This document shows, piece by piece, positions 1-64,000 of a stretch of 64,000 bases of DNA. Source of the stretch: Dokdonella sp. (GTDB taxonomy: Bacteria > Pseudomonadota > Gammaproteobacteria > Xanthomonadales > Rhodanobacteraceae); contig JADJQH010000008.1 of the NCBI GenBank assembly GCA_016712865.1, forward strand, positions 992,001-1,056,000. Direction: 5' to 3'. The notes under the pieces were generated by a model that was not told where the DNA came from, made no database searches, and was given only the letters and a program-made list of their open reading frames with translations. The first letter of the stretch is position 1; the number at the start of each line of letters is the position of its first letter. The translations under genes and the position numbers were made by a program.

Positions 1-821
1 AACAGGGCAAGCCGCAGGTCAGCTGTTTCCACTACAACGAGTGGCTGGAATATGGCTACTACCAGCAGGGTCGGATGAAGGACGCAAACGCGCTGCTGCT
101 CAGGTGCAAGCAGGAAGGCGAATCCGCGCTTGCAGCCAGCAAGCCGGGCAAGGAGAGGGATCGGCTCGTGGCGCGCTTCGAAGGTTCCTTGCCGATCATG
201 CGCGCGACCGCCGTCATCGAGTCGCAGGACTGGAACGGACCTGCCCTGCAACTGGACATGCCCGCAATCAAGGATGAAAACGTGCTCGCGGTGGATCGTT
301 TCGTTACCGGCTTTGCTGCCGCACAACGCGGCGATCTCACGCTCGCGCGCAGCGTGCTCGCGACCTTGCATGACCAGGTCGCCGCTGCCAAACCGGACAG
401 CGAAAATCCGCAAGCGCTCGACTACCTGCACATCCTGCATGACGACCTGGCTGGCCTGGTTGCCGCGAAGTCGGGAGACATGGACACGGCAATTGCCTTG
501 GTGCGCGGCGCGGCCAGCCGTCTGGATACCATGGCCTTTGATTTCGGCCCCCCGGTGATGGTCAAACCGCCGCATGAGTTGCTCGGCGAGTTGTTGCTTG
601 CCGTTGATCGCCCCGGCGAAGCCGCTGATGCTTTCACGCGGTCGCTGCAATTGGCGCCGCTGCGTTCGTTGTCACTGCTGGGCCTGGCTCGTGCGCACAA
701 GGCCGCCGGGCATGATGTTGCCGCCGGCGCAAGCTACAGACAACTCCTGGCGATCTGGCATCAGGCCGATGCCGATCTCGCCATCCTGGCCGAGGCGCAT
801 GGCAAGGTTCCGAGCCCTTGA
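1..821 (+). CDS. TPR-like protein, 5' end outside window
   Basis: The frame is open from base 3 and runs to a TGA at 819-821, giving 272 visible residues with the N-terminus cut by the window edge. The C-terminal 80 or so residues look like helical tetratricopeptide repeats (for example LGELLLAVDRPGEAADAF followed by LLGLARAHKAAGHDVAAG). The rest is Ala/Leu/Asp-rich and helical, so it is probably a protein-interaction scaffold. No catalytic motif is visible. It ends 42 bases before prpB on the same strand, but there is no reason to link it functionally to propionate metabolism. The specific function is unknown. Confidence 0.7.
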   Translation, partial: QGKPQVSCFHYNEWLEYGYYQQGRMKDANALLLRCKQEGESALAASKPGKERDRLVARFEGSLPIMRATAVIESQDWNGPALQLDMPAIKDENVLAVDRFVTGFAAAQRGDLTLARSVLATLHDQVAAAKPDSENPQALDYLHILHDDLAGLVAAKSGDMDTAIALVRGAASRLDTMAFDFGPPVMVKPPHELLGELLLAVDRPGEAADAFTRSLQLAPLRSLSLLGLARAHKAAGHDVAAGASYRQLLAIWHQADADLAILAEAHGKVPSP

Positions 822-863
822 TCACCTGTTCCGGCTAAAATGCGCGTTTTCGCCGGAGTTGCC

Positions 864-1754
864 ATGAGCCAGCTTGATTCCGCAGGCGCGCGTTTTCGCG
901 CCGCCGTTGCCGAGGAACATCCCTTGCAGGTGATGGGCGCAATTACCGCCTATGCCGGACGCATGGCCAAGCGCGTCGGCTATCGCGCGCTGTACCTGTC
1001 CGGTGGTGGCGTGGCCGCCAACTCGCTGGGCATGCCCGATCTTGGCATCAGCACCATGGAAGACGTGCTCATCGATGCGCGGCGCATCGTCGATGCCACG
1101 CAGATGCCCTTGTTGGTCGATATCGATACCGGCTGGGGTGGGGCATTCAACATCGGGCGCACCATTCGCAACTTCGAGCGCGTTGGCGTGGCTGCCGTGC
1201 ACATGGAAGACCAGGTGGGCGCCAAGCGCTGTGGCCATCGTCCCGGCAAGGAGGTGGTGGGCAAGGACGAGATGGTTGATCGCGTGAAGGCTGCCGTGGA
1301 TGCACGCAGCGACGCCGGTTTCGTCATCATGGCGCGCACCGATGCGGCAGCCGTGGAAGGGATCGACAGCGCCATCGAGCGCGCGGTGGCCTACGTCGAG
1401 GCGGGTGCCGACATGATTTTCCCCGAAGCCATGAAAACACTGGACGACTATCGCAAGTTCAAGACTGCGGTGAAGGTGCCGATCCTGGCCAACCTCACCG
1501 AATTCGGTTCCACGCCGTTCTTCACCACCGAGGAACTGGGTTCTGCGGATGTCGATATCGCGCTGTACTGCTGCGGTGCATACCGCGCCATGAACAAGGC
1601 CGCACTGGGTTTCTACGAAACCGTGCGCCGCGAAGGCACGCAAAAGAACATCATCGACCGCTTGCAGACCCGCGAGGAACTGTACGACTTCCTCGGCTAC
1701 CACGACTACGAACGCAAGCTCGACGAGCTGTTTGCCGGCAACAAGCGCGATTGA
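864..1754 (+). CDS. prpB: 2-methylisocitrate lyase PrpB
   Basis: This enzyme cleaves 2-methylisocitrate to pyruvate and succinate, the last step of the methylcitrate cycle for propionate. It belongs to the isocitrate lyase/PEP mutase superfamily. The product is 296 residues, the same length as E. coli PrpB. The signature KRCGH lies at residues 121-125 with the catalytic Cys at 123, and the Mg-binding stretch VDIDTGWGG is at about 86-93. An upstream in-frame ATG at 840 exists. The start at 864 is preferred because GGAG at 855-858 precedes it at normal spacing and the length then matches the family. prpC follows 33 bases downstream, so the two are almost certainly co-transcribed. Confidence 0.95.
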
Positions 1755-1787
1755 ACGCATGTCGCATCGATTGAATTGGAGAAACCC

Positions 1788-2936
1788 ATGAGCGAGTCCG
1801 CCACCCCATTCAAACCCAAGAAGTCTGTCGCCCTGTCCGGCGTCGCGGCGGGCAACACCGCGCTGTGCACGGTCGGCCGCACCGGCAATGACCTGCACTA
1901 CCGCGGCTATGACATCCTCGACTTCGCCACCAGCAGCGAGTTCGAGGAAATTGCCTACCTGCTGGTGCATGGCAAGCTGCCCAACCGCGCCGAGTTGGCC
2001 GGCTACAAGGCGAAACTCAAATCCCTGCGTGGCGTCCCGGCCTCGGTCAAGGCCGTGCTGGAGCAGTTGCCGGCTTCGGCGCACCCGATGGATGTGATGC
2101 GCACCGGCGTCTCGGCACTGGGCTGCGCGCTGCCGGAAAAGGACGACCACAACCATCCGGGTGCGCGCGATATTGCCGACCGCCTGATGGCTTCGTTGGG
2201 TTCCATGTTGCTGTACTGGTACCACTTTGCGGTCAACGGCAAGCGCATCGAGGTGGAAACCGATGACGATTCCATCGGTGGCCACTTCTTGCACCTGTTG
2301 CATGGCAAGGTGCCGAGTGATCTGTGGGTGCGCGCCATGCACACCTCGCTGATCCTCTACGCGGAACACGAATTCAATGCGTCCACGTTTGCCGCGCGCG
2401 TGATCTCCGGCACCGGCAGCGACATGTATTCGGCCATTGCCGGGGCCATCGGCGCGCTGCGTGGCCCCAAGCATGGCGGCGCCAACGAAGTCGCCTTCGA
2501 GATCCAGAAGCGTTACGACACGGCCGACCAAGCCGAGGCCGACATCCGCGCCCGCGTCGAAAAGAAGGAGGTCGTGATCGGCTTCGGCCATCCGGTGTAC
2601 ACGGTCGGTGATCCGCGCAACAAGGTGATCAAGGAAGTCGCGCGCGAGCTGTCGGCCGAACAGCAGAACATGAAGATGTTCGACATTGCCGAGCGCCTGG
2701 AATCGACCATGTGGGAAATCAAGAAGATGTTTCCCAACCTGGACTGGTTCAGCGCGGTCAGCTACCACATGCTGGGCGTGCCCACCGCCATGTTCACGCC
2801 GCTGTTCGTGATCTCGCGCACTTCCGGCTGGAGCGCGCATGTCATCGAGCAGCGCATCGACGGCAAGATCATCCGTCCCAGCGCCAATTACACGGGCCCG
2901 GAAGATCTCAAGTTCGTGCCGATCAGTCAGCGCTGA
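1788..2936 (+). CDS. prpC: 2-methylcitrate synthase PrpC
   Basis: This enzyme condenses propionyl-CoA with oxaloacetate to 2-methylcitrate, the entry step of the methylcitrate cycle. It is a citrate synthase family protein of 382 residues. Visible family features are the His-containing block [10 protein letters not shown] around residues 225-234, GFGHPVYT at 265-272 with the substrate His at 268, and a C-terminal DWFSAVSYH block carrying the catalytic Asp. The ATG at 1788 has GGAG at 1778-1781. An in-frame TTG 12 bases upstream lies inside that ribosome site and is rejected. The position directly after prpB supports methylcitrate rather than citrate synthase. Normally acnD would follow, but here it lies 8.5 kb away. 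Confidence 0.93.
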
Positions 2937-2971
2937 TTGACGTTGGATACGGTTGAATGACTGATTTGCTG

Positions 2972-2982
2972 CCCCCCCCCCC
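2972..2982 (+). repeat. 11-C homopolymer tract upstream of methyltransferase
   Basis: Eleven consecutive C bases lie between prpC and the methyltransferase ATG at 2995. An ATG at 2957 reads ATG-ACT-GAT-TTG-CTG and enters the tract on a codon boundary. With 11 C it hits TAG at 2999. With 9 or 12 C it would read through in frame into the methyltransferase. The ATG at 2995 has no Shine-Dalgarno sequence, only the C tract, upstream of it. The tract may be a slippage-prone phase switch or a homopolymer miscall. Confidence 0.6.
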
Positions 2983-2994
2983 ACGGCGCTGCGA

Positions 2995-4113
2995 ATGCTA
3001 GGTGCAGCGCGGCGCATCGCGAAGCGTCTGCCGGGTTTTCTGCAATCCCCATTGCGGGTCCTGTGGCGACGCCTGCTGAACTCGGGATTGTCCGAACGCA
3101 CCCGCTACCGCTTGCGGATCGCCGCCGAACAGGTCGTATTCGAGGGGCAGACCGAAGTCCATGATCTGCCAGAAATTTTCCACTACTGGTCCAATCGGTA
3201 CCTGCGACCGAAGTTCGAGTCGTTTGGTTTTTCCAATCCCGATGATTTTTTCCTGACGTTCGCCGCGCAATCATTGCGCGATAGCACCCAATCAGCACCG
3301 ACCTTGCTCAGTATCGGCAGCGGCAATTGCGACACCGAGGTGCGTTTGGCTCTGGGGTTGCAGGCCCTTGGTTTTGCCGACTTCACCATCGAATGCATTG
3401 ATCTCAACGCGCGCATGCTTGCGCGTGGGCGGGAGCTTGCGCAGTCGGCAGGACTTGTCGGCCAGTTTCGCTTTGTCGAGGCTGATTTCAATCGCCTGAA
3501 CCTGTCGCGGCGTTACGACTGTGTCGTGGCCAACCAGAGCCTGCATCATGTGGTGGAGTTGGAGCACCTCTTCGGTCAAGTTTCCACCGCACTGCTGCCC
3601 CACGGACGCTTTCTGGTTTCGGACATGATTGGCAGGAATGGCCACATGCGCTGGCCGGAGGCATTGGTGCTGGTCGAGGAGCTGTGGGCGAGCTTGCCTG
3701 AATCAAGGAAGTACAACCATCAATTGCGTCGGCTCGAGCGCGAGTTCGTCAACTGGGACAATTCCGGCGTTGGCTTCGAGGGCGTTCGCGCGCAGGACGT
3801 GCTGCCCTGCATGGCGCGCTGTTTCAAGTTCGAGCTGTTTGTCGGCTATGGCAATGTCATCGATATCTTCATCGATCGGAGCTTTGGTCCGAACTTTGAT
3901 GCGGAAGATCCTGCGGACCGCGCGTTCATCGACAAGGTCCATGCCATCGACGAAGCGGCGATCCACGCCGGAACCCTCACGCCAACCCATGCGGTGATCG
4001 TCGCCCGATCAGCGGATTTCGCGGGTGCAACCCGGTGCTGGAACGGACTCACCCCGGAGCGGGCGATCCGTGATCCTGCGACCTCCGGTGTTCGGCCGGC
4101 GGTGCAGAGCTGA
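2995..4113 (+). CDS. class I SAM-dependent methyltransferase
   Basis: A 372-residue protein with a Rossmann-type methyltransferase core at roughly residues 90-240. Motif I is LLSIGSGNCDTE, followed by an acidic motif II (ECIDLNARML), a motif-III-like VEADFN and the post-motif YDCVVANQSLHHV, as in small-molecule or lipid methyltransferases of the Methyltransf_11/25 type. The N-terminal 80 residues are basic and helical, so membrane association is possible. The substrate is unknown. The gene starts 58 bases after prpC on the same strand and is probably transcribed with it. The start is doubtful: ATG 2995 lacks a ribosome-binding site, and the better-placed ATG at 2957 (GGA at 2945-2947) is out of frame by one C of an 11-C tract. 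Confidence 0.75.
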   Translation: MLGAARRIAKRLPGFLQSPLRVLWRRLLNSGLSERTRYRLRIAAEQVVFEGQTEVHDLPEIFHYWSNRYLRPKFESFGFSNPDDFFLTFAAQSLRDSTQSAPTLLSIGSGNCDTEVRLALGLQALGFADFTIECIDLNARMLARGRELAQSAGLVGQFRFVEADFNRLNLSRRYDCVVANQSLHHVVELEHLFGQVSTALLPHGRFLVSDMIGRNGHMRWPEALVLVEELWASLPESRKYNHQLRRLEREFVNWDNSGVGFEGVRAQDVLPCMARCFKFELFVGYGNVIDIFIDRSFGPNFDAEDPADRAFIDKVHAIDEAAIHAGTLTPTHAVIVARSADFAGATRCWNGLTPERAIRDPATSGVRPAVQS

Positions 4114-4213
4114 GCGCAGTCGCTACATTCGTCTTCGAGAATGGATGCGCGCCGCGAGCGGAGCGGAGCATGCTCCGCCCGCGGGTCAGGGGAAACGCCG
4201 CGCCTGCCGTGCG

Positions 4214-7111
4214 CTATTGGAAACCGTTGTCGAAAATGTGGTCGGGGAAATTGCCCGGTCCTCCGACAAACAGGATGTTGTTGGCATCGTTGCGGTAGTT
4301 GCCCTGGCGCAGGGCATCGATGTCCAGTTCCCAGGTGTCGACATCGATGCGGGTGGCGCCGGCAAAGGTGTACCAGCCGAAGCTGTTCTGGTCGCCGGGA
4401 ATGCGCGGACCATAATTGCGCCAGACCCAGTTGGCATTGAAGTTGGCGCCATGGAAGGTCACCCGGACCTTGCTGGCGCTGCATGCAGGCAGGGCAAAAT
4501 GCACCAGGCCCCACGGTTCGTGGCTGTTGGCGTCACCCAGCGGGTCCAGTGGATAGAGCTCGGCCGGCTGGCCCACGCTGTCGTTGAGTTGCGTGCAGGC
4601 TGAACCCGTCACGATCTCGATGGTGGAATTGACGCTGCTCCCTTGCGGGCTGGCAGGGCTTGCCGCCTGCGGCGTGCTCAATGAAGCAACACCGGGCTGA
4701 TCGGCGTCAGCCGTGCCGTCACCGTTGCCGTCGCCTGCGAGAACGCCGTTCTCGGTGGTGGTCGGCGATCCATCGGCATCCTCGTCCGGTACTTCCGTGA
4801 ATTCCCAAACCCCGGCGTTGGTGCCCGCGTAGAGACGGGCCGGGTCACCCGGATTGCGCGCAGGCATGGCCAGAGCCGTGGAGGAATAGGCGGGAAGGCC
4901 GATGCTGTAGGAATTCCAGGTCAGGCCGCCATCGGTGGATCGATACACACCGCCCGGATTGGCGCCGTCGCCGCCGGTACCGGCGTAGATGGTGTTGCCG
5001 CTGGCGTCGCTGGGATCAATGAGCAAGGCACGCACGTCTTGGCCGGCGATTCCCGCGCTCGATTCCGACCAGCTTGCGCCGGCATTCGTGGATTTGTAGA
5101 TCGTTCCGACAATGGCACCTGACGGAAGGAAGGCAGTGACCGCGGCATACAGCACGGCGGGATTGGCCGGGTTGATGGCCAGCGCCAGGACATCCTGCTG
5201 CGAGCTGGCCGGACTCAGGTAGTGGGGCAGGCCGACGCTGGAATGCACCCAGGTGGCGCCGCCATTGGTGGACTTGAACACACCGTTGGGAAAGGTCGGC
5301 TCAAGCATGCCCGGCTCGCTGCTGAGTCCGCCAATGGTCAGGCCCGCATACAGGGTTTGCGTGTTGCTCGGGTCGATCACAAGTGCAATGCCGATGTTGT
5401 ATGAGAAGCTGATTCCAGCGCCCGGGTCGAGATCCTGCGGCAGCGGCAATCCGCTTTCCGAAGCAGTCCATGATGCCCCCGCGTTGGTGGACTTGTAGAT
5501 GCGCGCGGAGCGCATGGGCAAGCCAGGGCCGCTGAAGTCCGGTCGACCACTGCCGATGGCGTACAGGGTCTGCAACCCGCCGCTTCCCGTCGCGCACGGG
5601 CCGCTGGGAGGTGGTGCGGCGCAGGATCGCGGATCGGCAACGATGGCGCGCGCTGTGCCCATGTCGCGATGGCCATTGACCAGGGCAATTCCGTTGTCGA
5701 TGGTTGCCCAACTGTTGCCACCATCCGTACTCTTGTACAGGCCGCCATCCAGGGCCGAGGAATCCGGAATTGCCGCACTGCGCCCCGCCGCATACACCGT
5801 GAAGTTCTCGGCCGTGAACGGATCGCTGTCGACCGTGGTCGGGTCGATGGTCAGGCCGCGCACCTGTTCGGCGTTGAGGCCGCTGAGCGATGGCGCCCAG
5901 GTGGCACCGTTGTCGGCAGACCTGTAGATCGCCCGTGCCGTGCTGAAGGCATCGCCGTAACCCGCCAGCACCACCGAACCGCTGCCGGTGTCCTTGGGGT
6001 GCGGGGCCAGTGCGCGGATCATGGTGGCTTGCAAGCCATTGTTGATCTCGCTCCAGTTGGTGCCGCCATTGGTCGAGCGAAACAGGCCACCGTCACGGGT
6101 CGCAAGGTAGAGGTTGGGCGTGGTCGGAAAATTGGAGGAAGACTGGATTGAAATTGCCTGTACCGGATCGGTGCCGTTGACGGTCAAGCCGTTGGCAACA
6201 CCCCAGTTGGTCCATACCGGTGCGTCGACATTGTTCGTAACTGCTGCGCCGAGCGAGCTGCAGGTAATGAACAAGCCAGCAGCCTGCGTCGGGTGGGGCG
6301 CGATGCTGTCGGCGTAGAAGCAACCGACCGGCAGGGAAATGGTGTTCCAGGTGGTTCCGCCATTGCTGCTGGTCAGGGTGATTCCGCCGTACTCGTCATT
6401 GACGAACAGGCGTAGCGGATTCAGCGGAGAGACGACCATACGGGTCACGCTGAATGGCGCTGGCGAGATCGATACAGCGGCCCAGCTGGCCGCAGAGTCG
6501 GTGCTCTTGATCAACGCGGCGCCGCCGAAAATCGCGGGATCCGAAAGCAGTCCGACGTAGATCGATCCATCGGCTGCGAACTCGACGGTCTGATAGTTGC
6601 CATTGACCGGCAGCGTGCCGCCGGACCAGGTGCTGCCACCGTCGTTGGTGATCCACACTCCGCTAGCACTGGTTGTGGCCGCGAGAATGGCCACGCTGTT
6701 GCTTCCCGGACGTTGCACCGAGATGTCCATGATGCTCCCCGCACCTGCGGGTTCGCTGAGCGGAATCCACAGATCACCGCCATTGCCCGAGCGGAACATC
6801 TGCTCGCCGCTGCTCGCGTAGAGCACCGGTGCGCCGGACGCGGCACCTAGTGCGGAAATGAACGTTGGTGGCAGTCCGCTGCCGAGGCGCTGCCAACTGC
6901 TGCCGTTGCTTGTGGTGCGAAACAGCGCGCCACCGGCTGCCGACCACAAGGTGCCGGAACCCGCTTCATAGTTGATGAGGTCGTAGATGCGCCCACCATA
7001 GGGCCCGGTGCTGCTCCAGCTTCCTGGCGCGGCTACCGCAGCACTGGCAATGCAAGCCAGCAACGGTGCCAGCAGACATCCTGGCTGAATTTTGCAATGT
7101 ACTGGGCTCAT
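4214..7111 (-). CDS. secreted Asp-box (BNR) beta-propeller protein with choice-of-anchor U domain
   Basis: A 965-residue exported protein. A typical signal peptide (basic start, then LLAPLLACIASAAVAA) is followed by about twelve Asp-box/BNR-like repeats of the form S-T-N/D-G-G-x-T/S-W (for example STNGGATW, STDGGLTW, STNAGASW). This is the architecture of sortilin/sialidase-like propellers. Around residues 820-965 comes an acidic DEDADGSP...GDGNGDGTADADQPGVASL stretch typical of the choice-of-anchor U domain, which usually precedes a surface-sorting tail. Here the protein ends in DHIFDNGFQ. The start is the ATG at 7111 because GGGAGG lies just upstream. An in-frame ATG nine codons earlier lacks this. 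There is no sign of a catalytic sialidase Arg triad, so it is probably a surface binding or adhesion protein. Confidence 0.8.
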   Translation of the reverse strand: MSPVHCKIQPGCLLAPLLACIASAAVAAPGSWSSTGPYGGRIYDLINYEAGSGTLWSAAGGALFRTTSNGSSWQRLGSGLPPTFISALGAASGAPVLYASSGEQMFRSGNGGDLWIPLSEPAGAGSIMDISVQRPGSNSVAILAATTSASGVWITNDGGSTWSGGTLPVNGNYQTVEFAADGSIYVGLLSDPAIFGGAALIKSTDSAASWAAVSISPAPFSVTRMVVSPLNPLRLFVNDEYGGITLTSSNGGTTWNTISLPVGCFYADSIAPHPTQAAGLFITCSSLGAAVTNNVDAPVWTNWGVANGLTVNGTDPVQAISIQSSSNFPTTPNLYLATRDGGLFRSTNGGTNWSEINNGLQATMIRALAPHPKDTGSGSVVLAGYGDAFSTARAIYRSADNGATWAPSLSGLNAEQVRGLTIDPTTVDSDPFTAENFTVYAAGRSAAIPDSSALDGGLYKSTDGGNSWATIDNGIALVNGHRDMGTARAIVADPRSCAAPPPSGPCATGSGGLQTLYAIGSGRPDFSGPGLPMRSARIYKSTNAGASWTASESGLPLPQDLDPGAGISFSYNIGIALVIDPSNTQTLYAGLTIGGLSSEPGMLEPTFPNGVFKSTNGGATWVHSSVGLPHYLSPASSQQDVLALAINPANPAVLYAAVTAFLPSGAIVGTIYKSTNAGASWSESSAGIAGQDVRALLIDPSDASGNTIYAGTGGDGANPGGVYRSTDGGLTWNSYSIGLPAYSSTALAMPARNPGDPARLYAGTNAGVWEFTEVPDEDADGSPTTTENGVLAGDGNGDGTADADQPGVASLSTPQAASPASPQGSSVNSTIEIVTGSACTQLNDSVGQPAELYPLDPLGDANSHEPWGLVHFALPACSASKVRVTFHGANFNANWVWRNYGPRIPGDQNSFGWYTFAGATRIDVDTWELDIDALRQGNYRNDANNILFVGGPGNFPDHIFDNGFQ

Positions 7112-7348
7112 GGGGTTTCCTCCCGAAAAGTCGTTCAAACCTATTACGCAGTTGGGCGCCAGAACGTGTCAGATTCGACCCGGCAACTGTGAAACCGTTG
7201 GCAGTGGGTTTGCGGGTTGAATCACGTTTGAACCGCTGCGGTCAAGCACGGCAAGGCGTTTCCACAACGCCTGCGACGATTTGCCCGTCGGCTTGAAATC
7301 ATGGGGGAAGGGAATCCTGCTCGCGGTCTGCGCGCCGGAGCGGGATTC

Positions 7349-9436
<2,088 letters not shown>

Positions 9437-9445
9437 TCAAGTCGT

Positions 9446-9523
9446 AGGGTGGATAAGCGCAGCGCATCCACCGGATGAATGCTTGCCGCGTACGTTGGTG
9501 GATGCGCTGCGCTTATCTACCCT
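9446..9523. repeat. 27-bp imperfect inverted repeat (intergenic palindrome)
   Basis: The left arm 9446-9472 (AGGGTGGATAAGCG...CATCCACC) and right arm 9497-9523 are complementary at 26 of 27 positions and enclose a 24-base loop. The element lies between the divergent fadH and beta-helix genes. This GGTGGATAAGCG-type palindrome is a commonly seen dispersed repeat in proteobacterial genomes. No poly-T follows, so it is not an obvious terminator. Confidence 0.75.
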
Positions 9524-9602
9524 GCAACCGCGTGCTGTGCAGCGTGGAGATGGCTGGCCGCGAGCAGGGGTTATGCTTACGAATATGATCGGAGATTGCA
9601 GG

Positions 9603-11138
9603 ATGCGCGCAGCAGCTTGGTTGTTGGTTGCAATCGGAAGTTATTCCCATACTGTTGCGGCTTGCGTGCGTGCGGGTGATACCTTGCTCGCTTCGGGTTT
9701 CGAAAAGCCACCGCTTCACGCCTGGTACGTCGCCACCAACGGCAATGACAACGGCACGGGCAGCGCAGCGTCGCCATGGCGGACCATCCAGCATGCGCTG
9801 GACACGGTATCTGCCGGCGATGCGATCTGCGTGCGTGGCGGTGTCTACAACGAGCTGGTGACGATCAGCCAATCCGGCTCGGCGACGGTCGGGCCGATCA
9901 TCCTGCAATCAGTCCCCGCTGAAACCGCCGTGATCGATGGTACGGGATTGCCGATTCCGGATGGACAGTACGGGCTGCTTACCCTGATCGACGCCAGCTG
10001 GATCACCGTGCAGGGTCTTGAGCTGCGCAACTACAGCACGGCATCAACCGCAAACGTGCCGATTGGGCTCTATGTGACCGGTGCCGGGACCGAGATCCGC
10101 GTGCTCAAGAACCGCATCCACGATATCCGCACCACGGCCAACGGCTGCGCGGCCAATGCATTTGGCTTGAAGGTGGATGGTACGCGCGCCCCGCAGTCAA
10201 TCAACCAGCTTTTCATCCACGGCAATGAGATCCACCATCTCACCTTGGGTTGCAGCGAATCGTTTTCGCTGGATGGCAACGTCGAGGACTGGATCATCAG
10301 CAACAACAGCGTGCATGACACCAACAACATCGCCATCGGCGCGATTGGCTTTGAAGGCGTCGCCCCCAATCCTGCCTTCGACCAGGCCCGTGATGGCGTG
10401 ATCAGCGGCAACACCGTCTACAACATCACCTCGTTCGGCAATCCAGCCTACGGGAACGAGTACGCCGCCGATGGCATCTATGTGGACGGCGGTACACGCA
10501 TCCTGATTGAACGCAACCTGGTGCATCACGTGGATATCGGCATCGAAGTGGCCAGTGAGCACGCCGGGCGCACCAGCAGCGATGTGATCGTGCGCAACAA
10601 CCTCATCCACTCCGGCAACTCCACCGGAATTTCCATCGGCGGCTACGACTCCAGTGTGGGCGGCAGTGAACGGGTGACCATCATCGGCAACACCCTGTTC
10701 CGCAATGACCAGCAAGGTACCGGAAGCGGTGAGTTCCAGATCCAGTACCACGCCAGCGACAACCGCTTTGACAACAACATCGTCTACGCCGGAGTCGGCG
10801 GCGTGCTGGTCTACGCCTACACCAATGACACTGCGCTGCCGGCCGGCATGAACCACAACCTGTACTGGACGGATGCCGGGCAGGCCAGCTGGACCTGGAA
10901 GGACGTCGAGTACACCAGTCTTGCCACCTGGCGCAGCGGCTCGGGCCAGGATGCGAACGGATTGTTTGCCAATCCCTTGTTCCTGAACCAGGCCGGATTC
11001 GATCTGCGCGTGGCCACGGGCTCTCCTGCAATCAATTCGGGTGCCGATCCTGGTGGCGGCATTGTCGGAACGCTCGACTTTGCCGGTTTGCCGCGCATCC
11101 AGGGTGCTGCCATCGACATCGGCGCGCACGAACGCTGA
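9603..11138 (+). CDS. secreted right-handed beta-helix protein (choice-of-anchor Q type)
   Basis: A 511-residue exported protein. The signal peptide MRAAAWLLVAIGSYSHTVA is followed by a short AGDTLLASGFE segment. A DUF1565-like start comes next (WYVATNGNDNGTGS, then SPWRTIQHAL), and then a long series of parallel beta-helix turns rich in Asn ladders (ISNNSVHD, ISGNTVYN, IVRNNLIH). The C-terminus, SPAINSGAD...DIGAHE, is the hallmark of choice-of-anchor Q proteins. These fold like pectate lyases or polysaccharide-binding helices, but no specific catalytic site is evident. The start at 9603 is chosen for GGAG at 9591-9594 and the immediately following signal peptide. The frame is open further upstream. 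Confidence 0.8.
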   Translation: MRAAAWLLVAIGSYSHTVAACVRAGDTLLASGFEKPPLHAWYVATNGNDNGTGSAASPWRTIQHALDTVSAGDAICVRGGVYNELVTISQSGSATVGPIILQSVPAETAVIDGTGLPIPDGQYGLLTLIDASWITVQGLELRNYSTASTANVPIGLYVTGAGTEIRVLKNRIHDIRTTANGCAANAFGLKVDGTRAPQSINQLFIHGNEIHHLTLGCSESFSLDGNVEDWIISNNSVHDTNNIAIGAIGFEGVAPNPAFDQARDGVISGNTVYNITSFGNPAYGNEYAADGIYVDGGTRILIERNLVHHVDIGIEVASEHAGRTSSDVIVRNNLIHSGNSTGISIGGYDSSVGGSERVTIIGNTLFRNDQQGTGSGEFQIQYHASDNRFDNNIVYAGVGGVLVYAYTNDTALPAGMNHNLYWTDAGQASWTWKDVEYTSLATWRSGSGQDANGLFANPLFLNQAGFDLRVATGSPAINSGADPGGGIVGTLDFAGLPRIQGAAIDIGAHER

Positions 11139-11144
11139 GGAATC

Positions 11145-11312
11145 GTCGGCTCCGGCCTGTCGCCTTGAGCCCACCAACGACGAAGCGGAAACGGATGATG
11201 TTTTCAACGAGCCTTGAGGTGATGTCGGCTCCGGCCTTTGGCCTTGAGCCGACCTACGGTTGTCGCAAGGAGTGTCGTAGGTCGGTTCAAGCGGCGCAGC
11301 CGCGGAACCGAC
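11145..11312. repeat. REP-like hairpin doublet with degenerate third unit
   Basis: Two hairpins lie back to back. 11224-11253 has arms GTCGGCTC / GAGCCGAC. 11281-11312 has arms GTCGGTTC / GAACCGAC with an inner GCGGC-GCA-GCCGC stem. The two units are themselves joined by a perfect inverted repeat, CCGACCTACG (11249-11258) and CGTAGGTCGG (11276-11285). A degenerate copy of the first unit lies at 11145-11174. The whole fills the gap between the beta-helix gene and acnD. Confidence 0.7.
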
Positions 11313-11409
11313 GTCAGCGTTCGTCAAGGTACCCTCTGGCACAATAGGCATCCTTCCGTGTGCTGGCCGTGCAATATGCCTGTCGGACACTCCTTGCCGG
11401 TTGAACTCC

Positions 11410-14019
11410 ATGAACTCCCGATTCCGCAAACCCCTTCCCGGCACCGCGCTTGACTGCTTCGATGCGCGTGCCGCCGTCGATGCCATGCAACCCGGGGCCT
11501 GGCAAACCTTGCCCTACACCGCGCGCGTGCACGCCGAGAACATCCTGCGCATGGCCGAGCCTTCGCGCATCAATGACTTTCTCGGTCAACTGATCCATCG
11601 CAAGCGCGACCTGGACTTTCCCTGGTATCCCGCGCGCGTGGTTTGTCACGACATCCTTGGCCAGACCGCACTGGTTGATCTTGCCGGATTGCGCGAAGCC
11701 ATTGCCGCGCAGGGCGGTGATCCGGCCCGGGTCAATCCGGTGGTGCCTGTGCAATTGATCGTCGATCACTCGCTGGCGGTGGAAGCGCCCGGATTCGATC
11801 GCGATGCCTTCAACAAGAACCGCGTCATCGAAGACCGGCGCAATGCCGACCGTTTTGATTTCATCGAATGGACCCGGCTCGCGTTCGAGAACGTGGACGT
11901 GATTCCGGCCGGCAACGGCATCATGCATCAGATCAATCTTGAGAAGATGTCGCCAGTCATTTATGTGCGTGATGGAGTGGCATTCCCGGATACCTGCGTG
12001 GGTACCGACTCGCACACGCCGCACGTGGATGCGCTGGGCGTGATTGCGGTGGGCGTGGGAGGGCTGGAGGCCGAGAGCGTGATGCTCGGCAATCCATCAT
12101 GGATGCGCTTGCCCGACATGGTTGCGGTGGAGCTTTCCGGCAAACCGGCACCCGGCATCACCGCCACCGACGTGGTGCTGGCGCTCACGGAATTCCTGCG
12201 CAAGGAAAAAGTGGTCGGTGCGTATCTGGAGTTCCGTGGCGAAGGTGCGGCGGCACTGACCATTGGGGACCGCGCCACCATTTCCAACATGGCGCCGGAA
12301 TACGGTGCCACCGCGGCGATGTTCTTCATCGATGACAACACGCTGGACTACCTCAGATTGACCGGACGCAGCGAAGAACAGGTGGCGCTGGTCGGCAACT
12401 ACGCCAAGACCTGCGGCTTCTGGGCAGCGGATCTGGCCCAGGCGAAGTACGAACGCAGTCTGCATTTCGACCTTTCCACGGTGGTGCGCAATCTGGCCGG
12501 ACCGAGCAATCCGCATCGGCGCCTGCCGGTAAGCGCCTTGCAGGAGCGCGGTATTGCCGACGAGGCCAAACTGCTTGCGGCCCGGGACGAGGAAGCCAGG
12601 GGCTTGATTCCGGATGGCGCCGTGATCATTGCCGCGATCACCTCCTGCACCAACACCTCCAACCCGCGCAACGTGATTGCCGCCGGTTTGCTGGCGCGCA
12701 ACGCCAACGCACGCGGACTTGGGCGCAAGCCCTGGGTGAAGACCTCGCTGGCTCCCGGCTCGCGCGCCGTGCAGTTGTACCTTGAAGAGGCGAATCTGTT
12801 GCCGGAACTGGAAAAGCTCGGCTTCGGCATCGTCGGCTTTGCCTGCACCACCTGCAATGGCATGAGCGGCGCGCTGGATCCGGCCATCCAGAAGGAAGTC
12901 GTCGAACGCGACCTGTATGTCACGGCGGTGCTCAGTGGCAATCGCAATTTCGATGGCCGCATCCATCCCTATGCCAAGCAGGCTTTCCTGGCCTCGCCGC
13001 CGCTGGTGATTGCCTATGCCATCGCCGGCACCGTGCGCTTCGACATCGAAAAGGATGTGCTTGGCTTCGATTCGCAAGGCAAGGAGGTGCGCCTGAAGGA
13101 CATCTGGCCCTCCGATGCCGAGATCGATGCGGTAGTGAAGGCCAGCGTCAAACCTGACCAGTTCCGCAAGGTCTACGAGCCGATGTTCGCGGCGCGCGCG
13201 CGCGGTGCCGCCAAGCCGCTGTACGCCTGGCGCGAAATGAGCACCTACATCCGCAATCCGCCCTATTGGGAAGGTGCACTCGCCGGGGAACGCACGCTCA
13301 AGGGGCTGCGCCCGCTGGCCGTGCTGGGTGACAACATCACCACCGATCATCTCTCGCCATCAAACGCGATCCTGGCTTCCAGCGCTGCCGGCGGGTATCT
13401 GGCGAAGATGGGCTTGCCCGAGGAAGACTTCAATTCCTACGCCACCCATCGCGGCGATCATCTCACCGCACAACGTGCCACCTTTGCCAACCCCAAGCTC
13501 ATCAACGAAATGGCCATTGTCGACGGCACGGTAAAGCAGGGCTCGCTGGCGCGCGTGGAACCGGAAGGCAAGGTCATGCGCATGTGGGAGGCGATAGAAA
13601 CCTACATGGACCGCAAGCAGCCGCTGATCATCATTGCCGGCGCGGATTATGGGCAAGGATCATCGCGTGACTGGGCAGCCAAGGGCGTGCGTCTGGCCGG
13701 CGTGGAAGCCATCGTCGCCGAAGGCTTCGAGCGCATCCATCGCCAGAATCTGGTTGGCATGGGCGTGTTGCCCTTGCAGTTCCAGCCCGGCACCACGCGC
13801 AAGACTCTCGCCATCGACGGCACGGAAACGTTCGATGTGACCGGAACGCCGGCTCCGGCTGCCACGCTCACCGTGGTCATTCATCGCAATAATGGCGAGC
13901 GCGTCGAAGTGCCGGTCATCTGTCGCCTGGATTCCGATGACGATGTCACCACGTACCTTGCCGGTGGCATCCTGCAACGCTTCGCCCAGGAATTCCTGGC
14001 CAACGAAAAGGCGGCCTGA
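11410..14019 (+). CDS. acnD: Fe/S-dependent 2-methylcitrate dehydratase AcnD
   Basis: This aconitase-family enzyme dehydrates 2-methylcitrate to a 2-methylaconitate isomer in the AcnD/PrpF version of the methylcitrate cycle, replacing PrpD. It has 869 residues. Aconitase landmarks are TDSHTPHVDALG, the cluster Cys in TSCTNTSNPRN (about residue 412), the CTTC pair at about 478-481 and the C-terminal GADYGQGSSRDWAAKG swivel-domain motif. The N-terminus NSRFRKPLPGT fits AcnD. The ATG at 11410 is used. The frame also offers a TTG three codons earlier. prpF follows, which distinguishes it from AcnA. It is separated from prpBC by about 8.5 kb. Confidence 0.93.
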   Translation: MNSRFRKPLPGTALDCFDARAAVDAMQPGAWQTLPYTARVHAENILRMAEPSRINDFLGQLIHRKRDLDFPWYPARVVCHDILGQTALVDLAGLREAIAAQGGDPARVNPVVPVQLIVDHSLAVEAPGFDRDAFNKNRVIEDRRNADRFDFIEWTRLAFENVDVIPAGNGIMHQINLEKMSPVIYVRDGVAFPDTCVGTDSHTPHVDALGVIAVGVGGLEAESVMLGNPSWMRLPDMVAVELSGKPAPGITATDVVLALTEFLRKEKVVGAYLEFRGEGAAALTIGDRATISNMAPEYGATAAMFFIDDNTLDYLRLTGRSEEQVALVGNYAKTCGFWAADLAQAKYERSLHFDLSTVVRNLAGPSNPHRRLPVSALQERGIADEAKLLAARDEEARGLIPDGAVIIAAITSCTNTSNPRNVIAAGLLARNANARGLGRKPWVKTSLAPGSRAVQLYLEEANLLPELEKLGFGIVGFACTTCNGMSGALDPAIQKEVVERDLYVTAVLSGNRNFDGRIHPYAKQAFLASPPLVIAYAIAGTVRFDIEKDVLGFDSQGKEVRLKDIWPSDAEIDAVVKASVKPDQFRKVYEPMFAARARGAAKPLYAWREMSTYIRNPPYWEGALAGERTLKGLRPLAVLGDNITTDHLSPSNAILASSAAGGYLAKMGLPEEDFNSYATHRGDHLTAQRATFANPKLINEMAIVDGTVKQGSLARVEPEGKVMRMWEAIETYMDRKQPLIIIAGADYGQGSSRDWAAKGVRLAGVEAIVAEGFERIHRQNLVGMGVLPLQFQPGTTRKTLAIDGTETFDVTGTPAPAATLTVVIHRNNGERVEVPVICRLDSDDDVTTYLAGGILQRFAQEFLANEKAA

Positions 14020-14157
14020 ATACGACGTCCGAGGCGGGAATCTGCTTGGTCCGGATGCGTCGTCTGGATTCCTTGAAAGGCTGACCTGTCTGTTTTGTCT
14101 GATGAACTCGCCTGGAATCCGAAGCGGAACTACCAAACCGAACACAGGGAACCTTTC

Positions 14158-15348
14158 ATGTCTCACGTTCCTCAATTGCGCATCCCGGCCACCTACATGC
14201 GTGGCGGTACCTCCAAGGGCGTGTTCTTCCGTCTGCAGGATCTGCCGATTGAAGCGCAAACGCCGGGAGCAGCCCGTGACGCGCTGCTGATGCGGGTGAT
14301 CGGTTCGCCCGACCCCTACGGCAAGCACACCGATGGCATGGGCGGCGCGACATCGAGCACATCCAAATGCGTGATCATCGCTCCGGCATCCGTGCCCGAT
14401 CACGATGTGGATTACCTGTACGGCCAAGTCAGCATCGACTCCGCTTTCGTGGATTGGTCTGGCAATTGCGGCAACCTTTCAACCGCCGTGGGTCCGTTCG
14501 CCATTGCCAGCGGCTTCGTTCCGGCAGATCGCATTGCTCAGGACGGCACGGTTTGCGTCCGGGTCTGGCAGGCCAATATCGGCAAGACCATCCTCGTGCA
14601 TGTGCCGGTAAGCAACGGGCAGGTGCAGGAAACCGGGGACTTCGAGCTGGATGGGGTGACCTTTCCGGCAGCGGAAATCGTGCTGGAATTCATCGATCCG
14701 TCCGATGACGGCGAATCCGGTGGGCAGATGTTTCCAACCGGCAATCGGGTTGACGATCTCGATGTGCCGGGTGTCGGCACGTTCAAGGCCACCATGATCA
14801 CTGCCGGCATTCCCACCGTGTTCGTCAACGCAGCGGATTTAGGCTATGACGGCACCGAGCTGCAGCCGGCGATCAACGAGAACAAGGCGGCGCTGGCGAA
14901 GCTGGAGGCCATTCGCGTGGCCGGCGCGATGCGCATGGGTCTGATCAAGACGGCAGAGGAAGCAGTCAGCCGCCAGCACACGCCAAAACTTGCATTCGTG
15001 GCGCCACCGACGGCGTACCAATCATCCAGTGGCAAACCCATTGCCGCGAGCGCCATCGACGTGAATGTGCGCGCGATGTCGATGGGCAAGCTGCACCATG
15101 CCATGATGGGTACGGCCTCGGTGGCCATTGCCACGGCTGCCGCGGTGCCGGGCACGCTGGTGAATAGTGCAGCTGGCGGAGGTTCGCGCGAGTGCATCTG
15201 CTTCGGACATCCATCCGGCACCCTGTCGGTGGGCGCCTCTGTTCAGCAAGTCGACGACCGGTGGACGGTGACCCGTGCCGTCATGAGCCGCAGCGCACGG
15301 GTGTTGATGGAAGGCTGGGTGCGGGTACCATCAAATTCGGACTCCTGA
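14158..15348 (+). CDS. prpF: 2-methylaconitate cis-trans isomerase PrpF
   Basis: This enzyme isomerises the 2-methylaconitate made by AcnD into the cis form that a second aconitase can hydrate, completing the PrpD-independent route. It has a DAP-epimerase-like fold. The product is 396 residues and carries the family start PATYMRGGTSKGVFFR, plus GGATSSTSKC, WSGNCGNLSTAVGPFA and the C-terminal GHPSGTL block. The ATG at 14158 follows AGGGA at suitable spacing. An in-frame ATG at 14101 lacks a site and would add a non-family extension. It lies 138 bases after acnD on the same strand. No prpE or prpR is visible in the window. Confidence 0.93.
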   Translation: MSHVPQLRIPATYMRGGTSKGVFFRLQDLPIEAQTPGAARDALLMRVIGSPDPYGKHTDGMGGATSSTSKCVIIAPASVPDHDVDYLYGQVSIDSAFVDWSGNCGNLSTAVGPFAIASGFVPADRIAQDGTVCVRVWQANIGKTILVHVPVSNGQVQETGDFELDGVTFPAAEIVLEFIDPSDDGESGGQMFPTGNRVDDLDVPGVGTFKATMITAGIPTVFVNAADLGYDGTELQPAINENKAALAKLEAIRVAGAMRMGLIKTAEEAVSRQHTPKLAFVAPPTAYQSSSGKPIAASAIDVNVRAMSMGKLHHAMMGTASVAIATAAAVPGTLVNSAAGGGSRECICFGHPSGTLSVGASVQQVDDRWTVTRAVMSRSARVLMEGWVRVPSNSDS

Positions 15349-15682
15349 TGAAATCCATCAACACAGGCAGCACGGTTCGGCGGGAGACCGGGAATGCTGT
15401 GTCCGCAGTTGAAAGTGGGTTGATGGTCCCCTTGATGCAATCGGGGAACGTGGTTGGCGAAAGCTGAACAATTTCCTTGAAAGTGCGTGGAAAATCGACG
15501 CAACGAATTGATTTTACGGAAAATGTATCCAAGGCCGATGTTCAGGTCGCCATGCTCATAAATTGTTAAGATGGCGTTCTGGCATGACCGAATCGTCGTA
15601 CCATAGGCGACAGGGCTATGCCCTTCTTTTGCGTCACGTTGTGGCTGTCAAATCTGGATCCAATAAAACTGAGGAAACTGCG
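15349..15682. other. gene-less 334-bp spacer prpF-ompA
   Basis: No convincing gene is present. A 39-codon frame starts at 15348 overlapping the prpF stop (TGATG), but its sequence shows no known features. The second half, from about 15480, is more AT-rich than its surroundings and probably carries the ompA promoter. I could not single out one pair of -35/-10 boxes with confidence. GAGGAAA at 15671-15677 is the ribosome site of the next gene. Confidence 0.5.
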
Positions 15683-16741
15683 ATGATGAAACACAAAGCC
15701 TTGAGTGCGTTGATTGCCGTGGCCCTGCTGGGCGGTGGCGTGTCTGTTGCACACGCCCAGGATGGCAACTGGTACGTGGCCCCACGCGTCGGTGCGGTTT
15801 TCTCCGACAGCAACCGTGACACGGATACCTCGCTTTACACCGGTATCGGCATCGGCTGGTGGGTGAACCCGAACTTCTCGCTGGATTTCGAATACGCGCT
15901 CAACAACGCCGACTTCGAGAATGACTCGTTCCGCCCAAATCGCGAATGGGAAAGCGTCAGCGTCGGCATGACCGGCCGCTGGTATTTCGGCGAGCAAGGT
16001 TCCACCTGGCGTCCGTATGTCCTCGGTGGTCTTGGCGCGCTGCGCCATGCTGCCTACTCCGGCACCGTGCAGGCTGATGGTTGGGACGTCATGGCCACCG
16101 TCGGTGGCGGTGTGCAGTACAACTTCAATGAGCGCATTGCGTTGCGCGGCGAACTTGCCGCCCGTTATGACCGTGACAACAACAGCCTGCGTGGCCAGTT
16201 CCCGGGTGCCGGTGACCATACCCACTATGTCGACGGCATTGCCTCGGTTGGCCTGACCATCGGATTCGGCGGTTCGGCTCCGGCTGAACCGGAAGCTGCT
16301 GCTGCTCCCCCGCCGCCCGCTCCAGTCGAGGCAGCGCCGGAAGAGCCGGCCGCTACCCCGGTCGTCATCGATCTGCGTGGTGTCAACTTCAAGTTTGACC
16401 GTCCGCGTTCGGGTGAGTCGGACATCAACCCGACCCTGATGGAGCCGACTGCGGATTCCATCGCGATCCTCGACCAGGCCGTTGACGTGCTCAGCCGCAA
16501 TCCGGGCGTCATGGTTGAACTGGATGGCCACACCGACTCCATCGGTTCCGATGCCTACAACCAGACCCTGTCTGAGCGCCGCGCCCAGATCGTGTACGAC
16601 TACCTGACCTCGCACGGCGTTGCCGCCAGCCAGATCACGGGCGTCAAGGGCTTCGGTGAAAGCGCACCGATCGACACCAACGACACCAAGGAAGGCCGTC
16701 AGCGCAATCGTCGCACCGAGCTGGCCGTTCAGAACCAGTAA
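15683..16741 (+). CDS. OmpA family outer membrane protein
   Basis: A 352-residue outer membrane protein that tethers the envelope to peptidoglycan. A signal peptide (KHKALSALIAVALLGG... ending AHAQ) is followed by an 8-strand barrel-type domain (residues about 25-190, starting NWYVAPRVGAVF). A Pro/Ala/Glu-rich linker follows (about 195-225). The OmpA/MotB peptidoglycan-binding domain is at about 230-350 and contains VELDGHTDSIGSDAYN and LSERRAQIVYDYL. The start at 15683 follows GAGGAAA. A second Met is adjacent. It stands alone, with its own terminator immediately downstream. Confidence 0.9.
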   Translation: MMKHKALSALIAVALLGGGVSVAHAQDGNWYVAPRVGAVFSDSNRDTDTSLYTGIGIGWWVNPNFSLDFEYALNNADFENDSFRPNREWESVSVGMTGRWYFGEQGSTWRPYVLGGLGALRHAAYSGTVQADGWDVMATVGGGVQYNFNERIALRGELAARYDRDNNSLRGQFPGAGDHTHYVDGIASVGLTIGFGGSAPAEPEAAAAPPPPAPVEAAPEEPAATPVVIDLRGVNFKFDRPRSGESDINPTLMEPTADSIAILDQAVDVLSRNPGVMVELDGHTDSIGSDAYNQTLSERRAQIVYDYLTSHGVAASQITGVKGFGESAPIDTNDTKEGRQRNRRTELAVQNQ

Positions 16742-16768
16742 TCGGTTCACCTGCAACAACGTGGTACG

Positions 16769-16797
16769 AAAAAGCCCGGCAATCGCCGGGCTTTTTC
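16769..16797 (+). terminator. rho-independent terminator after ompA
   Basis: A GCCCGGC / GCCGGGC stem (16774-16780 and 16785-16791) with an AATC loop is preceded by A bases and followed by TTTTT. It is 28 bases after the ompA stop. The A-run on the other side means it may also serve the convergent suhB transcript. Confidence 0.9.
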
Positions 16798-16842
16798 TTG
16801 CATCCGAAACACTTGTTGATTAGCCGGACTGCCGAGCTAGCC

Positions 16843-17643
16843 TCAGTTTGCGAGGTTCGGAGGAATCTGTGGCTTCATGGCTGCCAGCATCGCGTCGACC
16901 ACCTTCAGGTTGCCGGCGACCAGGTTGCCACTTGCGGGAATGCCGTCGCGACCCATGAAGTCGCAGAAGCGTCCACCCGCTTCGCGAACCAGCAGGCATC
17001 CTGCCGCCATGTCCCAGGGATTGAGTCCAATCTCGAAGTAGCCATCGAACCGCCCACTGGCGACGTAGGCAAGGTCCAGTGCCGCCGAGCCCGTCCTGCG
17101 GATGTCCTCCGCATCAGCCAGCAGCGCGCGCGTCATGTCCAACTGGGGTGCGAGGTGTGCGCGCTGGCGGAAGGGGAATCCCGTGGCCAGCATGGCGCCG
17201 GAAAGTTCGGTCCGTTTGCTCACCCGGATACGGCGATCGTTGAGGTATGCCCCATCGCCACGGCTGGCCGTGAACAATTCATCGCGAAGCGGATCGAATA
17301 CCACCGCGTGCATCGGCTCGCCATTCTCGAGCATGCCAATGGATACGCAAAAATGCGGAAACCCGCGCAGGTAGTTGTGGGTTCCATCCAGGGGGTCGAT
17401 GACCCAAACGTGCTTGCCGCTGCCCTGCATGCCGGATTCCTCGGCGAGGATGGCATGTCCGGGAAATGCACGCTTGAGCTCGCGTATGATCTCTGCTTCG
17501 GCAGCGCGATCCACTTCCGAGGCAAAATCCATGCGCTGCTTCTCGATGATCGCCAATCCGTCCAGGCGATTCATGTAGCGAAGGATGATCTGACCAGCGG
17601 CACGCGCGGCGCGCACCGCCACGTTTACGGCGGGTCTGGGCAT
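16843..17643 (-). CDS. suhB: inositol-1-monophosphatase family protein SuhB
   Basis: A Mg-dependent phosphatase of the inositol monophosphatase family. In E. coli SuhB also joins the rRNA antitermination complex. The 266-residue length matches. Metal and substrate motifs are [29 protein letters not shown] (the DPLDGT signature) and [17 protein letters not shown] near the C-terminus. The start [17 protein letters not shown] at 17643 fits the family. A much longer open frame upstream on this strand is only the mirror of trmJ. It is divergent from trmJ, the same arrangement as in E. coli. Confidence 0.93.
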
Positions 17644-17770
17644 GTTGGGTCCATCGGAAGTGGAATGAAAAAGAACGATGCGTCTGCGATCTGATCGCGC
17701 GCGGCGCGGAAGATTAGCAAATTCGCGGCCAAGCCGCCAAATATCGGCAAGCGCAAGGGCAATCCGGACG

Positions 17771-18559
17771 ATGACAGCAGTATCCGAGCGTGGGGAAATT
17801 TCCGGTCGTCTGCGCTTTGTCCTGGCGCGCACGTCGCACCCGGGCAACATCGGAAGCTCGGCGCGTGCGATCCGCACTATGGGCTTCCAGCGCCTGTCGC
17901 TGGTCGCACCCGAACAATTTCCGCACATGGATGCACACATGATGGCTGCCGGAGCGGACGATGTGCTTTCCCGCGCGCCAGTTTCGGCGACTCTTGCAGG
18001 TGCCATTGCCGATTGCAGGCTGGTGGTTGGCTCCACGGCACGGCTGCGCGGCGTGGCCATGGAGGAATGGACGCCGCGCGAAGCGGCAACGCGGATTGTC
18101 GCTTCCCTGGCTGCCGGCAACGAGGTTGCCGTGGTTTTCGGCAACGAACAGTCGGGCCTGAGCAATGACGAGATCAAGCTGTGCCATGCGGCCGTGCATA
18201 TACCCAGCGATCCGGCTTTTTCTTCGCTGAATCTTTCGCAGGCCGTCCAGGTGATCGCGTACGAAGTGCGCATGGCGCAACTGGCCGGCGCCCCGTCACG
18301 ACCTTCCAATCGTGACTTCCCCGCAGCGGTGGAGGAACTGGAGGGATTTTTCGAGCATCTGGCGATTACCCTGCGCGACATCGATTTCCACAAGGGTCGA
18401 TCGGAGCGAACGATCCTGCAGCGCCTGCGGAGGCTGTTTCTGCGCGCTGCACCCGACCAAAGGGAACTGCGTGTGCTGCGCGGGATCCTGGCCGACGCGC
18501 AAAGAATGGCGCATCTGGCGGGAAGAGTCCCGGATTCGCAGGCAAACCACACGGAGTAG
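17771..18559 (+). CDS. trmJ: tRNA (cytidine/uridine-32-2'-O)-methyltransferase TrmJ
   Basis: This enzyme methylates the 2'-OH of position 32 in the anticodon loop of several tRNAs. It is a SPOUT/TrmH-superfamily methyltransferase of 262 residues. Visible motifs are [19 protein letters not shown] near the N-terminus, [15 protein letters not shown] and [18 protein letters not shown], which form the knotted SAM site. The C-terminal helical extension (residues about 170-262) is typical of TrmJ. The ATG at 17771 is chosen by homology of the N-terminus. The frame is open for 31 codons upstream without family resemblance. The divergent partner is suhB. Confidence 0.92.
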
Positions 18560-18677
18560 GGCGCGTCAACCGCATACTGTGGATCGTCAATGCGGTAAAA
18601 TCCCGACCCCGCCGTCTAGGGGACTGTTCGCGGCGCAGGCTTCGGCGATCCCTTCCCAATGAACCGGAGCACGCCAC

Positions 18678-19307
18678 ATGTTTTCGTTGCAGACCATTTT
18701 CGGCAAGGGCGACAAGTTCTACGGCCTGCTTGAAGCAAGTGCGGATGCCGCCCTGCTCAGCGCGCGCGCGCTCGGCACCATGCTCGCCGACAAGTCCGAG
18801 ACGCCGGCGCTGGATGAGTTTCGGGTTGCGCGTCGGCGCGAAAAGGAATTGTTTGCCCAGATCAACCAGGAACTGGTCAACACCTTTGTCACCGCGCTCG
18901 AGCGCGAGGACATCGAAGCCCTGGCTGGCGCGTTGTACAAGATTCCGAAAACCGTCGAGAAATTTGCCGAGCGCTATGCACTGTTCGCGGATCGGCTCAC
19001 GGATATCGACTACAGCTCGCAGGCGGCAATGCTGGCGCGAGCGTCCGAAGTGATCGTCAACATGGTTGGCGAGTTGCGCAAGGGCTTCAAGCTCGATGTC
19101 ATGCATGCCTTGAATGAGCGCATGCAGTCCATCGAATCCGAGGCGGATCGCCTGCTGCTGGAACTCTATCGCGACCTGTTCGCGGACCAAGCGGATGCGG
19201 GCAAGCTGATGGTTCGCAAGGATCTGTTCGAATTGCTGGAAAAGGCCATTGACCGCTGCAGGGATGCCGGCAACGTGATCTACCAGATCGCGTTGAAGAA
19301 CTCCTGA
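18678..19307 (+). CDS. DUF47 / PhoU-like PiT accessory protein
   Basis: A 209-residue all-helical protein of the DUF47 family (PhoU-like, sometimes called Pit accessory protein), thought to modulate low-affinity phosphate transporters. The sequence is heptad-like throughout (FGKGDKFYGLLEASADAALLSARAL at the start, EADRLLLELYRDLF near residue 155). The gene ends 22 bases before the PiT permease and is surely co-transcribed with it. The family pairing is widespread. The start ATG at 18678 is preceded by CGGAG. No phosphate-box sequence was recognised upstream. Confidence 0.88.
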   Translation: MFSLQTIFGKGDKFYGLLEASADAALLSARALGTMLADKSETPALDEFRVARRREKELFAQINQELVNTFVTALEREDIEALAGALYKIPKTVEKFAERYALFADRLTDIDYSSQAAMLARASEVIVNMVGELRKGFKLDVMHALNERMQSIESEADRLLLELYRDLFADQADAGKLMVRKDLFELLEKAIDRCRDAGNVIYQIALKNS

Positions 19308-19329
19308 GCGCAGAAGCGAGGATCTCCCC

Positions 19330-20454
19330 GTGACCCTGGTTCTGCTGGTCATCGTCGTTGCGCTGGTGTTCGAGTACATCAACGGCTTTCACGACACCGC
19401 CAATTCCATTGCGACCGTTGTCGCCACCAAGGTGCTGAGTCCAACCCAGGCGGTGATGCTGGCTGCGGTCGCCAATCTCATCGGGGCGCTGTGGGGTACG
19501 GCAGTGGCCAAGACGATCGCCTCGGGATTGGTCGATGCCGGCGTGGTCGCGATAAGCCCTGAGGTTCTGATTTGTGCGTTGCTCGGCGCGATCATCTGGG
19601 ATCTCATCACCTGGTGGTGGGGCCTGCCTTCGAGTTCTTCGCATGCGCTGATCGGCGGTCTGTGCGGGGCGGCGCTCGCGGCTGCACACAACAACTGGAG
19701 CGCCATCATCTGGTGGCAGGGCGGGGAGCACTTCTGGCAAGGCAAGGGTTTGTTGCCCAAGGTGGTGCTGCCGATGTTCAGCACACCGCTGCTCGGTTTC
19801 CTCATCGGATTCCTCATCATGGGGTGCCTGTTCGCCAGCATCAGTTTCCTTTCATCGCGCAAGGGTGCGCTGCAGAAAGCCGCCAGGCCGCGCGTGCTCA
19901 ATGGCGTTTTCCGCAAGGTCCAGATCGTTTCCGCGAGTGCCATGGGACTCTCGCACGGCATGAATGACGCGCAAAAGACCATGGGCATCATTGCGCTCGC
20001 GTTGGTCGGCGCGACCTCGGCCGGGGTACTCGACAACTTGCCGGACTGGTTGTCGTTCCTGCGCGTCGAAGCCGATGCCGACAAGCAGTTTCCGATTGAC
20101 CTGTGGATCAAGATTGTCTGTGCCGTCACCATGGCCGCCGGTACTGCAGCGGGTGGTTGGCGCATCATCCGCACGCTGGGTCACAAGATGGTCAAGCTGC
20201 ACCCGGTCAACGGAGTTGCGGCGGAATCGGCATCTGCAGCCGTCATCATTACTGCGTCGCACTTCGGCATACCCGTTTCCACGACGCACAACATTTCATC
20301 GGCGATCATGGGCGTGGGCGCCGCGAAGCGTTTCTCGGCGATCAAATGGTCGGTTGTCGAGCGCATGGTGTGGGCCTGGTTGCTGACCATTCCCGTCACC
20401 GCCATCCTGGCGTGGATGATGGTGCGCATGCTGCAGGCGCTCGGCCTAGGCTGA
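19330..20454 (+). CDS. PiT family inorganic phosphate transporter
   Basis: A low-affinity phosphate permease of the inner membrane with 374 residues and about ten hydrophobic segments. The two PiT signature repeats are visible: EYINGFHDTANSIATVV near residue 15 and GLSHGMNDAQKTMGIIALAL at about 206. The paired WGLPSSSSHALIGGL and FGIPVSTTHNISSAIMG segments are also present. The GTG start at 19330 follows the DUF47 gene by 22 bases, with GAGG in the spacer. The downstream flank carries REPIN-like copy A, convergent with the next gene. Confidence 0.93.
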   Translation: MTLVLLVIVVALVFEYINGFHDTANSIATVVATKVLSPTQAVMLAAVANLIGALWGTAVAKTIASGLVDAGVVAISPEVLICALLGAIIWDLITWWWGLPSSSSHALIGGLCGAALAAAHNNWSAIIWWQGGEHFWQGKGLLPKVVLPMFSTPLLGFLIGFLIMGCLFASISFLSSRKGALQKAARPRVLNGVFRKVQIVSASAMGLSHGMNDAQKTMGIIALALVGATSAGVLDNLPDWLSFLRVEADADKQFPIDLWIKIVCAVTMAAGTAAGGWRIIRTLGHKMVKLHPVNGVAAESASAAVIITASHFGIPVSTTHNISSAIMGVGAAKRFSAIKWSVVERMVWAWLLTIPVTAILAWMMVRMLQALGLG

Positions 20455-20458
20455 TTTT

Positions 20459-20577
20459 CCTAGGGAAGGGCTGATCAAGTATTGTCGCGAGCAAGCTCGC
20501 TCCCACCATTGCTTGATTTTGTGGGAGCGAGCTTGCTCGCGACGAATGAGTTCCGTACTCGTTCAGAGTTTCCCTAG
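20459..20577. repeat. REPIN-like palindromic element, copy A
   Basis: A 109-bp core (20464-20572) is flanked on both sides by CCTAG (20459-20463 and 20573-20577), giving a 114-bp period. Inside is a perfect 23-bp inverted repeat built on GTCGCGAGCAAGCTCGC and its complement, around a 14-base loop. Outer arms TGATCAAGTA / TACTCGTTCA extend the hairpin imperfectly. It differs from copy C at 5 positions and copy B at 4. The right flank provides the TAG stop of the leftward 134-residue gene. Confidence 0.9.
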
Positions 20578-20978
20578 AACGCGTCGCCGCCAACGGAAAC
20601 CGCCTGTTCGAGTCGGTCGCCCAGGTTGCCAAGCTCGGCGATGATGCGGTCCAGCTCCGGCACCTGCAACGAGGCGTACGGCCGGTTTTCGATCAGGTGC
20701 AGGTAGGGAGAGCCGTCCAGATCGCTGATCGCAAGGTACCCCGTGCGTTGTTCCCAGTTGAACCGCATGCAGCGCGCCGCGTCCACGCCGGTTGCGGGAC
20801 CGATCGGCGTGGATACGCGCAGGAATTTGCCACCGTCCTCGTCATCGATTTCGGCCAGGTAGATGCCCTGATGTCGCCCATCGGGCAGGGTGAGGTCGAA
20901 ACTGATCAGATACGGGTCATTGGTGCGCAGTGTGTGCAGGTTGCCGACATGCGAGCGGATCTGTTCGAAGCTTTGCAC
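20574..20978 (-). CDS. small acidic protein of unknown function
   Basis: A 134-residue cytoplasmic-looking protein. Alternating beta and helical segments (LISFDLTLPDGRHQGIYLAE, KFLRVSTPIGPA, GYLAISDLDGSPYLHLIE) resemble YbjN or secretion-chaperone-like folds, but I do not recognise a family. It has no signal peptide or membrane segment. The stop codon TAG (20574-20576, reverse) lies in the CCTAG flank of REPIN copy A, so the natural C-terminus may have been altered by that insertion. It diverges from the alkyltransferase-like gene with a 46-base spacer. Confidence 0.65.
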   Translation of the reverse strand: MQSFEQIRSHVGNLHTLRTNDPYLISFDLTLPDGRHQGIYLAEIDDEDGGKFLRVSTPIGPATGVDAARCMRFNWEQRTGYLAISDLDGSPYLHLIENRPYASLQVPELDRIIAELGNLGDRLEQAVSVGGDAF

Positions 20979-21024
20979 ATCAATCTCCCGAATCGAGTCA
21001 CGCGTGTGCTAGCGTGCCCCAGCC

Positions 21025-21408
21025 ATGTCGATCATGCAATCCAGTGCGCAACAAAGGCAGCAGGCCATCGTCCGGGTGCTGCGCAGGATTCCACCGGGTT
21101 GTGTCGCCAGTTACGGAGAGATCGCCGCCCGGGCAGGCTTGCAGCGTTGCGCGCGCCTGGTCGGGCGCGTTTTGCGGGAGGCCAGCGCAGCGGAGAAACT
21201 GCCTTGGCATCGCGTCCTGCGCGCGGATGGCCGCTTGGCGTTTGCGGCGGGATCCCGCGAGTTCCAATTGCAGAAGCGGCGTTTGGCCAAGGAGGGTGTC
21301 ATGCTGACTGGCACCCGCGTCGATCTGGCGCAACATGGTTGGCACCGTGATCTGGATGCCGAACTCTGGGCGCCCCCAGGACATCATCGGGGTCGCGACC
21401 GCCGTTGA
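21025..21408 (+). CDS. alkyltransferase-like (ATL) DNA-binding protein
   Basis: A 127-residue protein with the MGMT/Ogt C-terminal DNA-binding domain. It has RIPPGCVASYGEIAARAG (helix-turn-helix with the Arg finger region at about 43-52, CARLVGRVLREA) and LPWHRVLRADGRLAF. The alkyl-acceptor PCHR motif is PWHR at residues 60-63, so the reactive Cys is Trp. This is the classic ATL substitution: the protein binds O6-alkylguanine and recruits nucleotide excision repair rather than removing the alkyl group itself. An alternative start is the ATG at 21034. The N-terminal MGMT domain is absent, as expected. Confidence 0.85.
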   Translation: MSIMQSSAQQRQQAIVRVLRRIPPGCVASYGEIAARAGLQRCARLVGRVLREASAAEKLPWHRVLRADGRLAFAAGSREFQLQKRRLAKEGVMLTGTRVDLAQHGWHRDLDAELWAPPGHHRGRDRR

Positions 21409-21482
21409 AAATGCACCATTCCGCCTCGATTTGAGTCGCTTCCGCAACCCGCGCTTCACGCCACCTCCCGCCAGGATTTCGC

Positions 21483-22121
21483 ATGCCGATTGATTTGCCG
21501 CCCGTTACACGCGCACTGCTGATTTCCAATGTGGGAATCTTCCTGCTGCAGCAGCTTTTTCCGGATGCACTGCTCATCCATTTCGCGCTCTGGCCGCTGG
21601 GGTCCGAATTGCTGCCGGACGGAACGACTCTGGGCTTCCAGATCTGGCAGTTGGTGACCTACGGGTTTCTCCACGGCGGATTGACCCACCTGTTGTTCAA
21701 CATGCTGGCCTTGTGGATGTTCGGCGGGGCAATCGAGCGCCTGTTTGGTTCGCGCCCGTTTGCGATCTACTACATCTCCTGCGTGATCGGCGCGGCCATC
21801 GCGCAATTGATCGTCATCGAGTTTTTCAGCGGTGGCTTCTATCCCACCCTGGGTGCCTCGGGCGGCGTGTTCGGCCTGTTGCTTGCCTTCGGCATGATGT
21901 TTCCCCATCAGCGCATCATGCTGCTGTTTCCGCCGATACCGATGCCGGCATGGGTGTTTGTCACCGGCTATGGCGTCATCGAGTTGTACCTTGGTGTGAC
22001 CGGAAGCCAGGCCGGCGTCGCACATTTCGCCCACCTTGGCGGCATGGTTGCCGGATTTGCGATCATCCAGTACTGGCGCGGCAGGCTGCCGATCAAGCCA
22101 CGTCGAATCCTGATGCGCTGA
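21483..22121 (+). CDS. rhomboid family intramembrane serine protease
   Basis: A 212-residue inner membrane protein with about six transmembrane helices. Rhomboid landmarks are all present: GFLHGGLTHLLFNMLALWMFGG (loop 1 and helix 2, residues about 61-82), LGASGGVFG with catalytic Ser126, and AHFAHLGGMVAGF with catalytic His184. It cleaves within or next to transmembrane segments. The substrates are unknown. Spacing to the following folC start is 18 bases, so the two are probably co-transcribed. The ATG at 21483 is the natural start, with CAGGA upstream. Confidence 0.92.
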   Translation: MPIDLPPVTRALLISNVGIFLLQQLFPDALLIHFALWPLGSELLPDGTTLGFQIWQLVTYGFLHGGLTHLLFNMLALWMFGGAIERLFGSRPFAIYYISCVIGAAIAQLIVIEFFSGGFYPTLGASGGVFGLLLAFGMMFPHQRIMLLFPPIPMPAWVFVTGYGVIELYLGVTGSQAGVAHFAHLGGMVAGFAIIQYWRGRLPIKPRRILMR

Positions 22122-22139
22122 GCTTGCGGAGAATCCGGT

Positions 22140-23423
22140 TTGACCGAGCCAAGCGCTAGTCGTTCGCTGGAGGACTGGCTTGCCTGGCAAGCCACAGCCC
22201 ATCCGCGCGGCATCGACATGGGCCTGGAGCGGATTCGCAAGGTCTGGCAGCGGCTGGGATCACCGCTGCCGGCACCAATGGTGATCAGCGTGGGCGGCAC
22301 CAATGGCAAAGGCTCCACGGTTGCCTTTCTTGAAGCCATGCTGCGCGCTGGCGGGTTGCGCGTGGGGACCTTCACCTCGCCGCACCTGCTTCGTTACAAC
22401 GAGCGCGTGCGCATTGATGGCCTGGATGCCGATGATGCATCCCTGGTTCAGGCTTTTGAACGGATCGAGGAAGCACGCGGGGATATTTCGCTGACGTACT
22501 TCGAGTTCGGTGCGCTGGCGGCGATCCTGCTGTTTGCGCGGCGTGAAGTAGACGTGGCTGTGCTGGAAGTTGGGCTCGGTGGACGCTTGGATGCGGTCAA
22601 CCTGATCGATGCCGATGTGGCCATAGTCACCACGGTCGATCTCGATCACCAGGACTGGTTGGGCAACGACAGGGAAAGCATCGCGCGCGAAAAGGCAGGC
22701 ATCTTCCGGCCGCGACGGCCTGCCATCATTGGCGACAACGATCCGCCACCGACCCTGCTGGACGTCGCCAAGGAGCTGGGTTCACTCGTGCAACGCGCAG
22801 GGCGTGATTTCAGCGCCGAAACGACCTCCACCGGATGGCGATGGTCAAGCGGCAGTGAAACGCTGGAACTGCCACTTCCAGCCATGGAAGCGCCATGCCA
22901 GATCCGCAATGCCGCTACCGCTATTTCAGCATTGCATGCCTTGAGGGACAGGATCGCATGGCAACCGTCTGCCATTGCCGCAGGCATTGTGAATGCGAGG
23001 GTTGGCGGGCGCCTTCAACGTCTGGCCGATGCGCCGATGCTGGTGGTGGACGTCGCCCACAATCCCCAGGCTGCGCGGGAACTGGCGGCGTGGATCGAGG
23101 CGAACCCGATACCGGGCCGGAATATCGCCGTATTCGGTGCCTTGGATGACAAGGATGTGGCGGGAATGCTGGAGCCCCTGCTTGCGCATGTCCACGAATG
23201 GCACCTGTGCGCATTGTGTGGCGCAAGCCCGAGGGGTCTTTCCCTTGATGAGCTGGAAAAACGGCTCCATGGCAGGACCCAATTCACGGTCGGCGGCCGT
23301 CATGAAGATGTGGAGTCTGCCTTGGGCGCTGCCTCGCAGGCGGCGCGCCGCGAGGATCGCGTGCTTGCGTTCGGCTCCTTTTTTGTCGTGGCGGGAGTTC
23401 TGGCGAAGCAAACAGCAGCCTGA
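22140..23423 (+). CDS. folC: dihydrofolate synthase / folylpolyglutamate synthase FolC
   Basis: This ligase adds glutamate to dihydropteroate and to folates, using ATP, in the cytoplasm. It is a Mur-ligase superfamily member of 427 residues. The P-loop is VGGTNGKGSTVAFLEAML at about residues 50-67. SPHLLRYNERVRIDG, a YFEFGALAAILLFA stretch, TTVDLDHQDWLG and the C-terminal VVDVAHNPQA are all as in FolC. It starts with TTG at 22140, supported by GGAG at normal distance and by the family N-terminus (LEDWLAWQ). The order folC-dedD-cvpA-purF matches E. coli. Confidence 0.93.
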   Translation: MTEPSASRSLEDWLAWQATAHPRGIDMGLERIRKVWQRLGSPLPAPMVISVGGTNGKGSTVAFLEAMLRAGGLRVGTFTSPHLLRYNERVRIDGLDADDASLVQAFERIEEARGDISLTYFEFGALAAILLFARREVDVAVLEVGLGGRLDAVNLIDADVAIVTTVDLDHQDWLGNDRESIAREKAGIFRPRRPAIIGDNDPPPTLLDVAKELGSLVQRAGRDFSAETTSTGWRWSSGSETLELPLPAMEAPCQIRNAATAISALHALRDRIAWQPSAIAAGIVNARVGGRLQRLADAPMLVVDVAHNPQAARELAAWIEANPIPGRNIAVFGALDDKDVAGMLEPLLAHVHEWHLCALCGASPRGLSLDELEKRLHGRTQFTVGGRHEDVESALGAASQAARREDRVLAFGSFFVVAGVLAKQTAA

Positions 23424-23457
23424 ACCGAGACCGGACTTCGCCAAGCGGATGAGAAAC

Positions 23458-23486
23458 CGACGGCGTATCCGCCCGGCGGGTATAAT
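23458..23486 (+). promoter_or_regulatory. sigma70-like promoter before dedD-cvpA-purF
   Basis: A consensus TATAAT at 23481-23486 has a weak -35 (CGACGG, 23458-23463) 17 bases upstream. It lies in the 92-base gap between folC and the SPOR gene. It could give cvpA-purF expression independent of folC. Confidence 0.5.
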
Positions 23487-23515
23487 CGCAATCTCTTTCC
23501 TTCGCGTGCGTGCTC

Positions 23516-24454
23516 ATGGAACCCGCATTGAAACAACGTCTGCTCGGGGCCGTCGTGTTGATTGCGCTGGCAATCATTTTCGTGCCCATGATTCTGAGCA
23601 GCAACGGTCCGAATCATGAGTCCGGTACGGTTGATCTTGAAATTCCGCCGGCACCAAATCGTGAATTCGAAACCCGCGTGTTGCCGGTGGATCCCGCGGC
23701 CCAGACCGCGTTGCCGAGTCCGCAAACCGATGTCGTGAAACCCGAGCCTGTGGCAAGCGTGGATACCGCAGCGGCGCCAGCCGCCGCCCCGTCACCCGAG
23801 GCAGTCCAAAGCGCACAGCCAGCGGCAGCGAAACCGGCTCCGCCTGTGGCACCAAGTGAGCCCGTTGCAGCCAAGCCCGAACCAAAGCCGGAAACGGCGG
23901 CGACCCCGGCAGTGGCGCCAGGTACGGCTGCCGAAGGGCGCTTCCTCGTGCATCTGGGCATCTATGCCGAATCCGGCAATGCCGCGGATCTGGTGAAAAA
24001 GCTCAACGATCGCGGATTCAAGGCATTCTCGGAAGCCACTGAATTCAAGGGCAAGGCTGCGCGCCAGGTTCGTGTTGGTCCATTCCTGGATCGCGCAGAG
24101 GCCGAGGCCGCACGCATACGCATCAAGCAGCAGTTTGCGAGCGTGCCCGGCAGCGTGATCGCGCTTGCTGGAGATCTGCGCGAAGATGCGCCGGCAAGCG
24201 CGAGTCGCGTGAGCCAGGTGAGCGGCTGGGCTGTGCAGCTTGGCGCATTTTCCAGCATCGACGAAGCCAACAAGTTGCAGGGTCGCTTGCAGGCTGCGGG
24301 TTTCGCCGGATTCGTCGACAAGCTGTCTGCTGATGGCAAGGTGTTCTGGCGCGTGCGCGCCGGGCCCGAGGTCGAGCGTGCCAATGCCGAAAAATTGCGC
24401 GATCGGATCAAGGACAAGTTGAAACTGGACGGCATCGTCGTCAACCAAACCTGA
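23516..24454 (+). CDS. dedD: SPOR-domain cell-division protein (DedD-like)
   Basis: A 312-residue bitopic inner membrane protein. The short cytoplasmic start MEPALKQRLLG precedes one transmembrane helix (residues about 9-27). A long Pro/Ala/Lys-rich periplasmic linker (about 40-140) follows, and then two SPOR-type repeats at about 142-220 and 234-312 (GRFLVHLGIYAESGNAADLVKKL and GWAVQLGAFSSIDEANKL). SPOR domains bind denuded septal peptidoglycan. E. coli DedD has one SPOR domain, so two is a variant. The ATG at 23516 is preferred over an in-frame GTG two codons upstream. cvpA starts 10 bases after its stop. Confidence 0.85.
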   Translation: MEPALKQRLLGAVVLIALAIIFVPMILSSNGPNHESGTVDLEIPPAPNREFETRVLPVDPAAQTALPSPQTDVVKPEPVASVDTAAAPAAAPSPEAVQSAQPAAAKPAPPVAPSEPVAAKPEPKPETAATPAVAPGTAAEGRFLVHLGIYAESGNAADLVKKLNDRGFKAFSEATEFKGKAARQVRVGPFLDRAEAEAARIRIKQQFASVPGSVIALAGDLREDAPASASRVSQVSGWAVQLGAFSSIDEANKLQGRLQAAGFAGFVDKLSADGKVFWRVRAGPEVERANAEKLRDRIKDKLKLDGIVVNQT

Positions 24455-24464
24455 GCATCGAAAG

Positions 24465-25052
24465 ATGAACTGGTTCGACTACAGCATTCTGGCCATCCTG
24501 GCACTGTCGGTGCTGGTTGGGCTTTGGCGTGGTTTTGTCAGCGAGGTTCTCGCGCTGGTTTGCTGGGTGCTGGCATTCTGGCTGGCCTGGATGTTCGGGC
24601 CGGTTGTTGCCGAATTGTTTTCGACCAGCATTTCGACGCCATCGGTGCGCATCATCCTTGGCTACACGCTCTGCTTCATCGGCGTATTGATGATGGGGGC
24701 AATCGTCGCGTTCCTGATGCGCAAGCTGGTCAGTGGCACGGGCTTGTCAGGCACGGACCGCTTGCTCGGGATGGTGTTTGGCCTGGTGCGCGGAGCCATG
24801 TTGGTGATCCTGCTGGTGATGCTCATGAAGTTCACCCCGGCAACACGGGATGACTGGTGGCAGGCCTCGCGCATGCTGCCGCCATTTGAACGGGGAGCGG
24901 AGTTGTTCACTGCGACCTTGCCGGAACATGTCGCGCGTTACCTTGAGCCTGCGGCAACCCTGCTGCAGCGTGTGCCAAACCAACAGGCAAGCCCGGCGCT
25001 TCCGGAAGCGCCAAGCCCAAGTTCCAACCCAAATCCTTCACCTTCGCGGTAG
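24465..25052 (+). CDS. cvpA: CvpA family membrane protein
   Basis: A 195-residue inner membrane protein with four predicted transmembrane helices in the first 125 residues. The family start NWFDYSILAILALSVLVGLWRGFVSEVLAL and the conserved GTDRLLGMVFGLVRGAM are present. The last 60 residues are soluble and Pro/Ser-rich. E. coli CvpA is needed for colicin V production and envelope stress tolerance. Its biochemical role is unsettled. It lies 10 bases after the SPOR gene and 8 bases before purF, so all three are one operon. Confidence 0.9.
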   Translation: MNWFDYSILAILALSVLVGLWRGFVSEVLALVCWVLAFWLAWMFGPVVAELFSTSISTPSVRIILGYTLCFIGVLMMGAIVAFLMRKLVSGTGLSGTDRLLGMVFGLVRGAMLVILLVMLMKFTPATRDDWWQASRMLPPFERGAELFTATLPEHVARYLEPAATLLQRVPNQQASPALPEAPSPSSNPNPSPSR

Positions 25053-25060
25053 CCTGAGCC

Positions 25061-26542
25061 ATGTGCGGAATCATCGGAATCCTCGGCAAGTCGGAAGTGG
25101 CCTCGGCCCTGTATGACGCGCTCACCGTCCTGCAGCATCGCGGGCAGGACGCGGCAGGCATCGCCACGGTGGATGGATCGCGCCTGCGCCTGCACAAGGG
25201 CAGGGGACTGGTGCAGGACGTGTTCAATCGCGACAACATGCTTGGCCTGCGTGGCGTTGTCGGCATCGGGCATTGTCGCTACCCCACCGCCGGGTCGGAA
25301 GGCAGTGCCGAAGCCCAGCCGCTGTACGTGAACTCGCCGTACGGAATTGCACTTGCCCACAATGGCAACCTGGTCAACACGGAAACCCTGCGCCGTGAAA
25401 TGTTCGAAGATGACCGGCGCCACATCAATACCGATTCGGACTCCGAATTCCTGCTCAACGTGCTGGCCCATGAGCTTCAGATCCAGGAACGCATGGCGCT
25501 TTCGCATGACCACATTTTCAAGGCGGTCGCCGGAGTGCATGCACGTTGCGTTGGCGGCTACGCCGTCGTCAGCCTTGTCCTGGGCTACGGATTGCTGGCA
25601 TTCCGCGATCCGCATGGAATCCGGCCACTGGTTTTGGGTGAGCGCGATACGCCCGAAGGCAAGGAATACGCCGTGGCATCCGAATCGGTTGCCTTCGACA
25701 TGCTCGGTTTCCGGCTCTTGCGTGATGTTGCGCCGGGTGAAGGCATCCTGATCACCCCCGAAGGCCAGTTGTATACGCGGCAATGCGCGGAATCCTCGAC
25801 GCATTCGCCCTGCATATTCGAGTACGTCTACCTGGCCAGGCCGGATTCCATGATCGAAGACGTATCGGTCTACCGGGCACGATTGCGCATGGGTGAGCGG
25901 CTTGCGGCGAAGATTCAGCGCCTGAGGCCAAAACACGGCATCGATGCAGTCATTCCGATTCCCGATACGTCGCGCACGTCGGCATCTTCATTGGCGCAGG
26001 TGCTCGGTGTGCCGATGCGGGAAGGCTTCGTGAAGAACCGCTACGTCGGCAGGACCTTCATCATGCCCGGCCAAAGCGAGCGCGTGAAATCGGTACGCAG
26101 GAAGCTCAATGCGATCGGCCTGGAATTCCGCAACAAGAATGTGCTGCTGGTGGACGACTCGATCGTGCGTGGCACCACGTCGCGCCAGATCATCCAGATG
26201 GCACGCGAAGCCGGTGCCAAACAGGTCTTTTTTGCGTCCGCCGCACCACCCGTGCGTTACCCGAACATCTACGGCATCGACATGCCCAGTTCCGCCGAGT
26301 TGGTCGCCAGTGGACGCAGCGAGTCCGAGATTGAAACCTTGCTGGGGGCAGACTGGCTGGTGTACCAGGATCTCGAAGACCTTGTTGCGTCGGTGGCCGA
26401 AGGCAATGAGAAGCTGAGTACGTTCGATACTTCGTGCTTCTCTGGCGAATACGTGACCGGAGTGGAACCCACCTACCTGGACCAGCTGGAATTTGCCCGT
26501 TCCGATGAGGCCAAGGACAAGCGGCGCCAGTTCGGTCGATAG
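25061..26542 (+). CDS. purF: amidophosphoribosyltransferase PurF
   Basis: This enzyme makes phosphoribosylamine from PRPP and glutamine, the first committed step of purine synthesis. It has 493 residues. The N-terminal nucleophile glutaminase begins [10 protein letters not shown], with Cys2 exposed after Met removal. The C-terminal phosphoribosyltransferase carries the PRPP loop [13 protein letters not shown] at about residue 365, and [11 protein letters not shown] and [14 protein letters not shown] are typical. The TAG stop at 26540-26542 lies in the flank of REPIN copy B, so the extreme C-terminus (KDKRRQFGR) may be influenced by the insertion. Confidence 0.95.
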
Positions 26543-26657
26543 GGAAACTCTGAACAAGTACGAAACTCATTCGTCGCGAGCAAGCTCGCTCCCACAAAAT
26601 CAAGCAATGGTGGGAGCGAGCTTGCTCGCGACAATACTTGTTCAGACCTTCCCCAGG
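26539..26657. repeat. REPIN-like palindromic element, copy B (inverted)
   Basis: A 109-bp core (26544-26652) in the opposite orientation to copies A and C is flanked by ATAGG (26539-26543) and CCAGG (26653-26657), again with a 114-bp period. It differs from copy C at three positions. The 23-bp internal inverted repeat is perfect. The left flank contains the purF TAG stop. The right flank is the first five bases of a separate 21-bp inverted repeat. Confidence 0.9.
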
Positions 26658-26820
26658 AGCCTGCGCGGCAGAAGCCATCCGGCTGCAACGTCGCTGCCAT
26701 CGATTGATTGGGTCAATCGTCAGGCTTGCATAGTGCCCGCTATGCGCACCTTCCGATTGATCCACTGAATCGCGTCAGCGTCGTTTCGCTTCGAATTCAT
26801 TCTGCCGCGCAGGCTCCTGG
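26653..26820. repeat. 168-bp element closed by perfect 21-bp inverted repeat
   Basis: Arms 26653-26673 (CCAGGAGCCTG...GGCAGAA) and 26800-26820 are exactly complementary over 21 bases. The 126 bases between contain further hairpins: CGATTGA-TTGGG-TCAATCG (26699-26717) and GCATAG-TGCCCG-CTATGC. The layout is that of a cruciform or a multi-branched RNA. There is no coding potential of note and no poly-T after the right arm. It lies between purF/REPIN B and the DUF455 gene. Together with REPIN B it fills the 374-bp gene-less gap 26543-26916. Confidence 0.75.
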
Positions 26821-26916
26821 CTGATGCGTGACGGCGTTGCTGTCCAGCGACGCCACATTTCGGCACAATTCGTCCGCAGTCGCACGCGCGACGATCCATT
26901 CAGGGCCGAAGGAATC

Positions 26917-27726
26917 ATGCACGACGTCGATTTGCACAGCGCTGCGCGACGATGCCTCGAGGCTGCCCAACCGGGGCTGAAGTGCACTGTGACGCACCAG
27001 TTTGCTGCCGAGTATCGAGCCGGTAACTTGTCTCACGGAGAATCCTGCGACCTTCCGCACCCCATTGCGAATCCTGGGCGTCCCCATCGTCCGCTCCTGG
27101 TCGAGTCGCGCTCCCTTCCCAAACGTGGACTGGGGTCGATTGAAGGCAGGGCAGCGCTGGTGCACGCGATTGCCCATATCGAATTCAACGCCATCAATCT
27201 CGCCTGGGATGCGATCTACCGTTTTCGAGACATGCCCGCGGGCTTCTACGATGATTGGGTCAGCGTGGCCGAAGATGAAGCGCGGCATTTCTGCATGCTC
27301 GAAGCGCGACTTGCCGAACTTGGGTTTTCGTACGGTGACTTCGATGCACACAACGGGCTTTGGGAAATGGCCGTGCTGACCGCTGATTCGTGCCTGCGAC
27401 GCATGGCGCTGGTTCCGCGCGTGCTGGAAGCCCGCGGCCTCGATGTAACGCCCGGGATGATCTCGCGGCTGCGCAGCGTCGGCGATTCGAAAACCGCGGA
27501 TATTCTCGAAATCATCCTGCGCGAGGAAGTGGATCATGTCGCCGCCGGATCGCGCTGGTTTGCCTGGTGTTGCGAACGTGATGGCGCGGACTCGCGCGCG
27601 ATGTTTTCGGACCTCGTTGACTCGCTCGCGCGTGGCAGCCTGAAGGGGCCGTTCAATGTGGAAGCCCGTTTGCGCGCCGGGTTCACGCAGGCCGAATTGG
27701 CCCAACTGCAGATTCTGGCCGCATGA
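26917..27726 (+). CDS. DUF455 ferritin-like protein
   Basis: A 269-residue protein of the DUF455 family with a ferritin-like di-iron helical core. Likely ligand motifs are HAIAHIEFNAINLAWD (about residues 83-98), EDEARHFCMLEARL (about 120-133) and the late EEVDHVAAG (about 208-216). These follow the E...ExxH pattern. The enzymatic activity is not established for the family. The start at 26917 is chosen for AAGGAA just upstream. The frame is open 31 codons further but with unrelated composition. Its stop overlaps the start of the next membrane protein gene by ATGA, so translation is coupled. Confidence 0.8.
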   Translation: MHDVDLHSAARRCLEAAQPGLKCTVTHQFAAEYRAGNLSHGESCDLPHPIANPGRPHRPLLVESRSLPKRGLGSIEGRAALVHAIAHIEFNAINLAWDAIYRFRDMPAGFYDDWVSVAEDEARHFCMLEARLAELGFSYGDFDAHNGLWEMAVLTADSCLRRMALVPRVLEARGLDVTPGMISRLRSVGDSKTADILEIILREEVDHVAAGSRWFAWCCERDGADSRAMFSDLVDSLARGSLKGPFNVEARLRAGFTQAELAQLQILAA

Positions 27727-28904
27727 GACCACTGGTATTCGCGCTGGTGCTTGCAACGGGCCTCGGCCTGCTCTTGCTGTGGGCTGCCGACGTCGACTGG
27801 AGCTCGCCATGGAACCCGGAACAACAGCGCAATTGGCTGGGTTCGGATTTTCGTGTCGTCATGGGTGGCGCCACGCAGGATGAGGAGCGCCTGCGCATTG
27901 GCGTCATCGGAGACAATCACACGGCCCTGCAATCGATGGCATTGAATGGGGTCGATGCAGCCGGCAATTCCATGCTTCGCTATCGATTCGAGGATTTTCC
28001 CAATACCCTCGAACTGTCCCTGGTTTTCCGCAGGATGGGTGACGAAGACGTGAATGTCATCTCGTTGCCCTCGCCTGGAAACGGGGATGAGTGGTTTGAC
28101 CTGGGCTCGATTCCCGAGTGGCAAGGACGCATCACCGAGCTTGCGTTTGCGGAGTATCCAACACCACAGGTCGTTCCTCCCGAGCAGGCCTTCAAATCCT
28201 TCAGCCTGGTGGGTGCAAGTCTGGCGTCCCGTTCATGGAAGGGCGATCTGGCTGCATTGCAGACCGACTGGTTTGGCCAATGGCCGTGGAGCCAGCGCTC
28301 TGTTCATGCATTGGGTCGGGACACGGACTCGCCGCGCGCGAGGTCCCTTGTATTGTTCATTGCGATTGCTTGCGCGCTGGTCCTGACTGCGGCCATGCTG
28401 ATCCTGCGCATGAGGAGGCCGGCGTTGCTGCGCCTGGCCGTTGGTGTTTCCCTTCTGGCGTGGCTGCTCCTCGACTTGCAGTGGCAGGCGGGTTTGTATT
28501 CGCGCGGAGCCGCTACCGAGACCCTGTATGCAGGACATTCCTGGCCGGATCGGGAACTGCACGCGGCAGACCGCGACCTGGCCGAGGACGCGCGTGCGCT
28601 CAAGATTGCACTGCGCGGCATACCGGAGGCTTCACGAATCCTGGTTCACTCGGGGTCGAGTTTTTCCGTTCTGCGGCTGGTGTATCACCTCTTGCCGATG
28701 AACGTAGGCGTATTCGCCAAGGCGTTGCAGCTCGCAGATGGCAAAGCTCCGCCTGCGGGGACCATCCTGATCGCCTGCGACGCGCCGGGCTGGAGTTTCA
28801 ACGCCGCGACCGGAGTCCTGCAGGCCGATTCGCTCAAGATCCCTGGCGAAGTGTTGTATCGCACGGATCGGGCCATCGCCTTTCGTGTCGGGAGCCAACC
28901 ATGA
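27723..28904 (+). CDS. membrane protein of unknown function, 393 aa
   Basis: Not recognised. An N-terminal hydrophobic segment (LVFALVLATGLGLLLLW) acts as anchor or signal. A soluble beta-rich domain of about 180 residues follows, then a pair of transmembrane helices at about residues 200-255 and a second soluble part to the C-terminus with LVHSGSSFSVLRLVYHLLPMN. Topology suggests a large periplasmic N-terminal domain. It begins by 4-bp overlap with the DUF455 gene and ends by 4-bp overlap (ATGA) with the next polytopic gene. The three therefore form a translationally coupled unit, probably in envelope or surface-glycan assembly. Confidence 0.65.
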   Translation: MRPLVFALVLATGLGLLLLWAADVDWSSPWNPEQQRNWLGSDFRVVMGGATQDEERLRIGVIGDNHTALQSMALNGVDAAGNSMLRYRFEDFPNTLELSLVFRRMGDEDVNVISLPSPGNGDEWFDLGSIPEWQGRITELAFAEYPTPQVVPPEQAFKSFSLVGASLASRSWKGDLAALQTDWFGQWPWSQRSVHALGRDTDSPRARSLVLFIAIACALVLTAAMLILRMRRPALLRLAVGVSLLAWLLLDLQWQAGLYSRGAATETLYAGHSWPDRELHAADRDLAEDARALKIALRGIPEASRILVHSGSSFSVLRLVYHLLPMNVGVFAKALQLADGKAPPAGTILIACDAPGWSFNAATGVLQADSLKIPGEVLYRTDRAIAFRVGSQP

Positions 28905-30340
28905 GTTGGCAATATCTGCTTGCGTGGTTGTTGCCCCTGTTTGCCGGCAGCGGCCTGGTGCTGGCAATCGGCGGCGGCCGGCGAATGCCCGGAAATCTCT
29001 GCGCAATGCTGGGAACGGGGTTCCTGCTCGGGGTATTCGTGGCCGGCATCCTGTGCAGCCTGATTGCCCGTGAAAACGTCCAGGGCGCCTTTGCGGATGT
29101 CGCCCCCTGGTTGGCGGCGATCGGCATTCTTGCTTGGGTGGCTGCCCTTGGCTTGCGCGGAAAGCCCTGGCCGGAGGCATCGTTCAACAAGTCAGGGCTT
29201 GGCTGGCGCATGGTCTGGTGCTTGTTGCTGGCGATGATCGCCTTTCGCATCCATTCATTGGCGAGCGAAGTGCTCTTGCGCCCTACGTTCCCGTGGGACG
29301 CATGGGCAGCCTGGGCGGTGAAGCCCAAGGCATGGTTCCTGCTCGGTCACTACGCAGGATACGAGCCTATGCAGCAATGGCTCGCGAACCCCGGCACGAC
29401 CCTGCGAACATCGGCAATCTGGGACTACCCGGAACTGCTCGCATGGGTCCAGGTGTGGTTTGCCAGTGCCGTGGGCGGCTGGAATGAGCCCTTGATCAAT
29501 GCCGTCTGGCTGGGCGTGCTGGTGGCGATCGGCCTTGGCAGTTATGGAAACTGGCGCGTGCTGGGCGTTGCCCCGCTATGGGCCATGATTCTCGCCTATG
29601 GCCTTCTCTCGCTGCCGCTGATCGATGCGCACGTGGCCTTGGCGGGCTACGCGGACCTTTGGCTTGCGGCGACATTCGGTCTGGCCGTCTTGAGTTGGCT
29701 GCGCTGGCTGCGCTGGAAGGAGCACGGGCAATTGCTGCTGGCCGTGGCGTTGGCATTCTGCATGCCATTCATCAAGCTGGAAGGCGCAGTGTGGCTCTTG
29801 ATCGCCTCTGTCCTGGCGGGGCTGACGCTGTTGCCTCGGCGCTGGAGATGGATGACCGTTGGCGCCATCGTGTTGATGCTGGGAGCGAGCTTGCTGTTCG
29901 GTGGGCTCGTATTGCCGGTGTTCGGACTCGGCTGGGTGCACATGAGCTGGGGATCCGTGGTCGTGCCGGCACTCGGGAAAATGGACCTGCAGTGGCACCC
30001 GGTTGGGGTGGAAATGCTGAGCGGCTTGTTCACCCTGCCCAACTGGCACCTGCTCTGGTATCTGCTGCCGCTGGTCCTCGTGTTGCGTTGGCGTGGATTC
30101 CTCGTGGACCAGACAGCGCGCTGGCTGGGAATCCTGCTCCTGTGTTGCGCAACATTCCTGTTTATCCTGTTCTTCTTCACGGAGGCCTCGGCTTGGGCCG
30201 AGAACTACACCAGTTCCAACCGCCTGATCATGCACCTGGTGCCCGCCGTGTTTACCCTGCTGGCGCTGCTGCTGCGGGGTGTCAGCGTGTCAGGTTCTGA
30301 TAGAGCTCCTGAATCCGAAGCGCCGAACGCTCCAGCGTGA
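28901..30340 (+). CDS. polytopic membrane protein, GT-C glycosyltransferase-like
   Basis: A 479-residue inner membrane protein with about eleven hydrophobic helices. A periplasmic-loop-like segment RPTFPWDAWAAWAVKPKAWF, then IWDYPELLAWV, AGYADLWLA and FIKLEGAVW, recall the acidic loop and conserved blocks of lipid-linked sugar transferases of the GT-C fold. No family assignment is certain. The ATG at 28901 overlaps the preceding stop and has GGAG at 28891. A longer frame upstream is only out-of-frame reading of the previous gene. Its 3' end overlaps the convergent GT4 gene by 59 bp. It is presumed to act with the adjacent glycosyltransferases. Confidence 0.65.
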   Translation: MSWQYLLAWLLPLFAGSGLVLAIGGGRRMPGNLCAMLGTGFLLGVFVAGILCSLIARENVQGAFADVAPWLAAIGILAWVAALGLRGKPWPEASFNKSGLGWRMVWCLLLAMIAFRIHSLASEVLLRPTFPWDAWAAWAVKPKAWFLLGHYAGYEPMQQWLANPGTTLRTSAIWDYPELLAWVQVWFASAVGGWNEPLINAVWLGVLVAIGLGSYGNWRVLGVAPLWAMILAYGLLSLPLIDAHVALAGYADLWLAATFGLAVLSWLRWLRWKEHGQLLLAVALAFCMPFIKLEGAVWLLIASVLAGLTLLPRRWRWMTVGAIVLMLGASLLFGGLVLPVFGLGWVHMSWGSVVVPALGKMDLQWHPVGVEMLSGLFTLPNWHLLWYLLPLVLVLRWRGFLVDQTARWLGILLLCCATFLFILFFFTEASAWAENYTSSNRLIMHLVPAVFTLLALLLRGVSVSGSDRAPESEAPNAPA

Positions 30341-31529
30341 ATTCACTCAGCCAGCGTTCGCGTCCCGCCGTACCCATGGCGTGGCGAAGTCCCGGCGCAT
30401 GCATTTTTTCGATCGCGCTGGCCAGTTTCATTGCATTGCCGGGCGTGACCAGCAAGCCGTTGCCCTGATCCTGGACGACGTGATTGACGCCGGATCCTGG
30501 AATGGCGCTGGCAATGATGGGCAGCCCGGCTCGCATGGCCTCCAGCAACACCATGCCGAACGATTCGCTGCGATCCAGAGAGGGAAGCAGCAGGCAGTCG
30601 GCGTTTTTGTATGCGGCTTGCAAATCGCTGTCGCTGAGATCACCCACAAAGCTCACGCGCCCGGAAACACCCAATTCGCGGGATTGTTGGTGCAGGCGTG
30701 GGCCTTCTTCTCCAGACCCCACGACAACCAGGCTGGCCCGTGGACACCGTGCCATTGCCTGCAGCAGCACCGAATGGCCCTTGTAGTAGCTCAGCCTTCC
30801 CACGCAGAGCAATTTCAGGCCATCGACCAGCGGCCAGTCCGGTGCGTTTCCCGCAGCAGGGGTTTCATCGCCCGTACCCAAGGGAAGGTCTGAACAAGTA
30901 TTGTCGCGAGCAAGCTCGCTCCCACCATTGCTTGATTTTGTGGGAGCGAGCTTGCTCGCGACGAATGAGTTCCGTGCTTGTTCAGAGATTCCCAAGGGAA
31001 CGACATGCACCTTGTGCCGCCATTCGGCAAGCGCCGCGCTGGATTCCAGATAGTGTGGGCTGGTCGCCACGATGGCGGCGGCACGCTTGAGCAGTGCGCG
31101 TTCAAAAAAACGATAGATCCTGTAGGCGGCCCGCAAACGCCAATCCGGCACTTCCGCAGGAATATCCGCCTGCCAATGCACGACCCAAGGCAAAGCGCGG
31201 GCGCGCGGACTCAACAGCGCAGCCAGGCAGGAGGGATTGGGCATGTGCAGGTGCAGCAGTTGTGGTTTCCACGCGATCAGGAGGCGGCGCAGCTGCAAGG
31301 GGAAGGTCGGGCAAATCGGTGTGAACAGCACATTGCCAAGGCAGCCAACCCGATTCACTGCCACGCCGTTGCGCGTTTCCTCGGCACTGCGCCTTTGTCC
31401 TGCAGGTTGGTGAACCAGAACGCCCACCGACTCGCCTTGCTGCACAAACCATTCGGCCAGATCCTGCAGATACCTTTCCATGCCGCCACGCTGCGGAGCG
31501 TAGTACTTGCCGATATGCAGGATACGCAC
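30282..31529 (-). CDS. GT4-type glycosyltransferase carrying in-frame REPIN insertion
   Basis: A 415-residue GT-B fold glycosyltransferase of family 4. The N-terminal domain begins RILHIGKYYAPQRGGMERYLQ. The C-terminal donor domain has LLCVGRLSYYKGHSVLLQAM, CLLLPSLDRSESFGMVLLEA (the E-x7-E block) and GNGLLVTPG. The expected sequence runs VHVVPLG directly into TGDETPAAG. Here residues 181-218 are added by REPIN copy C, and PLG is repeated on both sides of the insert. The insertion lies in the linker between the two Rossmann domains, so function may survive. It starts with GTG at 31529, nine bases after the DUF2304 gene. The substrate is unknown. Confidence 0.85.
   Translation of the reverse strand: MRILHIGKYYAPQRGGMERYLQDLAEWFVQQGESVGVLVHQPAGQRRSAEETRNGVAVNRVGCLGNVLFTPICPTFPLQLRRLLIAWKPQLLHLHMPNPSCLAALLSPRARALPWVVHWQADIPAEVPDWRLRAAYRIYRFFERALLKRAAAIVATSPHYLESSAALAEWRHKVHVVPLGISEQARNSFVASKLAPTKSSNGGSELARDNTCSDLPLGTGDETPAAGNAPDWPLVDGLKLLCVGRLSYYKGHSVLLQAMARCPRASLVVVGSGEEGPRLHQQSRELGVSGRVSFVGDLSDSDLQAAYKNADCLLLPSLDRSESFGMVLLEAMRAGLPIIASAIPGSGVNHVVQDQGNGLLVTPGNAMKLASAIEKMHAPGLRHAMGTAGRERWLSEFTLERSALRIQELYQNLTR
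30878..30996. repeat. REPIN-like palindromic element, copy C, inside GT4 gene
   Basis: A 109-bp core (30883-30991) sits between direct repeats CCAAG (30878-30882 and 30992-30996). The match extends to ten bases, CCCAAGGGAA, at 30877-30886 and 30991-31000. The period of 114 bp equals 38 codons and contains no stop in the glycosyltransferase frame. The 23-bp inner inverted repeat is perfect. Identity to copies A and B exceeds 95%. Confidence 0.92.
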
Positions 31530-31538
31530 GGAAGTTTG

Positions 31539-31934
31539 TCAGTCTTCCCAGGTTTCGGGCGTGCTCTGCGCCTGTGCGGGCTTGGCCTCGCCTGCGCGCA
31601 GGCTCTGCAACTCGTGATCGAGGATGGCCAGCTTCTGGGTCAAGCGCCGAATCTGGCGTTCCTGGCGAGAACGGTCTATGTCCAGCTTGAGCAAGCGCAG
31701 CAGAATCAGTGACAAGGCAACAATGATGGGTAGCACAGGGGCGTATTTGATCCCGGTGAGCAGGCCCAGCCAAGTGACCACGGCCGGAAATATGCCAAGG
31801 ATCAGGGTTGCGGCAGCCACCATCAGCCACCAGGCGGCGTAGGGACCGTGCAGGTGGTCGCGGCGGACCAGATAGAAGATGGCTCCGGCGAGGCAAACGC
31901 CGAGAATGGCAGCGGTAATCTGGGCGTCGAGCAT
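31539..31934 (-). CDS. DUF2304 family small membrane protein
   Basis: A 131-residue protein with three hydrophobic helices in the first 85 residues (ITAAILGVCLAGAIFYLV, AAWWLMVAAATLILGIFPAVV, YAPVLPIIVALSLILLRLL). A charged helical tail with coiled-coil character follows (SRQERQIRRLTQKLAILDHELQSL). DUF2304 proteins typically sit next to dolichyl-phosphate-mannose-synthase-like GT2 enzymes and are thought to partner or anchor them. Here it lies 5 bases after such a GT2 gene and 9 bases before a GT4 gene. The three are one operon. Confidence 0.85.
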   Translation of the reverse strand: MLDAQITAAILGVCLAGAIFYLVRRDHLHGPYAAWWLMVAAATLILGIFPAVVTWLGLLTGIKYAPVLPIIVALSLILLRLLKLDIDRSRQERQIRRLTQKLAILDHELQSLRAGEAKPAQAQSTPETWED

Positions 31935-31939
31935 CGGGA

Positions 31940-32662
31940 TCAGGTTCCCCTGGCCTTCGCCGCGTTGTTGCGGCTGCCAATATCAAGACGCGAAATGCAC
32001 AGGATGGTGGTGTTGAACATGTAGCGAGCCACCATTGCCCAGGACGCAAACACGCGCGAATGTCCTTCGATGCGGGCGCGCATGGTCACCGGTGTTTCGG
32101 AAATCTTCAAGCCCTTGCCGGCAAGCAGCATCAGCACTCCAACATCCTGGAAATCAAGCAGGCTTGCCTCCGGCGTAGCCAGAATCCGCATCGCCGAAGC
32201 ATCATAGAGACGCAGGCCGGAGGTAAAGTCACGCAACCCGAGACCGGTCAGCATGCGCAGATATTGCCATGCAATGCGTTTTGGCAGGCTCAGGCGCTCG
32301 ACACAGGTGCCAATGACCACGTTGGCCGATTCCTGCGCCTGCCTTGCAAGCAGCAAGGGCAATGAAGCCGGATCATGCTGGCCATCGGCGTCGACGGTGA
32401 TCACCCAGCGATACCCGTTGCGCTCGGCAAAGCGAATGCCAGCCTGACTCGCGCCCCAGGCGCCTTGGCCGATGGGAAGCCTCAGAACGGTGGCTCCGGC
32501 CAACTGCGCGGCACTCGCCGTACCGTCCGTGCTGGCGTCGTCAACCACCAGAACCGCACAGCCCAAGGCCGCACGGATGCCGGAAACGACCGCGCCGACG
32601 GTGGCGACTTCGTCACGTGCCGGGATCACGGCCAAACACTCGGCGGGGGCGGGCAAGCTCAA
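31940..32662 (-). CDS. GT2 family glycosyltransferase (polyprenyl-phosphate sugar transferase-like)
   Basis: A 240-residue GT-A fold enzyme resembling dolichyl-phosphate mannosyltransferases. It has CLAVIPARDE at the N-terminus, VLVVDDASTDGT (first Asp pair), GQGAWGASQAGI, WVITVDADGQHDP (the DxD-like metal site) and LRDFTSGLRLYDASAM. It probably transfers a sugar to a polyprenyl phosphate, feeding the neighbouring glycosyltransferases. The C-terminus lacks transmembrane helices, which the adjacent DUF2304 protein may supply. The start is uncertain: TTG at 32662 is used because no ATG gives an intact N-terminus. The ribosome site is weak. Confidence 0.83.
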   Translation of the reverse strand: MSLPAPAECLAVIPARDEVATVGAVVSGIRAALGCAVLVVDDASTDGTASAAQLAGATVLRLPIGQGAWGASQAGIRFAERNGYRWVITVDADGQHDPASLPLLLARQAQESANVVIGTCVERLSLPKRIAWQYLRMLTGLGLRDFTSGLRLYDASAMRILATPEASLLDFQDVGVLMLLAGKGLKISETPVTMRARIEGHSRVFASWAMVARYMFNTTILCISRLDIGSRNNAAKARGT

Positions 32663-32749
32663 CTGTTGGTCCGGCGCAACAAATGGGGGCGCGATTCTCG
32701 GCAGCCACTGGCCTTGGTGTCAATTGACCGGACAGACCTCCCAAGCCAC

Positions 32750-32782
32750 CCGTTCGTGGTGAGCCAGTCGAACCATGAACGG
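32750..32782. repeat. dispersed palindrome, single copy
   Basis: Arms CCGTTCGTGGT (32750-32760) and ACCATGAACGG (32772-32782) pair at 10 of 11 positions. The same palindrome recurs at 36914-36945, where its right half has expanded into a 24-bp tandem array. It is likely a member of a genome-wide repeat family. Confidence 0.7.
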
Positions 32783-33056
32783 AATCAGGGAGTTATGGCG
32801 ATGGACACGGAACTGCCCTGGCCGCCCGATCCTCAACCCATAAATCCGAAGTCGTGTGCCAGATGGCCACGACATCGTGAAGCCAACGCTTACCTGCACG
32901 CAGCAGCCAATCGCCCGTGTCCGGTTTCCGCCCACCCTTGCGTCTATGTTGTCCGAAGACGTGGCGGGAGTGGTCGCGTCGGGCTTCCCCGACCAGAATC
33001 AAACTCCCGATCGCGGCTGGTTTTCACTAGGCGGTCAAGCTTTTGCGCTGAACTTG

Positions 33057-33086
33057 TTGACGGAGAAAGGGAATATTCCTTATGCT
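33057..33086 (+). promoter_or_regulatory. sigma70-like promoter
   Basis: TTGACG (33057-33062), an 18-base spacer and TATGCT (33081-33086) precede the secreted protein gene at 33175, leaving an untranslated leader of about 80 bases. The match to consensus is good for a GC-rich genome. Confidence 0.65.
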
Positions 33087-33174
33087 CCGTCGGGTTTGGA
33101 CAAAAGCAAGACTTTTGCAACGCGTTGAAGGGCCAGGGGACCCACCCCACCCGCACATTTCTGGAGTAGTACTC

Positions 33175-33927
33175 ATGAACACGAAGATGAAGACGCTGTC
33201 GATGGCAGTACTGGGTCTGGTTGGCTTCACCGCTGCCGGCGCAGCCATGGCGCAGTGCCCGGCGAGCTTGGTTCCACCATGGACTGCGACCAATATCGGT
33301 GGTGGTACATCGGCTGCCAGCAGCGTAACCGGCGGCTACGACAGCACGGCGTGCCGCCTGCAGTCCTCACTTGGCAACAGCGGTTCTGCGCGTGCGCAGG
33401 TTCGCGATGACACGCCGGCCAATGAAACGCGCTATCGCGCGCAGTTCATCTTCGACCCTACTTCGCTTTCGGGTGCTGGTGGTACTAATCAGGCAGACGT
33501 TTTTCTTGCTAACTCTGCAGCTCCGTTCAATGGGTTGCTGCGACTCGTACGCATGCAGTACGGCGGTTCGGGTGGTGGCACGAAGCGGTTGTTCATCACG
33601 GCGGCCTGCAACAACGGCACGACCAACACCTGCATCAGCCAAATTGATCTTCCAACGCAAGCGGGACCAAATCGAATCGAGTTTGATCTGACTGTCGGTG
33701 CAAGCGGCACGCTCCGTTATTGGGTAACACCGCTTGCAACTGCAACGACAGATGGTTCGCCGACTGGGACGGTCACTATTACTGGCGGAAACGCGGGTTG
33801 GGTGGGTGTTGATCAGGCGTATGTGGGTCTTGCTTCGCCATCTTCCGCTTTCAGGGCCGCAAACACCGGCAACAACGCGTACTTTGACCAGTTTGACTCG
33901 CGCCGCCAGACCTTTATCGGCAATTGA
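33175..33927 (+). CDS. secreted protein of unknown function, 250 aa
   Basis: An exported protein. The signal peptide MNTKMKTLSMAVLGLVGFTAAGAAMA is cleaved before QCPAS. The mature part is Gly/Thr/Ser-rich and beta-structured (TRYRAQFIFDPTSLSG, KRLFITAACNNGTTNTC, RIEFDLTVGASGTLRYWV) and ends AYFDQFDSRRQTFIGN. Two pairs of Cys could form disulfides. I do not recognise a family. The overall pattern suggests a beta-sandwich, jelly-roll-like domain. The ATG at 33175 has GGAG at 33162-33165. A second secreted gene follows in 47 bases. The DNA becomes more AT-rich from here to 36 kb. Confidence 0.75.
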   Translation: MNTKMKTLSMAVLGLVGFTAAGAAMAQCPASLVPPWTATNIGGGTSAASSVTGGYDSTACRLQSSLGNSGSARAQVRDDTPANETRYRAQFIFDPTSLSGAGGTNQADVFLANSAAPFNGLLRLVRMQYGGSGGGTKRLFITAACNNGTTNTCISQIDLPTQAGPNRIEFDLTVGASGTLRYWVTPLATATTDGSPTGTVTITGGNAGWVGVDQAYVGLASPSSAFRAANTGNNAYFDQFDSRRQTFIGN

Positions 33928-33974
33928 TCGCCCGTAGTTTTGCGCCCCTAAAACAATATTTCGAGGAGATTTCA

Positions 33975-34478
33975 GTGAAGAAGCTTATTTCAGGACTGGT
34001 GGCCGTTGCTGCCACATTCGGCACGCCAATGGCATTTGCGCAAACATGTGCTGCGCCAGGTGCACCTAGCCCAATCACCGCAGCGCCCGCAAATTTCAAT
34101 TCCGCGTGTACGGCGGCAGATGAGTTCAACTCCATCTGTGCGGGTAGCGTAACTGCAACCGGAACCAGCGCGGTCTATTCAATCCAGTTGGGTGCGGCTA
34201 ACAACTTCACCATTACAGTTACTCCGTCAGCGGGCACCTATGACCATGCTATTTTCTTGATTGGTCCCAATTCCTGTGCGCAGACGGCGCCCTGTGTGGC
34301 CGATGCTGACAACGCAGGTGCTGGCGCTGCAGAGTCGCTGGATCCAGCGGATAATCTCCCGGCTGGAACTTACTACCTGGTTATCGACTCTACGGCAGGC
34401 CCAACCGGTTGCGTGCCGTCGGCAGTTTCGATCGTTGGCACTTTGCCGGTAAGTTTGCAGAATTTCAGCGTCGAGTAG
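33975..34478 (+). CDS. secreted protein with pre-peptidase-like domain, 167 aa
   Basis: A small exported protein. The signal peptide starts with GTG (MKKLISGLVAVAATFGTPMAFA), preceded by GAGGAG. The mature region is about 145 residues and resembles bacterial pre-peptidase C-terminal (PPC) beta-sandwiches: AVYSIQLGAANNFTITVTPS, YDHAIFLIGPNSC and LPAGTYYLVIDSTAG. PPC-like domains accompany secreted enzymes, but here the domain stands alone. It ends LPVSLQNFSVE. A strong terminator follows at 34501, so with the gene at 33175 it forms a short secreted-protein operon. The function is unknown. Confidence 0.75.
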   Translation: MKKLISGLVAVAATFGTPMAFAQTCAAPGAPSPITAAPANFNSACTAADEFNSICAGSVTATGTSAVYSIQLGAANNFTITVTPSAGTYDHAIFLIGPNSCAQTAPCVADADNAGAGAAESLDPADNLPAGTYYLVIDSTAGPTGCVPSAVSIVGTLPVSLQNFSVE

Positions 34479-34500
34479 TTTCAGGAATCCAGGATGTGCC

Positions 34501-34533
34501 AAGAAGGCCTGCAATGCAGGCCTTCTTTTTTTT
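34501..34533 (+). terminator. rho-independent terminator
   Basis: A GAAGGCCTGC / GCAGGCCTTC stem (34503-34512 and 34516-34525) with an AAT loop is followed by eight T bases. It lies 22 bases after the stop of the secreted PPC-like gene. Confidence 0.93.
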
Positions 34534-34618
34534 GGAAATTTGAGTCGACAGTTGAACCTGATGCGAGAAGACTGGTCAATCAGTCCGCGTTGTCGGCCCC
34601 AAGAAAGGTAAGTGGTCA

Positions 34619-36055
34619 ATGAAACTGTATCAAGCTACATGGGCCCAGGCCCTCGGGTTTGTGTTTCTGGTACTGGTTGCTCAACTCGCTGGATCGGTTG
34701 CCCAGGCGACTGATGCCCCAGCTACAAATGGTGCTCAAGATCCGGGAGAGCAGTCTTATTCCTTGTCGACAACCGATGTTGATGTCGGTGATGTCTACGC
34801 GCTTGCAGCGATTGACATAAAGGTTGCACTCACCAATGAGGGCACTTCTTCCCTGACCATTGACAGGATTCTGCCCAGATGGGCAGGGACATCAGCGCGA
34901 GTTGAGATTCAGAATAAGACTCTTGAACCAGGTGAATCGACAAACGTATCAATCAGCATAGATGGCGGAGATGGCGTCGGGCGCTTCTCGCACATTTTCT
35001 ATGCCTTTGCAGATCGTTCCGATAAGCCGATTGGAAAGATTGCGGTTCGTGGTTTTGCCGACTGGATCGTTGACCCTGAGTCTACTTCAATTGATGTAGG
35101 TGTCGTCAAAGACCAAAGCCGGTTCGAGAAGACTTTGCGCCTGAAGCTTCGGCCCGGAGTGACGCTTCGACTTACGAGAATTGTCTCTGCCTCTAGATGG
35201 ATAGACGCTCGAATCGTCGATGATGGGGCCGCGCTTTCGATACGAAGCGAGGCAAAAATGCCTTGGGGGAGCTTCAACGAAGCCATTGTTGTCGAAACAG
35301 ACAGCAGTGACCAGAAAAGGATAGCGTTTCACATCGTGGGTAATGTGCAAGGAATAGTCGTGCCAAATATGGAAACGATTGCATTTGGAGCAATTCGAGA
35401 GGGGTCCTCACCAGAACAGGCGGTACGACTCGAATCTGCAAATGGAAAGGCTTTCAGGGTCGGAGATGTGACTGTCACTGGCGCGAGGGGGGAGGCCATC
35501 GTGCAAGAGTGTGTTCCGGCTTCTGACTCATGCAAAGTGGTCAAGCTGAAGCTCGACGAACAGCACATGGGGGTGGCGCCCAAAGGGGTTCTCTCGATTT
35601 CTTTCCCGGAGATCGGTTCAACTCTGCCAATTCCCTTTGGTGGCGCTGTCATCGGGAAGGACACCGTTGTTCGAGACCTTGAAAAGGAAATTGAGAAGTC
35701 GACCTCCGGATCGCCCAGTATTTCGACGACGCTGCGCGATGCTGTGAGTACACCGAAGGCAATGGAGATGCCGGTTCCATCCGGAAGCGGACCCCTTCTC
35801 AAATGGGAGGTCGCAAACGAGTCGCAAATATATGGATACGAAATCTACCGGGCGCGAACAGTTGATGGCCCGTTTGATCGCGTTACAACCAAGATCCTGA
35901 AGCGACTTTCAACGGACGCTCGCATTCCCTCCATTTACCGCTGGCGCGATCACACCACTGATGTCGGGAACGAGTACTGGTATTACGTTGGAGTCGTCTA
36001 CCTCAACGGTAAGAAGGAAGCATTGAATTCGCCTCAAAAGGTGATTTCCAAGTGA
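34619..36055 (+). CDS. exported protein with ASH/DUF1573-like beta domains, 478 aa
   Basis: A probable periplasmic or surface protein. The signal sequence (LGFVFLVLVAQLAGSVAQA) is followed by repeated immunoglobulin-like beta domains similar to DUF1573/ASH modules (IKVALTNEGTSSLTIDRI, TLEPGESTNVSISID, VRGFADWIVDPES). The last 100 residues look like a fibronectin-III-type module (LLKWEVANESQIYGYEIYRA...YRWRDHTTDVGNEYWYYVGV). No enzyme motif is visible. Codon usage is visibly more AT-rich than in flanking core genes, suggesting acquisition or relaxed selection. It starts downstream of a terminator, so it has its own transcript. Confidence 0.7.
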   Translation: MKLYQATWAQALGFVFLVLVAQLAGSVAQATDAPATNGAQDPGEQSYSLSTTDVDVGDVYALAAIDIKVALTNEGTSSLTIDRILPRWAGTSARVEIQNKTLEPGESTNVSISIDGGDGVGRFSHIFYAFADRSDKPIGKIAVRGFADWIVDPESTSIDVGVVKDQSRFEKTLRLKLRPGVTLRLTRIVSASRWIDARIVDDGAALSIRSEAKMPWGSFNEAIVVETDSSDQKRIAFHIVGNVQGIVVPNMETIAFGAIREGSSPEQAVRLESANGKAFRVGDVTVTGARGEAIVQECVPASDSCKVVKLKLDEQHMGVAPKGVLSISFPEIGSTLPIPFGGAVIGKDTVVRDLEKEIEKSTSGSPSISTTLRDAVSTPKAMEMPVPSGSGPLLKWEVANESQIYGYEIYRARTVDGPFDRVTTKILKRLSTDARIPSIYRWRDHTTDVGNEYWYYVGVVYLNGKKEALNSPQKVISK

Positions 36056-36076
36056 TCCTTGGCAATTGAGGAATTC

Positions 36077-36805
36077 CTAGCTGCGGCTATCCGATGCCTT
36101 CGGTTGCTGCTGCGGACTTATTCGCAGCGAACTGCTTTGCCCATACCAATCCGCCAGGACGATGCGCTCTCCGGGCTTTCCGTCGATTTCGAGTGCGTGC
36201 GTGGCTGGCCGGTGGGTGTGGCCATGGATCAGGCGACGAACCCCGGCTGAGCGCATAGCGTCGATCACCGCACTCGGGTTGACGTCCATGATGCTCGCGT
36301 TGGACGCAGTGGTTGTGTAGCGCTGGCTTTCCTGCCTGGCCTGTTTCGCAAAGGCTTCGCGTTCGGTGATCGGACGCGACATGAATTGGCGTTGCCACTC
36401 AGCGGATCGGCAGAGGGTGCGAAAAGCCTGGTAGGGCGCATCGTCAATGCACAGGGTGTCGCCGTGCATGAGCAGGGTCGGTGTGCCGTACAGGTCGATC
36501 ACGCACGCATCCGGCAGCAACACCATGCCGGCTTCCCGAGTGAAGGCTTCCCCGATCAGGAAATCCCGGTTGCCGTGGATGAAGAACACGGGTTTGCGTG
36601 CTTTTCTCATCGGCTGCATCGCTGCAACGAAGCGGTGACCAACCGCATCGTCGGCGTCGTCCCCGATCCAGGCTTCAAACAGGTCGCCGAGAATGTAAAG
36701 CGCGTCGGCGTGGACGGCTTGCGTGACGATCAGGTTTTCGAATTCCGCGATGATCGTCGGGCGCGAGGCGTCGAGGTGGAGGTCGGAGATGAAGAGGGTG
36801 GTCAT
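36077..36805 (-). CDS. lpxH: UDP-2,3-diacylglucosamine diphosphatase LpxH
   Basis: This enzyme hydrolyses UDP-2,3-diacylglucosamine to lipid X and UMP in lipid A synthesis, peripheral to the inner membrane. It is a calcineurin-like metallophosphatase of 242 residues. Motifs are LFISDLHLD (Asp8, His10), YILGDLFEAWIGDD, FFIHGNRDFLIG, LLMHGDTLC and the late IHGHTHRPATH, together giving the two-metal site. The start MTTLFISDLHLD at 36805 is unambiguous. It stands 20 bases from the convergent gene at 34619-36055. The cyclophilin gene lies 467 bases upstream on the same strand. Confidence 0.93.
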   Translation of the reverse strand: MTTLFISDLHLDASRPTIIAEFENLIVTQAVHADALYILGDLFEAWIGDDADDAVGHRFVAAMQPMRKARKPVFFIHGNRDFLIGEAFTREAGMVLLPDACVIDLYGTPTLLMHGDTLCIDDAPYQAFRTLCRSAEWQRQFMSRPITEREAFAKQARQESQRYTTTASNASIMDVNPSAVIDAMRSAGVRRLIHGHTHRPATHALEIDGKPGERIVLADWYGQSSSLRISPQQQPKASDSRS

Positions 36806-36928
36806 GAATCTTCCTGCATCTCGAAATGGGGCGCGATGAATCGCTGTAGGGCAACGCTGATCAAGGCCCGCGCCTGGTTCATGTCTAAAGACGAGCGTAT
36901 GGTGCCGTGATTGCGTTCATGGTTCGAC

Positions 36929-37024
36929 AGGCTCACCACGAACGGAAACTACGGGCTCACCACGAACGGAAACTACAGGCTCAACACGAACGGAATTTAC
37001 AGGCTCACCACGAACGGAATTTGC
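36929..37024. repeat. four tandem 24-bp repeats
   Basis: Four consecutive units of 24 bases with consensus AGGCTCACCACGAACGGAAA plus CTAC (36929-36952, 36953-36976, 36977-37000, 37001-37024). They differ at only a few positions. The first unit is the right half of a palindrome that starts at 36914 (CGTTCATGGT). Confidence 0.9.
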
Positions 37025-37049
37025 TGAGCGCCCCCATCCGCCTTCGGCA

Positions 37050-37074
37050 CCTTCCCCCGCTTTGCAGGGGAAGG
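37050..37074. other. short intergenic hairpin
   Basis: CCTTCCCC (37050-37057) and GGGGAAGG (37067-37074) form an 8-bp stem around a 9-base loop. No T-run follows on either strand, so termination is unlikely. It is probably another dispersed palindrome. Confidence 0.5.
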
Positions 37075-37272
37075 GAAATACCCTAGGGTTTTGGGCCATT
37101 GAAATTTGGATCTCCGGATCGCGTCTGGTTTGGACTCTCTTCCTCTGCCACACAAATGGGAGAGGACCCGCGACGGAAATGCTCCCTCTGCCTAGCGGGG
37201 GGGCTTGCCGAAGGCTGAAGGGCGTGTCATGGATCAAGGATAGCAATCAGACGTGTCCCTTCAATCTTGCAA

Positions 37273-37935
37273 TCAGGGTAGAAGTTCGACGCTTTGAATG
37301 ACCACATCCGTCACCGGAACATCACGCGAAAAAGGTCCCTTCGGGGAAGTAGGCACCATCTTGATGGCATCGACGACGTCCATGCCCGAGGTCACCTTGC
37401 CGAACACGGCATAACCCCAGGTTTCCGGCTGCACATCGCTTACATAGTCAAGCACCCGGTTGTCGGCCACATTGATGTAGAACTGTGCGGTCGCCGATTG
37501 TGGGTCCATCGTGCGTGCCATGGCGATGGTGCCATTGGCGTTGGAGAGGCCATTCTTTGCTTCGTTGGGGATTGCCGGCCGGGTGGGCTTCTGGCGCAGG
37601 TCCGGCGTGAAACCGCCACCCTGGATCATGAAATTGTTGATGACGCGATGAAAGATGGTGCCGTTGTAGAAACCGTCTTTCACATACTGCAGGAAGTTCT
37701 CGACGGTCTTCGGCGCCTTTTCGACGTTCAGTTCAACCGTGATGTCGCCCATGCTGGTCTTGATCAGGACGCTCGGGTTCACGACTGCTGCTTGCGGCGC
37801 AGCAGCCCCTGCCTTGGGTTGGGCATCTTTCGCGGATGACGCCGCAGGGGTCTGGGCCATTGCTGCCAGCGGGTAGAGCAGCGCGATTGCCAGCGCAAAC
37901 GCGCTGCGAAGTGTCAGGCTACGGGAAATGGACAT
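37273..37935 (-). CDS. ppiA: periplasmic peptidyl-prolyl cis-trans isomerase (cyclophilin)
   Basis: A 220-residue cyclophilin that speeds proline isomerisation in exported proteins. The signal peptide ([23 protein letters not shown]) and an Ala/Pro-rich stretch precede the cyclophilin domain at about residues 55-218. That domain has [54 protein letters not shown] and WGYAVFGKV. The catalytic Arg is in FHRVI. The ATG at 37935 is chosen because AGGAA precedes it and the signal peptide follows. An upstream in-frame start would bury the signal. It resembles E. coli PpiA in length and export. Confidence 0.9.
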
Positions 37936-38149
37936 GGATCGGGTTCCTGAAGTTGGGAGCGACCCGACATGATAAGGCGGAATGCATCGATCGATGCAAT
38001 CGGCAATTGCGGTATGCCGGGCGCATTCCGGGCGTCGTGATTCGTTCAAGGATGCGGTGGTTTGGCCAACGCCGCAGTCGGGGTTGGCAGGCGCCGAGGA
38101 TCCATACGATTCGGACTTGATCGGAATGACCGGGGCCCGTATGGCGCCG

Positions 38150-39691
38150 TCAGGCGACGGCCTTGCAATCGCTCCGCTTCACGATTTGCAGATTGATGTC
38201 GATGGCCTTGAGAAAAGAGCGCTCTTGTTCCAGATCCACGCGGGCGAGCGAATGATGTTCGAGCCAGGCTGCCGCAATTTCCAGGGTCAGGTCAGTCCCT
38301 TGTGCAAGTACGCGCAACGGTGGCAGCGGCCCATCACGACGTGAACGATTCAAAAGGACGGCGAGGCGGAGCAAGGCGATCAAATGACGGGTCGTGCCAC
38401 GCATGCGTTCGGGCAATGCGCGCAATGAAGCCTGTTCAGGCTTGCGGCGATGACAGCGAACAATGCAGGCCAGTTGTGCTTGCTCTTGTCGACCGAATCC
38501 GGCCAGGTCGGAATTGGCAACGATGTAGGCCGCATGGAGGTGATGCTGGCTGTGCGCAATCGCCAATCCAATCTCGTGGATTTCGGCACACCAGCGCAGG
38601 ATGGCTTCCGCATGGTTATCCAACTGCCATGCATCGGCAACCTGGACGAACAAAGCGTTTGCCGTCCTGGCAACGCGAAGGGCCTGCGCGGCATCGATAC
38701 CGTAACGTTCGGCAAGTGCGTCAATGCTGGTATTGCGTGAATCGGTGTGCTGCGCGCGACCCAACATGTCGTACAGCAGGCCTTCGCGCATCGCGGTTTC
38801 ACAAACGGTGAGCTGGCGCAACTGGAATGTCGAGAAGATGGCATCGAGGATGGCCACGCCACCGGTGATGACACCAACCCGTTCGCGGGAAAGTCCGGCA
38901 ATATCCAGCGCATCGATGCGACCGACCCGCAACAGATACTCACGCAGCTTGCCGACGCCCTCCAGGCTGATGCCTTGTTCGCACCAGCCATTGGCTTGGG
39001 CGATGCTGCCGATGGCTTTCATGGTTCCCGAGGAACCTACCGCCTCGGTCCATCCGCGCTGACGATAATTGGCGACAAACTGCTGAAGTTCCACGCCGAT
39101 TTCCGCTTGTGCCCGCTGCCACCGCTGCGCGGTGATCTTGCCGTCCTCAAAGAAGCGCAGGGAGCTGGCAATGCAGCCGACCTGGAGACTCTCGCGCTCC
39201 AGTGCCTCGTAGCGCTGTCCGATGATGAACTCGGTACTGCTGCCGCCAATGTCGATGACCAGGCGCGTGTCGTCGTTCATGGGCAGTCCATGGGCCACGC
39301 CTTGATAGATCAGGCGGGCTTCCTCGCGGCCGGAAACCACCTCGATGGGGTGCCCGAGCGCCGTCTCTGCGGGCAGCAGGAAAGTCTGCGGATTCGACAA
39401 CTGGCGAACCGTGTTGGTGGCAACGGCGCGCACATGATGGGACTGGAACCCTTCCAGGCGCTGGCCAAAACGTGCCAGGCACGAGAACGCGGCTTCACGG
39501 CGGTCCCGCGCGAGCGTTCCGTCCTTGCGCAAGCCGGCGGCGAGGCGAATGGTCTCGCGCAGGCGATCAACAACCCGCAACTCCCCATGGGCGTATCGTG
39601 CTACCACCAGATGAAAACTGTTGGAGCCAATGTCCGCGGCGGCGATCAAGTCGCCATCGCGAATTTGCCGGTCAAGGTTGCGGGCACTCAC
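38150..39691 (-). CDS. ppx: exopolyphosphatase Ppx
   Basis: This enzyme releases phosphate from the ends of inorganic polyphosphate, and related enzymes hydrolyse pppGpp. It is an ASKHA-fold protein of 513 residues. Motifs are [16 protein letters not shown] at the N-terminus, [32 protein letters not shown] and [14 protein letters not shown]-terminal HD-like helical domain (about residues 310-500) contains [18 protein letters not shown]. The GTG start at 39691 overlaps the ppk stop by four bases (GTGA), so synthesis is coupled to that of the polyphosphate kinase. Confidence 0.93.
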
Positions 39692-41835
39692 GAGCCGTAC
39701 TTCTCAAGAAGCGCAAGCTGGGCACAGTGGGGCGCTTGCGCACCCGGCGTTGCCCGCAGGTAGCTGCCATCGGCTTGCAGATGCCAGGCCTGGGTATTGT
39801 CCGAAAGGTAGTTTTGCAGCGCTTCCTCGTGCACCCTGGAAGCCAGTTTCGGGTCACGGATCGGAAAGCAGGTTTCGACGCGACGCAGCAGGTTTCGATA
39901 GAGCCAATCGGCGCTGGAGCACCAGGTCTCCGGATTGCCATCGTTGTTGAACCAGTACACGCGGCTGTGTTCGAGAAACCGGCCGACAATCGAGCGCACG
40001 CGGATGTTCTCGGAGACTCCGGGAATTCCTGGGCGCAGCGAACATGCGCCGCGCACGATGAGGTCGATGCTGACGCCGGCGCATGAGGCGGCATACAGCG
40101 CGCTGATCACCGAAGATTCGTTCAGTGCATTGATCTTCGCGATGATGCGGCCACCCTTGCCGGCGCGGGCGAACGCGGCTTCGCGCTCGATCTTCGCCAT
40201 GAGCTGGCTGTGCAGGGTGAACGGCGAATGCAGGATCTGCTTGAGATTGATGACCGGGCCAAGTCCGGAAAGCTGCATGAACAACAGATGGGCGTCTTCA
40301 CCGATTTCCGGATCCGCGGTCATCAGGCCAAAATCGGTGTACAGCCGGGAGGTTATCTGGTGATAGTTCCCGGTGGAAAGGTGCACATAGCGGCGCAGCT
40401 CGCCGTGCTCCCGGCGCACGATCAACAGCATCTTGGCATGCGTCTTGAAACCAACCACGCCGTAGACGACCTGGACGCCTGCCTCCTGCAATCGATCGGC
40501 CAGGCTCAGGTTGGCCTCTTCGTCGAAGCGGGCGCGCAGTTCGACGACAACGGTGACGTCTTTGCCAGCGCGCGCGGCATCGATGAGATAGTCGACCAGC
40601 ACGGAGTCATTGCCGGCGCGGTAAAGGGTTTGTTTGATGGCCAGCACGTCGGGGTCGATACTTGCCTGCCTGACCAGCTCGCTGACCGTCGAAAACGACT
40701 CGAATGGATGGTGCAGCAGGATGTCCTGCTTGCGGATTGCAGCAAACAGGCTTTCACCTTCGACGTGGCTGCGACTTACGCGCTGCACGAACTGCGGGTA
40801 CTTCAGGTCCGGCCGGTCGATCTGGTCATAGATCGCAACGCTGCGATTCACGTTTACCGGACCGTCGCACAAATAGACGTCGGTATCGCCGAGTTCGAAA
40901 TTTTGTTCAAGCAGGCGGGTGATGGCGCGAGGGCAATTGGCGCCCACTTCCAGGCGCACGGCTTTCGCGTAGCCGCGACCGCGCAACTCGTCGCGTACGG
41001 CAAGGGCGAGGTCGTTGACCTCATCCTCCTCCACGAAAAGTTCGCTGTTGCGCGTAACCCGAAACTGGTAGGAGCCCTTCACCTGCATGCCGGGGAACAA
41101 TTCATCCATGAATTCGTGCAGCAAGTCGGAGAGGAACACGAAGTCGATGGTTGAGTCCGAAACCTGGCCCGGAAGTCGAATGATTCTTGGCAGGGAGCGC
41201 GGCGCACGCAGCAAGGCCATGTGCCCTTCGCGACCGAAGGCATCCTTGCCGGACAGCACAACGGCAAGAGTCAGGCTCTTGTTGAGGATGCGTGGGAATG
41301 GGTGTGCAGGATCAAGCCCGAGCGGTGAAAGCACCGGCAGGACTTCCTGCCGAAAATAGCCGTGCAACCAGTTTCGTTGCTTGGCAGTCCAGGACTTGCG
41401 AAAGAGGAATCGAATGCCTTCGCGCTCCAGTTCCGGCAGCAAAGTGCGGTTCCAGAACGCGTATTGCCTCTCGACCAGCGCCATTGCGCGGCTTCGGATC
41501 TGCGCAAGAACTTCATTGATTGCAAGTGCATCTGCACGCGGATACGTCTCACCGAAGGCGAGTTGGTGTTTGAGGATGGCCACGCGCACCTCGAAGAACT
41601 CATCGAGGTTGGTGCACGAGATGCACAGGAATCGCAGTCGTTCGAGCAGCGGATTGCTCGCGTCTTCGGCCTGGGCCATGACCCTGAAATTGAATTCGAG
41701 CTGGGCCAGCTCACGATTCAGGTAAAGGGCGGGATCGCTGAATTCCGGGTGCGCCTCGGAGGTGGCGTCGACACCATTCGCGGCGATTCCGGCTTCCGTG
41801 CCCTTGGCCGAGGCGTCATCCAGCGGAAGGTTCAT
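39688..41835 (-). CDS. ppk: polyphosphate kinase Ppk1
   Basis: This enzyme polymerises ATP gamma-phosphate into polyphosphate. It is membrane-associated, with 715 residues. PPK1 landmarks are the N-domain YLNRELAQLEFNFRVM, FISCTNLDEFFEVRVA and the HKD-type active site with VVGFKTHAKMLLIVRRE (phospho-His at about 466). The second His block is FLEHSRVYWFNNDGNPE. A start at ATG 41835 (MNLPLDDASAKG) is preferred, giving a 20-bp overlap with phoR. A longer frame into phoR is not family-like. The position directly behind phoBR suggests phosphate-starvation control of polyphosphate synthesis. Confidence 0.93.
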   Translation of the reverse strand: MNLPLDDASAKGTEAGIAANGVDATSEAHPEFSDPALYLNRELAQLEFNFRVMAQAEDASNPLLERLRFLCISCTNLDEFFEVRVAILKHQLAFGETYPRADALAINEVLAQIRSRAMALVERQYAFWNRTLLPELEREGIRFLFRKSWTAKQRNWLHGYFRQEVLPVLSPLGLDPAHPFPRILNKSLTLAVVLSGKDAFGREGHMALLRAPRSLPRIIRLPGQVSDSTIDFVFLSDLLHEFMDELFPGMQVKGSYQFRVTRNSELFVEEDEVNDLALAVRDELRGRGYAKAVRLEVGANCPRAITRLLEQNFELGDTDVYLCDGPVNVNRSVAIYDQIDRPDLKYPQFVQRVSRSHVEGESLFAAIRKQDILLHHPFESFSTVSELVRQASIDPDVLAIKQTLYRAGNDSVLVDYLIDAARAGKDVTVVVELRARFDEEANLSLADRLQEAGVQVVYGVVGFKTHAKMLLIVRREHGELRRYVHLSTGNYHQITSRLYTDFGLMTADPEIGEDAHLLFMQLSGLGPVINLKQILHSPFTLHSQLMAKIEREAAFARAGKGGRIIAKINALNESSVISALYAASCAGVSIDLIVRGACSLRPGIPGVSENIRVRSIVGRFLEHSRVYWFNNDGNPETWCSSADWLYRNLLRRVETCFPIRDPKLASRVHEEALQNYLSDNTQAWHLQADGSYLRATPGAQAPHCAQLALLEKYGS

Positions 41836-42901
41836 CTCGGCAATCCTCAATCTGTTTTGCAGGGGCCAGCAATCGCTCGGAACCAAACACGCAGGTAAAA
41901 CTGCTGCCGCTTCCAGGCTGGCTCTCGACTTCAAGATGTGCATCATGCAGCTGAAGGACGTGCTTGACTATGGACAGTCCCAGCCCGGTTCCGCCGGTTT
42001 CCCGCGAACGGCTAGTGGACACCCGATAAAAGCGCTCGGTCAGGCGTGGCAGATGTTGAGGGGAGATTCCATAGCCGGTGTCGGTGACACGCAGTCGACC
42101 ACCGCGATGATCGCTGGACCAGTTGATGTGAATCGTGCCGCCGATGGGGGTGTAGCGGACTGCATTGCTGACCAGGTTCGAAAAGGCACTGTAGAGGTCG
42201 CGCGACGATCCTTCGAGGTCGCGATCACTGTCACGGCTGGCGGTGACCGCGTGGCGTCCCTGGCTCAGTCCCTCAGCATCCCGCTTCAATGCATTGATCA
42301 TCGGTTCCATGGGCACCCGCGCGCGCGGCAGGACCACTTCGGCATCGAGGCGGGAAAGGGTGAGCAGGTCTTCCACGATCTGCGTCATGCGCCGTGACTG
42401 GCTGCGCAGCTCACGGATGATCGACTCGTATTCGGGAATCTGTTCAGGCTCGATGAAGTCGAGATAGCCATGCACAACAGTCAGTGGCGTACGCAGTTCG
42501 TGCGAGACATTGGCAATGAAATCCCGTCGCATCTGTTCAAGGCGCAGGACCTGGCTGACATCCCGCGCGAGCAGCAGCGCGGAGTCCTCGTCGTAGGGAA
42601 TGAGATGCAGATTGAGATGCATCGATTCATTGGTCGGGGAAGTGACGCTGGCGAGGACATCGGCACCCCCGCGGTTGATCCATTCATCCAACCCCGGGAT
42701 CGACACCACGGAAGTCAGCGGCTGGTTCAATGCGCCGGGATAGGCAAGTCCGAAAATGCTGCCGGCCGCAGGATTGAACCAGCGGATGCGATGTGCGCCG
42801 TCAATGGCGACCATGGCATCCGGAAGGGCTGCCGCGGCATCACGGAATGCGCGCAGGAGTCCAACCAGGTGGGAACGACGATGTGCTGAAGGGCGTGTCA
42901 C
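41816..42901 (-). CDS. phoR: phosphate regulon sensor histidine kinase PhoR (no membrane anchor)
   Basis: A histidine kinase of 361 residues paired with PhoB. A PAS domain comes first (LPDAMVAIDGAHRIRWFNPAA at about 26-46). The H-box FIANVSHELRTPL follows with phospho-His134, then the N-box SNLVSNAVRYTP and G-boxes DTGYGIS and GGTGLGLSIVKH. Typical PhoR proteins are about 430 residues with two N-terminal transmembrane helices. Here the frame starts with GTG at 42901, overlapping the phoB stop by four bases, and no hydrophobic helix precedes the PAS domain. It is either a soluble PhoR or one recruited through partners such as PhoU. Confidence 0.88.
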   Translation of the reverse strand: MTRPSAHRRSHLVGLLRAFRDAAAALPDAMVAIDGAHRIRWFNPAAGSIFGLAYPGALNQPLTSVVSIPGLDEWINRGGADVLASVTSPTNESMHLNLHLIPYDEDSALLLARDVSQVLRLEQMRRDFIANVSHELRTPLTVVHGYLDFIEPEQIPEYESIIRELRSQSRRMTQIVEDLLTLSRLDAEVVLPRARVPMEPMINALKRDAEGLSQGRHAVTASRDSDRDLEGSSRDLYSAFSNLVSNAVRYTPIGGTIHINWSSDHRGGRLRVTDTGYGISPQHLPRLTERFYRVSTSRSRETGGTGLGLSIVKHVLQLHDAHLEVESQPGSGSSFTCVFGSERLLAPAKQIEDCRDEPSAG

Positions 42902-43587
42902 GTGGTGGCTGAAAAGCGGTAGCCGGCGCCGCGCACGGTTTGTACGAGGCCTTCCATGCCGAAGGGGGTCAGGGTAAGCCGCAAGCGACGGATATGCACG
43001 TCAACCGTGCGTTCTTCCACATAGACACCGCCGCCCCAGACGTGGTCGAGCAGTTGGCTCCGCGAATAGACCCGCTCCGGGTGGGTCATGAAGAAATGCA
43101 GCAGCCGGTATTCGGTCGGCCCGATGGATATGGACTGATCGCCAGCGAAAACCCGATGCGCTCCACAATCCATGCGCAGTCCGGCGATTTCGATGACGCC
43201 GTCCGCGTCTTCACCGTGGGTGCGGCGCATGACGGCGCGGATGCGTGCAATCAATTCGCGCGCCGAGAAGGGTTTCACCACATAGTCATCGACACCGGCA
43301 TCGAAACCGTTGACGCGGTCGGGTTCCTCACCGCGCGCGGTCAGCATGATGATGGGCACTTCGCGGGTCAGTTCGTCCTTTCGAAGCAACCGGGCAAGCT
43401 CTATTCCACTCATGCCGGGCAGCATCCAGTCCAGCAAGATGAGATCAGGCACCTGGTCGCCAATCACGGCCTTGGCAGCCCTGGCGTCGCCTGCGTGAAG
43501 GGTTTGCATGCCCGCCTTGCGCAGTGCAAACGCGACCATGTCGCGGATGGCGGGCTCGTCTTCGACAATAAGTACTCGTTTTTGCAC
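42898..43587 (-). CDS. phoB: phosphate regulon response regulator PhoB
   Basis: An OmpR/PhoB-family response regulator that activates phosphate-starvation genes. It has 229 residues, the same as E. coli PhoB. The receiver domain (QKRVLIVEDEPAIRDMV, phospho-acceptor Asp53 in LLDWMLPGMSG, KPFSARELIARI) is followed by a winged helix (IGPTEYRLLHFFMTHPERVYSRSQLLDHVWG...RTVDVHIRRLR). The GTG at 43587 is preferred over another GTG 13 codons upstream because it gives the conserved N-terminus and length. It lies 44 bases after the M48 protease gene and overlaps phoR by 4 bases. Confidence 0.94.
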   Translation of the reverse strand: MQKRVLIVEDEPAIRDMVAFALRKAGMQTLHAGDARAAKAVIGDQVPDLILLDWMLPGMSGIELARLLRKDELTREVPIIMLTARGEEPDRVNGFDAGVDDYVVKPFSARELIARIRAVMRRTHGEDADGVIEIAGLRMDCGAHRVFAGDQSISIGPTEYRLLHFFMTHPERVYSRSQLLDHVWGGGVYVEERTVDVHIRRLRLTLTPFGMEGLVQTVRGAGYRFSATT

Positions 43588-43631
43588 GGATTCTCGGGAA
43601 AATGGAGCACTGGGGGGCTCCTGCACGGGCG

Positions 43632-45320
43632 CTATTGCAACGGAGCAATGTTACGGCGGCGTGACAAGTCAAGACAGCTTTGTTGCGGACACAGTGAAAG
43701 CCGGGCACTTTCGCGGGCCCCGTCCGCATCGGGCTGGCGGCGCTCGCTCTTGCGCATGTCGAGCACCGCTGGAGTCATGGCGGTGATGCGCGCCTCCACG
43801 CGTGCGCGCTGGTAGTAGGTCAATTCCGGCTTGCTGGAGAGGGCTTTCAACTGGTTCAGGGCATCTTCGACCCGACCATTCAGATACGCCCACTCGGCAT
43901 AGGCTTCCGCGGCCCGAATCGATTCGCCGGCAAGTTCGCTGGCACGCGCAAAGCTGTGCTGGAGTTCGGGGTCGTCTGTGTAGCGACCAATCAAGGGGCG
44001 CAGCAGATCCTGCGCACGCCGGGCGGATTCGGCCTCTTCGCGGGCAAGCAATGCGTCGGTATAGGCAAGAACAATGGCGCGGTTGCCGGGGTAGTTGGTG
44101 TTCAGACGCTGGTAGGCAGAAAACGCACTGTTCTTCTGGCCGGCCTGGTCCTCCGCATGGGCCAGCCCGAGCATGAAGGTCAAGTTGTCCGGGAAGTCCT
44201 CGGTCAGTTGCTTGAACTCGGCGATCGCGGTTCGCGGCTGACGCGCTCGAACCAAAGCCAGGGCATGACCGTACCGATTGGCCACGGAAGGCCGTGCTTC
44301 CCGTTCCAGTTCATCGGAGTAGTAGCGGAGTATTGAGTTGGCGGAGTCGGCGGCTAGCGTGCGTGCACGCTCCTTCATCAGCACGAAAGCATTGGTGTCG
44401 GTTGCCCCTGGGCCGGATCCTTCGTTGCCGCGCTTGCTGGCCGCTCCGGGGAAGGAAAGGTCGAGTTCCGAATGACCGGGCAAAACCGTCCTGCTCGGTT
44501 GATTCAGGGTGACTGCCCCTCGCAGAGGCTGAGTCTTGTGCAACTGGACTGCACGCGCCTTGGCATCGGCAATGCGATTGACATCTACCGGGTGGGTACG
44601 CAGGAATTCGGGAACGTCCACGCCGTTGACACGCATGACGCGCTGCATGGTGGCGAATGTCTCGGCCATGGCCAGCGGTTCGAAGCCCGCGCGGGTGAGA
44701 GTCTGGATGCCGACCCGATCCGCCTCGATTTCATCGTAGCGTGTGAAATTGATTGCGCGTTGCTGGATCAGGGAAATTCCACTCATCAACGCTGCCTGGC
44801 TTGCATCATCACTGCGTCCGGCGCTGGCGACCAGGGCGCCCAGCATGGCCAGTGCAATCGGGATGGTGCTCTTTTTGGAATCCTCGAAGGCGCGCAGCAG
44901 GTGTTGTTGGGTGACATGGGCAATTTCATGCGCGATGACAGCGGCGAGTTCGTCCTCGCTGGACATGGCATTGATCAGACCGACGTTTACGCCGATGTAT
45001 CCGCCGGGAGCCGCAAACGCGTTGATGTCATTGCTGCGAACCACGAAGAAGGTGAATTCCAGGTCCGGGCGGTCACTGTAGGAAACCAGTCGGTAGCCGA
45101 GGTCTTGCAGGTAATCGCTGACAAGCGGGTCATCCAGCACATAGTTGTAGGCGCGCATTTCATGGAGCATCGAAGCTCCGTAGGCCTTCATTTCCCCAGG
45201 CGACATGGCCGACGCGGCGGAACTGCCGATGTCGGGCAGCTTTACCGAGGTTTCCTGGGCGCCGGCCAAACCCGTGCACGCGGTGGCAAGGATCAGGCTC
45301 AGCCAGTTGAGTTTGCGCAT
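43632..45320 (-). CDS. bepA: periplasmic M48 metalloprotease with TPRs (BepA-like)
   Basis: A probable outer-membrane-assembly quality-control protease, as in E. coli BepA (LptD and BamA substrates). It has 562 residues. The signal peptide is SLILATACTGLAGA. The M48 domain carries HEIAH at 131-135 and the downstream glutamate ligand in RYDEIEADRVG. NDINAFAAPGGYIGVN precedes the zinc site as in the family. The C-terminal half is TPR-like (RYGHALALVRARQPRTAIAEF, TFMLGLAHAEDQAGQ). It is first in the run bepA-phoB-phoR-ppk-ppx, and divergent from the glutaredoxin gene. Confidence 0.9.
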   Translation of the reverse strand: MRKLNWLSLILATACTGLAGAQETSVKLPDIGSSAASAMSPGEMKAYGASMLHEMRAYNYVLDDPLVSDYLQDLGYRLVSYSDRPDLEFTFFVVRSNDINAFAAPGGYIGVNVGLINAMSSEDELAAVIAHEIAHVTQQHLLRAFEDSKKSTIPIALAMLGALVASAGRSDDASQAALMSGISLIQQRAINFTRYDEIEADRVGIQTLTRAGFEPLAMAETFATMQRVMRVNGVDVPEFLRTHPVDVNRIADAKARAVQLHKTQPLRGAVTLNQPSRTVLPGHSELDLSFPGAASKRGNEGSGPGATDTNAFVLMKERARTLAADSANSILRYYSDELEREARPSVANRYGHALALVRARQPRTAIAEFKQLTEDFPDNLTFMLGLAHAEDQAGQKNSAFSAYQRLNTNYPGNRAIVLAYTDALLAREEAESARRAQDLLRPLIGRYTDDPELQHSFARASELAGESIRAAEAYAEWAYLNGRVEDALNQLKALSSKPELTYYQRARVEARITAMTPAVLDMRKSERRQPDADGARESARLSLCPQQSCLDLSRRRNIAPLQ

Positions 45321-45462
45321 GGCTTGTGAACTCCGCGAGGCAGCACCATGTGCAGTGTAATGCGCATTTGCTTAAGCTTGCGTGATGATGCCGACGGGGA
45401 CTGCCCTGAGCCCGTTGGCAGCTGAAACCGCCCCGTCGATCCTCAAGTCTGGAGCCATTCAC

Positions 45463-45711
45463 ATGCCAGTTGTCGAGATGTACACCACGGCCATTTGCCC
45501 GTATTGCGTGGCCGCGAAAAACCTGCTCAAACAGAAAGGGTTCGACTACACCGAATTTCGCGTGGATACCGATCCTTCACGATTCGAGGAAATGCTCGCG
45601 CGGTCGGGTGGACGGCGCTCTGTGCCGCAGATTTTCATCAATTCAAACCACATTGGTGGTTTCGATGACCTGGTGGCGGCGGATCGCGGTGGAAAACTGG
45701 AAAACCTCTGA
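45463..45711 (+). CDS. grxC: glutaredoxin 3 (GrxC)
   Basis: A glutathione-dependent dithiol oxidoreductase of the cytoplasm, 82 residues. The active site CPYC is at residues 12-15 (YTTAICPYCVAAKNLL). SVPQIFINSNHIGGFDDL contains the cis-Pro and glutathione-binding GGFDD. The ATG at 45463 has GGAG at 45451-45454. Upstream in-frame starts would add a non-family extension. It is divergent from bepA and convergent with the next gene. Confidence 0.93.
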   Translation: MPVVEMYTTAICPYCVAAKNLLKQKGFDYTEFRVDTDPSRFEEMLARSGGRRSVPQIFINSNHIGGFDDLVAADRGGKLENL

Positions 45712-45738
45712 AAGCACGCGCATGCGATGGTGCTGACG

Positions 45739-46887
45739 TCATCGCGGCAGGCGAACCAACCTCATGTTCTGACCTTCAGGGTTGCGGCCGATCAGCCGGT
45801 CCAGGCCAATCTTGTCGAAATCGGCCAGCAACTCGTTGCCATCCAGCAGTGAGCAAAATGTCGGCACGGAATGTCCGCCAAAGTCTTCGAGTCGACACTG
45901 GAGTTCTGCGCCGTCAGCACGTGAGCGCAGCGTGAAGTTGCCGGCACCGGAAGTGGCGACTTCGCCCAAGTCGAACACGGCGGCCTGGCGCGATTCCTCG
46001 CCGATCAGGACCCATTGTCCTTTCCAGGCCGCGCCGTTCGCATTGCCAGCGAACGGAAGGCGCAACAGGTCGAGCGACTGGATCTCGATTCCTTCGCGAC
46101 CGTCGGCAAATGGGCGCGTCAACCATGCAGAAGCGCGGGATGGTGAAAGGAAATTCAAGTCCAGTGTCAGCGCAGCTTCGACCTGCGGTGGCGTACCGAC
46201 CGCGGAAAATGGCGAGTCGCCACCGAACATGCGCACCAGGGGAACGCGCGCAAGGGTTCCCGCAGACCGGGCATTGCCGAAGTACCAGACCGCGTTGCCT
46301 GCTTCATAACTGAGCAAGGTCACCGCAAGGGTTTCTCCCTGCTGCTCCATGGACAGTCCACTGCCTGCAAGCAAGGCGCGGTTGGTATTGGATACCGACC
46401 ACCAGAATCCGCTCTCGGGGCGGAAACTCGAATCGCGCCATCCCGCACGCAACAGGTTGAACGCGATCAGTTCACTGAATCCATTGTCGCGAGCCAGGTA
46501 GAAGCGCACCTCGTAGACACCAACCGGCATCTGCATCTGGCCCGCCTCGCGCGATGGATTGAACCGCAGCGACATCGGCGTGGGCGCTTTCACGCAATCG
46601 TGTCCCGTGCTCCGCAATTCAACGTCGATGTGCCCATCCACCATGGACGAGCGCAGCAGTTGCGGCAGGCAACTGTCTGGCCATTCCGCGTTGACGACCA
46701 GATCCGGTGGAAGGGCGGGGATGTCGCTTTGGGCACTGACCAGCTCAAGTTTGAACTCCGGTCCCCACGCGCGTGCGGCACTGTCGACGGAGGCGGCGTG
46801 CGCAGCGGTGGCCATGGCAAAAGTGGCTGCGACGAAGTACCGCAACACCCAGCTTGGCGGATTTCGGGTTGTGCGGCTGATCATCAT
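45739..46887 (-). CDS. exported protein of unknown function, 382 aa
   Basis: Not recognised. A signal peptide (SWVLRYFVAATFAMATAAHAAS) is followed by a mature protein that looks beta-rich, with an EVRFYLARDNGFSELIAFNLL stretch, TRPFADGREGIEI and a C-terminal LQCRLEDFGGHSVPTFC. It has several Cys but no clear motif. Start options are adjacent ATG codons at 46887 and 46884. A longer frame upstream is the mirror of the isocitrate dehydrogenase gene. It is divergent from that gene with 57 bases between, so the two share a regulatory region. Confidence 0.65.
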   Translation of the reverse strand: MMISRTTRNPPSWVLRYFVAATFAMATAAHAASVDSAARAWGPEFKLELVSAQSDIPALPPDLVVNAEWPDSCLPQLLRSSMVDGHIDVELRSTGHDCVKAPTPMSLRFNPSREAGQMQMPVGVYEVRFYLARDNGFSELIAFNLLRAGWRDSSFRPESGFWWSVSNTNRALLAGSGLSMEQQGETLAVTLLSYEAGNAVWYFGNARSAGTLARVPLVRMFGGDSPFSAVGTPPQVEAALTLDLNFLSPSRASAWLTRPFADGREGIEIQSLDLLRLPFAGNANGAAWKGQWVLIGEESRQAAVFDLGEVATSGAGNFTLRSRADGAELQCRLEDFGGHSVPTFCSLLDGNELLADFDKIGLDRLIGRNPEGQNMRLVRLPR

Positions 46888-46944
46888 TCTCGGATAATGC
46901 GCGCCCTTTGCTGAATGCGGCAAGTTCAAATTGCGGAGATGGTG

Positions 46945-47949
46945 ATGGGTCGGACAATTGCGGTGATCCGTGGCGATGGAATCGGGCCTGAAATCATGGA
47001 GTCCGCGATCCGCGTGCTTGATGCGCTCGATATCGGCCTTGAATACGAGTTTGTCGAAGCCGGTGTCGCTGCCTACCAGGCAACAGGGGAGTTGCTCCCC
47101 GCCGCCACCCTGGAGACCATCGCCCGTCACAAGGTTGCGCTCAAGGGACCGTTGATGACACCGATCGGCGGTGGATTCAGCTCGATCAATGTGCAATTGC
47201 GCAAACACTTCGATCTGTATGCCAACGTGCGCCCGGTCATCACCTTCCCGGATACCAAGGCGCGCTACCAGGATATTGACCTGATCACGGTGCGCGAAAA
47301 TACGGAAGGCGCCTATTCGGCCGAAGGGCAGACCATTTCAGAGGATGGCGAGATTGCCCTGTCGATGGTTCGCAATACACGACACGGTTGCGAGCGCATC
47401 GTTCGCTACGCGTTCGAACTCGCACGCAGGCAGCGTCGGCGCAAGATCACGGCGGTTCACAAGGCCAACATCATGAAGACCACCTCGGGGATGTTCCTCA
47501 AGGTTGCGCGTGAAGTGGCAACGGAATTCCCCGACATCGCGTTCAACGAAATGATCGTTGACAACACCTGCATGCAGTTGGTGATGAATCCGCACCAATT
47601 CGATGTCATCGTCACCACCAACCTGTTCGGCGACATCATTTCCGACCTGTGCGCCGGCCTGGTGGGCGGTCTGGGGTTGGCGCCGGGTGCAAACATCGGC
47701 AGCGAGATCGCGATCTTCGAAGCCGTGCATGGTTCTGCGCCCGACATCGCCGGCAAGGGCGTTGCCAATCCGTGCGCACTCTTGCTGGGTGCCACGCAGA
47801 TGCTCAGCCACATGGGGCTTGAAGATGCGGCAATCCGGGTGCGCAGCGCCATTCGCGAAACGCTCGATGCGCGCGACAACACCACCCCTGACCTGGGTGG
47901 CAGCGGCACCACGTCCTCGTTTACCGACGCGCTGCTGAAGCGGCTATAG
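46945..47949 (+). CDS. NAD-dependent isocitrate dehydrogenase
   Basis: An oxidative decarboxylase of the isocitrate/isopropylmalate dehydrogenase family, 334 residues. It shows AVIRGDGIGPEIMESA, LKGPLMTPIGGGFSSINVQLRKHFDLYANVRP, the phosphate-loop equivalents and VRENTEGAYSAEGQ. NANIMKTT-like HKANIMKTTSGMFL and VTTNLFGDIISDLCAGLVGGLG carry the metal-binding Asp residues. The short length and VHGSAPDIAGKG indicate the NAD-type, monomer-fold subfamily rather than E. coli Icd. GGAG at 46935-46938 favours the ATG at 46945. It supplies 2-oxoglutarate in the TCA cycle. Confidence 0.88.
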   Translation: MGRTIAVIRGDGIGPEIMESAIRVLDALDIGLEYEFVEAGVAAYQATGELLPAATLETIARHKVALKGPLMTPIGGGFSSINVQLRKHFDLYANVRPVITFPDTKARYQDIDLITVRENTEGAYSAEGQTISEDGEIALSMVRNTRHGCERIVRYAFELARRQRRRKITAVHKANIMKTTSGMFLKVAREVATEFPDIAFNEMIVDNTCMQLVMNPHQFDVIVTTNLFGDIISDLCAGLVGGLGLAPGANIGSEIAIFEAVHGSAPDIAGKGVANPCALLLGATQMLSHMGLEDAAIRVRSAIRETLDARDNTTPDLGGSGTTSSFTDALLKRL

Positions 47950-47955
47950 GCTCCC

Positions 47956-48789
47956 TCACTCGGCGCCGGCTTTTTGATGGTTGAGGAAGGCCAGCGAACT
48001 CTTGCCGGGCCGGTAGGCGTGGCGAAGCGCACGGTGAACGAAATCGCTGGCGCCAGCCACGGCAGCTTCGAGTGACAATTTGCGCGCAAGTCCGGCCGCA
48101 ATTGCGGCAGACAACGAGCAGCCGGTTCCGTGGCCTTCCACCGCAATACGCGAATGGCTGAACCAGAACTCACCCTTGGCGCTCAGCAGCAGGTCGTCCA
48201 CGGTCGGTCCGCTCAAGTGGCCTGCTTTCAGCAGGACCGCACGCGCACCCATTGCACGCAACGACTGGGCGCCTTCGCGCATCTGGCGGCGCGTGCGCAG
48301 TCGCCGGTTCAGCAACGCTTCGGCTTCAGGAATGTTCGGCGTCAGCAGGTCCGCTCGCGGCAACAAGTGGCGGGCCATCGCATGCACCAGCTTGCCGCGG
48401 GCAAGGGATGCGCCGCTGGTGGCAACCAGCACCGGATCCAGTACGACCGGAATCTCCGGGTGCTTGGCCAGAATCCGGGCGATTGCCAGCGCAAGGGTGG
48501 GCGTGCCCAGCATGCCGATCTTGATTGCAGCAACCGGGAAATCCGCAAGCACGGCCTGGATCTGCGAGAGCACGATGGCCTTGGGCATCATCTGGATTGC
48601 GCAAACACCCCTGGAATTCTGGGCCGTTACCGCCGTCAGGGCGGTGACTGCGTGGACTCCGAAGGCGGCAAGGCTGTGCAAGTCTGCCTGGATACCGGCA
48701 CCACCGCCGGAATCGGAACCGGCGATGCTCAGCACGATCGGTGGCGGCGAGGACAGGTGGGGTGAATTGTGTCTGGTTGTTGGTTTCAT
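47956..48789 (-). CDS. thiD: hydroxymethylpyrimidine (phosphate) kinase ThiD
   Basis: This enzyme phosphorylates HMP and HMP-phosphate in thiamine synthesis. It is a ribokinase-fold protein of 277 residues. Motifs are VLSIAGSDSGGGAGIQADL, the substrate-proximal IKIGMLGT, VVLDPVLVATSG and the anion-hole VEGHGTGCSLSAAIAAGLA with the catalytic Cys near residue 223. It is convergent with the isocitrate dehydrogenase gene, with 6 bases between stops. No TPP riboswitch was recognised upstream. Confidence 0.92.
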   Translation of the reverse strand: MKPTTRHNSPHLSSPPPIVLSIAGSDSGGGAGIQADLHSLAAFGVHAVTALTAVTAQNSRGVCAIQMMPKAIVLSQIQAVLADFPVAAIKIGMLGTPTLALAIARILAKHPEIPVVLDPVLVATSGASLARGKLVHAMARHLLPRADLLTPNIPEAEALLNRRLRTRRQMREGAQSLRAMGARAVLLKAGHLSGPTVDDLLLSAKGEFWFSHSRIAVEGHGTGCSLSAAIAAGLARKLSLEAAVAGASDFVHRALRHAYRPGKSSLAFLNHQKAGAE

Positions 48790-48971
48790 GCAACAAAGAG
48801 GTGGGGTTTGGAAGTGGCCAAGGGCTCGGGTTGCCCAAAAGAAACCGTGCTATCCCGTGGATTGGACGGAGGTTTGGAATTCATGTTGCGTGCTTGACCC
48901 GGTGTTGCATTTACGCCAAAATTGCCGCCGCAAGTAGAACACACCCTTCCTCCCACCGCAGCAACAGGGCA

Positions 48972-50159
48972 ATGCAGCGGGCAATTCTCTTGAAGTCAGG
49001 ACTATCCGGATTTTCCAGCTTCATGCTGGCCATGGTCCTGTCTGCGCCTGTTTCCGCTTTGGATTCCTATCCCGGGATGCCAGCGTCCTCAGCGTCCGGA
49101 TCGGACGTGGCTGTTCCCGAGCGTTGGCGCGATTACGCGCTGTCCACGATCACGCCACGATTTTCCTGGGCCGTTCGAAATCCGCAGGCCTTGCCACAGG
49201 TCACCGATTCACTCGAATCCGGCATTCCGCTGCGAATCTCGCTGGGCGCACTCGGCGAGCTGAGTGGTTTTCGCTTGAACCTCTCGCTGGCAACGTCGGT
49301 CGTCAATGATCGAACTGCCGTGCTTGCAGGCAAGCAGCTCGACCTGCGCTCGGAGCTTCCTGGCGTTGGTCTGAAGCGCACCACATTGACGCCTTCGTTC
49401 GTGGGCCAATGGGGCAAGACGGGGCATCTGGGGGTCAGCGCGATACTCGCCTACCAGCGGTTTGCCAGCCTCGGTCTCGGCGAAACCCAAGCGCACGGCG
49501 GACTGCCGTATTGGTCCGCGTTGCCGGGTGAGTCGTCCTATGGTGCTGGCGTGCGCCTGGACGCTGGCAGCAGCCTGTCCAGTCGCTTGAGCTGGACAGC
49601 TGCCTATCAGTCGCGGGTGAACATGGACGCGCTCAACAGCACGCGCGGTGTCTATTCGGATCCGGGGCAGTTCGACATTCCTTCGAGCGCGAGCGTCGGC
49701 TTCAGTTACGCGCTGACGCCATCCTTGAGTTTCGACCTCGGCGTGCAGCGGGTCATGTTCAGTGAATTGACACCGTTTACCAGTCCCGCGTTGCCCAGGC
49801 GTTTCCTTTCCTTGCTTGGCAGCGGCGCCAGCCCGACCTTTGCCTGGCAGGATCTGGATGTCTATTCAGCGGGCTGGACATTGCAGGCCCCCGATTTCGG
49901 CAACGTGGAGTTGCGCTACACCACACGCCAGCAACCGGCCCCGACATCCGGGCTGCTGCGCAACGCCCTGGAAGTCACCCCTGCAGACCACACTGTTGCC
50001 CTTGGTTTCTCGCGGCAGACGGGTCGCGCCTCCAACCTGAACCTGCAAGTGATCTATTCGAGCGCGCCCTATTTCCTCGGCCTGCCAAGCTATCGTTCGA
50101 TGGAACGCGTCAACGGCAACCAGGTCGAGTACGAAGCGGCTTGGTCCGTTCGTTTCTGA
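48972..50159 (+). CDS. outer membrane beta-barrel protein, FadL/OmpP1-like
   Basis: A 395-residue outer membrane protein. The signal peptide covers about residues 1-29 (FSSFMLAMVLSAPVSA). The rest alternates amphipathic strands (LRISLGALGELSGFRLNLSLATS, ASVGFSYALTPSLSFDLGVQRVMFSEL, VELRYTTRQQPAPTSG) and ends in an aromatic residue (AAWSVRF), as barrel proteins do. The VTPADHTVALGFSRQ stretch is reminiscent of FadL/TodX hydrophobic-compound transporters, though the N-terminal plug is not clear. The ATG at 48972 is chosen for the signal peptide. The frame is open further upstream. Confidence 0.7.
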   Translation: MQRAILLKSGLSGFSSFMLAMVLSAPVSALDSYPGMPASSASGSDVAVPERWRDYALSTITPRFSWAVRNPQALPQVTDSLESGIPLRISLGALGELSGFRLNLSLATSVVNDRTAVLAGKQLDLRSELPGVGLKRTTLTPSFVGQWGKTGHLGVSAILAYQRFASLGLGETQAHGGLPYWSALPGESSYGAGVRLDAGSSLSSRLSWTAAYQSRVNMDALNSTRGVYSDPGQFDIPSSASVGFSYALTPSLSFDLGVQRVMFSELTPFTSPALPRRFLSLLGSGASPTFAWQDLDVYSAGWTLQAPDFGNVELRYTTRQQPAPTSGLLRNALEVTPADHTVALGFSRQTGRASNLNLQVIYSSAPYFLGLPSYRSMERVNGNQVEYEAAWSVRF

Positions 50160-50247
50160 TCTCCTCCCATCACGTCTGAATTCCGCTTTCCCGCGTGCTG
50201 CCTGGCAGAACGCAGGAGTCGGCGTATGGGCGTGCAATGGGCGAACA

Positions 50248-50269
50248 GGCTGCCCTGCAACAGGCAGCC
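50248..50269. other. hairpin between convergent genes
   Basis: GGCTGCC (50248-50254) and GGCAGCC (50263-50269) form a stem in the gap between the outer membrane protein gene and phoH. No T-run follows on either strand, so any terminator role is weak. Confidence 0.35.
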
Positions 50270-50285
50270 CGTCGATTTCAATTCT

Positions 50286-51683
50286 TCAGAGCACTTCCGA
50301 GGCGATATCGGCAAGTCGCGAACGCTCCCCGCGACGCAAGGTCAGATGGGCCGAGTGCTCCCAGTTCTTGAAGCGATCCACAGCATACGTAAGCCCCGAT
50401 GTGGTCTCGGTCAGATAGGGCGTGTCGATCTGTTCTACATTGCCGAGGCAGACGATCTTGGTGCCCGGGCCTGCGCGCGTGATCAGGGTCTTGATCTGTT
50501 TCGGCGTGAGGTTTTGCGCTTCGTCTACGATCACGTAGCGGTTGAGGAAGGTGCGTCCGCGCATGAAATTCATGGCGCGGATCTTGATTCTGGAAGCGAG
50601 CAGGTCGTTGGTTGCCGCCCGGCCCCATGCACCGCCTTCCTGCGGCGAGGTCAATACTTCGAGATTGTCGGTGAGTGCTCCCATCCAGGGAGTCATCTTT
50701 TCTTCCTCCGTGCCTGGCAGGAAGCCGATATCCTCGCCTACCGAAACCGTGGCCCGAGTCATGATGATTTCACGGTAGCGCTGCTGGTCCAGCACCTGCG
50801 CCAGCCCGGCCGCAAGCGCAAGCAGGGTCTTGCCGGTGCCGGCAGTCCCCAGCAGGCTGACGAAATCCACATCCGGATCCATGAGCGCATTGAGGGCAAA
50901 ATTCTGCTCGCGATTTCGCGCCTGGATGCCCCAGACCGTATGTGAGCCGCTGGAGTAGTCGTCGACGATCTGCAGCGTGGCCTTGCCGTTCCTGATGGAC
51001 AGCACGCGCAGTTCGACTTCATTTTCGCCGGGTAGATAGAGGAATTGATGGGGGTGCCAATCCTCACTCTTGCCCATGGTCATTTCGTAGAACGTGTGCC
51101 CACGCTCCGACCACGAGCGAAGATCGGCGTGTTGGTCCCAGAAGTCGGCAGGCAACTCGTTGTGACCTGCATACAGCAAGCTGAAATCATCCAGGGCGCG
51201 ATCATTCTCGTAGTCTTCCGCCTGGATTCCGGCGATGGAGGCCTTGATGCGGAGATTGATGTCCTTGGTGACCAGCACCACGGGAATCGTCGAGTGCTCT
51301 TCGCGCAAGGCGACAACAGCGGCAAGAATCAGATTGTCTGGCAGGGTCCGCTTCTTTCCGTTGGCGCTGTCGGCGGCCGTGCGGGTCTGGAAATGCAGCC
51401 GCCCCACCTTGGCCGAACGATCGAGCTGCAAGCCCTGTGGAAGCCGAAGATCCAGGCCCTGTTCGATCTTGCGGTTCTTGTCGTTCTCGATCAGCTCATT
51501 GATGAATCGGCTTACCTGGCGGGCATTGCGGGAGACTTCCGATTGGCCCTTCTTTGCCGCGTCGAGCTCCTCCAGGACCGTCATCGGTATGAAGACGTCG
51601 TGTTCCTCGAAGCGGAACAGTGAGGTCGGATCGTGCATCAGCACGTTGGTGTCGAGCACGTAGATACGCTTGCCTCGGGTCAT
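50286..51683 (-). CDS. phoH: PIN-PhoH ATPase (PhoH family)
   Basis: A cytoplasmic RNA-acting ATPase of the PhoH2 type, fusing a PIN ribonuclease domain to a PhoH helicase-like domain, 465 residues. The PIN domain (residues about 6-150) has IYVLDTNVLMHDP, VLEELDAAKKG and VLVTKDINLRIKA acidic positions. The PhoH domain (about 245-460) has Walker A GTAGTGKTLLALAAGL and Walker B RYVIVDEAQNLTP. Family members unwind or cleave RNA. It lies 69 bases downstream of the bcp-gcvR block only in map order. On this strand it is upstream of nothing but the convergent barrel gene. Confidence 0.9.
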   Translation of the reverse strand: MTRGKRIYVLDTNVLMHDPTSLFRFEEHDVFIPMTVLEELDAAKKGQSEVSRNARQVSRFINELIENDKNRKIEQGLDLRLPQGLQLDRSAKVGRLHFQTRTAADSANGKKRTLPDNLILAAVVALREEHSTIPVVLVTKDINLRIKASIAGIQAEDYENDRALDDFSLLYAGHNELPADFWDQHADLRSWSERGHTFYEMTMGKSEDWHPHQFLYLPGENEVELRVLSIRNGKATLQIVDDYSSGSHTVWGIQARNREQNFALNALMDPDVDFVSLLGTAGTGKTLLALAAGLAQVLDQQRYREIIMTRATVSVGEDIGFLPGTEEEKMTPWMGALTDNLEVLTSPQEGGAWGRAATNDLLASRIKIRAMNFMRGRTFLNRYVIVDEAQNLTPKQIKTLITRAGPGTKIVCLGNVEQIDTPYLTETTSGLTYAVDRFKNWEHSAHLTLRRGERSRLADIASEVL

Positions 51684-51752
51684 TCAACTTCCTCAGGTTG
51701 GGAAAATCGGCATGCAGCGCCGAATGGGTGATGTGGAAGGCAGAGCACGCGC

Positions 51753-52244
51753 CTAACCTGCATTCTTGCGGGCATCCATCAGGGCATCCAGAACGGCCTG
51801 GGCATGGCCGGTGACCTTGACTCCCCGCCATTCCGCACGCAAAACGCCCTCCGGATCGATCAGGAAAGTGCTGCGCACAACACCCAGATGGCGCTTGCCG
51901 TAGAGCACCTTCTCGTGGATCACATCAAATGCATTGCACCAGGTTTCATCGGTGTCTGCGATGAGGGAGAAGGACAAGGCGTGCTTTTCGCGGAAACGCG
52001 CGTGCGAGGCGACCGAGTCGCGGGAAACGCCAAGAATGGTGCATCCGAGTTTCCGGAATCGTGGCGCGAGCTTGCCGAAGTCAACCGCTTCGCTGGTGCA
52101 GCCTGGCGTGGAGTCGCGCGGGTAGAAATAGATGACAACCCACTGGTTCAACAAGGTGTCGGATTCGAGCACATCTCCGCTATCGGTGGTGCCTGCAAGC
52201 ACTGGAACGCGCTTGCCGATCCTGATCGGGTTTTGCCTTGCCAT
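51753..52244 (-). CDS. bcp: peroxiredoxin Bcp/PrxQ
   Basis: A thiol peroxidase that reduces hydroperoxides, 163 residues. The peroxidatic Cys49 is in FYPRDSTPGCTSEA, with the supporting Arg in SFSLIADTDE-adjacent RSTFLIDPEG. Canonical PrxQ proteins have a resolving Cys five residues later (here Val54) or in helix 3 (here Arg, in SHARFREKH). Other Cys are only at about 68 and 104, so recycling may be of the 1-Cys kind or use a non-standard pair. The order gcvR-bcp, 21 bases apart, is as in E. coli. Confidence 0.92.
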   Translation of the reverse strand: MARQNPIRIGKRVPVLAGTTDSGDVLESDTLLNQWVVIYFYPRDSTPGCTSEAVDFGKLAPRFRKLGCTILGVSRDSVASHARFREKHALSFSLIADTDETWCNAFDVIHEKVLYGKRHLGVVRSTFLIDPEGVLRAEWRGVKVTGHAQAVLDALMDARKNAG

Positions 52245-52265
52245 TGTGTTGTGTCGAGCCTCCAG

Positions 52266-52826
52266 CTAGAACTTCATAGGATCCATGATGGCATCGAGAT
52301 TCAGGCCATCGCAGAACTCGAGGAAATCATCCCGCAACGCCGCCAGGTGCATGGTGCTGGGTATGCCGATGGTGATCTGGGCGGAGAACATGTCGGCGCC
52401 CGTCTGCATGGCTTGGTAGCGCGTCGAATGCAATTGTTCGATGCTGATGTTGCGATTTGCAAAGAATTCCGCGAGCTGGAAGAGAATGCCCGCTTTGTCG
52501 CTCGCGATCACTTCCACGATGTAGGGTAGGCAGCTCGACTGTTGCTGCTTGGCATTGGTGCGGAACTGGACCAGGCGCATCTCGCCGTTGCGATCAAGTT
52601 TTGCCAGTGCCGTTTCCAGTTTTGCGATGGCATCCCAGGGGCCCTGGGCAAGGACCTGAACGCTCAACTCGGCGCCCAGTGCGGCAACCCGTGCCTCGGC
52701 GACATTGCAGCCGCAATCGGCAACCCGTTTGCAAAGTGCCAGCAAGGGTGACTGATCCGGACTGGCGAGGGCGCTGGCCAACAGGAAATTGTCGTTGGCG
52801 TTGGGGCGCGCCGCACGATTGCTCAA
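52266..52826 (-). CDS. gcvR: glycine cleavage system transcriptional repressor GcvR
   Basis: A two-ACT-domain regulator that controls GcvA and the glycine cleavage operon, 186 residues. The first ACT unit (LASALASPDQSPLLALCKRVADCGCNVAEARVAALG) matches the family CGCN-DSR-type block. The second is at about residues 100-180 (YIVEVIASDKAGILFQLAEFFANRNISIEQLHS). The start is a TTG at 52826, preceded by AGGAAAG eight bases upstream. No ATG fits, and longer frames lack family resemblance. bcp follows by 21 bases, and dapA is divergent. Confidence 0.85.
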   Translation of the reverse strand: MSNRAARPNANDNFLLASALASPDQSPLLALCKRVADCGCNVAEARVAALGAELSVQVLAQGPWDAIAKLETALAKLDRNGEMRLVQFRTNAKQQQSSCLPYIVEVIASDKAGILFQLAEFFANRNISIEQLHSTRYQAMQTGADMFSAQITIGIPSTMHLAALRDDFLEFCDGLNLDAIMDPMKF

Positions 52827-53056
52827 GACTGGCTTTCCTGCCTGTTTCACGGAGTCATCGGCACTTCGGCATGCAATCCGGACAATTGCCAAGCGAGGAT
52901 ACTGGCCGCTTCCCGCACCCGCAAGCAAAGCCATGCAGATATCGTCCAGGCTCCTGGCCCAGCAAACCATGCAATTCTCGCGAAAGGCCGCGGTCGGCTT
53001 GTTGGCAGCGGTGGCAGCCCCTAACATCCGGTTTCCCTGGTTTGAATCCGATTGCC

Positions 53057-53953
53057 GTGAATCTGTCCGGAAGCATCTGCGCCCTCGCAACACCGTTTCG
53101 AAATACCGACCTGGATCTGGAAGCGTTTGGACGTCTGATCGAGTATCAGATTGCAGGCGGTACCAGCGCAGTCGTGGTGGCAGGCTCGACTGGCGAAGGT
53201 GCATCCCTGGAGGCCGACGAACTCGTTCGCTTGCTGGAGCATGCGGTACGCGTTGTGGACGGACGCATGCCGGTGATCGCGGGCAGTGGTTTGCAGTCAA
53301 CGCGAAAGACCATCGAGCAGACGCGCCTGGCACGCAATGCCGGTGCCGATTTGGCCCTCGTGGTAGTGCCTGCCTATGTTCGTCCAACCCAGGAAGGCCT
53401 GTTCCGCCATTTTCAGGAAGTGGCGGACAGCGCGGGCCTGCCGATACTTCTCTACAACGTGCCTTCGCGTACTGCGTGTGACCTGCTGCCGGAAACCGTT
53501 GCGCGGCTTTCCCCCCATCCGGCCATTGTCGGCATCAAGGAGGCGGTTGCCGATCCACTGCGCATGCGTGAGCTTTTGGGCTTGCGCTCGCAAGGATTCA
53601 AGGTCTACTCGGGTGACGATGCGACTTTCGCGCACGCCGTACTGGGTGGCGCGGATGGCGTGGTATCGGTGGCGGCGAACGTGGCACCGAACGCGGTGCA
53701 GGATCTGTGCGCTCTGGCGGCCAGGGGAGATGCCGCGGCGGTGCAGGCGGCGAATGCAAGGCTCACCGATCTGTATGACATGCTCGGAGTCGAACCCAAC
53801 CCGATTCCGGTCAAATGGCTGTTGCACAAGCTTGAAATGGGTTCGCACTGGCCGAGATTGCCGCTACTGCCGCTGAGCGCGGGGTATCATAGCCAGGCCG
53901 AGCAGGTGCTGGTCAGGCTCGGCCTGCTGCCGGTGGCGCCCGCTGCCACGTAA
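53057..53953 (+). CDS. dapA: 4-hydroxy-tetrahydrodipicolinate synthase DapA
   Basis: This enzyme condenses pyruvate with aspartate semialdehyde, the first committed step to lysine and diaminopimelate. It is a TIM barrel of 298 residues. With the GTG start at 53057, the Schiff-base Lys is residue 161 (VGIKEAV), and Tyr133 (LLYNVPSRT) and Tyr107 (VVPAYVRP) fall exactly at the E. coli positions, which fixes the start. A TTG five codons upstream is less likely. bamC follows 26 bases downstream, the same gene order as E. coli. Confidence 0.94.
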   Translation: MNLSGSICALATPFRNTDLDLEAFGRLIEYQIAGGTSAVVVAGSTGEGASLEADELVRLLEHAVRVVDGRMPVIAGSGLQSTRKTIEQTRLARNAGADLALVVVPAYVRPTQEGLFRHFQEVADSAGLPILLYNVPSRTACDLLPETVARLSPHPAIVGIKEAVADPLRMRELLGLRSQGFKVYSGDDATFAHAVLGGADGVVSVAANVAPNAVQDLCALAARGDAAAVQAANARLTDLYDMLGVEPNPIPVKWLLHKLEMGSHWPRLPLLPLSAGYHSQAEQVLVRLGLLPVAPAAT

Positions 53954-53979
53954 AACCTCACAATTCTGGATACCTTGAC

Positions 53980-54609
53980 GTGAATCGACACCTTTCCATG
54001 GCGTTTGTGCTGCTTGCTGCGATGCTTGTGCTTCCGGGGTGCAGCTATTTGCGGACCAAGTTCGGTGGCAAGCAGGATGCCTACAAGGCAAGCGCACAAA
54101 CACGTCCGCTGGAAGTCCCGCCGGATCTGGAGCTGCCGAATCGCAGTGGTTCGCTGGTCATTCCGGAACCTGCCGCAGGCAATTCCGCGGCCTTGGCAAA
54201 TGATGCCGTCCCGGCGATGAGCGCCACGCCCGGTTCGGCTCCGCCCAGCGTCTCGGCCGTGACGGGTGGCGATACCATGCAGGTGGCCGACTCCCTGCAG
54301 AACACATGGCGACGGGTGGGACTTGCGTTGGAAAGATCAGGCGTGGCCAGCATCCAGTCCCGCGACGAAGCGTCGCGCACCTACGAGATCTCCACCCAGG
54401 CCAGGCAGGTTCGTTCTCCAGGGTGGTTCAAGCGCGTGGTGACACTCGGCATGGCGCGTGACCAGAAAGTAAGCACGCCGGTGCTGTTGAGGGTGCGGGT
54501 CAGTGGTGAAGACGGCGCCAGCAAGGTGACCATCGAGGGCGCGAATTCCAGTGCCGGGGACACGGCGGCGCGCGATGTCCTGGACACCCTGCGTCAGCGC
54601 ATGTCCTGA
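53980..54609 (+). CDS. bamC: outer membrane assembly lipoprotein BamC
   Basis: A lipoprotein component of the BAM complex, 209 residues. It starts with GTG. The signal peptide FVLLAAMLVLPGC has a lipobox Cys at about residue 21, followed by the BamC-like SYLRTKFGGKQDAYKASAQTRPLEVPPDL, which is the conserved lasso region that binds BamD. A Pro/Ala linker leads to one C-terminal domain (about 100-205). E. coli BamC is longer, with two such domains, so this is a reduced form. It directly follows dapA, as in E. coli. Confidence 0.85.
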   Translation: MNRHLSMAFVLLAAMLVLPGCSYLRTKFGGKQDAYKASAQTRPLEVPPDLELPNRSGSLVIPEPAAGNSAALANDAVPAMSATPGSAPPSVSAVTGGDTMQVADSLQNTWRRVGLALERSGVASIQSRDEASRTYEISTQARQVRSPGWFKRVVTLGMARDQKVSTPVLLRVRVSGEDGASKVTIEGANSSAGDTAARDVLDTLRQRMS

Positions 54610-54641
54610 GCGGTCCGGCAGCCGATGGCTGCCTCAAATCC

Positions 54642-54965
54642 TCAACGCTCCAGCAGCGGCAGCTTGTCCGGCTTGCCTTCCCACTCCTTGGCGTCATCCG
54701 GAGCGTCCTTGCGTTCGGTCAGTACCGGCCAGGCCTTTGACAGCTCGGCGTTCAGCTGGATGAAGGCTTCCTGGCCGGCGGGAACGTCATCTTCCGGATA
54801 AATCGCATTGATCGGACATTCCGGTTCACACAGGGTGCAATCGATGCACTCCTCCGGATCGATGACCAGGAAGTTGGGGCCTTCGTGGAAGCAATCGACA
54901 GGGCAGACCTCAACGCAGTCCGTGTACTTGCACTTGATGCAATTTTCCGTGACGACGAAGGGCAT
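54642..54965 (-). CDS. fdxA: 7Fe ferredoxin FdxA
   Basis: An electron carrier with one [3Fe-4S] and one [4Fe-4S] cluster, 107 residues, of the Azotobacter FdI type. The N-terminal block [20 protein letters not shown] and second block [17 protein letters not shown] supply the cysteines. A long C-terminal tail ([16 protein letters not shown]) is typical. The ATG at 54965 is used. The upstream frame continues toward the tRNA but is not coding. It is convergent with bamC and lies 82 bases downstream of tRNA-Glu on the same strand. Confidence 0.93.
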
Positions 54966-55047
54966 GTTCAGCATCGCTCCTGATTCGGGTTGGCCGAGGG
55001 CCATCGATGCACGACCTTGGCCAGGGTCGCCCAGCGGCATGAGGCGA

Positions 55048-55123
55048 TGGCGCTCCCTACGAGGTTCGAACTCGTGTTCCCGCCTTGAGAGGGCGGTGTC
55101 CTGGACCACTAGACGAAGGGAGC
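55048..55123 (-). tRNA. tRNA-Glu (anticodon CTC)
   Basis: A complete cloverleaf on the minus strand. The acceptor is GCTCCCT/AGGGAGC with discriminator G and encoded CCA. The anticodon stem CCGCC/GGCGG holds loop CTCTCAA (anticodon CTC, reads GAG). The T-arm is ACGAG-TTCGAAC-CTCGT. Length is 76 bases including CCA. Confidence 0.95.
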
Positions 55124-55153
55124 GGTGGCTGGGACAAATCGCACCGGGCGCGT

Positions 55154-55182
55154 AGTATAACGAAATCATAACTGCTCACCAA
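55154..55182 (-). promoter_or_regulatory. tRNA-Glu promoter
   Basis: On the minus strand, TTGGTG (55177-55182) and TATACT (55154-55159) are separated by 17 bases, placing transcription start about 24 bases before the tRNA. The -35 box ends three bases from the presumed pcnB GTG start on the other strand. Confidence 0.8.
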
Positions 55183-55185
55183 TCG

Positions 55186-56613
55186 GTGAACGATGCTACT
55201 TTCAAGTGTGATCACGGAATGAACCTGCCTGAGGCGTCCAGCCACTCGGTACTAGCGAACGCCAAAAGTCTGGTACCGCGCATCATTCCCCGTGCCGAGC
55301 ACGGGATTTCCCGCAAGAACATTTCCAACGGTGCGTTGCGCGTCCTTTATCGCCTCCACGAAGCCGGATTCCAGGCGTTTCTGGTCGGCGGCGCGGTACG
55401 CGATTTGCTGCTCGGTGGGCGCCCCAAGGATTTCGACGTGGCCACCAACGCCACGCCGGAACAGACCCGCGCCTTGTTCCGCAACTGCCGCTTGATCGGA
55501 CGTCGATTCCGCCTCGCGCATGTCGTGTTCGGAAGGGAAATTGTCGAGGTCGCCACGTTCCGTGGAATAGGCGAGGAAGGCGATGGTGATCGCCATGTGG
55601 TCGATGGACGCATCCTGCGCGACAACGTCTACGGCGGCATCGAGGAAGATGCGATCCGTCGGGATTTCACCATCAATGCCCTGTACTACGATATCGCCGA
55701 CTTCAGCGTGCGCGATTACGTCGGTGGCATCGTGGATCTCCAGCAACGCTCACTGAGGCTGATCGGTGATCCCGAGCAGCGCTACCGGGAAGATCCGGTG
55801 CGCATGCTGCGGGCGGCGCGGCTTTCCGCCAAGCTCGATTTTGCGATCTCCGAAGAGGCCGAAGCGCCGATCCGGGCCTTGGCTCCGCTGCTTGCGGACG
55901 TTGCCCCGGCACGACTGTTCGATGAATCGCTCAAACTGTTCCTGTCCGGCCACGGCCTGGAGAGCCTGCGTCGCCTGCACAGCCTGGATTTGCTCGGCCA
56001 GATCTGTCCAGCAACGGCGCGTGCCCTGGAAGGCCCGAATCGCGAGCGCTTTGGTCGTCTTTTGGGCCACAGCTTCCTGAGTACCGATGAGCGGGTACAG
56101 AATGATCGACCGGTCACGCCGGCTTTCCTGTTCTCGGCGCTGCTCTGGGAGCCGGTTCGCAGCGAGGCGGAACGCTTGCTTGGTGAAGGCTACGAGCATG
56201 CAAATGCATGGTCCGTCGCGGTGGAGCGCATTCTTCATCAGCAGGCCACGCGGATCGCCATTCCCAAGCGATTTGCCATGGCCATGGAAGAAATCTGGTT
56301 GTTGCAACCCCGCTTCGAGTTGCGCCAACGAAAGCGGGTGATGCGCCTGCTGGCCCATCCGAGGTTCCGGGCCGCCTACGATTTTCTCGTCCTGCGTTCG
56401 CATGAAGAGCCTGAGCTTTGTGAACAGGTTCAATGGTGGACGGAGGCGCAAGGCATGAGTGCCCACGACCTCTCGGAATCGCTCGCGGTGCCGAGTCCCG
56501 CGCGCAGCGAAGATGCGCCGGCAGGCAAGCGCAAGCGTCCGCGGCGTCGCAAGCGCAAGGCGGGATCCGCAGCCGGCGGAGCTGAAACAGCGACGCAGAT
56601 TCCCGGCGAGTGA
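55186..56613 (+). CDS. pcnB: poly(A) polymerase I PcnB
   Basis: This enzyme adds poly(A) tails to RNA 3' ends, marking them for decay. It is a class II nucleotidyltransferase of 475 residues. It has IIPRAEHGISRKNISNGALRV, VGGAVRDLLLGGRPKDFDVAT (catalytic Asp pair), FRNCRLIGRRFRLAHVVFG and EDAIRRDFTINALYYD, as in PcnB rather than CCA transferase. The C-terminus is strongly basic (KRKRPRRRKRKAG), for RNA binding. The GTG at 55186 gives an N-terminal length like E. coli. The ATG at 55219 is an alternative. It overlaps folK by four bases. Confidence 0.92.
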   Translation: MNDATFKCDHGMNLPEASSHSVLANAKSLVPRIIPRAEHGISRKNISNGALRVLYRLHEAGFQAFLVGGAVRDLLLGGRPKDFDVATNATPEQTRALFRNCRLIGRRFRLAHVVFGREIVEVATFRGIGEEGDGDRHVVDGRILRDNVYGGIEEDAIRRDFTINALYYDIADFSVRDYVGGIVDLQQRSLRLIGDPEQRYREDPVRMLRAARLSAKLDFAISEEAEAPIRALAPLLADVAPARLFDESLKLFLSGHGLESLRRLHSLDLLGQICPATARALEGPNRERFGRLLGHSFLSTDERVQNDRPVTPAFLFSALLWEPVRSEAERLLGEGYEHANAWSVAVERILHQQATRIAIPKRFAMAMEEIWLLQPRFELRQRKRVMRLLAHPRFRAAYDFLVLRSHEEPELCEQVQWWTEAQGMSAHDLSESLAVPSPARSEDAPAGKRKRPRRRKRKAGSAAGGAETATQIPGE

Positions 56614-57110
56614 CGAACACCATTGCCTACATCGGGATTGGCAGCAACCTCGACCATCCCCGGGCCCAGGTAGTCTCGGCAGTGCGGGCGCTCGGGGAGA
56701 TTCCCGGGGTTCGGGTATCGGGCCGGTCTTCGCTGTACCTGTGCAAACCATGGGGGCGCGCAGACCAGCCGGATTTCGTCAACGCAGCCGTTCGCCTGGA
56801 TACCAGTCTCTGCGCACGGCAATTGCTCGATGAATTGCTGGCCATCGAGCGTGAGGCAGGCAGAATCCGCGATGCGCAGCGCTGGGGGCCTCGTGTACTG
56901 GATCTTGACCTGCTCGCGCACGGTGATGAAACGCTTGATGAAGTTGGCCTTCAGGTTCCGCACCCGCGCCTGCGGGAGCGGGCGTTCGTCTTGCTTCCGC
57001 TGCTGGAGATTGATCCGAACCTGGCGCTGCCGGGAGTCGGACGGCTTGCCGATCGCCTTGGATTTGTCGATTGTTCGGGATGCGAACGTATTGCTGTCGA
57101 GTTCGATTGA
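56610..57110 (+). CDS. folK: HPPK pyrophosphokinase FolK
   Basis: This enzyme transfers pyrophosphate from ATP to 6-hydroxymethyl-dihydropterin in folate synthesis, 166 residues. Signatures are AYIGIGSNLDHPRAQV, the pterin-binding PWGRADQPDFVNAAV and the metal/ATP block GRIRDAQRWGPRVLDLDLLAHG, followed by VPHPRLRERAFVLLPL. The GTG start overlaps the pcnB stop (GTGA), so translation is coupled, as in the E. coli pcnB-folK pair. Confidence 0.93.
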   Translation: MTNTIAYIGIGSNLDHPRAQVVSAVRALGEIPGVRVSGRSSLYLCKPWGRADQPDFVNAAVRLDTSLCARQLLDELLAIEREAGRIRDAQRWGPRVLDLDLLAHGDETLDEVGLQVPHPRLRERAFVLLPLLEIDPNLALPGVGRLADRLGFVDCSGCERIAVEFD

Positions 57111-57183
57111 GCATCCGGATTGGCAAAGCCGGCGCGAGCCAACATACTGTTTGGCCCCTTGAATCTCCCCGCCCGCACGAGTC

Positions 57184-58005
57184 ATGTACACGGATCCAAT
57201 TGACAAGCCTCGACCGTTGGTAACCGTTCCAGCGCTTCGCTCGCGCAAGCACAACGGTGAAAAAATCACCGCATTGACCTGCTATGACGCAAGTTTTGCC
57301 GCGGCCCTGGAACGTGCCGAACTGGATATCGCCCTGGTTGGCGATTCGCTGGGCATGGTGGTGCAGGGCCAGGACAGCACATTGCCTGTCACCCTCGAGC
57401 AGATGGTCTACCACTGCAAGGCGGTTGCGCGGGGGCTGCGTACTCCCTTGCTGATCGCGGACATGCCATTCATGAGCTATCGCGACGTGCCCGTGGCGAT
57501 GGACAGCGCGACCCGACTTCTGGCCGAAGGCGGCGCGGCAATGGTGAAAGTCGAGGGGGCCGGCTGGGTTGTTGATGTGATCAAGGCCCTCGCAGAGCGC
57601 GACGTGCCCGTGTGCGCGCATCTGGGATTGACGCCGCAATCGGTGCACAAGCTGGGCGGTTACCGGGTGCAGGGCAAGCTTGAGGCCCAGGCGCAGCAAC
57701 TGCTGGAGGACGCGCATGCGGTCAGCAACGCCGGAGCGGATCTGCTGGTGCTCGAATGCGTACCCGCCGAACTGGCCACCCGGATCACGCGTGAGGTGCC
57801 CATCCCAACCATCGGCATCGGTGCCGGCGCGGGGTGCGATGGGCAGATCCTCGTTGTTTATGACCTGCTCGGCCTGACTCCGGGCAAGCGGCCACGTTTC
57901 AGCCGGAATTTCCTGCAAGGCCATGATTCGATCGAAGCGGCCCTGGCTGCCTACGTTGAAGCGGTGCGCGCTGGCAGCTTCCCTGGCCCGGAACACAGCT
58001 ACTGA
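57184..58005 (+). CDS. panB: ketopantoate hydroxymethyltransferase PanB
   Basis: This enzyme makes ketopantoate from ketoisovalerate and methylene-THF, the first step of pantothenate synthesis. It is a TIM barrel of 273 residues with KITALTCYDASFAAALE, LVGDSLGMVVQGQDSTLPVTL, ADMPFMSYRD and VKVEGAGW, and ends with the family-type GPEHSY. The start is the ATG at 57184. panC begins 7 bases after its stop. Folate synthesis just upstream provides the cofactor context. Confidence 0.95.
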   Translation: MYTDPIDKPRPLVTVPALRSRKHNGEKITALTCYDASFAAALERAELDIALVGDSLGMVVQGQDSTLPVTLEQMVYHCKAVARGLRTPLLIADMPFMSYRDVPVAMDSATRLLAEGGAAMVKVEGAGWVVDVIKALAERDVPVCAHLGLTPQSVHKLGGYRVQGKLEAQAQQLLEDAHAVSNAGADLLVLECVPAELATRITREVPIPTIGIGAGAGCDGQILVVYDLLGLTPGKRPRFSRNFLQGHDSIEAALAAYVEAVRAGSFPGPEHSY

Positions 58006-58012
58006 GGTCGTG

Positions 58013-58870
58013 ATGCATATCTTTCGTGAGGCAAGCGCCTTGCGCGCGTGGGTGCGCGGGCAGAAGCAGCAGGGACATCGCGTCGGATTCGTGCCCACCA
58101 TGGGCAATCTGCATGCCGGGCATTTTTCCCTGATCGAGATCGCGCGCCGGCACTGCGACCGGATCGTTGCCAGTGTTTTTGTCAACCCGACCCAGTTCGG
58201 GGAGGGCGAGGATTTCGGGCGCTATCCGCGCACGCCGGATGCCGATGCCAAGGGGTTGCGCGATCATGGATGCGATGCGCTCTTTCTTCCGGAGGCCGGT
58301 GAGATCTATCCATTTGGCGCAGCGCAGGGCGTTTGCGTCCATGTGCCCGGTTTGAGTGATGCGCTGGAAGGTGCAGCCAGACCCGGACACTTTGATGGTG
58401 TCGCCAGCGTGGTCTGCCGATTGTTCAACCTGGTGCAACCGGACCTCGCCGTGTTCGGCAGCAAGGACTACCAGCAGTTGCTCGTGGTTCGGCGCATGGC
58501 GAGCGATCTTGGATTCCCGCTTGAAATCCTTGGTGCGCCGATCGTGCGCGAGGCGAATGGCTTGGCCATGAGTTCGCGCAACCAGTATCTCGATGCCGCC
58601 CAGCGCGAGCAGGCGGCGATCATCCACGCGACCTTGCGCTGGATGTGCGAGCGCGTGAGGGCAAGCGACATGCCATTGGCCGAGATTGAACGAAAAGCAT
58701 CTACTCGGTTGAGCGAGGCCGGGTTCTTGCTCGACTATGCGGTACTGCGCAATGCCGATGACCTTTCCGAGCCCAACGAGCACGTGCGCAGCGGTCTGGT
58801 GGCGCTGCTGGCTGCCCGGCTGGGCCCGGTCCGGCTGATCGACAACATGGCCTGCGACCCTGCCGTGTGA
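58013..58870 (+). CDS. panC: pantothenate synthetase PanC
   Basis: This enzyme joins pantoate and beta-alanine using ATP, 285 residues. It is a nucleotidyltransferase-fold enzyme with VGFVPTMGNLHAGHFSLI (HIGH-like motif), VFVNPTQFGEGEDF, FDGVASVVCRLFNLVQPD, FGSKDYQQLLVVRRM and NGLAMSSRNQYL (KMSKS-like). The ATG at 58013 follows GAGG next to the panB stop. panD, which makes the beta-alanine, is not in this window. Confidence 0.95.
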   Translation: MHIFREASALRAWVRGQKQQGHRVGFVPTMGNLHAGHFSLIEIARRHCDRIVASVFVNPTQFGEGEDFGRYPRTPDADAKGLRDHGCDALFLPEAGEIYPFGAAQGVCVHVPGLSDALEGAARPGHFDGVASVVCRLFNLVQPDLAVFGSKDYQQLLVVRRMASDLGFPLEILGAPIVREANGLAMSSRNQYLDAAQREQAAIIHATLRWMCERVRASDMPLAEIERKASTRLSEAGFLLDYAVLRNADDLSEPNEHVRSGLVALLAARLGPVRLIDNMACDPAV

Positions 58871-58898
58871 CGTGTTCACACCTTGCGCTGTGACGCGT

Positions 58899-58928
58899 AT
58901 GGCATTTCGCAACAGCCTGTGGTATGGT
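58899..58928 (+). promoter_or_regulatory. possible promoter of small RNA
   Basis: ATGGCA (58899-58904, 4 of 6 match to the -35 consensus) and TATGGT (58923-58928) are separated by 18 bases, just ahead of the structured region ending in a terminator. Confidence 0.35.
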
Positions 58929-58934
58929 TACAAC

Positions 58935-59049
58935 CGTCCTCGGGGTTTTCGCAACGAATGGCGTCAAAACCCCTTGGCCACCAGGGCGCATTGCAGGTAA
59001 TCGTCACTTAATTGAACCCTCGCGCGACATCGCTGCGAGGGTTTTTTTT
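58935..59049 (+). ncRNA. candidate small RNA between panC and queG
   Basis: About 115 bases with two structures: a hairpin of GGGGTTTT (58942-58949) and AAAACCCC (58966-58973), and a strong terminator at the end. A promoter-like pair lies immediately upstream and no reading frame crosses it convincingly. It could instead be a structured panC 3' untranslated region. No known RNA family was recognised. Confidence 0.35.
59015..59049 (+). terminator. rho-independent terminator
   Basis: AACCCTCGC (59015-59023) pairs with GCGAGGGTT (59035-59043), followed directly by a run of T to 59049. It ends the panB-panC transcript or the candidate small RNA. Confidence 0.9.
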
Positions 59050-59253
59050 GCCCGCAGGAAAGCCGCGAAATGAAGGCGGATCGTTAAAATAGTGTTTTTA
59101 ATCAGGGTCCTGGCCACAGGGATTCCAAGCGTCAGCAAGGAGCGGCGAGCCCATGCGGCGGCCTTTGCGACGAAGTCGGGTGCCCGATGCGCCAAGTAGC
59201 AGGGGCCGTTGCGTTTATGCAACAAACGGGGTCTGGGCGCTTGGCCGATGCAT

Positions 59254-60339
59254 TCAGTGACTTGCTTGGCCAGCGTGGTCCCGTTTGGACTCCTGCTCTG
59301 CCAACGCCCACACCACATGTTCGCGCACCATGGCAGAGGGGTCATGCAGTCGGCTGCGCAGCGCATCGACCGTTTCCGGCCGATAGGGGGCGTTTCCGAG
59401 GGCCACGGCGACATTGCGCAGCCAGCCTTCGTATCCCGCGCGGCGAATGGGTGAACCTTCGGTTCGTTTCTGGAACTCCGCTTCCGTCCAGGCAAACAGT
59501 TCGATCAGGCCACGGCCATCGAGTCCGTTGCGCGGCATGAAATCCGACTCGCGCGTGGGCCGGGCAAACTTGTTCCAGGGACAGACCAGTTGGCAGTCGT
59601 CGCAGCCGAAGATGCGATTGCCCATGGGCCGACGCAATTCGACCGGAATGGACTCGCGCAACTCGATGGTCAGGTAGGAAATGCAGCGGCGGGCATCAAC
59701 CTGGTAGGGACCGATGATGGCCTGGGTCGGGCAGACGTCGATGCAGCGGCGACAGCTCCCACAGTGGTTGCTGGCCGGTGCATCCAGTGGAAGCTCCAGA
59801 TCGGTGTACAACTCCCCGAGCAGGAACCAGGAGCCGGCCTGTCGATTGATGAGGCAGGTGTGCTTGCCGATCCAGCCAAGGCCGGCATTGCGCGCAAGCG
59901 CGCGCTCCAGCACAGGCGCGGAATCGACAAAGGCCCGATAGCCGAAGGGACCGACTTCGCTGGCCAATCGTTCGGCCAGCTTCTGCAGGCGATTGCGCAT
60001 CAGCTTGTGATAATCGCGACCCAGCGCATAGCGCGCAACAAATCCCAGATCGGCATCAGCGAGCACATCCCAGCTGTCATGTGCCTGCTCGGGCTGGTAG
60101 TCCATGCGCACCGAAATCACGCGAACGGTACCGGCCACCAGTTCGGCAGGGCGCGAGCGCTTGCTGCCATGGCGTTGCATGTACTCCATGGAGCCGTGGC
60201 GTCCCGCTTCCAGCCAATTGAGCAGGTGGGCCTCGTCTTCCGAGAGCTCGATGCCGGCGACACCAAGCTGCTGGAAGCCCAATTCGGCAGCCCAGATGCC
60301 AAGTTTTTCCTTGAGGATTGTCGGATCGATTCCGGGCAT
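59254..60339 (-). CDS. queG: epoxyqueuosine reductase QueG
   Basis: This enzyme reduces epoxyqueuosine to queuosine in tRNA. It is a cobalamin- and Fe/S-dependent cytoplasmic enzyme of 361 residues. It shows GRDYHKLMRNRLQKLAE, DSAPVLERALARNAGLGWIGKHT (active-site Asp and cobalamin region) and two 4Fe-4S blocks, CGSCRRCIDVCPTQA and CDDCQLVCPWN. A HEAT-like tail follows (about 290-361). The ATG at 60339 is preferred. An upstream in-frame start adds 21 residues without family match. It is divergent from nnr, as in E. coli. Confidence 0.93.
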   Translation of the reverse strand: MPGIDPTILKEKLGIWAAELGFQQLGVAGIELSEDEAHLLNWLEAGRHGSMEYMQRHGSKRSRPAELVAGTVRVISVRMDYQPEQAHDSWDVLADADLGFVARYALGRDYHKLMRNRLQKLAERLASEVGPFGYRAFVDSAPVLERALARNAGLGWIGKHTCLINRQAGSWFLLGELYTDLELPLDAPASNHCGSCRRCIDVCPTQAIIGPYQVDARRCISYLTIELRESIPVELRRPMGNRIFGCDDCQLVCPWNKFARPTRESDFMPRNGLDGRGLIELFAWTEAEFQKRTEGSPIRRAGYEGWLRNVAVALGNAPYRPETVDALRSRLHDPSAMVREHVVWALAEQESKRDHAGQASH

Positions 60340-60422
60340 GGAACCTGGGTCGTGTGCAACGGATCGGGCTGGCAGCATACGGGCATCCCGGGTAACGGCC
60401 AATCGCTCCGTATAATCACCGC

Positions 60423-61925
60423 ATGCTGATCCAGAACTTCCGACAATCCTTGTTTCGGGTTGACCAGGTCCGTGAAATCGATGCCCACGCCATCCGGGCA
60501 GGAAAGATTGCCGGAATCGAACTCATGCGGCGGGCGGCGTTTGCGGGATTCGCCTGCCTGCGCAAGCGTTGGCCCCAGGCACGACGACTCACCATCGTGG
60601 CCGGACCCGGCAACAACGGGGGCGATGCGTTCCTGATGGCGGTCCTGGCCAAAGCCGAGGGCCTTGCTGTCGAGCTCGTGGCCAGTTCGGAGCAGTCGCG
60701 CGGCGATGCCGAAACTGCGCGGGGAAGTTGGCGCGATGCCGGTGGAAGCATTCGACTCGCCCAGGTCGATGCCGTGCTGCCGTCTGCAGATGTCATCGTG
60801 GATGGTCTGTTCGGAACCGGCATCAGCCGGGCGCCGGCGGGCATCGATGCGTTGCTCATCGAGCGCATGCAGCAAGCCACTGGCAGGCGGCTGTCGCTGG
60901 ACGTTCCTTCCGGCCTTGATGCCGATACGGGATTTGCACCCGGTGTTGCGCTCAAGGCCGACGCAACCATCAGCTTTGTTGCCTGGAAACGCGGCCTGTT
61001 CACGGCCGATGGCATGGATTGCTGCGGCGAACTTGAGCTGGATACCCTTGCAATTCCGTATTCGTCCTATGCCGGCAGGGATGCCGATGCCAGGCTGCTT
61101 GGCATCGAGCTGTTCAATCAATTCCCGGTCCGCAAAAGAAATGTAAACAAGGGATGTTTTGGACATGTTCTGGTTGTCGGCGGTGAATCCGGCATGGCTG
61201 GCGCGCCTCGCCTGGCCGCCGAAGCATCCTTGCGGGCCGGTGCCGGCCTGGTCAGTGTTGCCACGCGTCTGGCGCATGTCGCGCCGATCAATGCATCGCG
61301 CCCCGAGATCATGGCGCATGGCGTGGACGATCCGCAGATGCTGGATGCACTCATCGAACGCGCGAGCGTGCTGGCCGTAGGGCCTGGACTTGGAGTGCGT
61401 GGCTGGGGCCATGCCTTGTGGGATCGGGCCGTGCATGGCGGCAAGCCCATGGTTCTGGATGCCGACGGGCTCAACCTGCTGGCAAGCCACGCATCGCCGG
61501 ACATGCAGATTTCAGTGATTACCCCGCATCCGGGCGAGGCCGCGCGACTCCTTGGTTGCGATGTGGCCGGGATCCAGAAAGATCGATTCGCATCGGTGCG
61601 GCGATTGGCAGAAAAGTTCGACTGCGTTGCCGTGCTCAAGGGGGCGGGGACTCTTGTCGCCGATCCGCGAGGGCAGGTGGCCTTGTGTCCATTCGGCAAC
61701 CCGGGCATGGCCAGCGCCGGCATGGGTGACCTGTTGACTGGCGTCATTGCCGGCTTGCTTGCGCAGGGGATGTCGCCCTGGGACAGTGCATGCCTCGGCG
61801 TGCTTGCGCATGCGGTTTCCGGTGATCGCGCAGCTCAGGGCAGGCCGCGAGGTTTGCTCGCCAGTGACCTGTTGTTGCCACTACGCGACTGTGTCAACGG
61901 CGCGGTCGCATGCGCCCACGAATGA
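60423..61925 (+). CDS. nnr: bifunctional NAD(P)HX epimerase / dehydratase Nnr
   Basis: This protein repairs hydrated NADH and NADPH, 500 residues. The N-terminal epimerase domain (about 1-210) has IVAGPGNNGGDAFLMAVLA, DVIVDGLFGTGISR and SLDVPSGLDADTG. The C-terminal ADP-dependent dehydratase of ribokinase-like fold (about 230-495) has GHVLVVGGESGMAGAPRLA, SVITPHPGEAARLLG and PFGNPGMASAGMGDLLTG. The ATG at 60423 is the only good start. Its stop overlaps tsaE by ATGA. Confidence 0.94.
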   Translation: MLIQNFRQSLFRVDQVREIDAHAIRAGKIAGIELMRRAAFAGFACLRKRWPQARRLTIVAGPGNNGGDAFLMAVLAKAEGLAVELVASSEQSRGDAETARGSWRDAGGSIRLAQVDAVLPSADVIVDGLFGTGISRAPAGIDALLIERMQQATGRRLSLDVPSGLDADTGFAPGVALKADATISFVAWKRGLFTADGMDCCGELELDTLAIPYSSYAGRDADARLLGIELFNQFPVRKRNVNKGCFGHVLVVGGESGMAGAPRLAAEASLRAGAGLVSVATRLAHVAPINASRPEIMAHGVDDPQMLDALIERASVLAVGPGLGVRGWGHALWDRAVHGGKPMVLDADGLNLLASHASPDMQISVITPHPGEAARLLGCDVAGIQKDRFASVRRLAEKFDCVAVLKGAGTLVADPRGQVALCPFGNPGMASAGMGDLLTGVIAGLLAQGMSPWDSACLGVLAHAVSGDRAAQGRPRGLLASDLLLPLRDCVNGAVACAHE

Positions 61926-62413
61926 ACTGGCCGGGCCTGGACGAAGCGGCGCTGATCGGCGTGGCGCAGGCGCTGGGTCGCGTGATGGGCGCCTCCGGCG
62001 TCGTCTATCTGGAGGGTGACCTGGGTGCCGGCAAGTCCACCTTCGTGCGCGCCCTGCTCGGTGCGCGAGGCGTCGGCGAGCGTATCAAGAGTCCGACCTA
62101 CAGCTTGATTGAAACCTACGCGGTGGCGGGCAATTCCGCGCACCATCTTGATCTGTACCGGATCGCCAATGCCGATGAACTGGAATGGCTGGGCTTGCCG
62201 GACCTGCTGGATGAATCGACCCTGTTGCTGGTTGAGTGGCCAGAGCGTGCAACCGGGGCGCTGCCGCTTCCGGACTTGCGGGTGCGCCTGCAACATGCGG
62301 GAAATCGCCGAGATCTGGAACTTGAAGCGCGTACGGCAACGGCCGGAAAGTGGTTGTCAGAACTTGCGCAAGCCGCTCCCGGAGCGATGGACGGGAGCTC
62401 GCAGTCACTTTAG
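61922..62413 (+). CDS. tsaE: tRNA threonylcarbamoyladenosine ATPase TsaE
   Basis: The ATPase subunit of the TsaBDE complex that makes t6A37 in tRNAs, 163 residues. The P-loop GDLGAGKST is at 32-40, then the switch-like ERIKSPTYSLIETY, HHLDLYRI and VEWPERA. The ATG at 61922 overlaps the nnr stop by four bases. An ATG four codons earlier is less likely. The tail beyond residue 140 is variable. Confidence 0.93.
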   Translation: MNWPGLDEAALIGVAQALGRVMGASGVVYLEGDLGAGKSTFVRALLGARGVGERIKSPTYSLIETYAVAGNSAHHLDLYRIANADELEWLGLPDLLDESTLLLVEWPERATGALPLPDLRVRLQHAGNRRDLELEARTATAGKWLSELAQAAPGAMDGSSQSL

Positions 62414-62510
62414 GTTTTGCTCGCATATATCGGATTTGAAACGAAAAAGACTTGAAATCCGGCGTGGTTTTGCGATTGAATGCGTGCGCATGACCGGAAT
62501 CCTTCCAGCG

Positions 62511-63815
62511 ATGACGCGAATTCTGCTTGGCGGCTGGCTGCTGCTCGGGCTTTCGTCGACCGTTCACGCTGCGGAGCTGAAGGCGCTTCGTGTCTGGGCC
62601 GGACCGGAATACACGCGCGCGGTGATCGATGTTTCAGGACCTGTTGAATACCGGGTATTCGAGCTGGAGAAGCCCGACCGCCTGGTGCTCGACGTGCAGG
62701 CCAGCACCTTCGCTGCCGGCTACGCTGCCGCCGAAGCCAATGGATTGCTCAAGGCCGTGCGCAGTGGCAAGCATGGCAATCGGGATCTGCGCGTGGTATT
62801 CGATCTCGCCGAAGGCGTCAGGCCAAAGAGCTTCCTGCTGCCGCCCGCCGAGAAGTTCGGCTATCGGCTGGTGCTGGATCTGTATCCGGAGAGCAGTGCG
62901 CAGCCCGTCAAGACCGTGGCAAAAGCATTGCCGGCCGAGTCCTCGCGCGACGTGATCATCTCGATAGACGCAGGTCATGGCGGCGACGATACGGGCGCCA
63001 TCGGCGCCACCGGAACCTACGAGAAGGTGATTACCCTCGCGGTTGCGCGTGAATTGAAGCGCATCGTCGACAACGAACCGGGCATGAGCGCCGTGCTCAC
63101 CCGCGACAGCGATTTTTTCATTCCGCTCAAGGATCGTTACCAGAAGGCACGCGACGCCAAGGCCGATCTGTTTGTGTCCGTGCATGCGGATGCATTCACC
63201 AAGAGCGAGGCAAAGGGAAGCTCGGTCTGGGTGTTGTCTCCGCGCGGCGCGACCAACGAAGCGGCGCGCTGGCTGGCCGACCGCGAGAACCGCGCGGACC
63301 TCGTTGGCGGGGTTTCCCTGGACACGCGCGATGACACGCTCGCTGCCGTCCTCTTGGATCTGTCCCAGGGCGCGACGATGGAAGCAAGCAACGCGGTCGC
63401 AGGCCAGGTGCATGCATCGATGCGCCGAGTGGGGCCAACCCACAAGGCACATGTGGAACGTGCCAATTTCATGGTGTTGCGTTCGCCGGACGTGCCGTCG
63501 ATCCTGGTGGAAACGGCGTTCATCTCGAATCCTGCCGAAGAGCGGCGTTTGAAGAATCCGGCGGAGCGCGCCAAGCTGGCCGAGGCGATCCTGGATGGCA
63601 TCCGCAACTATTTCCGAATGACTCCGCCCCCCGGCACCTGGTTTGCCCAGGAAGACAACCGAATTCGGGCGAGTCGGCATGTGGTCACCCGCGGCGAGTC
63701 GCTGAGCGGGATTGCAGCACAGCACGGCACGTCTGTTGCGGCCCTGCGCAGTGCCAACAAGCTCGTTCAGGACGTCGTGAAGGTTGGCGACGTGCTGGAG
63801 ATTCCGCAGGGCTGA
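62511..63815 (+). CDS. amiC: N-acetylmuramoyl-L-alanine amidase (AmiC/AmiB type) with LysM
   Basis: A periplasmic zinc amidase that splits septal peptidoglycan, 434 residues. The signal peptide is TRILLGGWLLLGLSSTVHA. An AMIN domain (about 22-120, LKALRVWAGPEYTRAVIDVSG) targets the septum. The amidase_3 domain (about 145-370) has IISIDAGHGGDDTGA, a zinc Glu in TYEKVITLAVA, VSVHADAFT and VETAFISN. A LysM domain ends the protein (about 386-432, VTRGESLSGIAAQHGTS). The start is either 62511 or 62490. Both keep the signal peptide. The order nnr-tsaE-ami-mutL is as in E. coli. Confidence 0.92.
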   Translation: MTRILLGGWLLLGLSSTVHAAELKALRVWAGPEYTRAVIDVSGPVEYRVFELEKPDRLVLDVQASTFAAGYAAAEANGLLKAVRSGKHGNRDLRVVFDLAEGVRPKSFLLPPAEKFGYRLVLDLYPESSAQPVKTVAKALPAESSRDVIISIDAGHGGDDTGAIGATGTYEKVITLAVARELKRIVDNEPGMSAVLTRDSDFFIPLKDRYQKARDAKADLFVSVHADAFTKSEAKGSSVWVLSPRGATNEAARWLADRENRADLVGGVSLDTRDDTLAAVLLDLSQGATMEASNAVAGQVHASMRRVGPTHKAHVERANFMVLRSPDVPSILVETAFISNPAEERRLKNPAERAKLAEAILDGIRNYFRMTPPPGTWFAQEDNRIRASRHVVTRGESLSGIAAQHGTSVAALRSANKLVQDVVKVGDVLEIPQG

Positions 63816-63887
63816 TCAACGTCGCGGTCGGATGGGGCACAAGGTGCGATCCGCTATGATGCGCAACCTGCTGCCTACCGCGTTCCG

Positions 63888-64000
63888 ATGTCGCGCATCC
63901 GTTCCCTGCCCACCGAACTGGTCAATCAAATCGCTGCCGGCGAGGTGATCGAACGACCTGCGTCGGTGGTCAAGGAACTGGTCGAAAACAGCCTGGATGC
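63888..64000 (+). CDS. mutL: DNA mismatch repair protein MutL, 3' end outside window
   Basis: Only 37 codons are present. The protein begins [20 protein letters not shown], and the next residues carry [17 protein letters not shown]. This is the GHKL ATPase start of MutL, including the catalytic-Glu ELVENSLDA motif. MutL links MutS mismatch recognition to MutH or strand removal. TATGAT at 63855-63860 could be part of its promoter, though no good -35 box is visible. The neighbour amiC upstream agrees with the usual order. Confidence 0.95.

Follow-up and report, generated by a model that had tools for sequence, protein, structure and literature searches.

How did a glycosyltransferase gene with an unbroken reading frame come to contain a translated palindromic repeat, and what kind of mobile element is this repeat? 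The window analysed here, a continuous stretch of 64 kb (G000:C8:992001-1056000), lies within a 3.75-Mb genome assembled into eight contigs (G000). The first-pass annotation interpreted the repeat as a REPIN-like element that had inserted in frame. The evidence presented below leads us to conclude, with a probability of about 0.9, that the insert is an IS5-type MITE built around a REPIN core, a young and non-autonomous element of high copy number that entered the gene in frame.

The insertion in the glycosyltransferase gene

The gene carrying the insertion (30282–31529, minus strand) encodes a 415-aa GT4-type glycosyltransferase of the GT-B fold. The protein consists of two Rossmann-like domains, the N-terminal one matching the Pfam models Glyco_trans_4_4 (residues 15–180) and Glyco_transf_4 (residues 15–182) and the C-terminal one matching Glycos_transf_1 (residues 239–392). 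The fold assignment is further supported by an AlphaFold2 model and by PDB fold matches to GT4-type enzymes, including MshA, BshA and PimA. The insert lies between the N-domain models and Glycos_transf_1, which agrees with the position in the GT-B inter-domain linker proposed in the first-pass annotation. The PLG residues are indeed found on both sides of the insert, and the ORF traverses the palindromic element at the place indicated without encountering a stop codon.

The boundaries of the element had to be redrawn, from 109 bp flanked by CCAAG repeats to 110 bp (30883–30992; translated on the minus strand) flanked by a 4-bp target-site duplication, CAAG (left copy, 30879–30882; right copy, 30993–30996), as judged from the flanks and the empty site. 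The ten-base match reported across the two sides, CCCAAGGGAA, is present but overstates the duplication because it contains the first (GGAA) and last (CC) bases of the element itself. In a blastn comparison with the sister genome G003, bases 1–541 and 644–1248 of the gene match a single continuous orthologue and overlap in it by 12 bases (1503–1514), which leaves 114 inserted bases in the window gene. The G003 orthologue is thus the empty site of the insertion, and the element plus its duplication amounts to 110+4 = 114 bp, i.e., 38 codons, as originally suggested. The element itself encodes residues 180–216, and the 38 added residues correspond to positions 181–218 under one placement of the gap. 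An alignment with orthologues had been proposed as a check. Our homologue set comprised 19 loci and the gene itself; L075 and L080, for which the ORF finder returned no frame, were left out, and L185–L187 stood outside the resulting 18-protein alignment. The 38 residues occur only in the window protein and in none of the 17 aligned homologues, which rules out a pre-existing domain of this size. In the same alignment, the loop beside the insert varies in length and is longer in one homologue (L072).

The AlphaFold2 model of the protein, built from the 18-row alignment, is confident overall (pLDDT 87.4, pTM 0.84), with the exception of residues 187–222, for which pLDDT falls below 50. This stretch is flanked by the last strand of the N-domain (residues 174–176) and the first strand of the C-domain (residues 238–243), and the insert is accordingly predicted to form a disordered loop. 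At the RNA level, the insert with its duplications folds at −70.7 kcal/mol (z −12.95), and such a strong mRNA hairpin could lower expression of the gene. The copy differs from the family consensus at only two of 110 positions, and both variants recur in other copies (carried by six and four of 85, respectively, this copy included), from which we conclude, on sequence grounds, that the insertion is recent. Compared with G003, the gene shows a dS of 0.34 and a dN/dS of 0.18, with 11 amino-acid changes derived in G000, 20 derived in G003 and 14 that were not polarised. Given that the copy is young, these values mostly describe the gene before the insertion, and the purifying selection that they record is no proof that the enlarged enzyme works.

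Ends, core and copies of the element

The terminal repeats of the element are GGAARNTCTGAACAAG. In the glycosyltransferase copy, the left terminal inverted repeat, GGAAGGTCTGAACAAGTA, occupies positions 30883–30900 (plus strand), and the right one occupies 30975–30992 (minus strand), where it reads GGAATCTCTGAACAAGCA inwards, with GGAAACTCTGAACAAGTA as the family consensus; both assignments follow from the parsed copies. Between these ends lies a REPIN core formed by two inverted REP arms of 23 bp, which are 100% complementary and separated by a 14-nt spacer (arm 1, 30903–30925, minus strand; arm 2, GTGGGAGCGAGCTTGCTCGCGAC, 30940–30962, plus strand).

Elsewhere in the window, near-identical copies were located at 20459–20577 and, inverted, at about 26540–26658. 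The former is a 110-bp copy with CTAG on both sides (20464–20573, plus strand; L112). The latter (26543–26652, minus strand; L020) has unequal flanking 4-mers, CTGG and CTAT, and begins immediately after the stop codon (26540–26542) of the ORF at 25061–26542. The window also contains other repeats, namely, a family of the type CCGTTCGTGGTGAGCC..., present as a single unit at 32750–32790 and as a 24-bp tandem array at 36905–37043, and two 52-bp direct repeats, 79% alike, at 11128–11258.

The genome-wide search for further copies called for by the first-pass annotation was rewarding. BLAST of the element against the genome gave at least 86 matches, with 40 of 132 candidates scored, although the palindrome may match on both strands. 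A pattern designed to hit each copy once, with up to three mismatches allowed, recovered 107 sites in G000 (55 forward and 52 reverse; none for the control pattern), 100 of which were available as listed positions, and 33 sites in G003. Together with the fold score given above, these counts exclude chance. Among the 99 distinct copies parsed from loci near these and related sites, 85 are 110 bp long, four are 111, four are 109 and two are 108 bp; the remainder are two copies of 146 bp, one of 180 bp and one without a left end. On re-reading, one of the 111-bp copies proved to be 110 bp long, and five further copies were parsed beyond the 99. Length variants of the element thus include 146, 150 and 180 bp, some of which break the frame. 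At L200 (G000:C2:471700-472900) and L202 (G000:C2:1168000-1169000), MITE copies contain additional repeats of the inner REP unit, each step being about 35–36 bp, and as a result copy lengths no longer always keep the frame. Elsewhere, four copies stand in a row at a spacing of 218 bp (G000:C8:284125-284893; L009, L025 and L026); the three that were parsed share their flanks, as in a tandem duplication of the element with about 108 bp of adjoining DNA. No full-length element was found outside G000 and G003 among 233 genomes of the family, with up to three candidates scored per genome, suggesting that the element may be missing from the rest of the family. When plasmids were searched for distant similarity, the single match, in Pseudomonas, covered no more than bases 19–79 of the query.

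The flanks of the copies bear on the mode of insertion. Flanking 4-mers are identical in 36 of the 85 copies of 110 bp and unequal in the other 49, compared with a mean of 7.7 and a maximum of 17 in 2000 shuffles; among the G003 copies, they are identical in 7 of 32. The duplicated words conform to the consensus Y-T-A-R: TTAG (8), CTAG (6), CTAA (5), CCAG (4), CCAA (3), TTAA (3), CAAG (2) and five singletons. One or both flanks carry a YTAR word in 73 of 98 copies; in the other 25, including the glycosyltransferase copy, neither flank does. The family therefore shows the 4-bp Py-T-A-Pu duplication of IS5-type elements, with the CAAG of the glycosyltransferase copy being off consensus. For IS5 itself, the target consensus given in PMC5493358 is also Py-T-A-Pu, and CAAG is among the recorded targets (1 of 24; Table 3).

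The terminal repeats point in the same direction. GGAAGGTCTGAACAAG of the MITE matches GGAGGGTCTGAACAAG of elements in G006 and G038 at 15 of 16 bases, and the MITE end matches E. coli IS5 at 13 of 16 bases, with GGAAGGTGCGAATAAG found at one end of IS5A of E. coli K-12. Inverted pairs of GGAANNTCTGAACAAG-like ends (up to three mismatches) are held by 18 of the 30 DDE_Tnp_1 loci fetched. L162 in G006 and 14 loci of G038 carry GGAGGGTCTGAACAAG at each end, and the adjoining word is CTAG, CTAA or TTAG (CTTA in L174). Furthermore, G000 itself contains an intact IS5-family element of 1191 bp with a DDE transposase ORF and CTAG on both sides (L161), the transposase being 54% identical over 154 aa to part of InsH of IS5. 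Its ends, GGATGGTCTGA and GGAAACTCTGA, match those of the MITE at 13 and 12 of 16 bases, respectively, and differ from each other in the same manner as do the two ends of the MITE. The 110-bp element has no transposase of its own and shares its genome with this autonomous relative; with matches no better than these at its ends, L161 is not proven to supply the mobilising enzyme. Taken together, the ends and the duplications show that the element is an IS5-type MITE with a REPIN core rather than a plain REPIN, and, judging from the sequences, an IS5-type transposase would move it in trans.

The REP sequence is not confined to the MITE. The arm occurs at 283 sites within three mismatches, 112 of which carry the left junction of the MITE and 107 its right end, so that about 219 of the 283 arms ride in the MITE. 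The search for a RAYT recommended in the first-pass annotation yielded one candidate, a Y1_Tnp gene (L207; 168 aa as taken, 27.7 bits versus a cut-off of 23) with the same REP on both sides, an arrangement on the basis of which we call it RAYT-like. It is the only one of four Y1_Tnp loci in G000 flanked in this way; a MITE copy lies at one side of L204, and no REP was found at L205 or L206. Apart from the MITE, a REP array at L201 (G000:C2:635500-639000) contains 31 arms within five mismatches, with periods of 42, 85 and 127 bp and with both GTAG- and GTGG-tagged REPs.

Placement of the copies relative to genes

Copies of the element are rarely located within genes. When coding sequence was required both before and after the element (40 codons, score above 0.1), the in-gene flag went to 4 of 98 copies, compared with 60% of random points in the window; over four settings, the range was 3–9 of 98 copies versus 57–68% of random points. 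Although the flag is a crude codon score trained on 24 ORFs of the window, the binomial probability of four or fewer in-gene copies is below 1e-28, and random placement is ruled out. In G003, none of the 32 parsed copies was flagged. Even among the four flagged copies, only that in the glycosyltransferase is internal to a gene: L086 falls where two genes overlap, L007 does not keep a single frame through the element, and the flag of L129 comes from the strand facing a stronger coding frame. Extragenic placement is characteristic of REPINs; in the present family, four of 98 copies were flagged as in-gene and three were accepted as in frame within genes.

Part of this avoidance can be traced to the target word, since YTAR is rare in genes and often contains stop codons. 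In the window (61% GC), there are only 38 YTAR sites, five of them in-gene and six at the stop codon of a gene, whereas CAAG/CTTG and YYRR words are in-gene in 58% and 61% of cases, respectively, like random points. In 28 of 98 copies, the stop codon of a predicted coding frame lies inside the target repeat. Given the target words that the copies use, about 25 of 98 would be expected in genes (33–37 when the YTAR side is not preferred), versus the four flagged; target choice as the sole cause is therefore ruled out. The rest requires selection or some other bias, the loss of harmful genic copies being the likely cause.

Frames touching the element were checked for the 98 copies, and joined flanks were read for five. 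Three copies were accepted as lying in frame within a gene, that in the glycosyltransferase being internal and the other two near the start of genes for a PAP2 and a 7TMR-DISM protein (Pfam). In the PAP2 case (L086; G000:C3, around position 15546, element on the minus strand), insertion at a CTAG where two frames overlap retains the stop codon of the upstream frame within the same CTAG and lengthens the PAP2 protein by 38 residues, in frame, at about codon 4. In 15 of 16 other genomes, the best match of this protein does not start before residue 16, and in G038 it starts at residue 7, which indicates that the N-terminal addition is not conserved; no match was found in G003. In L133, the element (1423–1532) is inserted in frame at a TTAA, at about codon 3 of the 7TMR-DISM gene, ahead of what looks like a signal peptide, and an ATG of the element could serve as a new start. 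In six more copies (L036, L094, L115, L124, L129 and L135), a frame that stays open over some or all of the element leads into a coding frame, which may nevertheless begin at a later start, and in L034 the frame ends inside the element.

The consensus of the element is open in four of six frames, in agreement with the earlier remark that several frames appeared to be open. Four or more open frames have a probability of 0.03 in palindrome-preserving shuffles and of 0.0085 in simple shuffles. Together with the divisibility of 110+4 by three, this openness means that genic insertions can stay translatable. Given the P value of 0.03, the post hoc nature of the test and the frame-breaking length variants, we do not accept openness as an adaptation and regard frame neutrality as incidental tolerance.

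Alternative readings, mechanism and wider meaning

One parallel to the glycosyltransferase event is with the Rickettsia palindromic elements (RPEs), in which, as described in PMC10969869 and PMC3733652, a palindromic mobile element is likewise translated in frame within a host protein. The likeness, drawn already in the first-pass annotation, is apt for this one event but does not extend to a habit: of the 44 RPEs known in R. conorii, almost half are reported to lie within ORFs (PMC10969869), compared with three of 98 accepted copies here, and 28 of the 98 were found at predicted stop codons. An RPE-like system, adapted to coding frames and supplying protein segments, would account for the four open frames, the 114-bp unit and the three accepted insertions with the six additional open-frame copies. 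It is nonetheless very unlikely, considering the scarcity of in-frame copies, the lack of any in-gene flag among the 32 parsed copies of G003, the variants of 146, 150 and 180 bp and a weak, post hoc open-frame statistic. We give still less credence to a plain REPIN moved by a RAYT, in which the REP pair would be the mobile unit and the outer sequence incidental. The inverted REP pair with its 14-nt spacer and the REP-flanked RAYT-like gene fit that account, as do 13 other genomes of the family (up to three candidates each) that match in or around the REP core (query bases 20–89, in one case to 102) and not at the MITE ends. However, the copies stop at the outer 18-bp repeats rather than at the REP edge, 85 of 99 with a length of exactly 110 bp; they are bordered by 4-bp, YTAR-like duplications; and most arms travel with the outer ends. 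The REP pair, taken initially for the mobile unit, is thus the core of a larger one.

A different doubt concerns the fate of the gene. The two domains of a GT-B enzyme must move relative to each other, and the loop that joins them is the very part enlarged here. With a recent insertion and a strong mRNA hairpin, the gene might be a loss-of-function allele, in frame by luck given that four of six phases are open, and now decaying or silenced. We consider this unlikely, if deserving of some weight: the ORF is intact, homologues differ in the length of this loop, the model predicts a confident fold for each domain, and the G000 protein has fewer derived residues than that of G003 (11 versus 20), even if most of these predate the insertion. 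The likely outcome, as far as the structural model can tell, is a translated and still folded enzyme with a disordered loop.

Under the preferred reading, that of an IS5-type MITE inserted in frame, the sequence of events would be as follows. IS5-type terminal inverted repeats enclose a REPIN made of two inverted REPs like those flanking the RAYT-like gene. An IS5-family DDE transposase acting in trans would have made a cut staggered by four bases at a CAAG/CTTG target in the glycosyltransferase gene and inserted the 110-bp element there, and fill-in would have duplicated the four bases, a product visible by comparison with the empty site. The 114 bp keep the frame, the phase used being one of the four without stops, and the gene reads on with 38 extra residues in a length-variable loop between the GT-B domains. 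Most copies lie outside genes in part because YTAR is rare in coding DNA and often comes with stop codons, which the duplication regenerates; the remaining avoidance would reflect selective loss of genic insertions.

Several components of this picture have precedents. IS5 and IS5-family MITEs share with the element the terminal repeat (13 of 16 bases), the 4-bp Py-T-A-Pu duplication and the lack of room for a transposase; unlike them, it contains a REPIN core, whose inner REP can expand (copies of 146 and 180 bp). REPINs and GTAG REP dimers with their RAYTs, as presented in PMC3116915 and PMC3733652, resemble it in the inverted REP hairpin and the REP-flanked RAYT-like gene, whereas here most arms lie within IS5-type ends with target duplications. 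The outer inverted repeats that enclose REP dimers in Anabaena variabilis and Halothiobacillus neapolitanus are a further likeness, but carry no IS-family assignment in the account of PMC3733652. QMITE2 of Coxiella burnetii is, by the description in PMC5896051, a MITE that contains a GTAG REP and supplies genes with in-frame segments, one of them a C-terminal extension of EnhC; it differs in its 7–11 nt duplications of variable sequence and its length of 150–190 bp. Hence, in-frame insertions of MITEs or palindromes are already known from these reports (PMC10969869, PMC5896051, PMC3733652), as is a REP inside a MITE (QMITE2). Among the titles and abstract openings listed in searches of the open-licence literature, we recognised no REPIN inside an IS5-type MITE beyond the REP-containing QMITE2, and no landing of such an element at stop codons.

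Tentatively, and at somewhat less than even odds, we propose that the REPIN has changed vehicle: a native, RAYT-associated REP would have been captured between IS5-type ends, so that most arms are now spread by IS5-type transposition, and the borrowed YTAR rule together with the accidental 114-bp unit would soften the cost in a gene-dense genome. If so, stop codons would be regenerated upon landing and some of the few genic hits would still be translatable. In the glycosyltransferase, the empty site, the duplicated target, the stop-free phase and the structural setting can all be seen together, which makes it a clean and datable example of how a transposable element turns into a protein segment. 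A target word that is often a stop codon would be a testable, partial answer to how a compact genome tolerates an element at high copy number, and the capture suggests that REP sequences may spread without depending on RAYTs.
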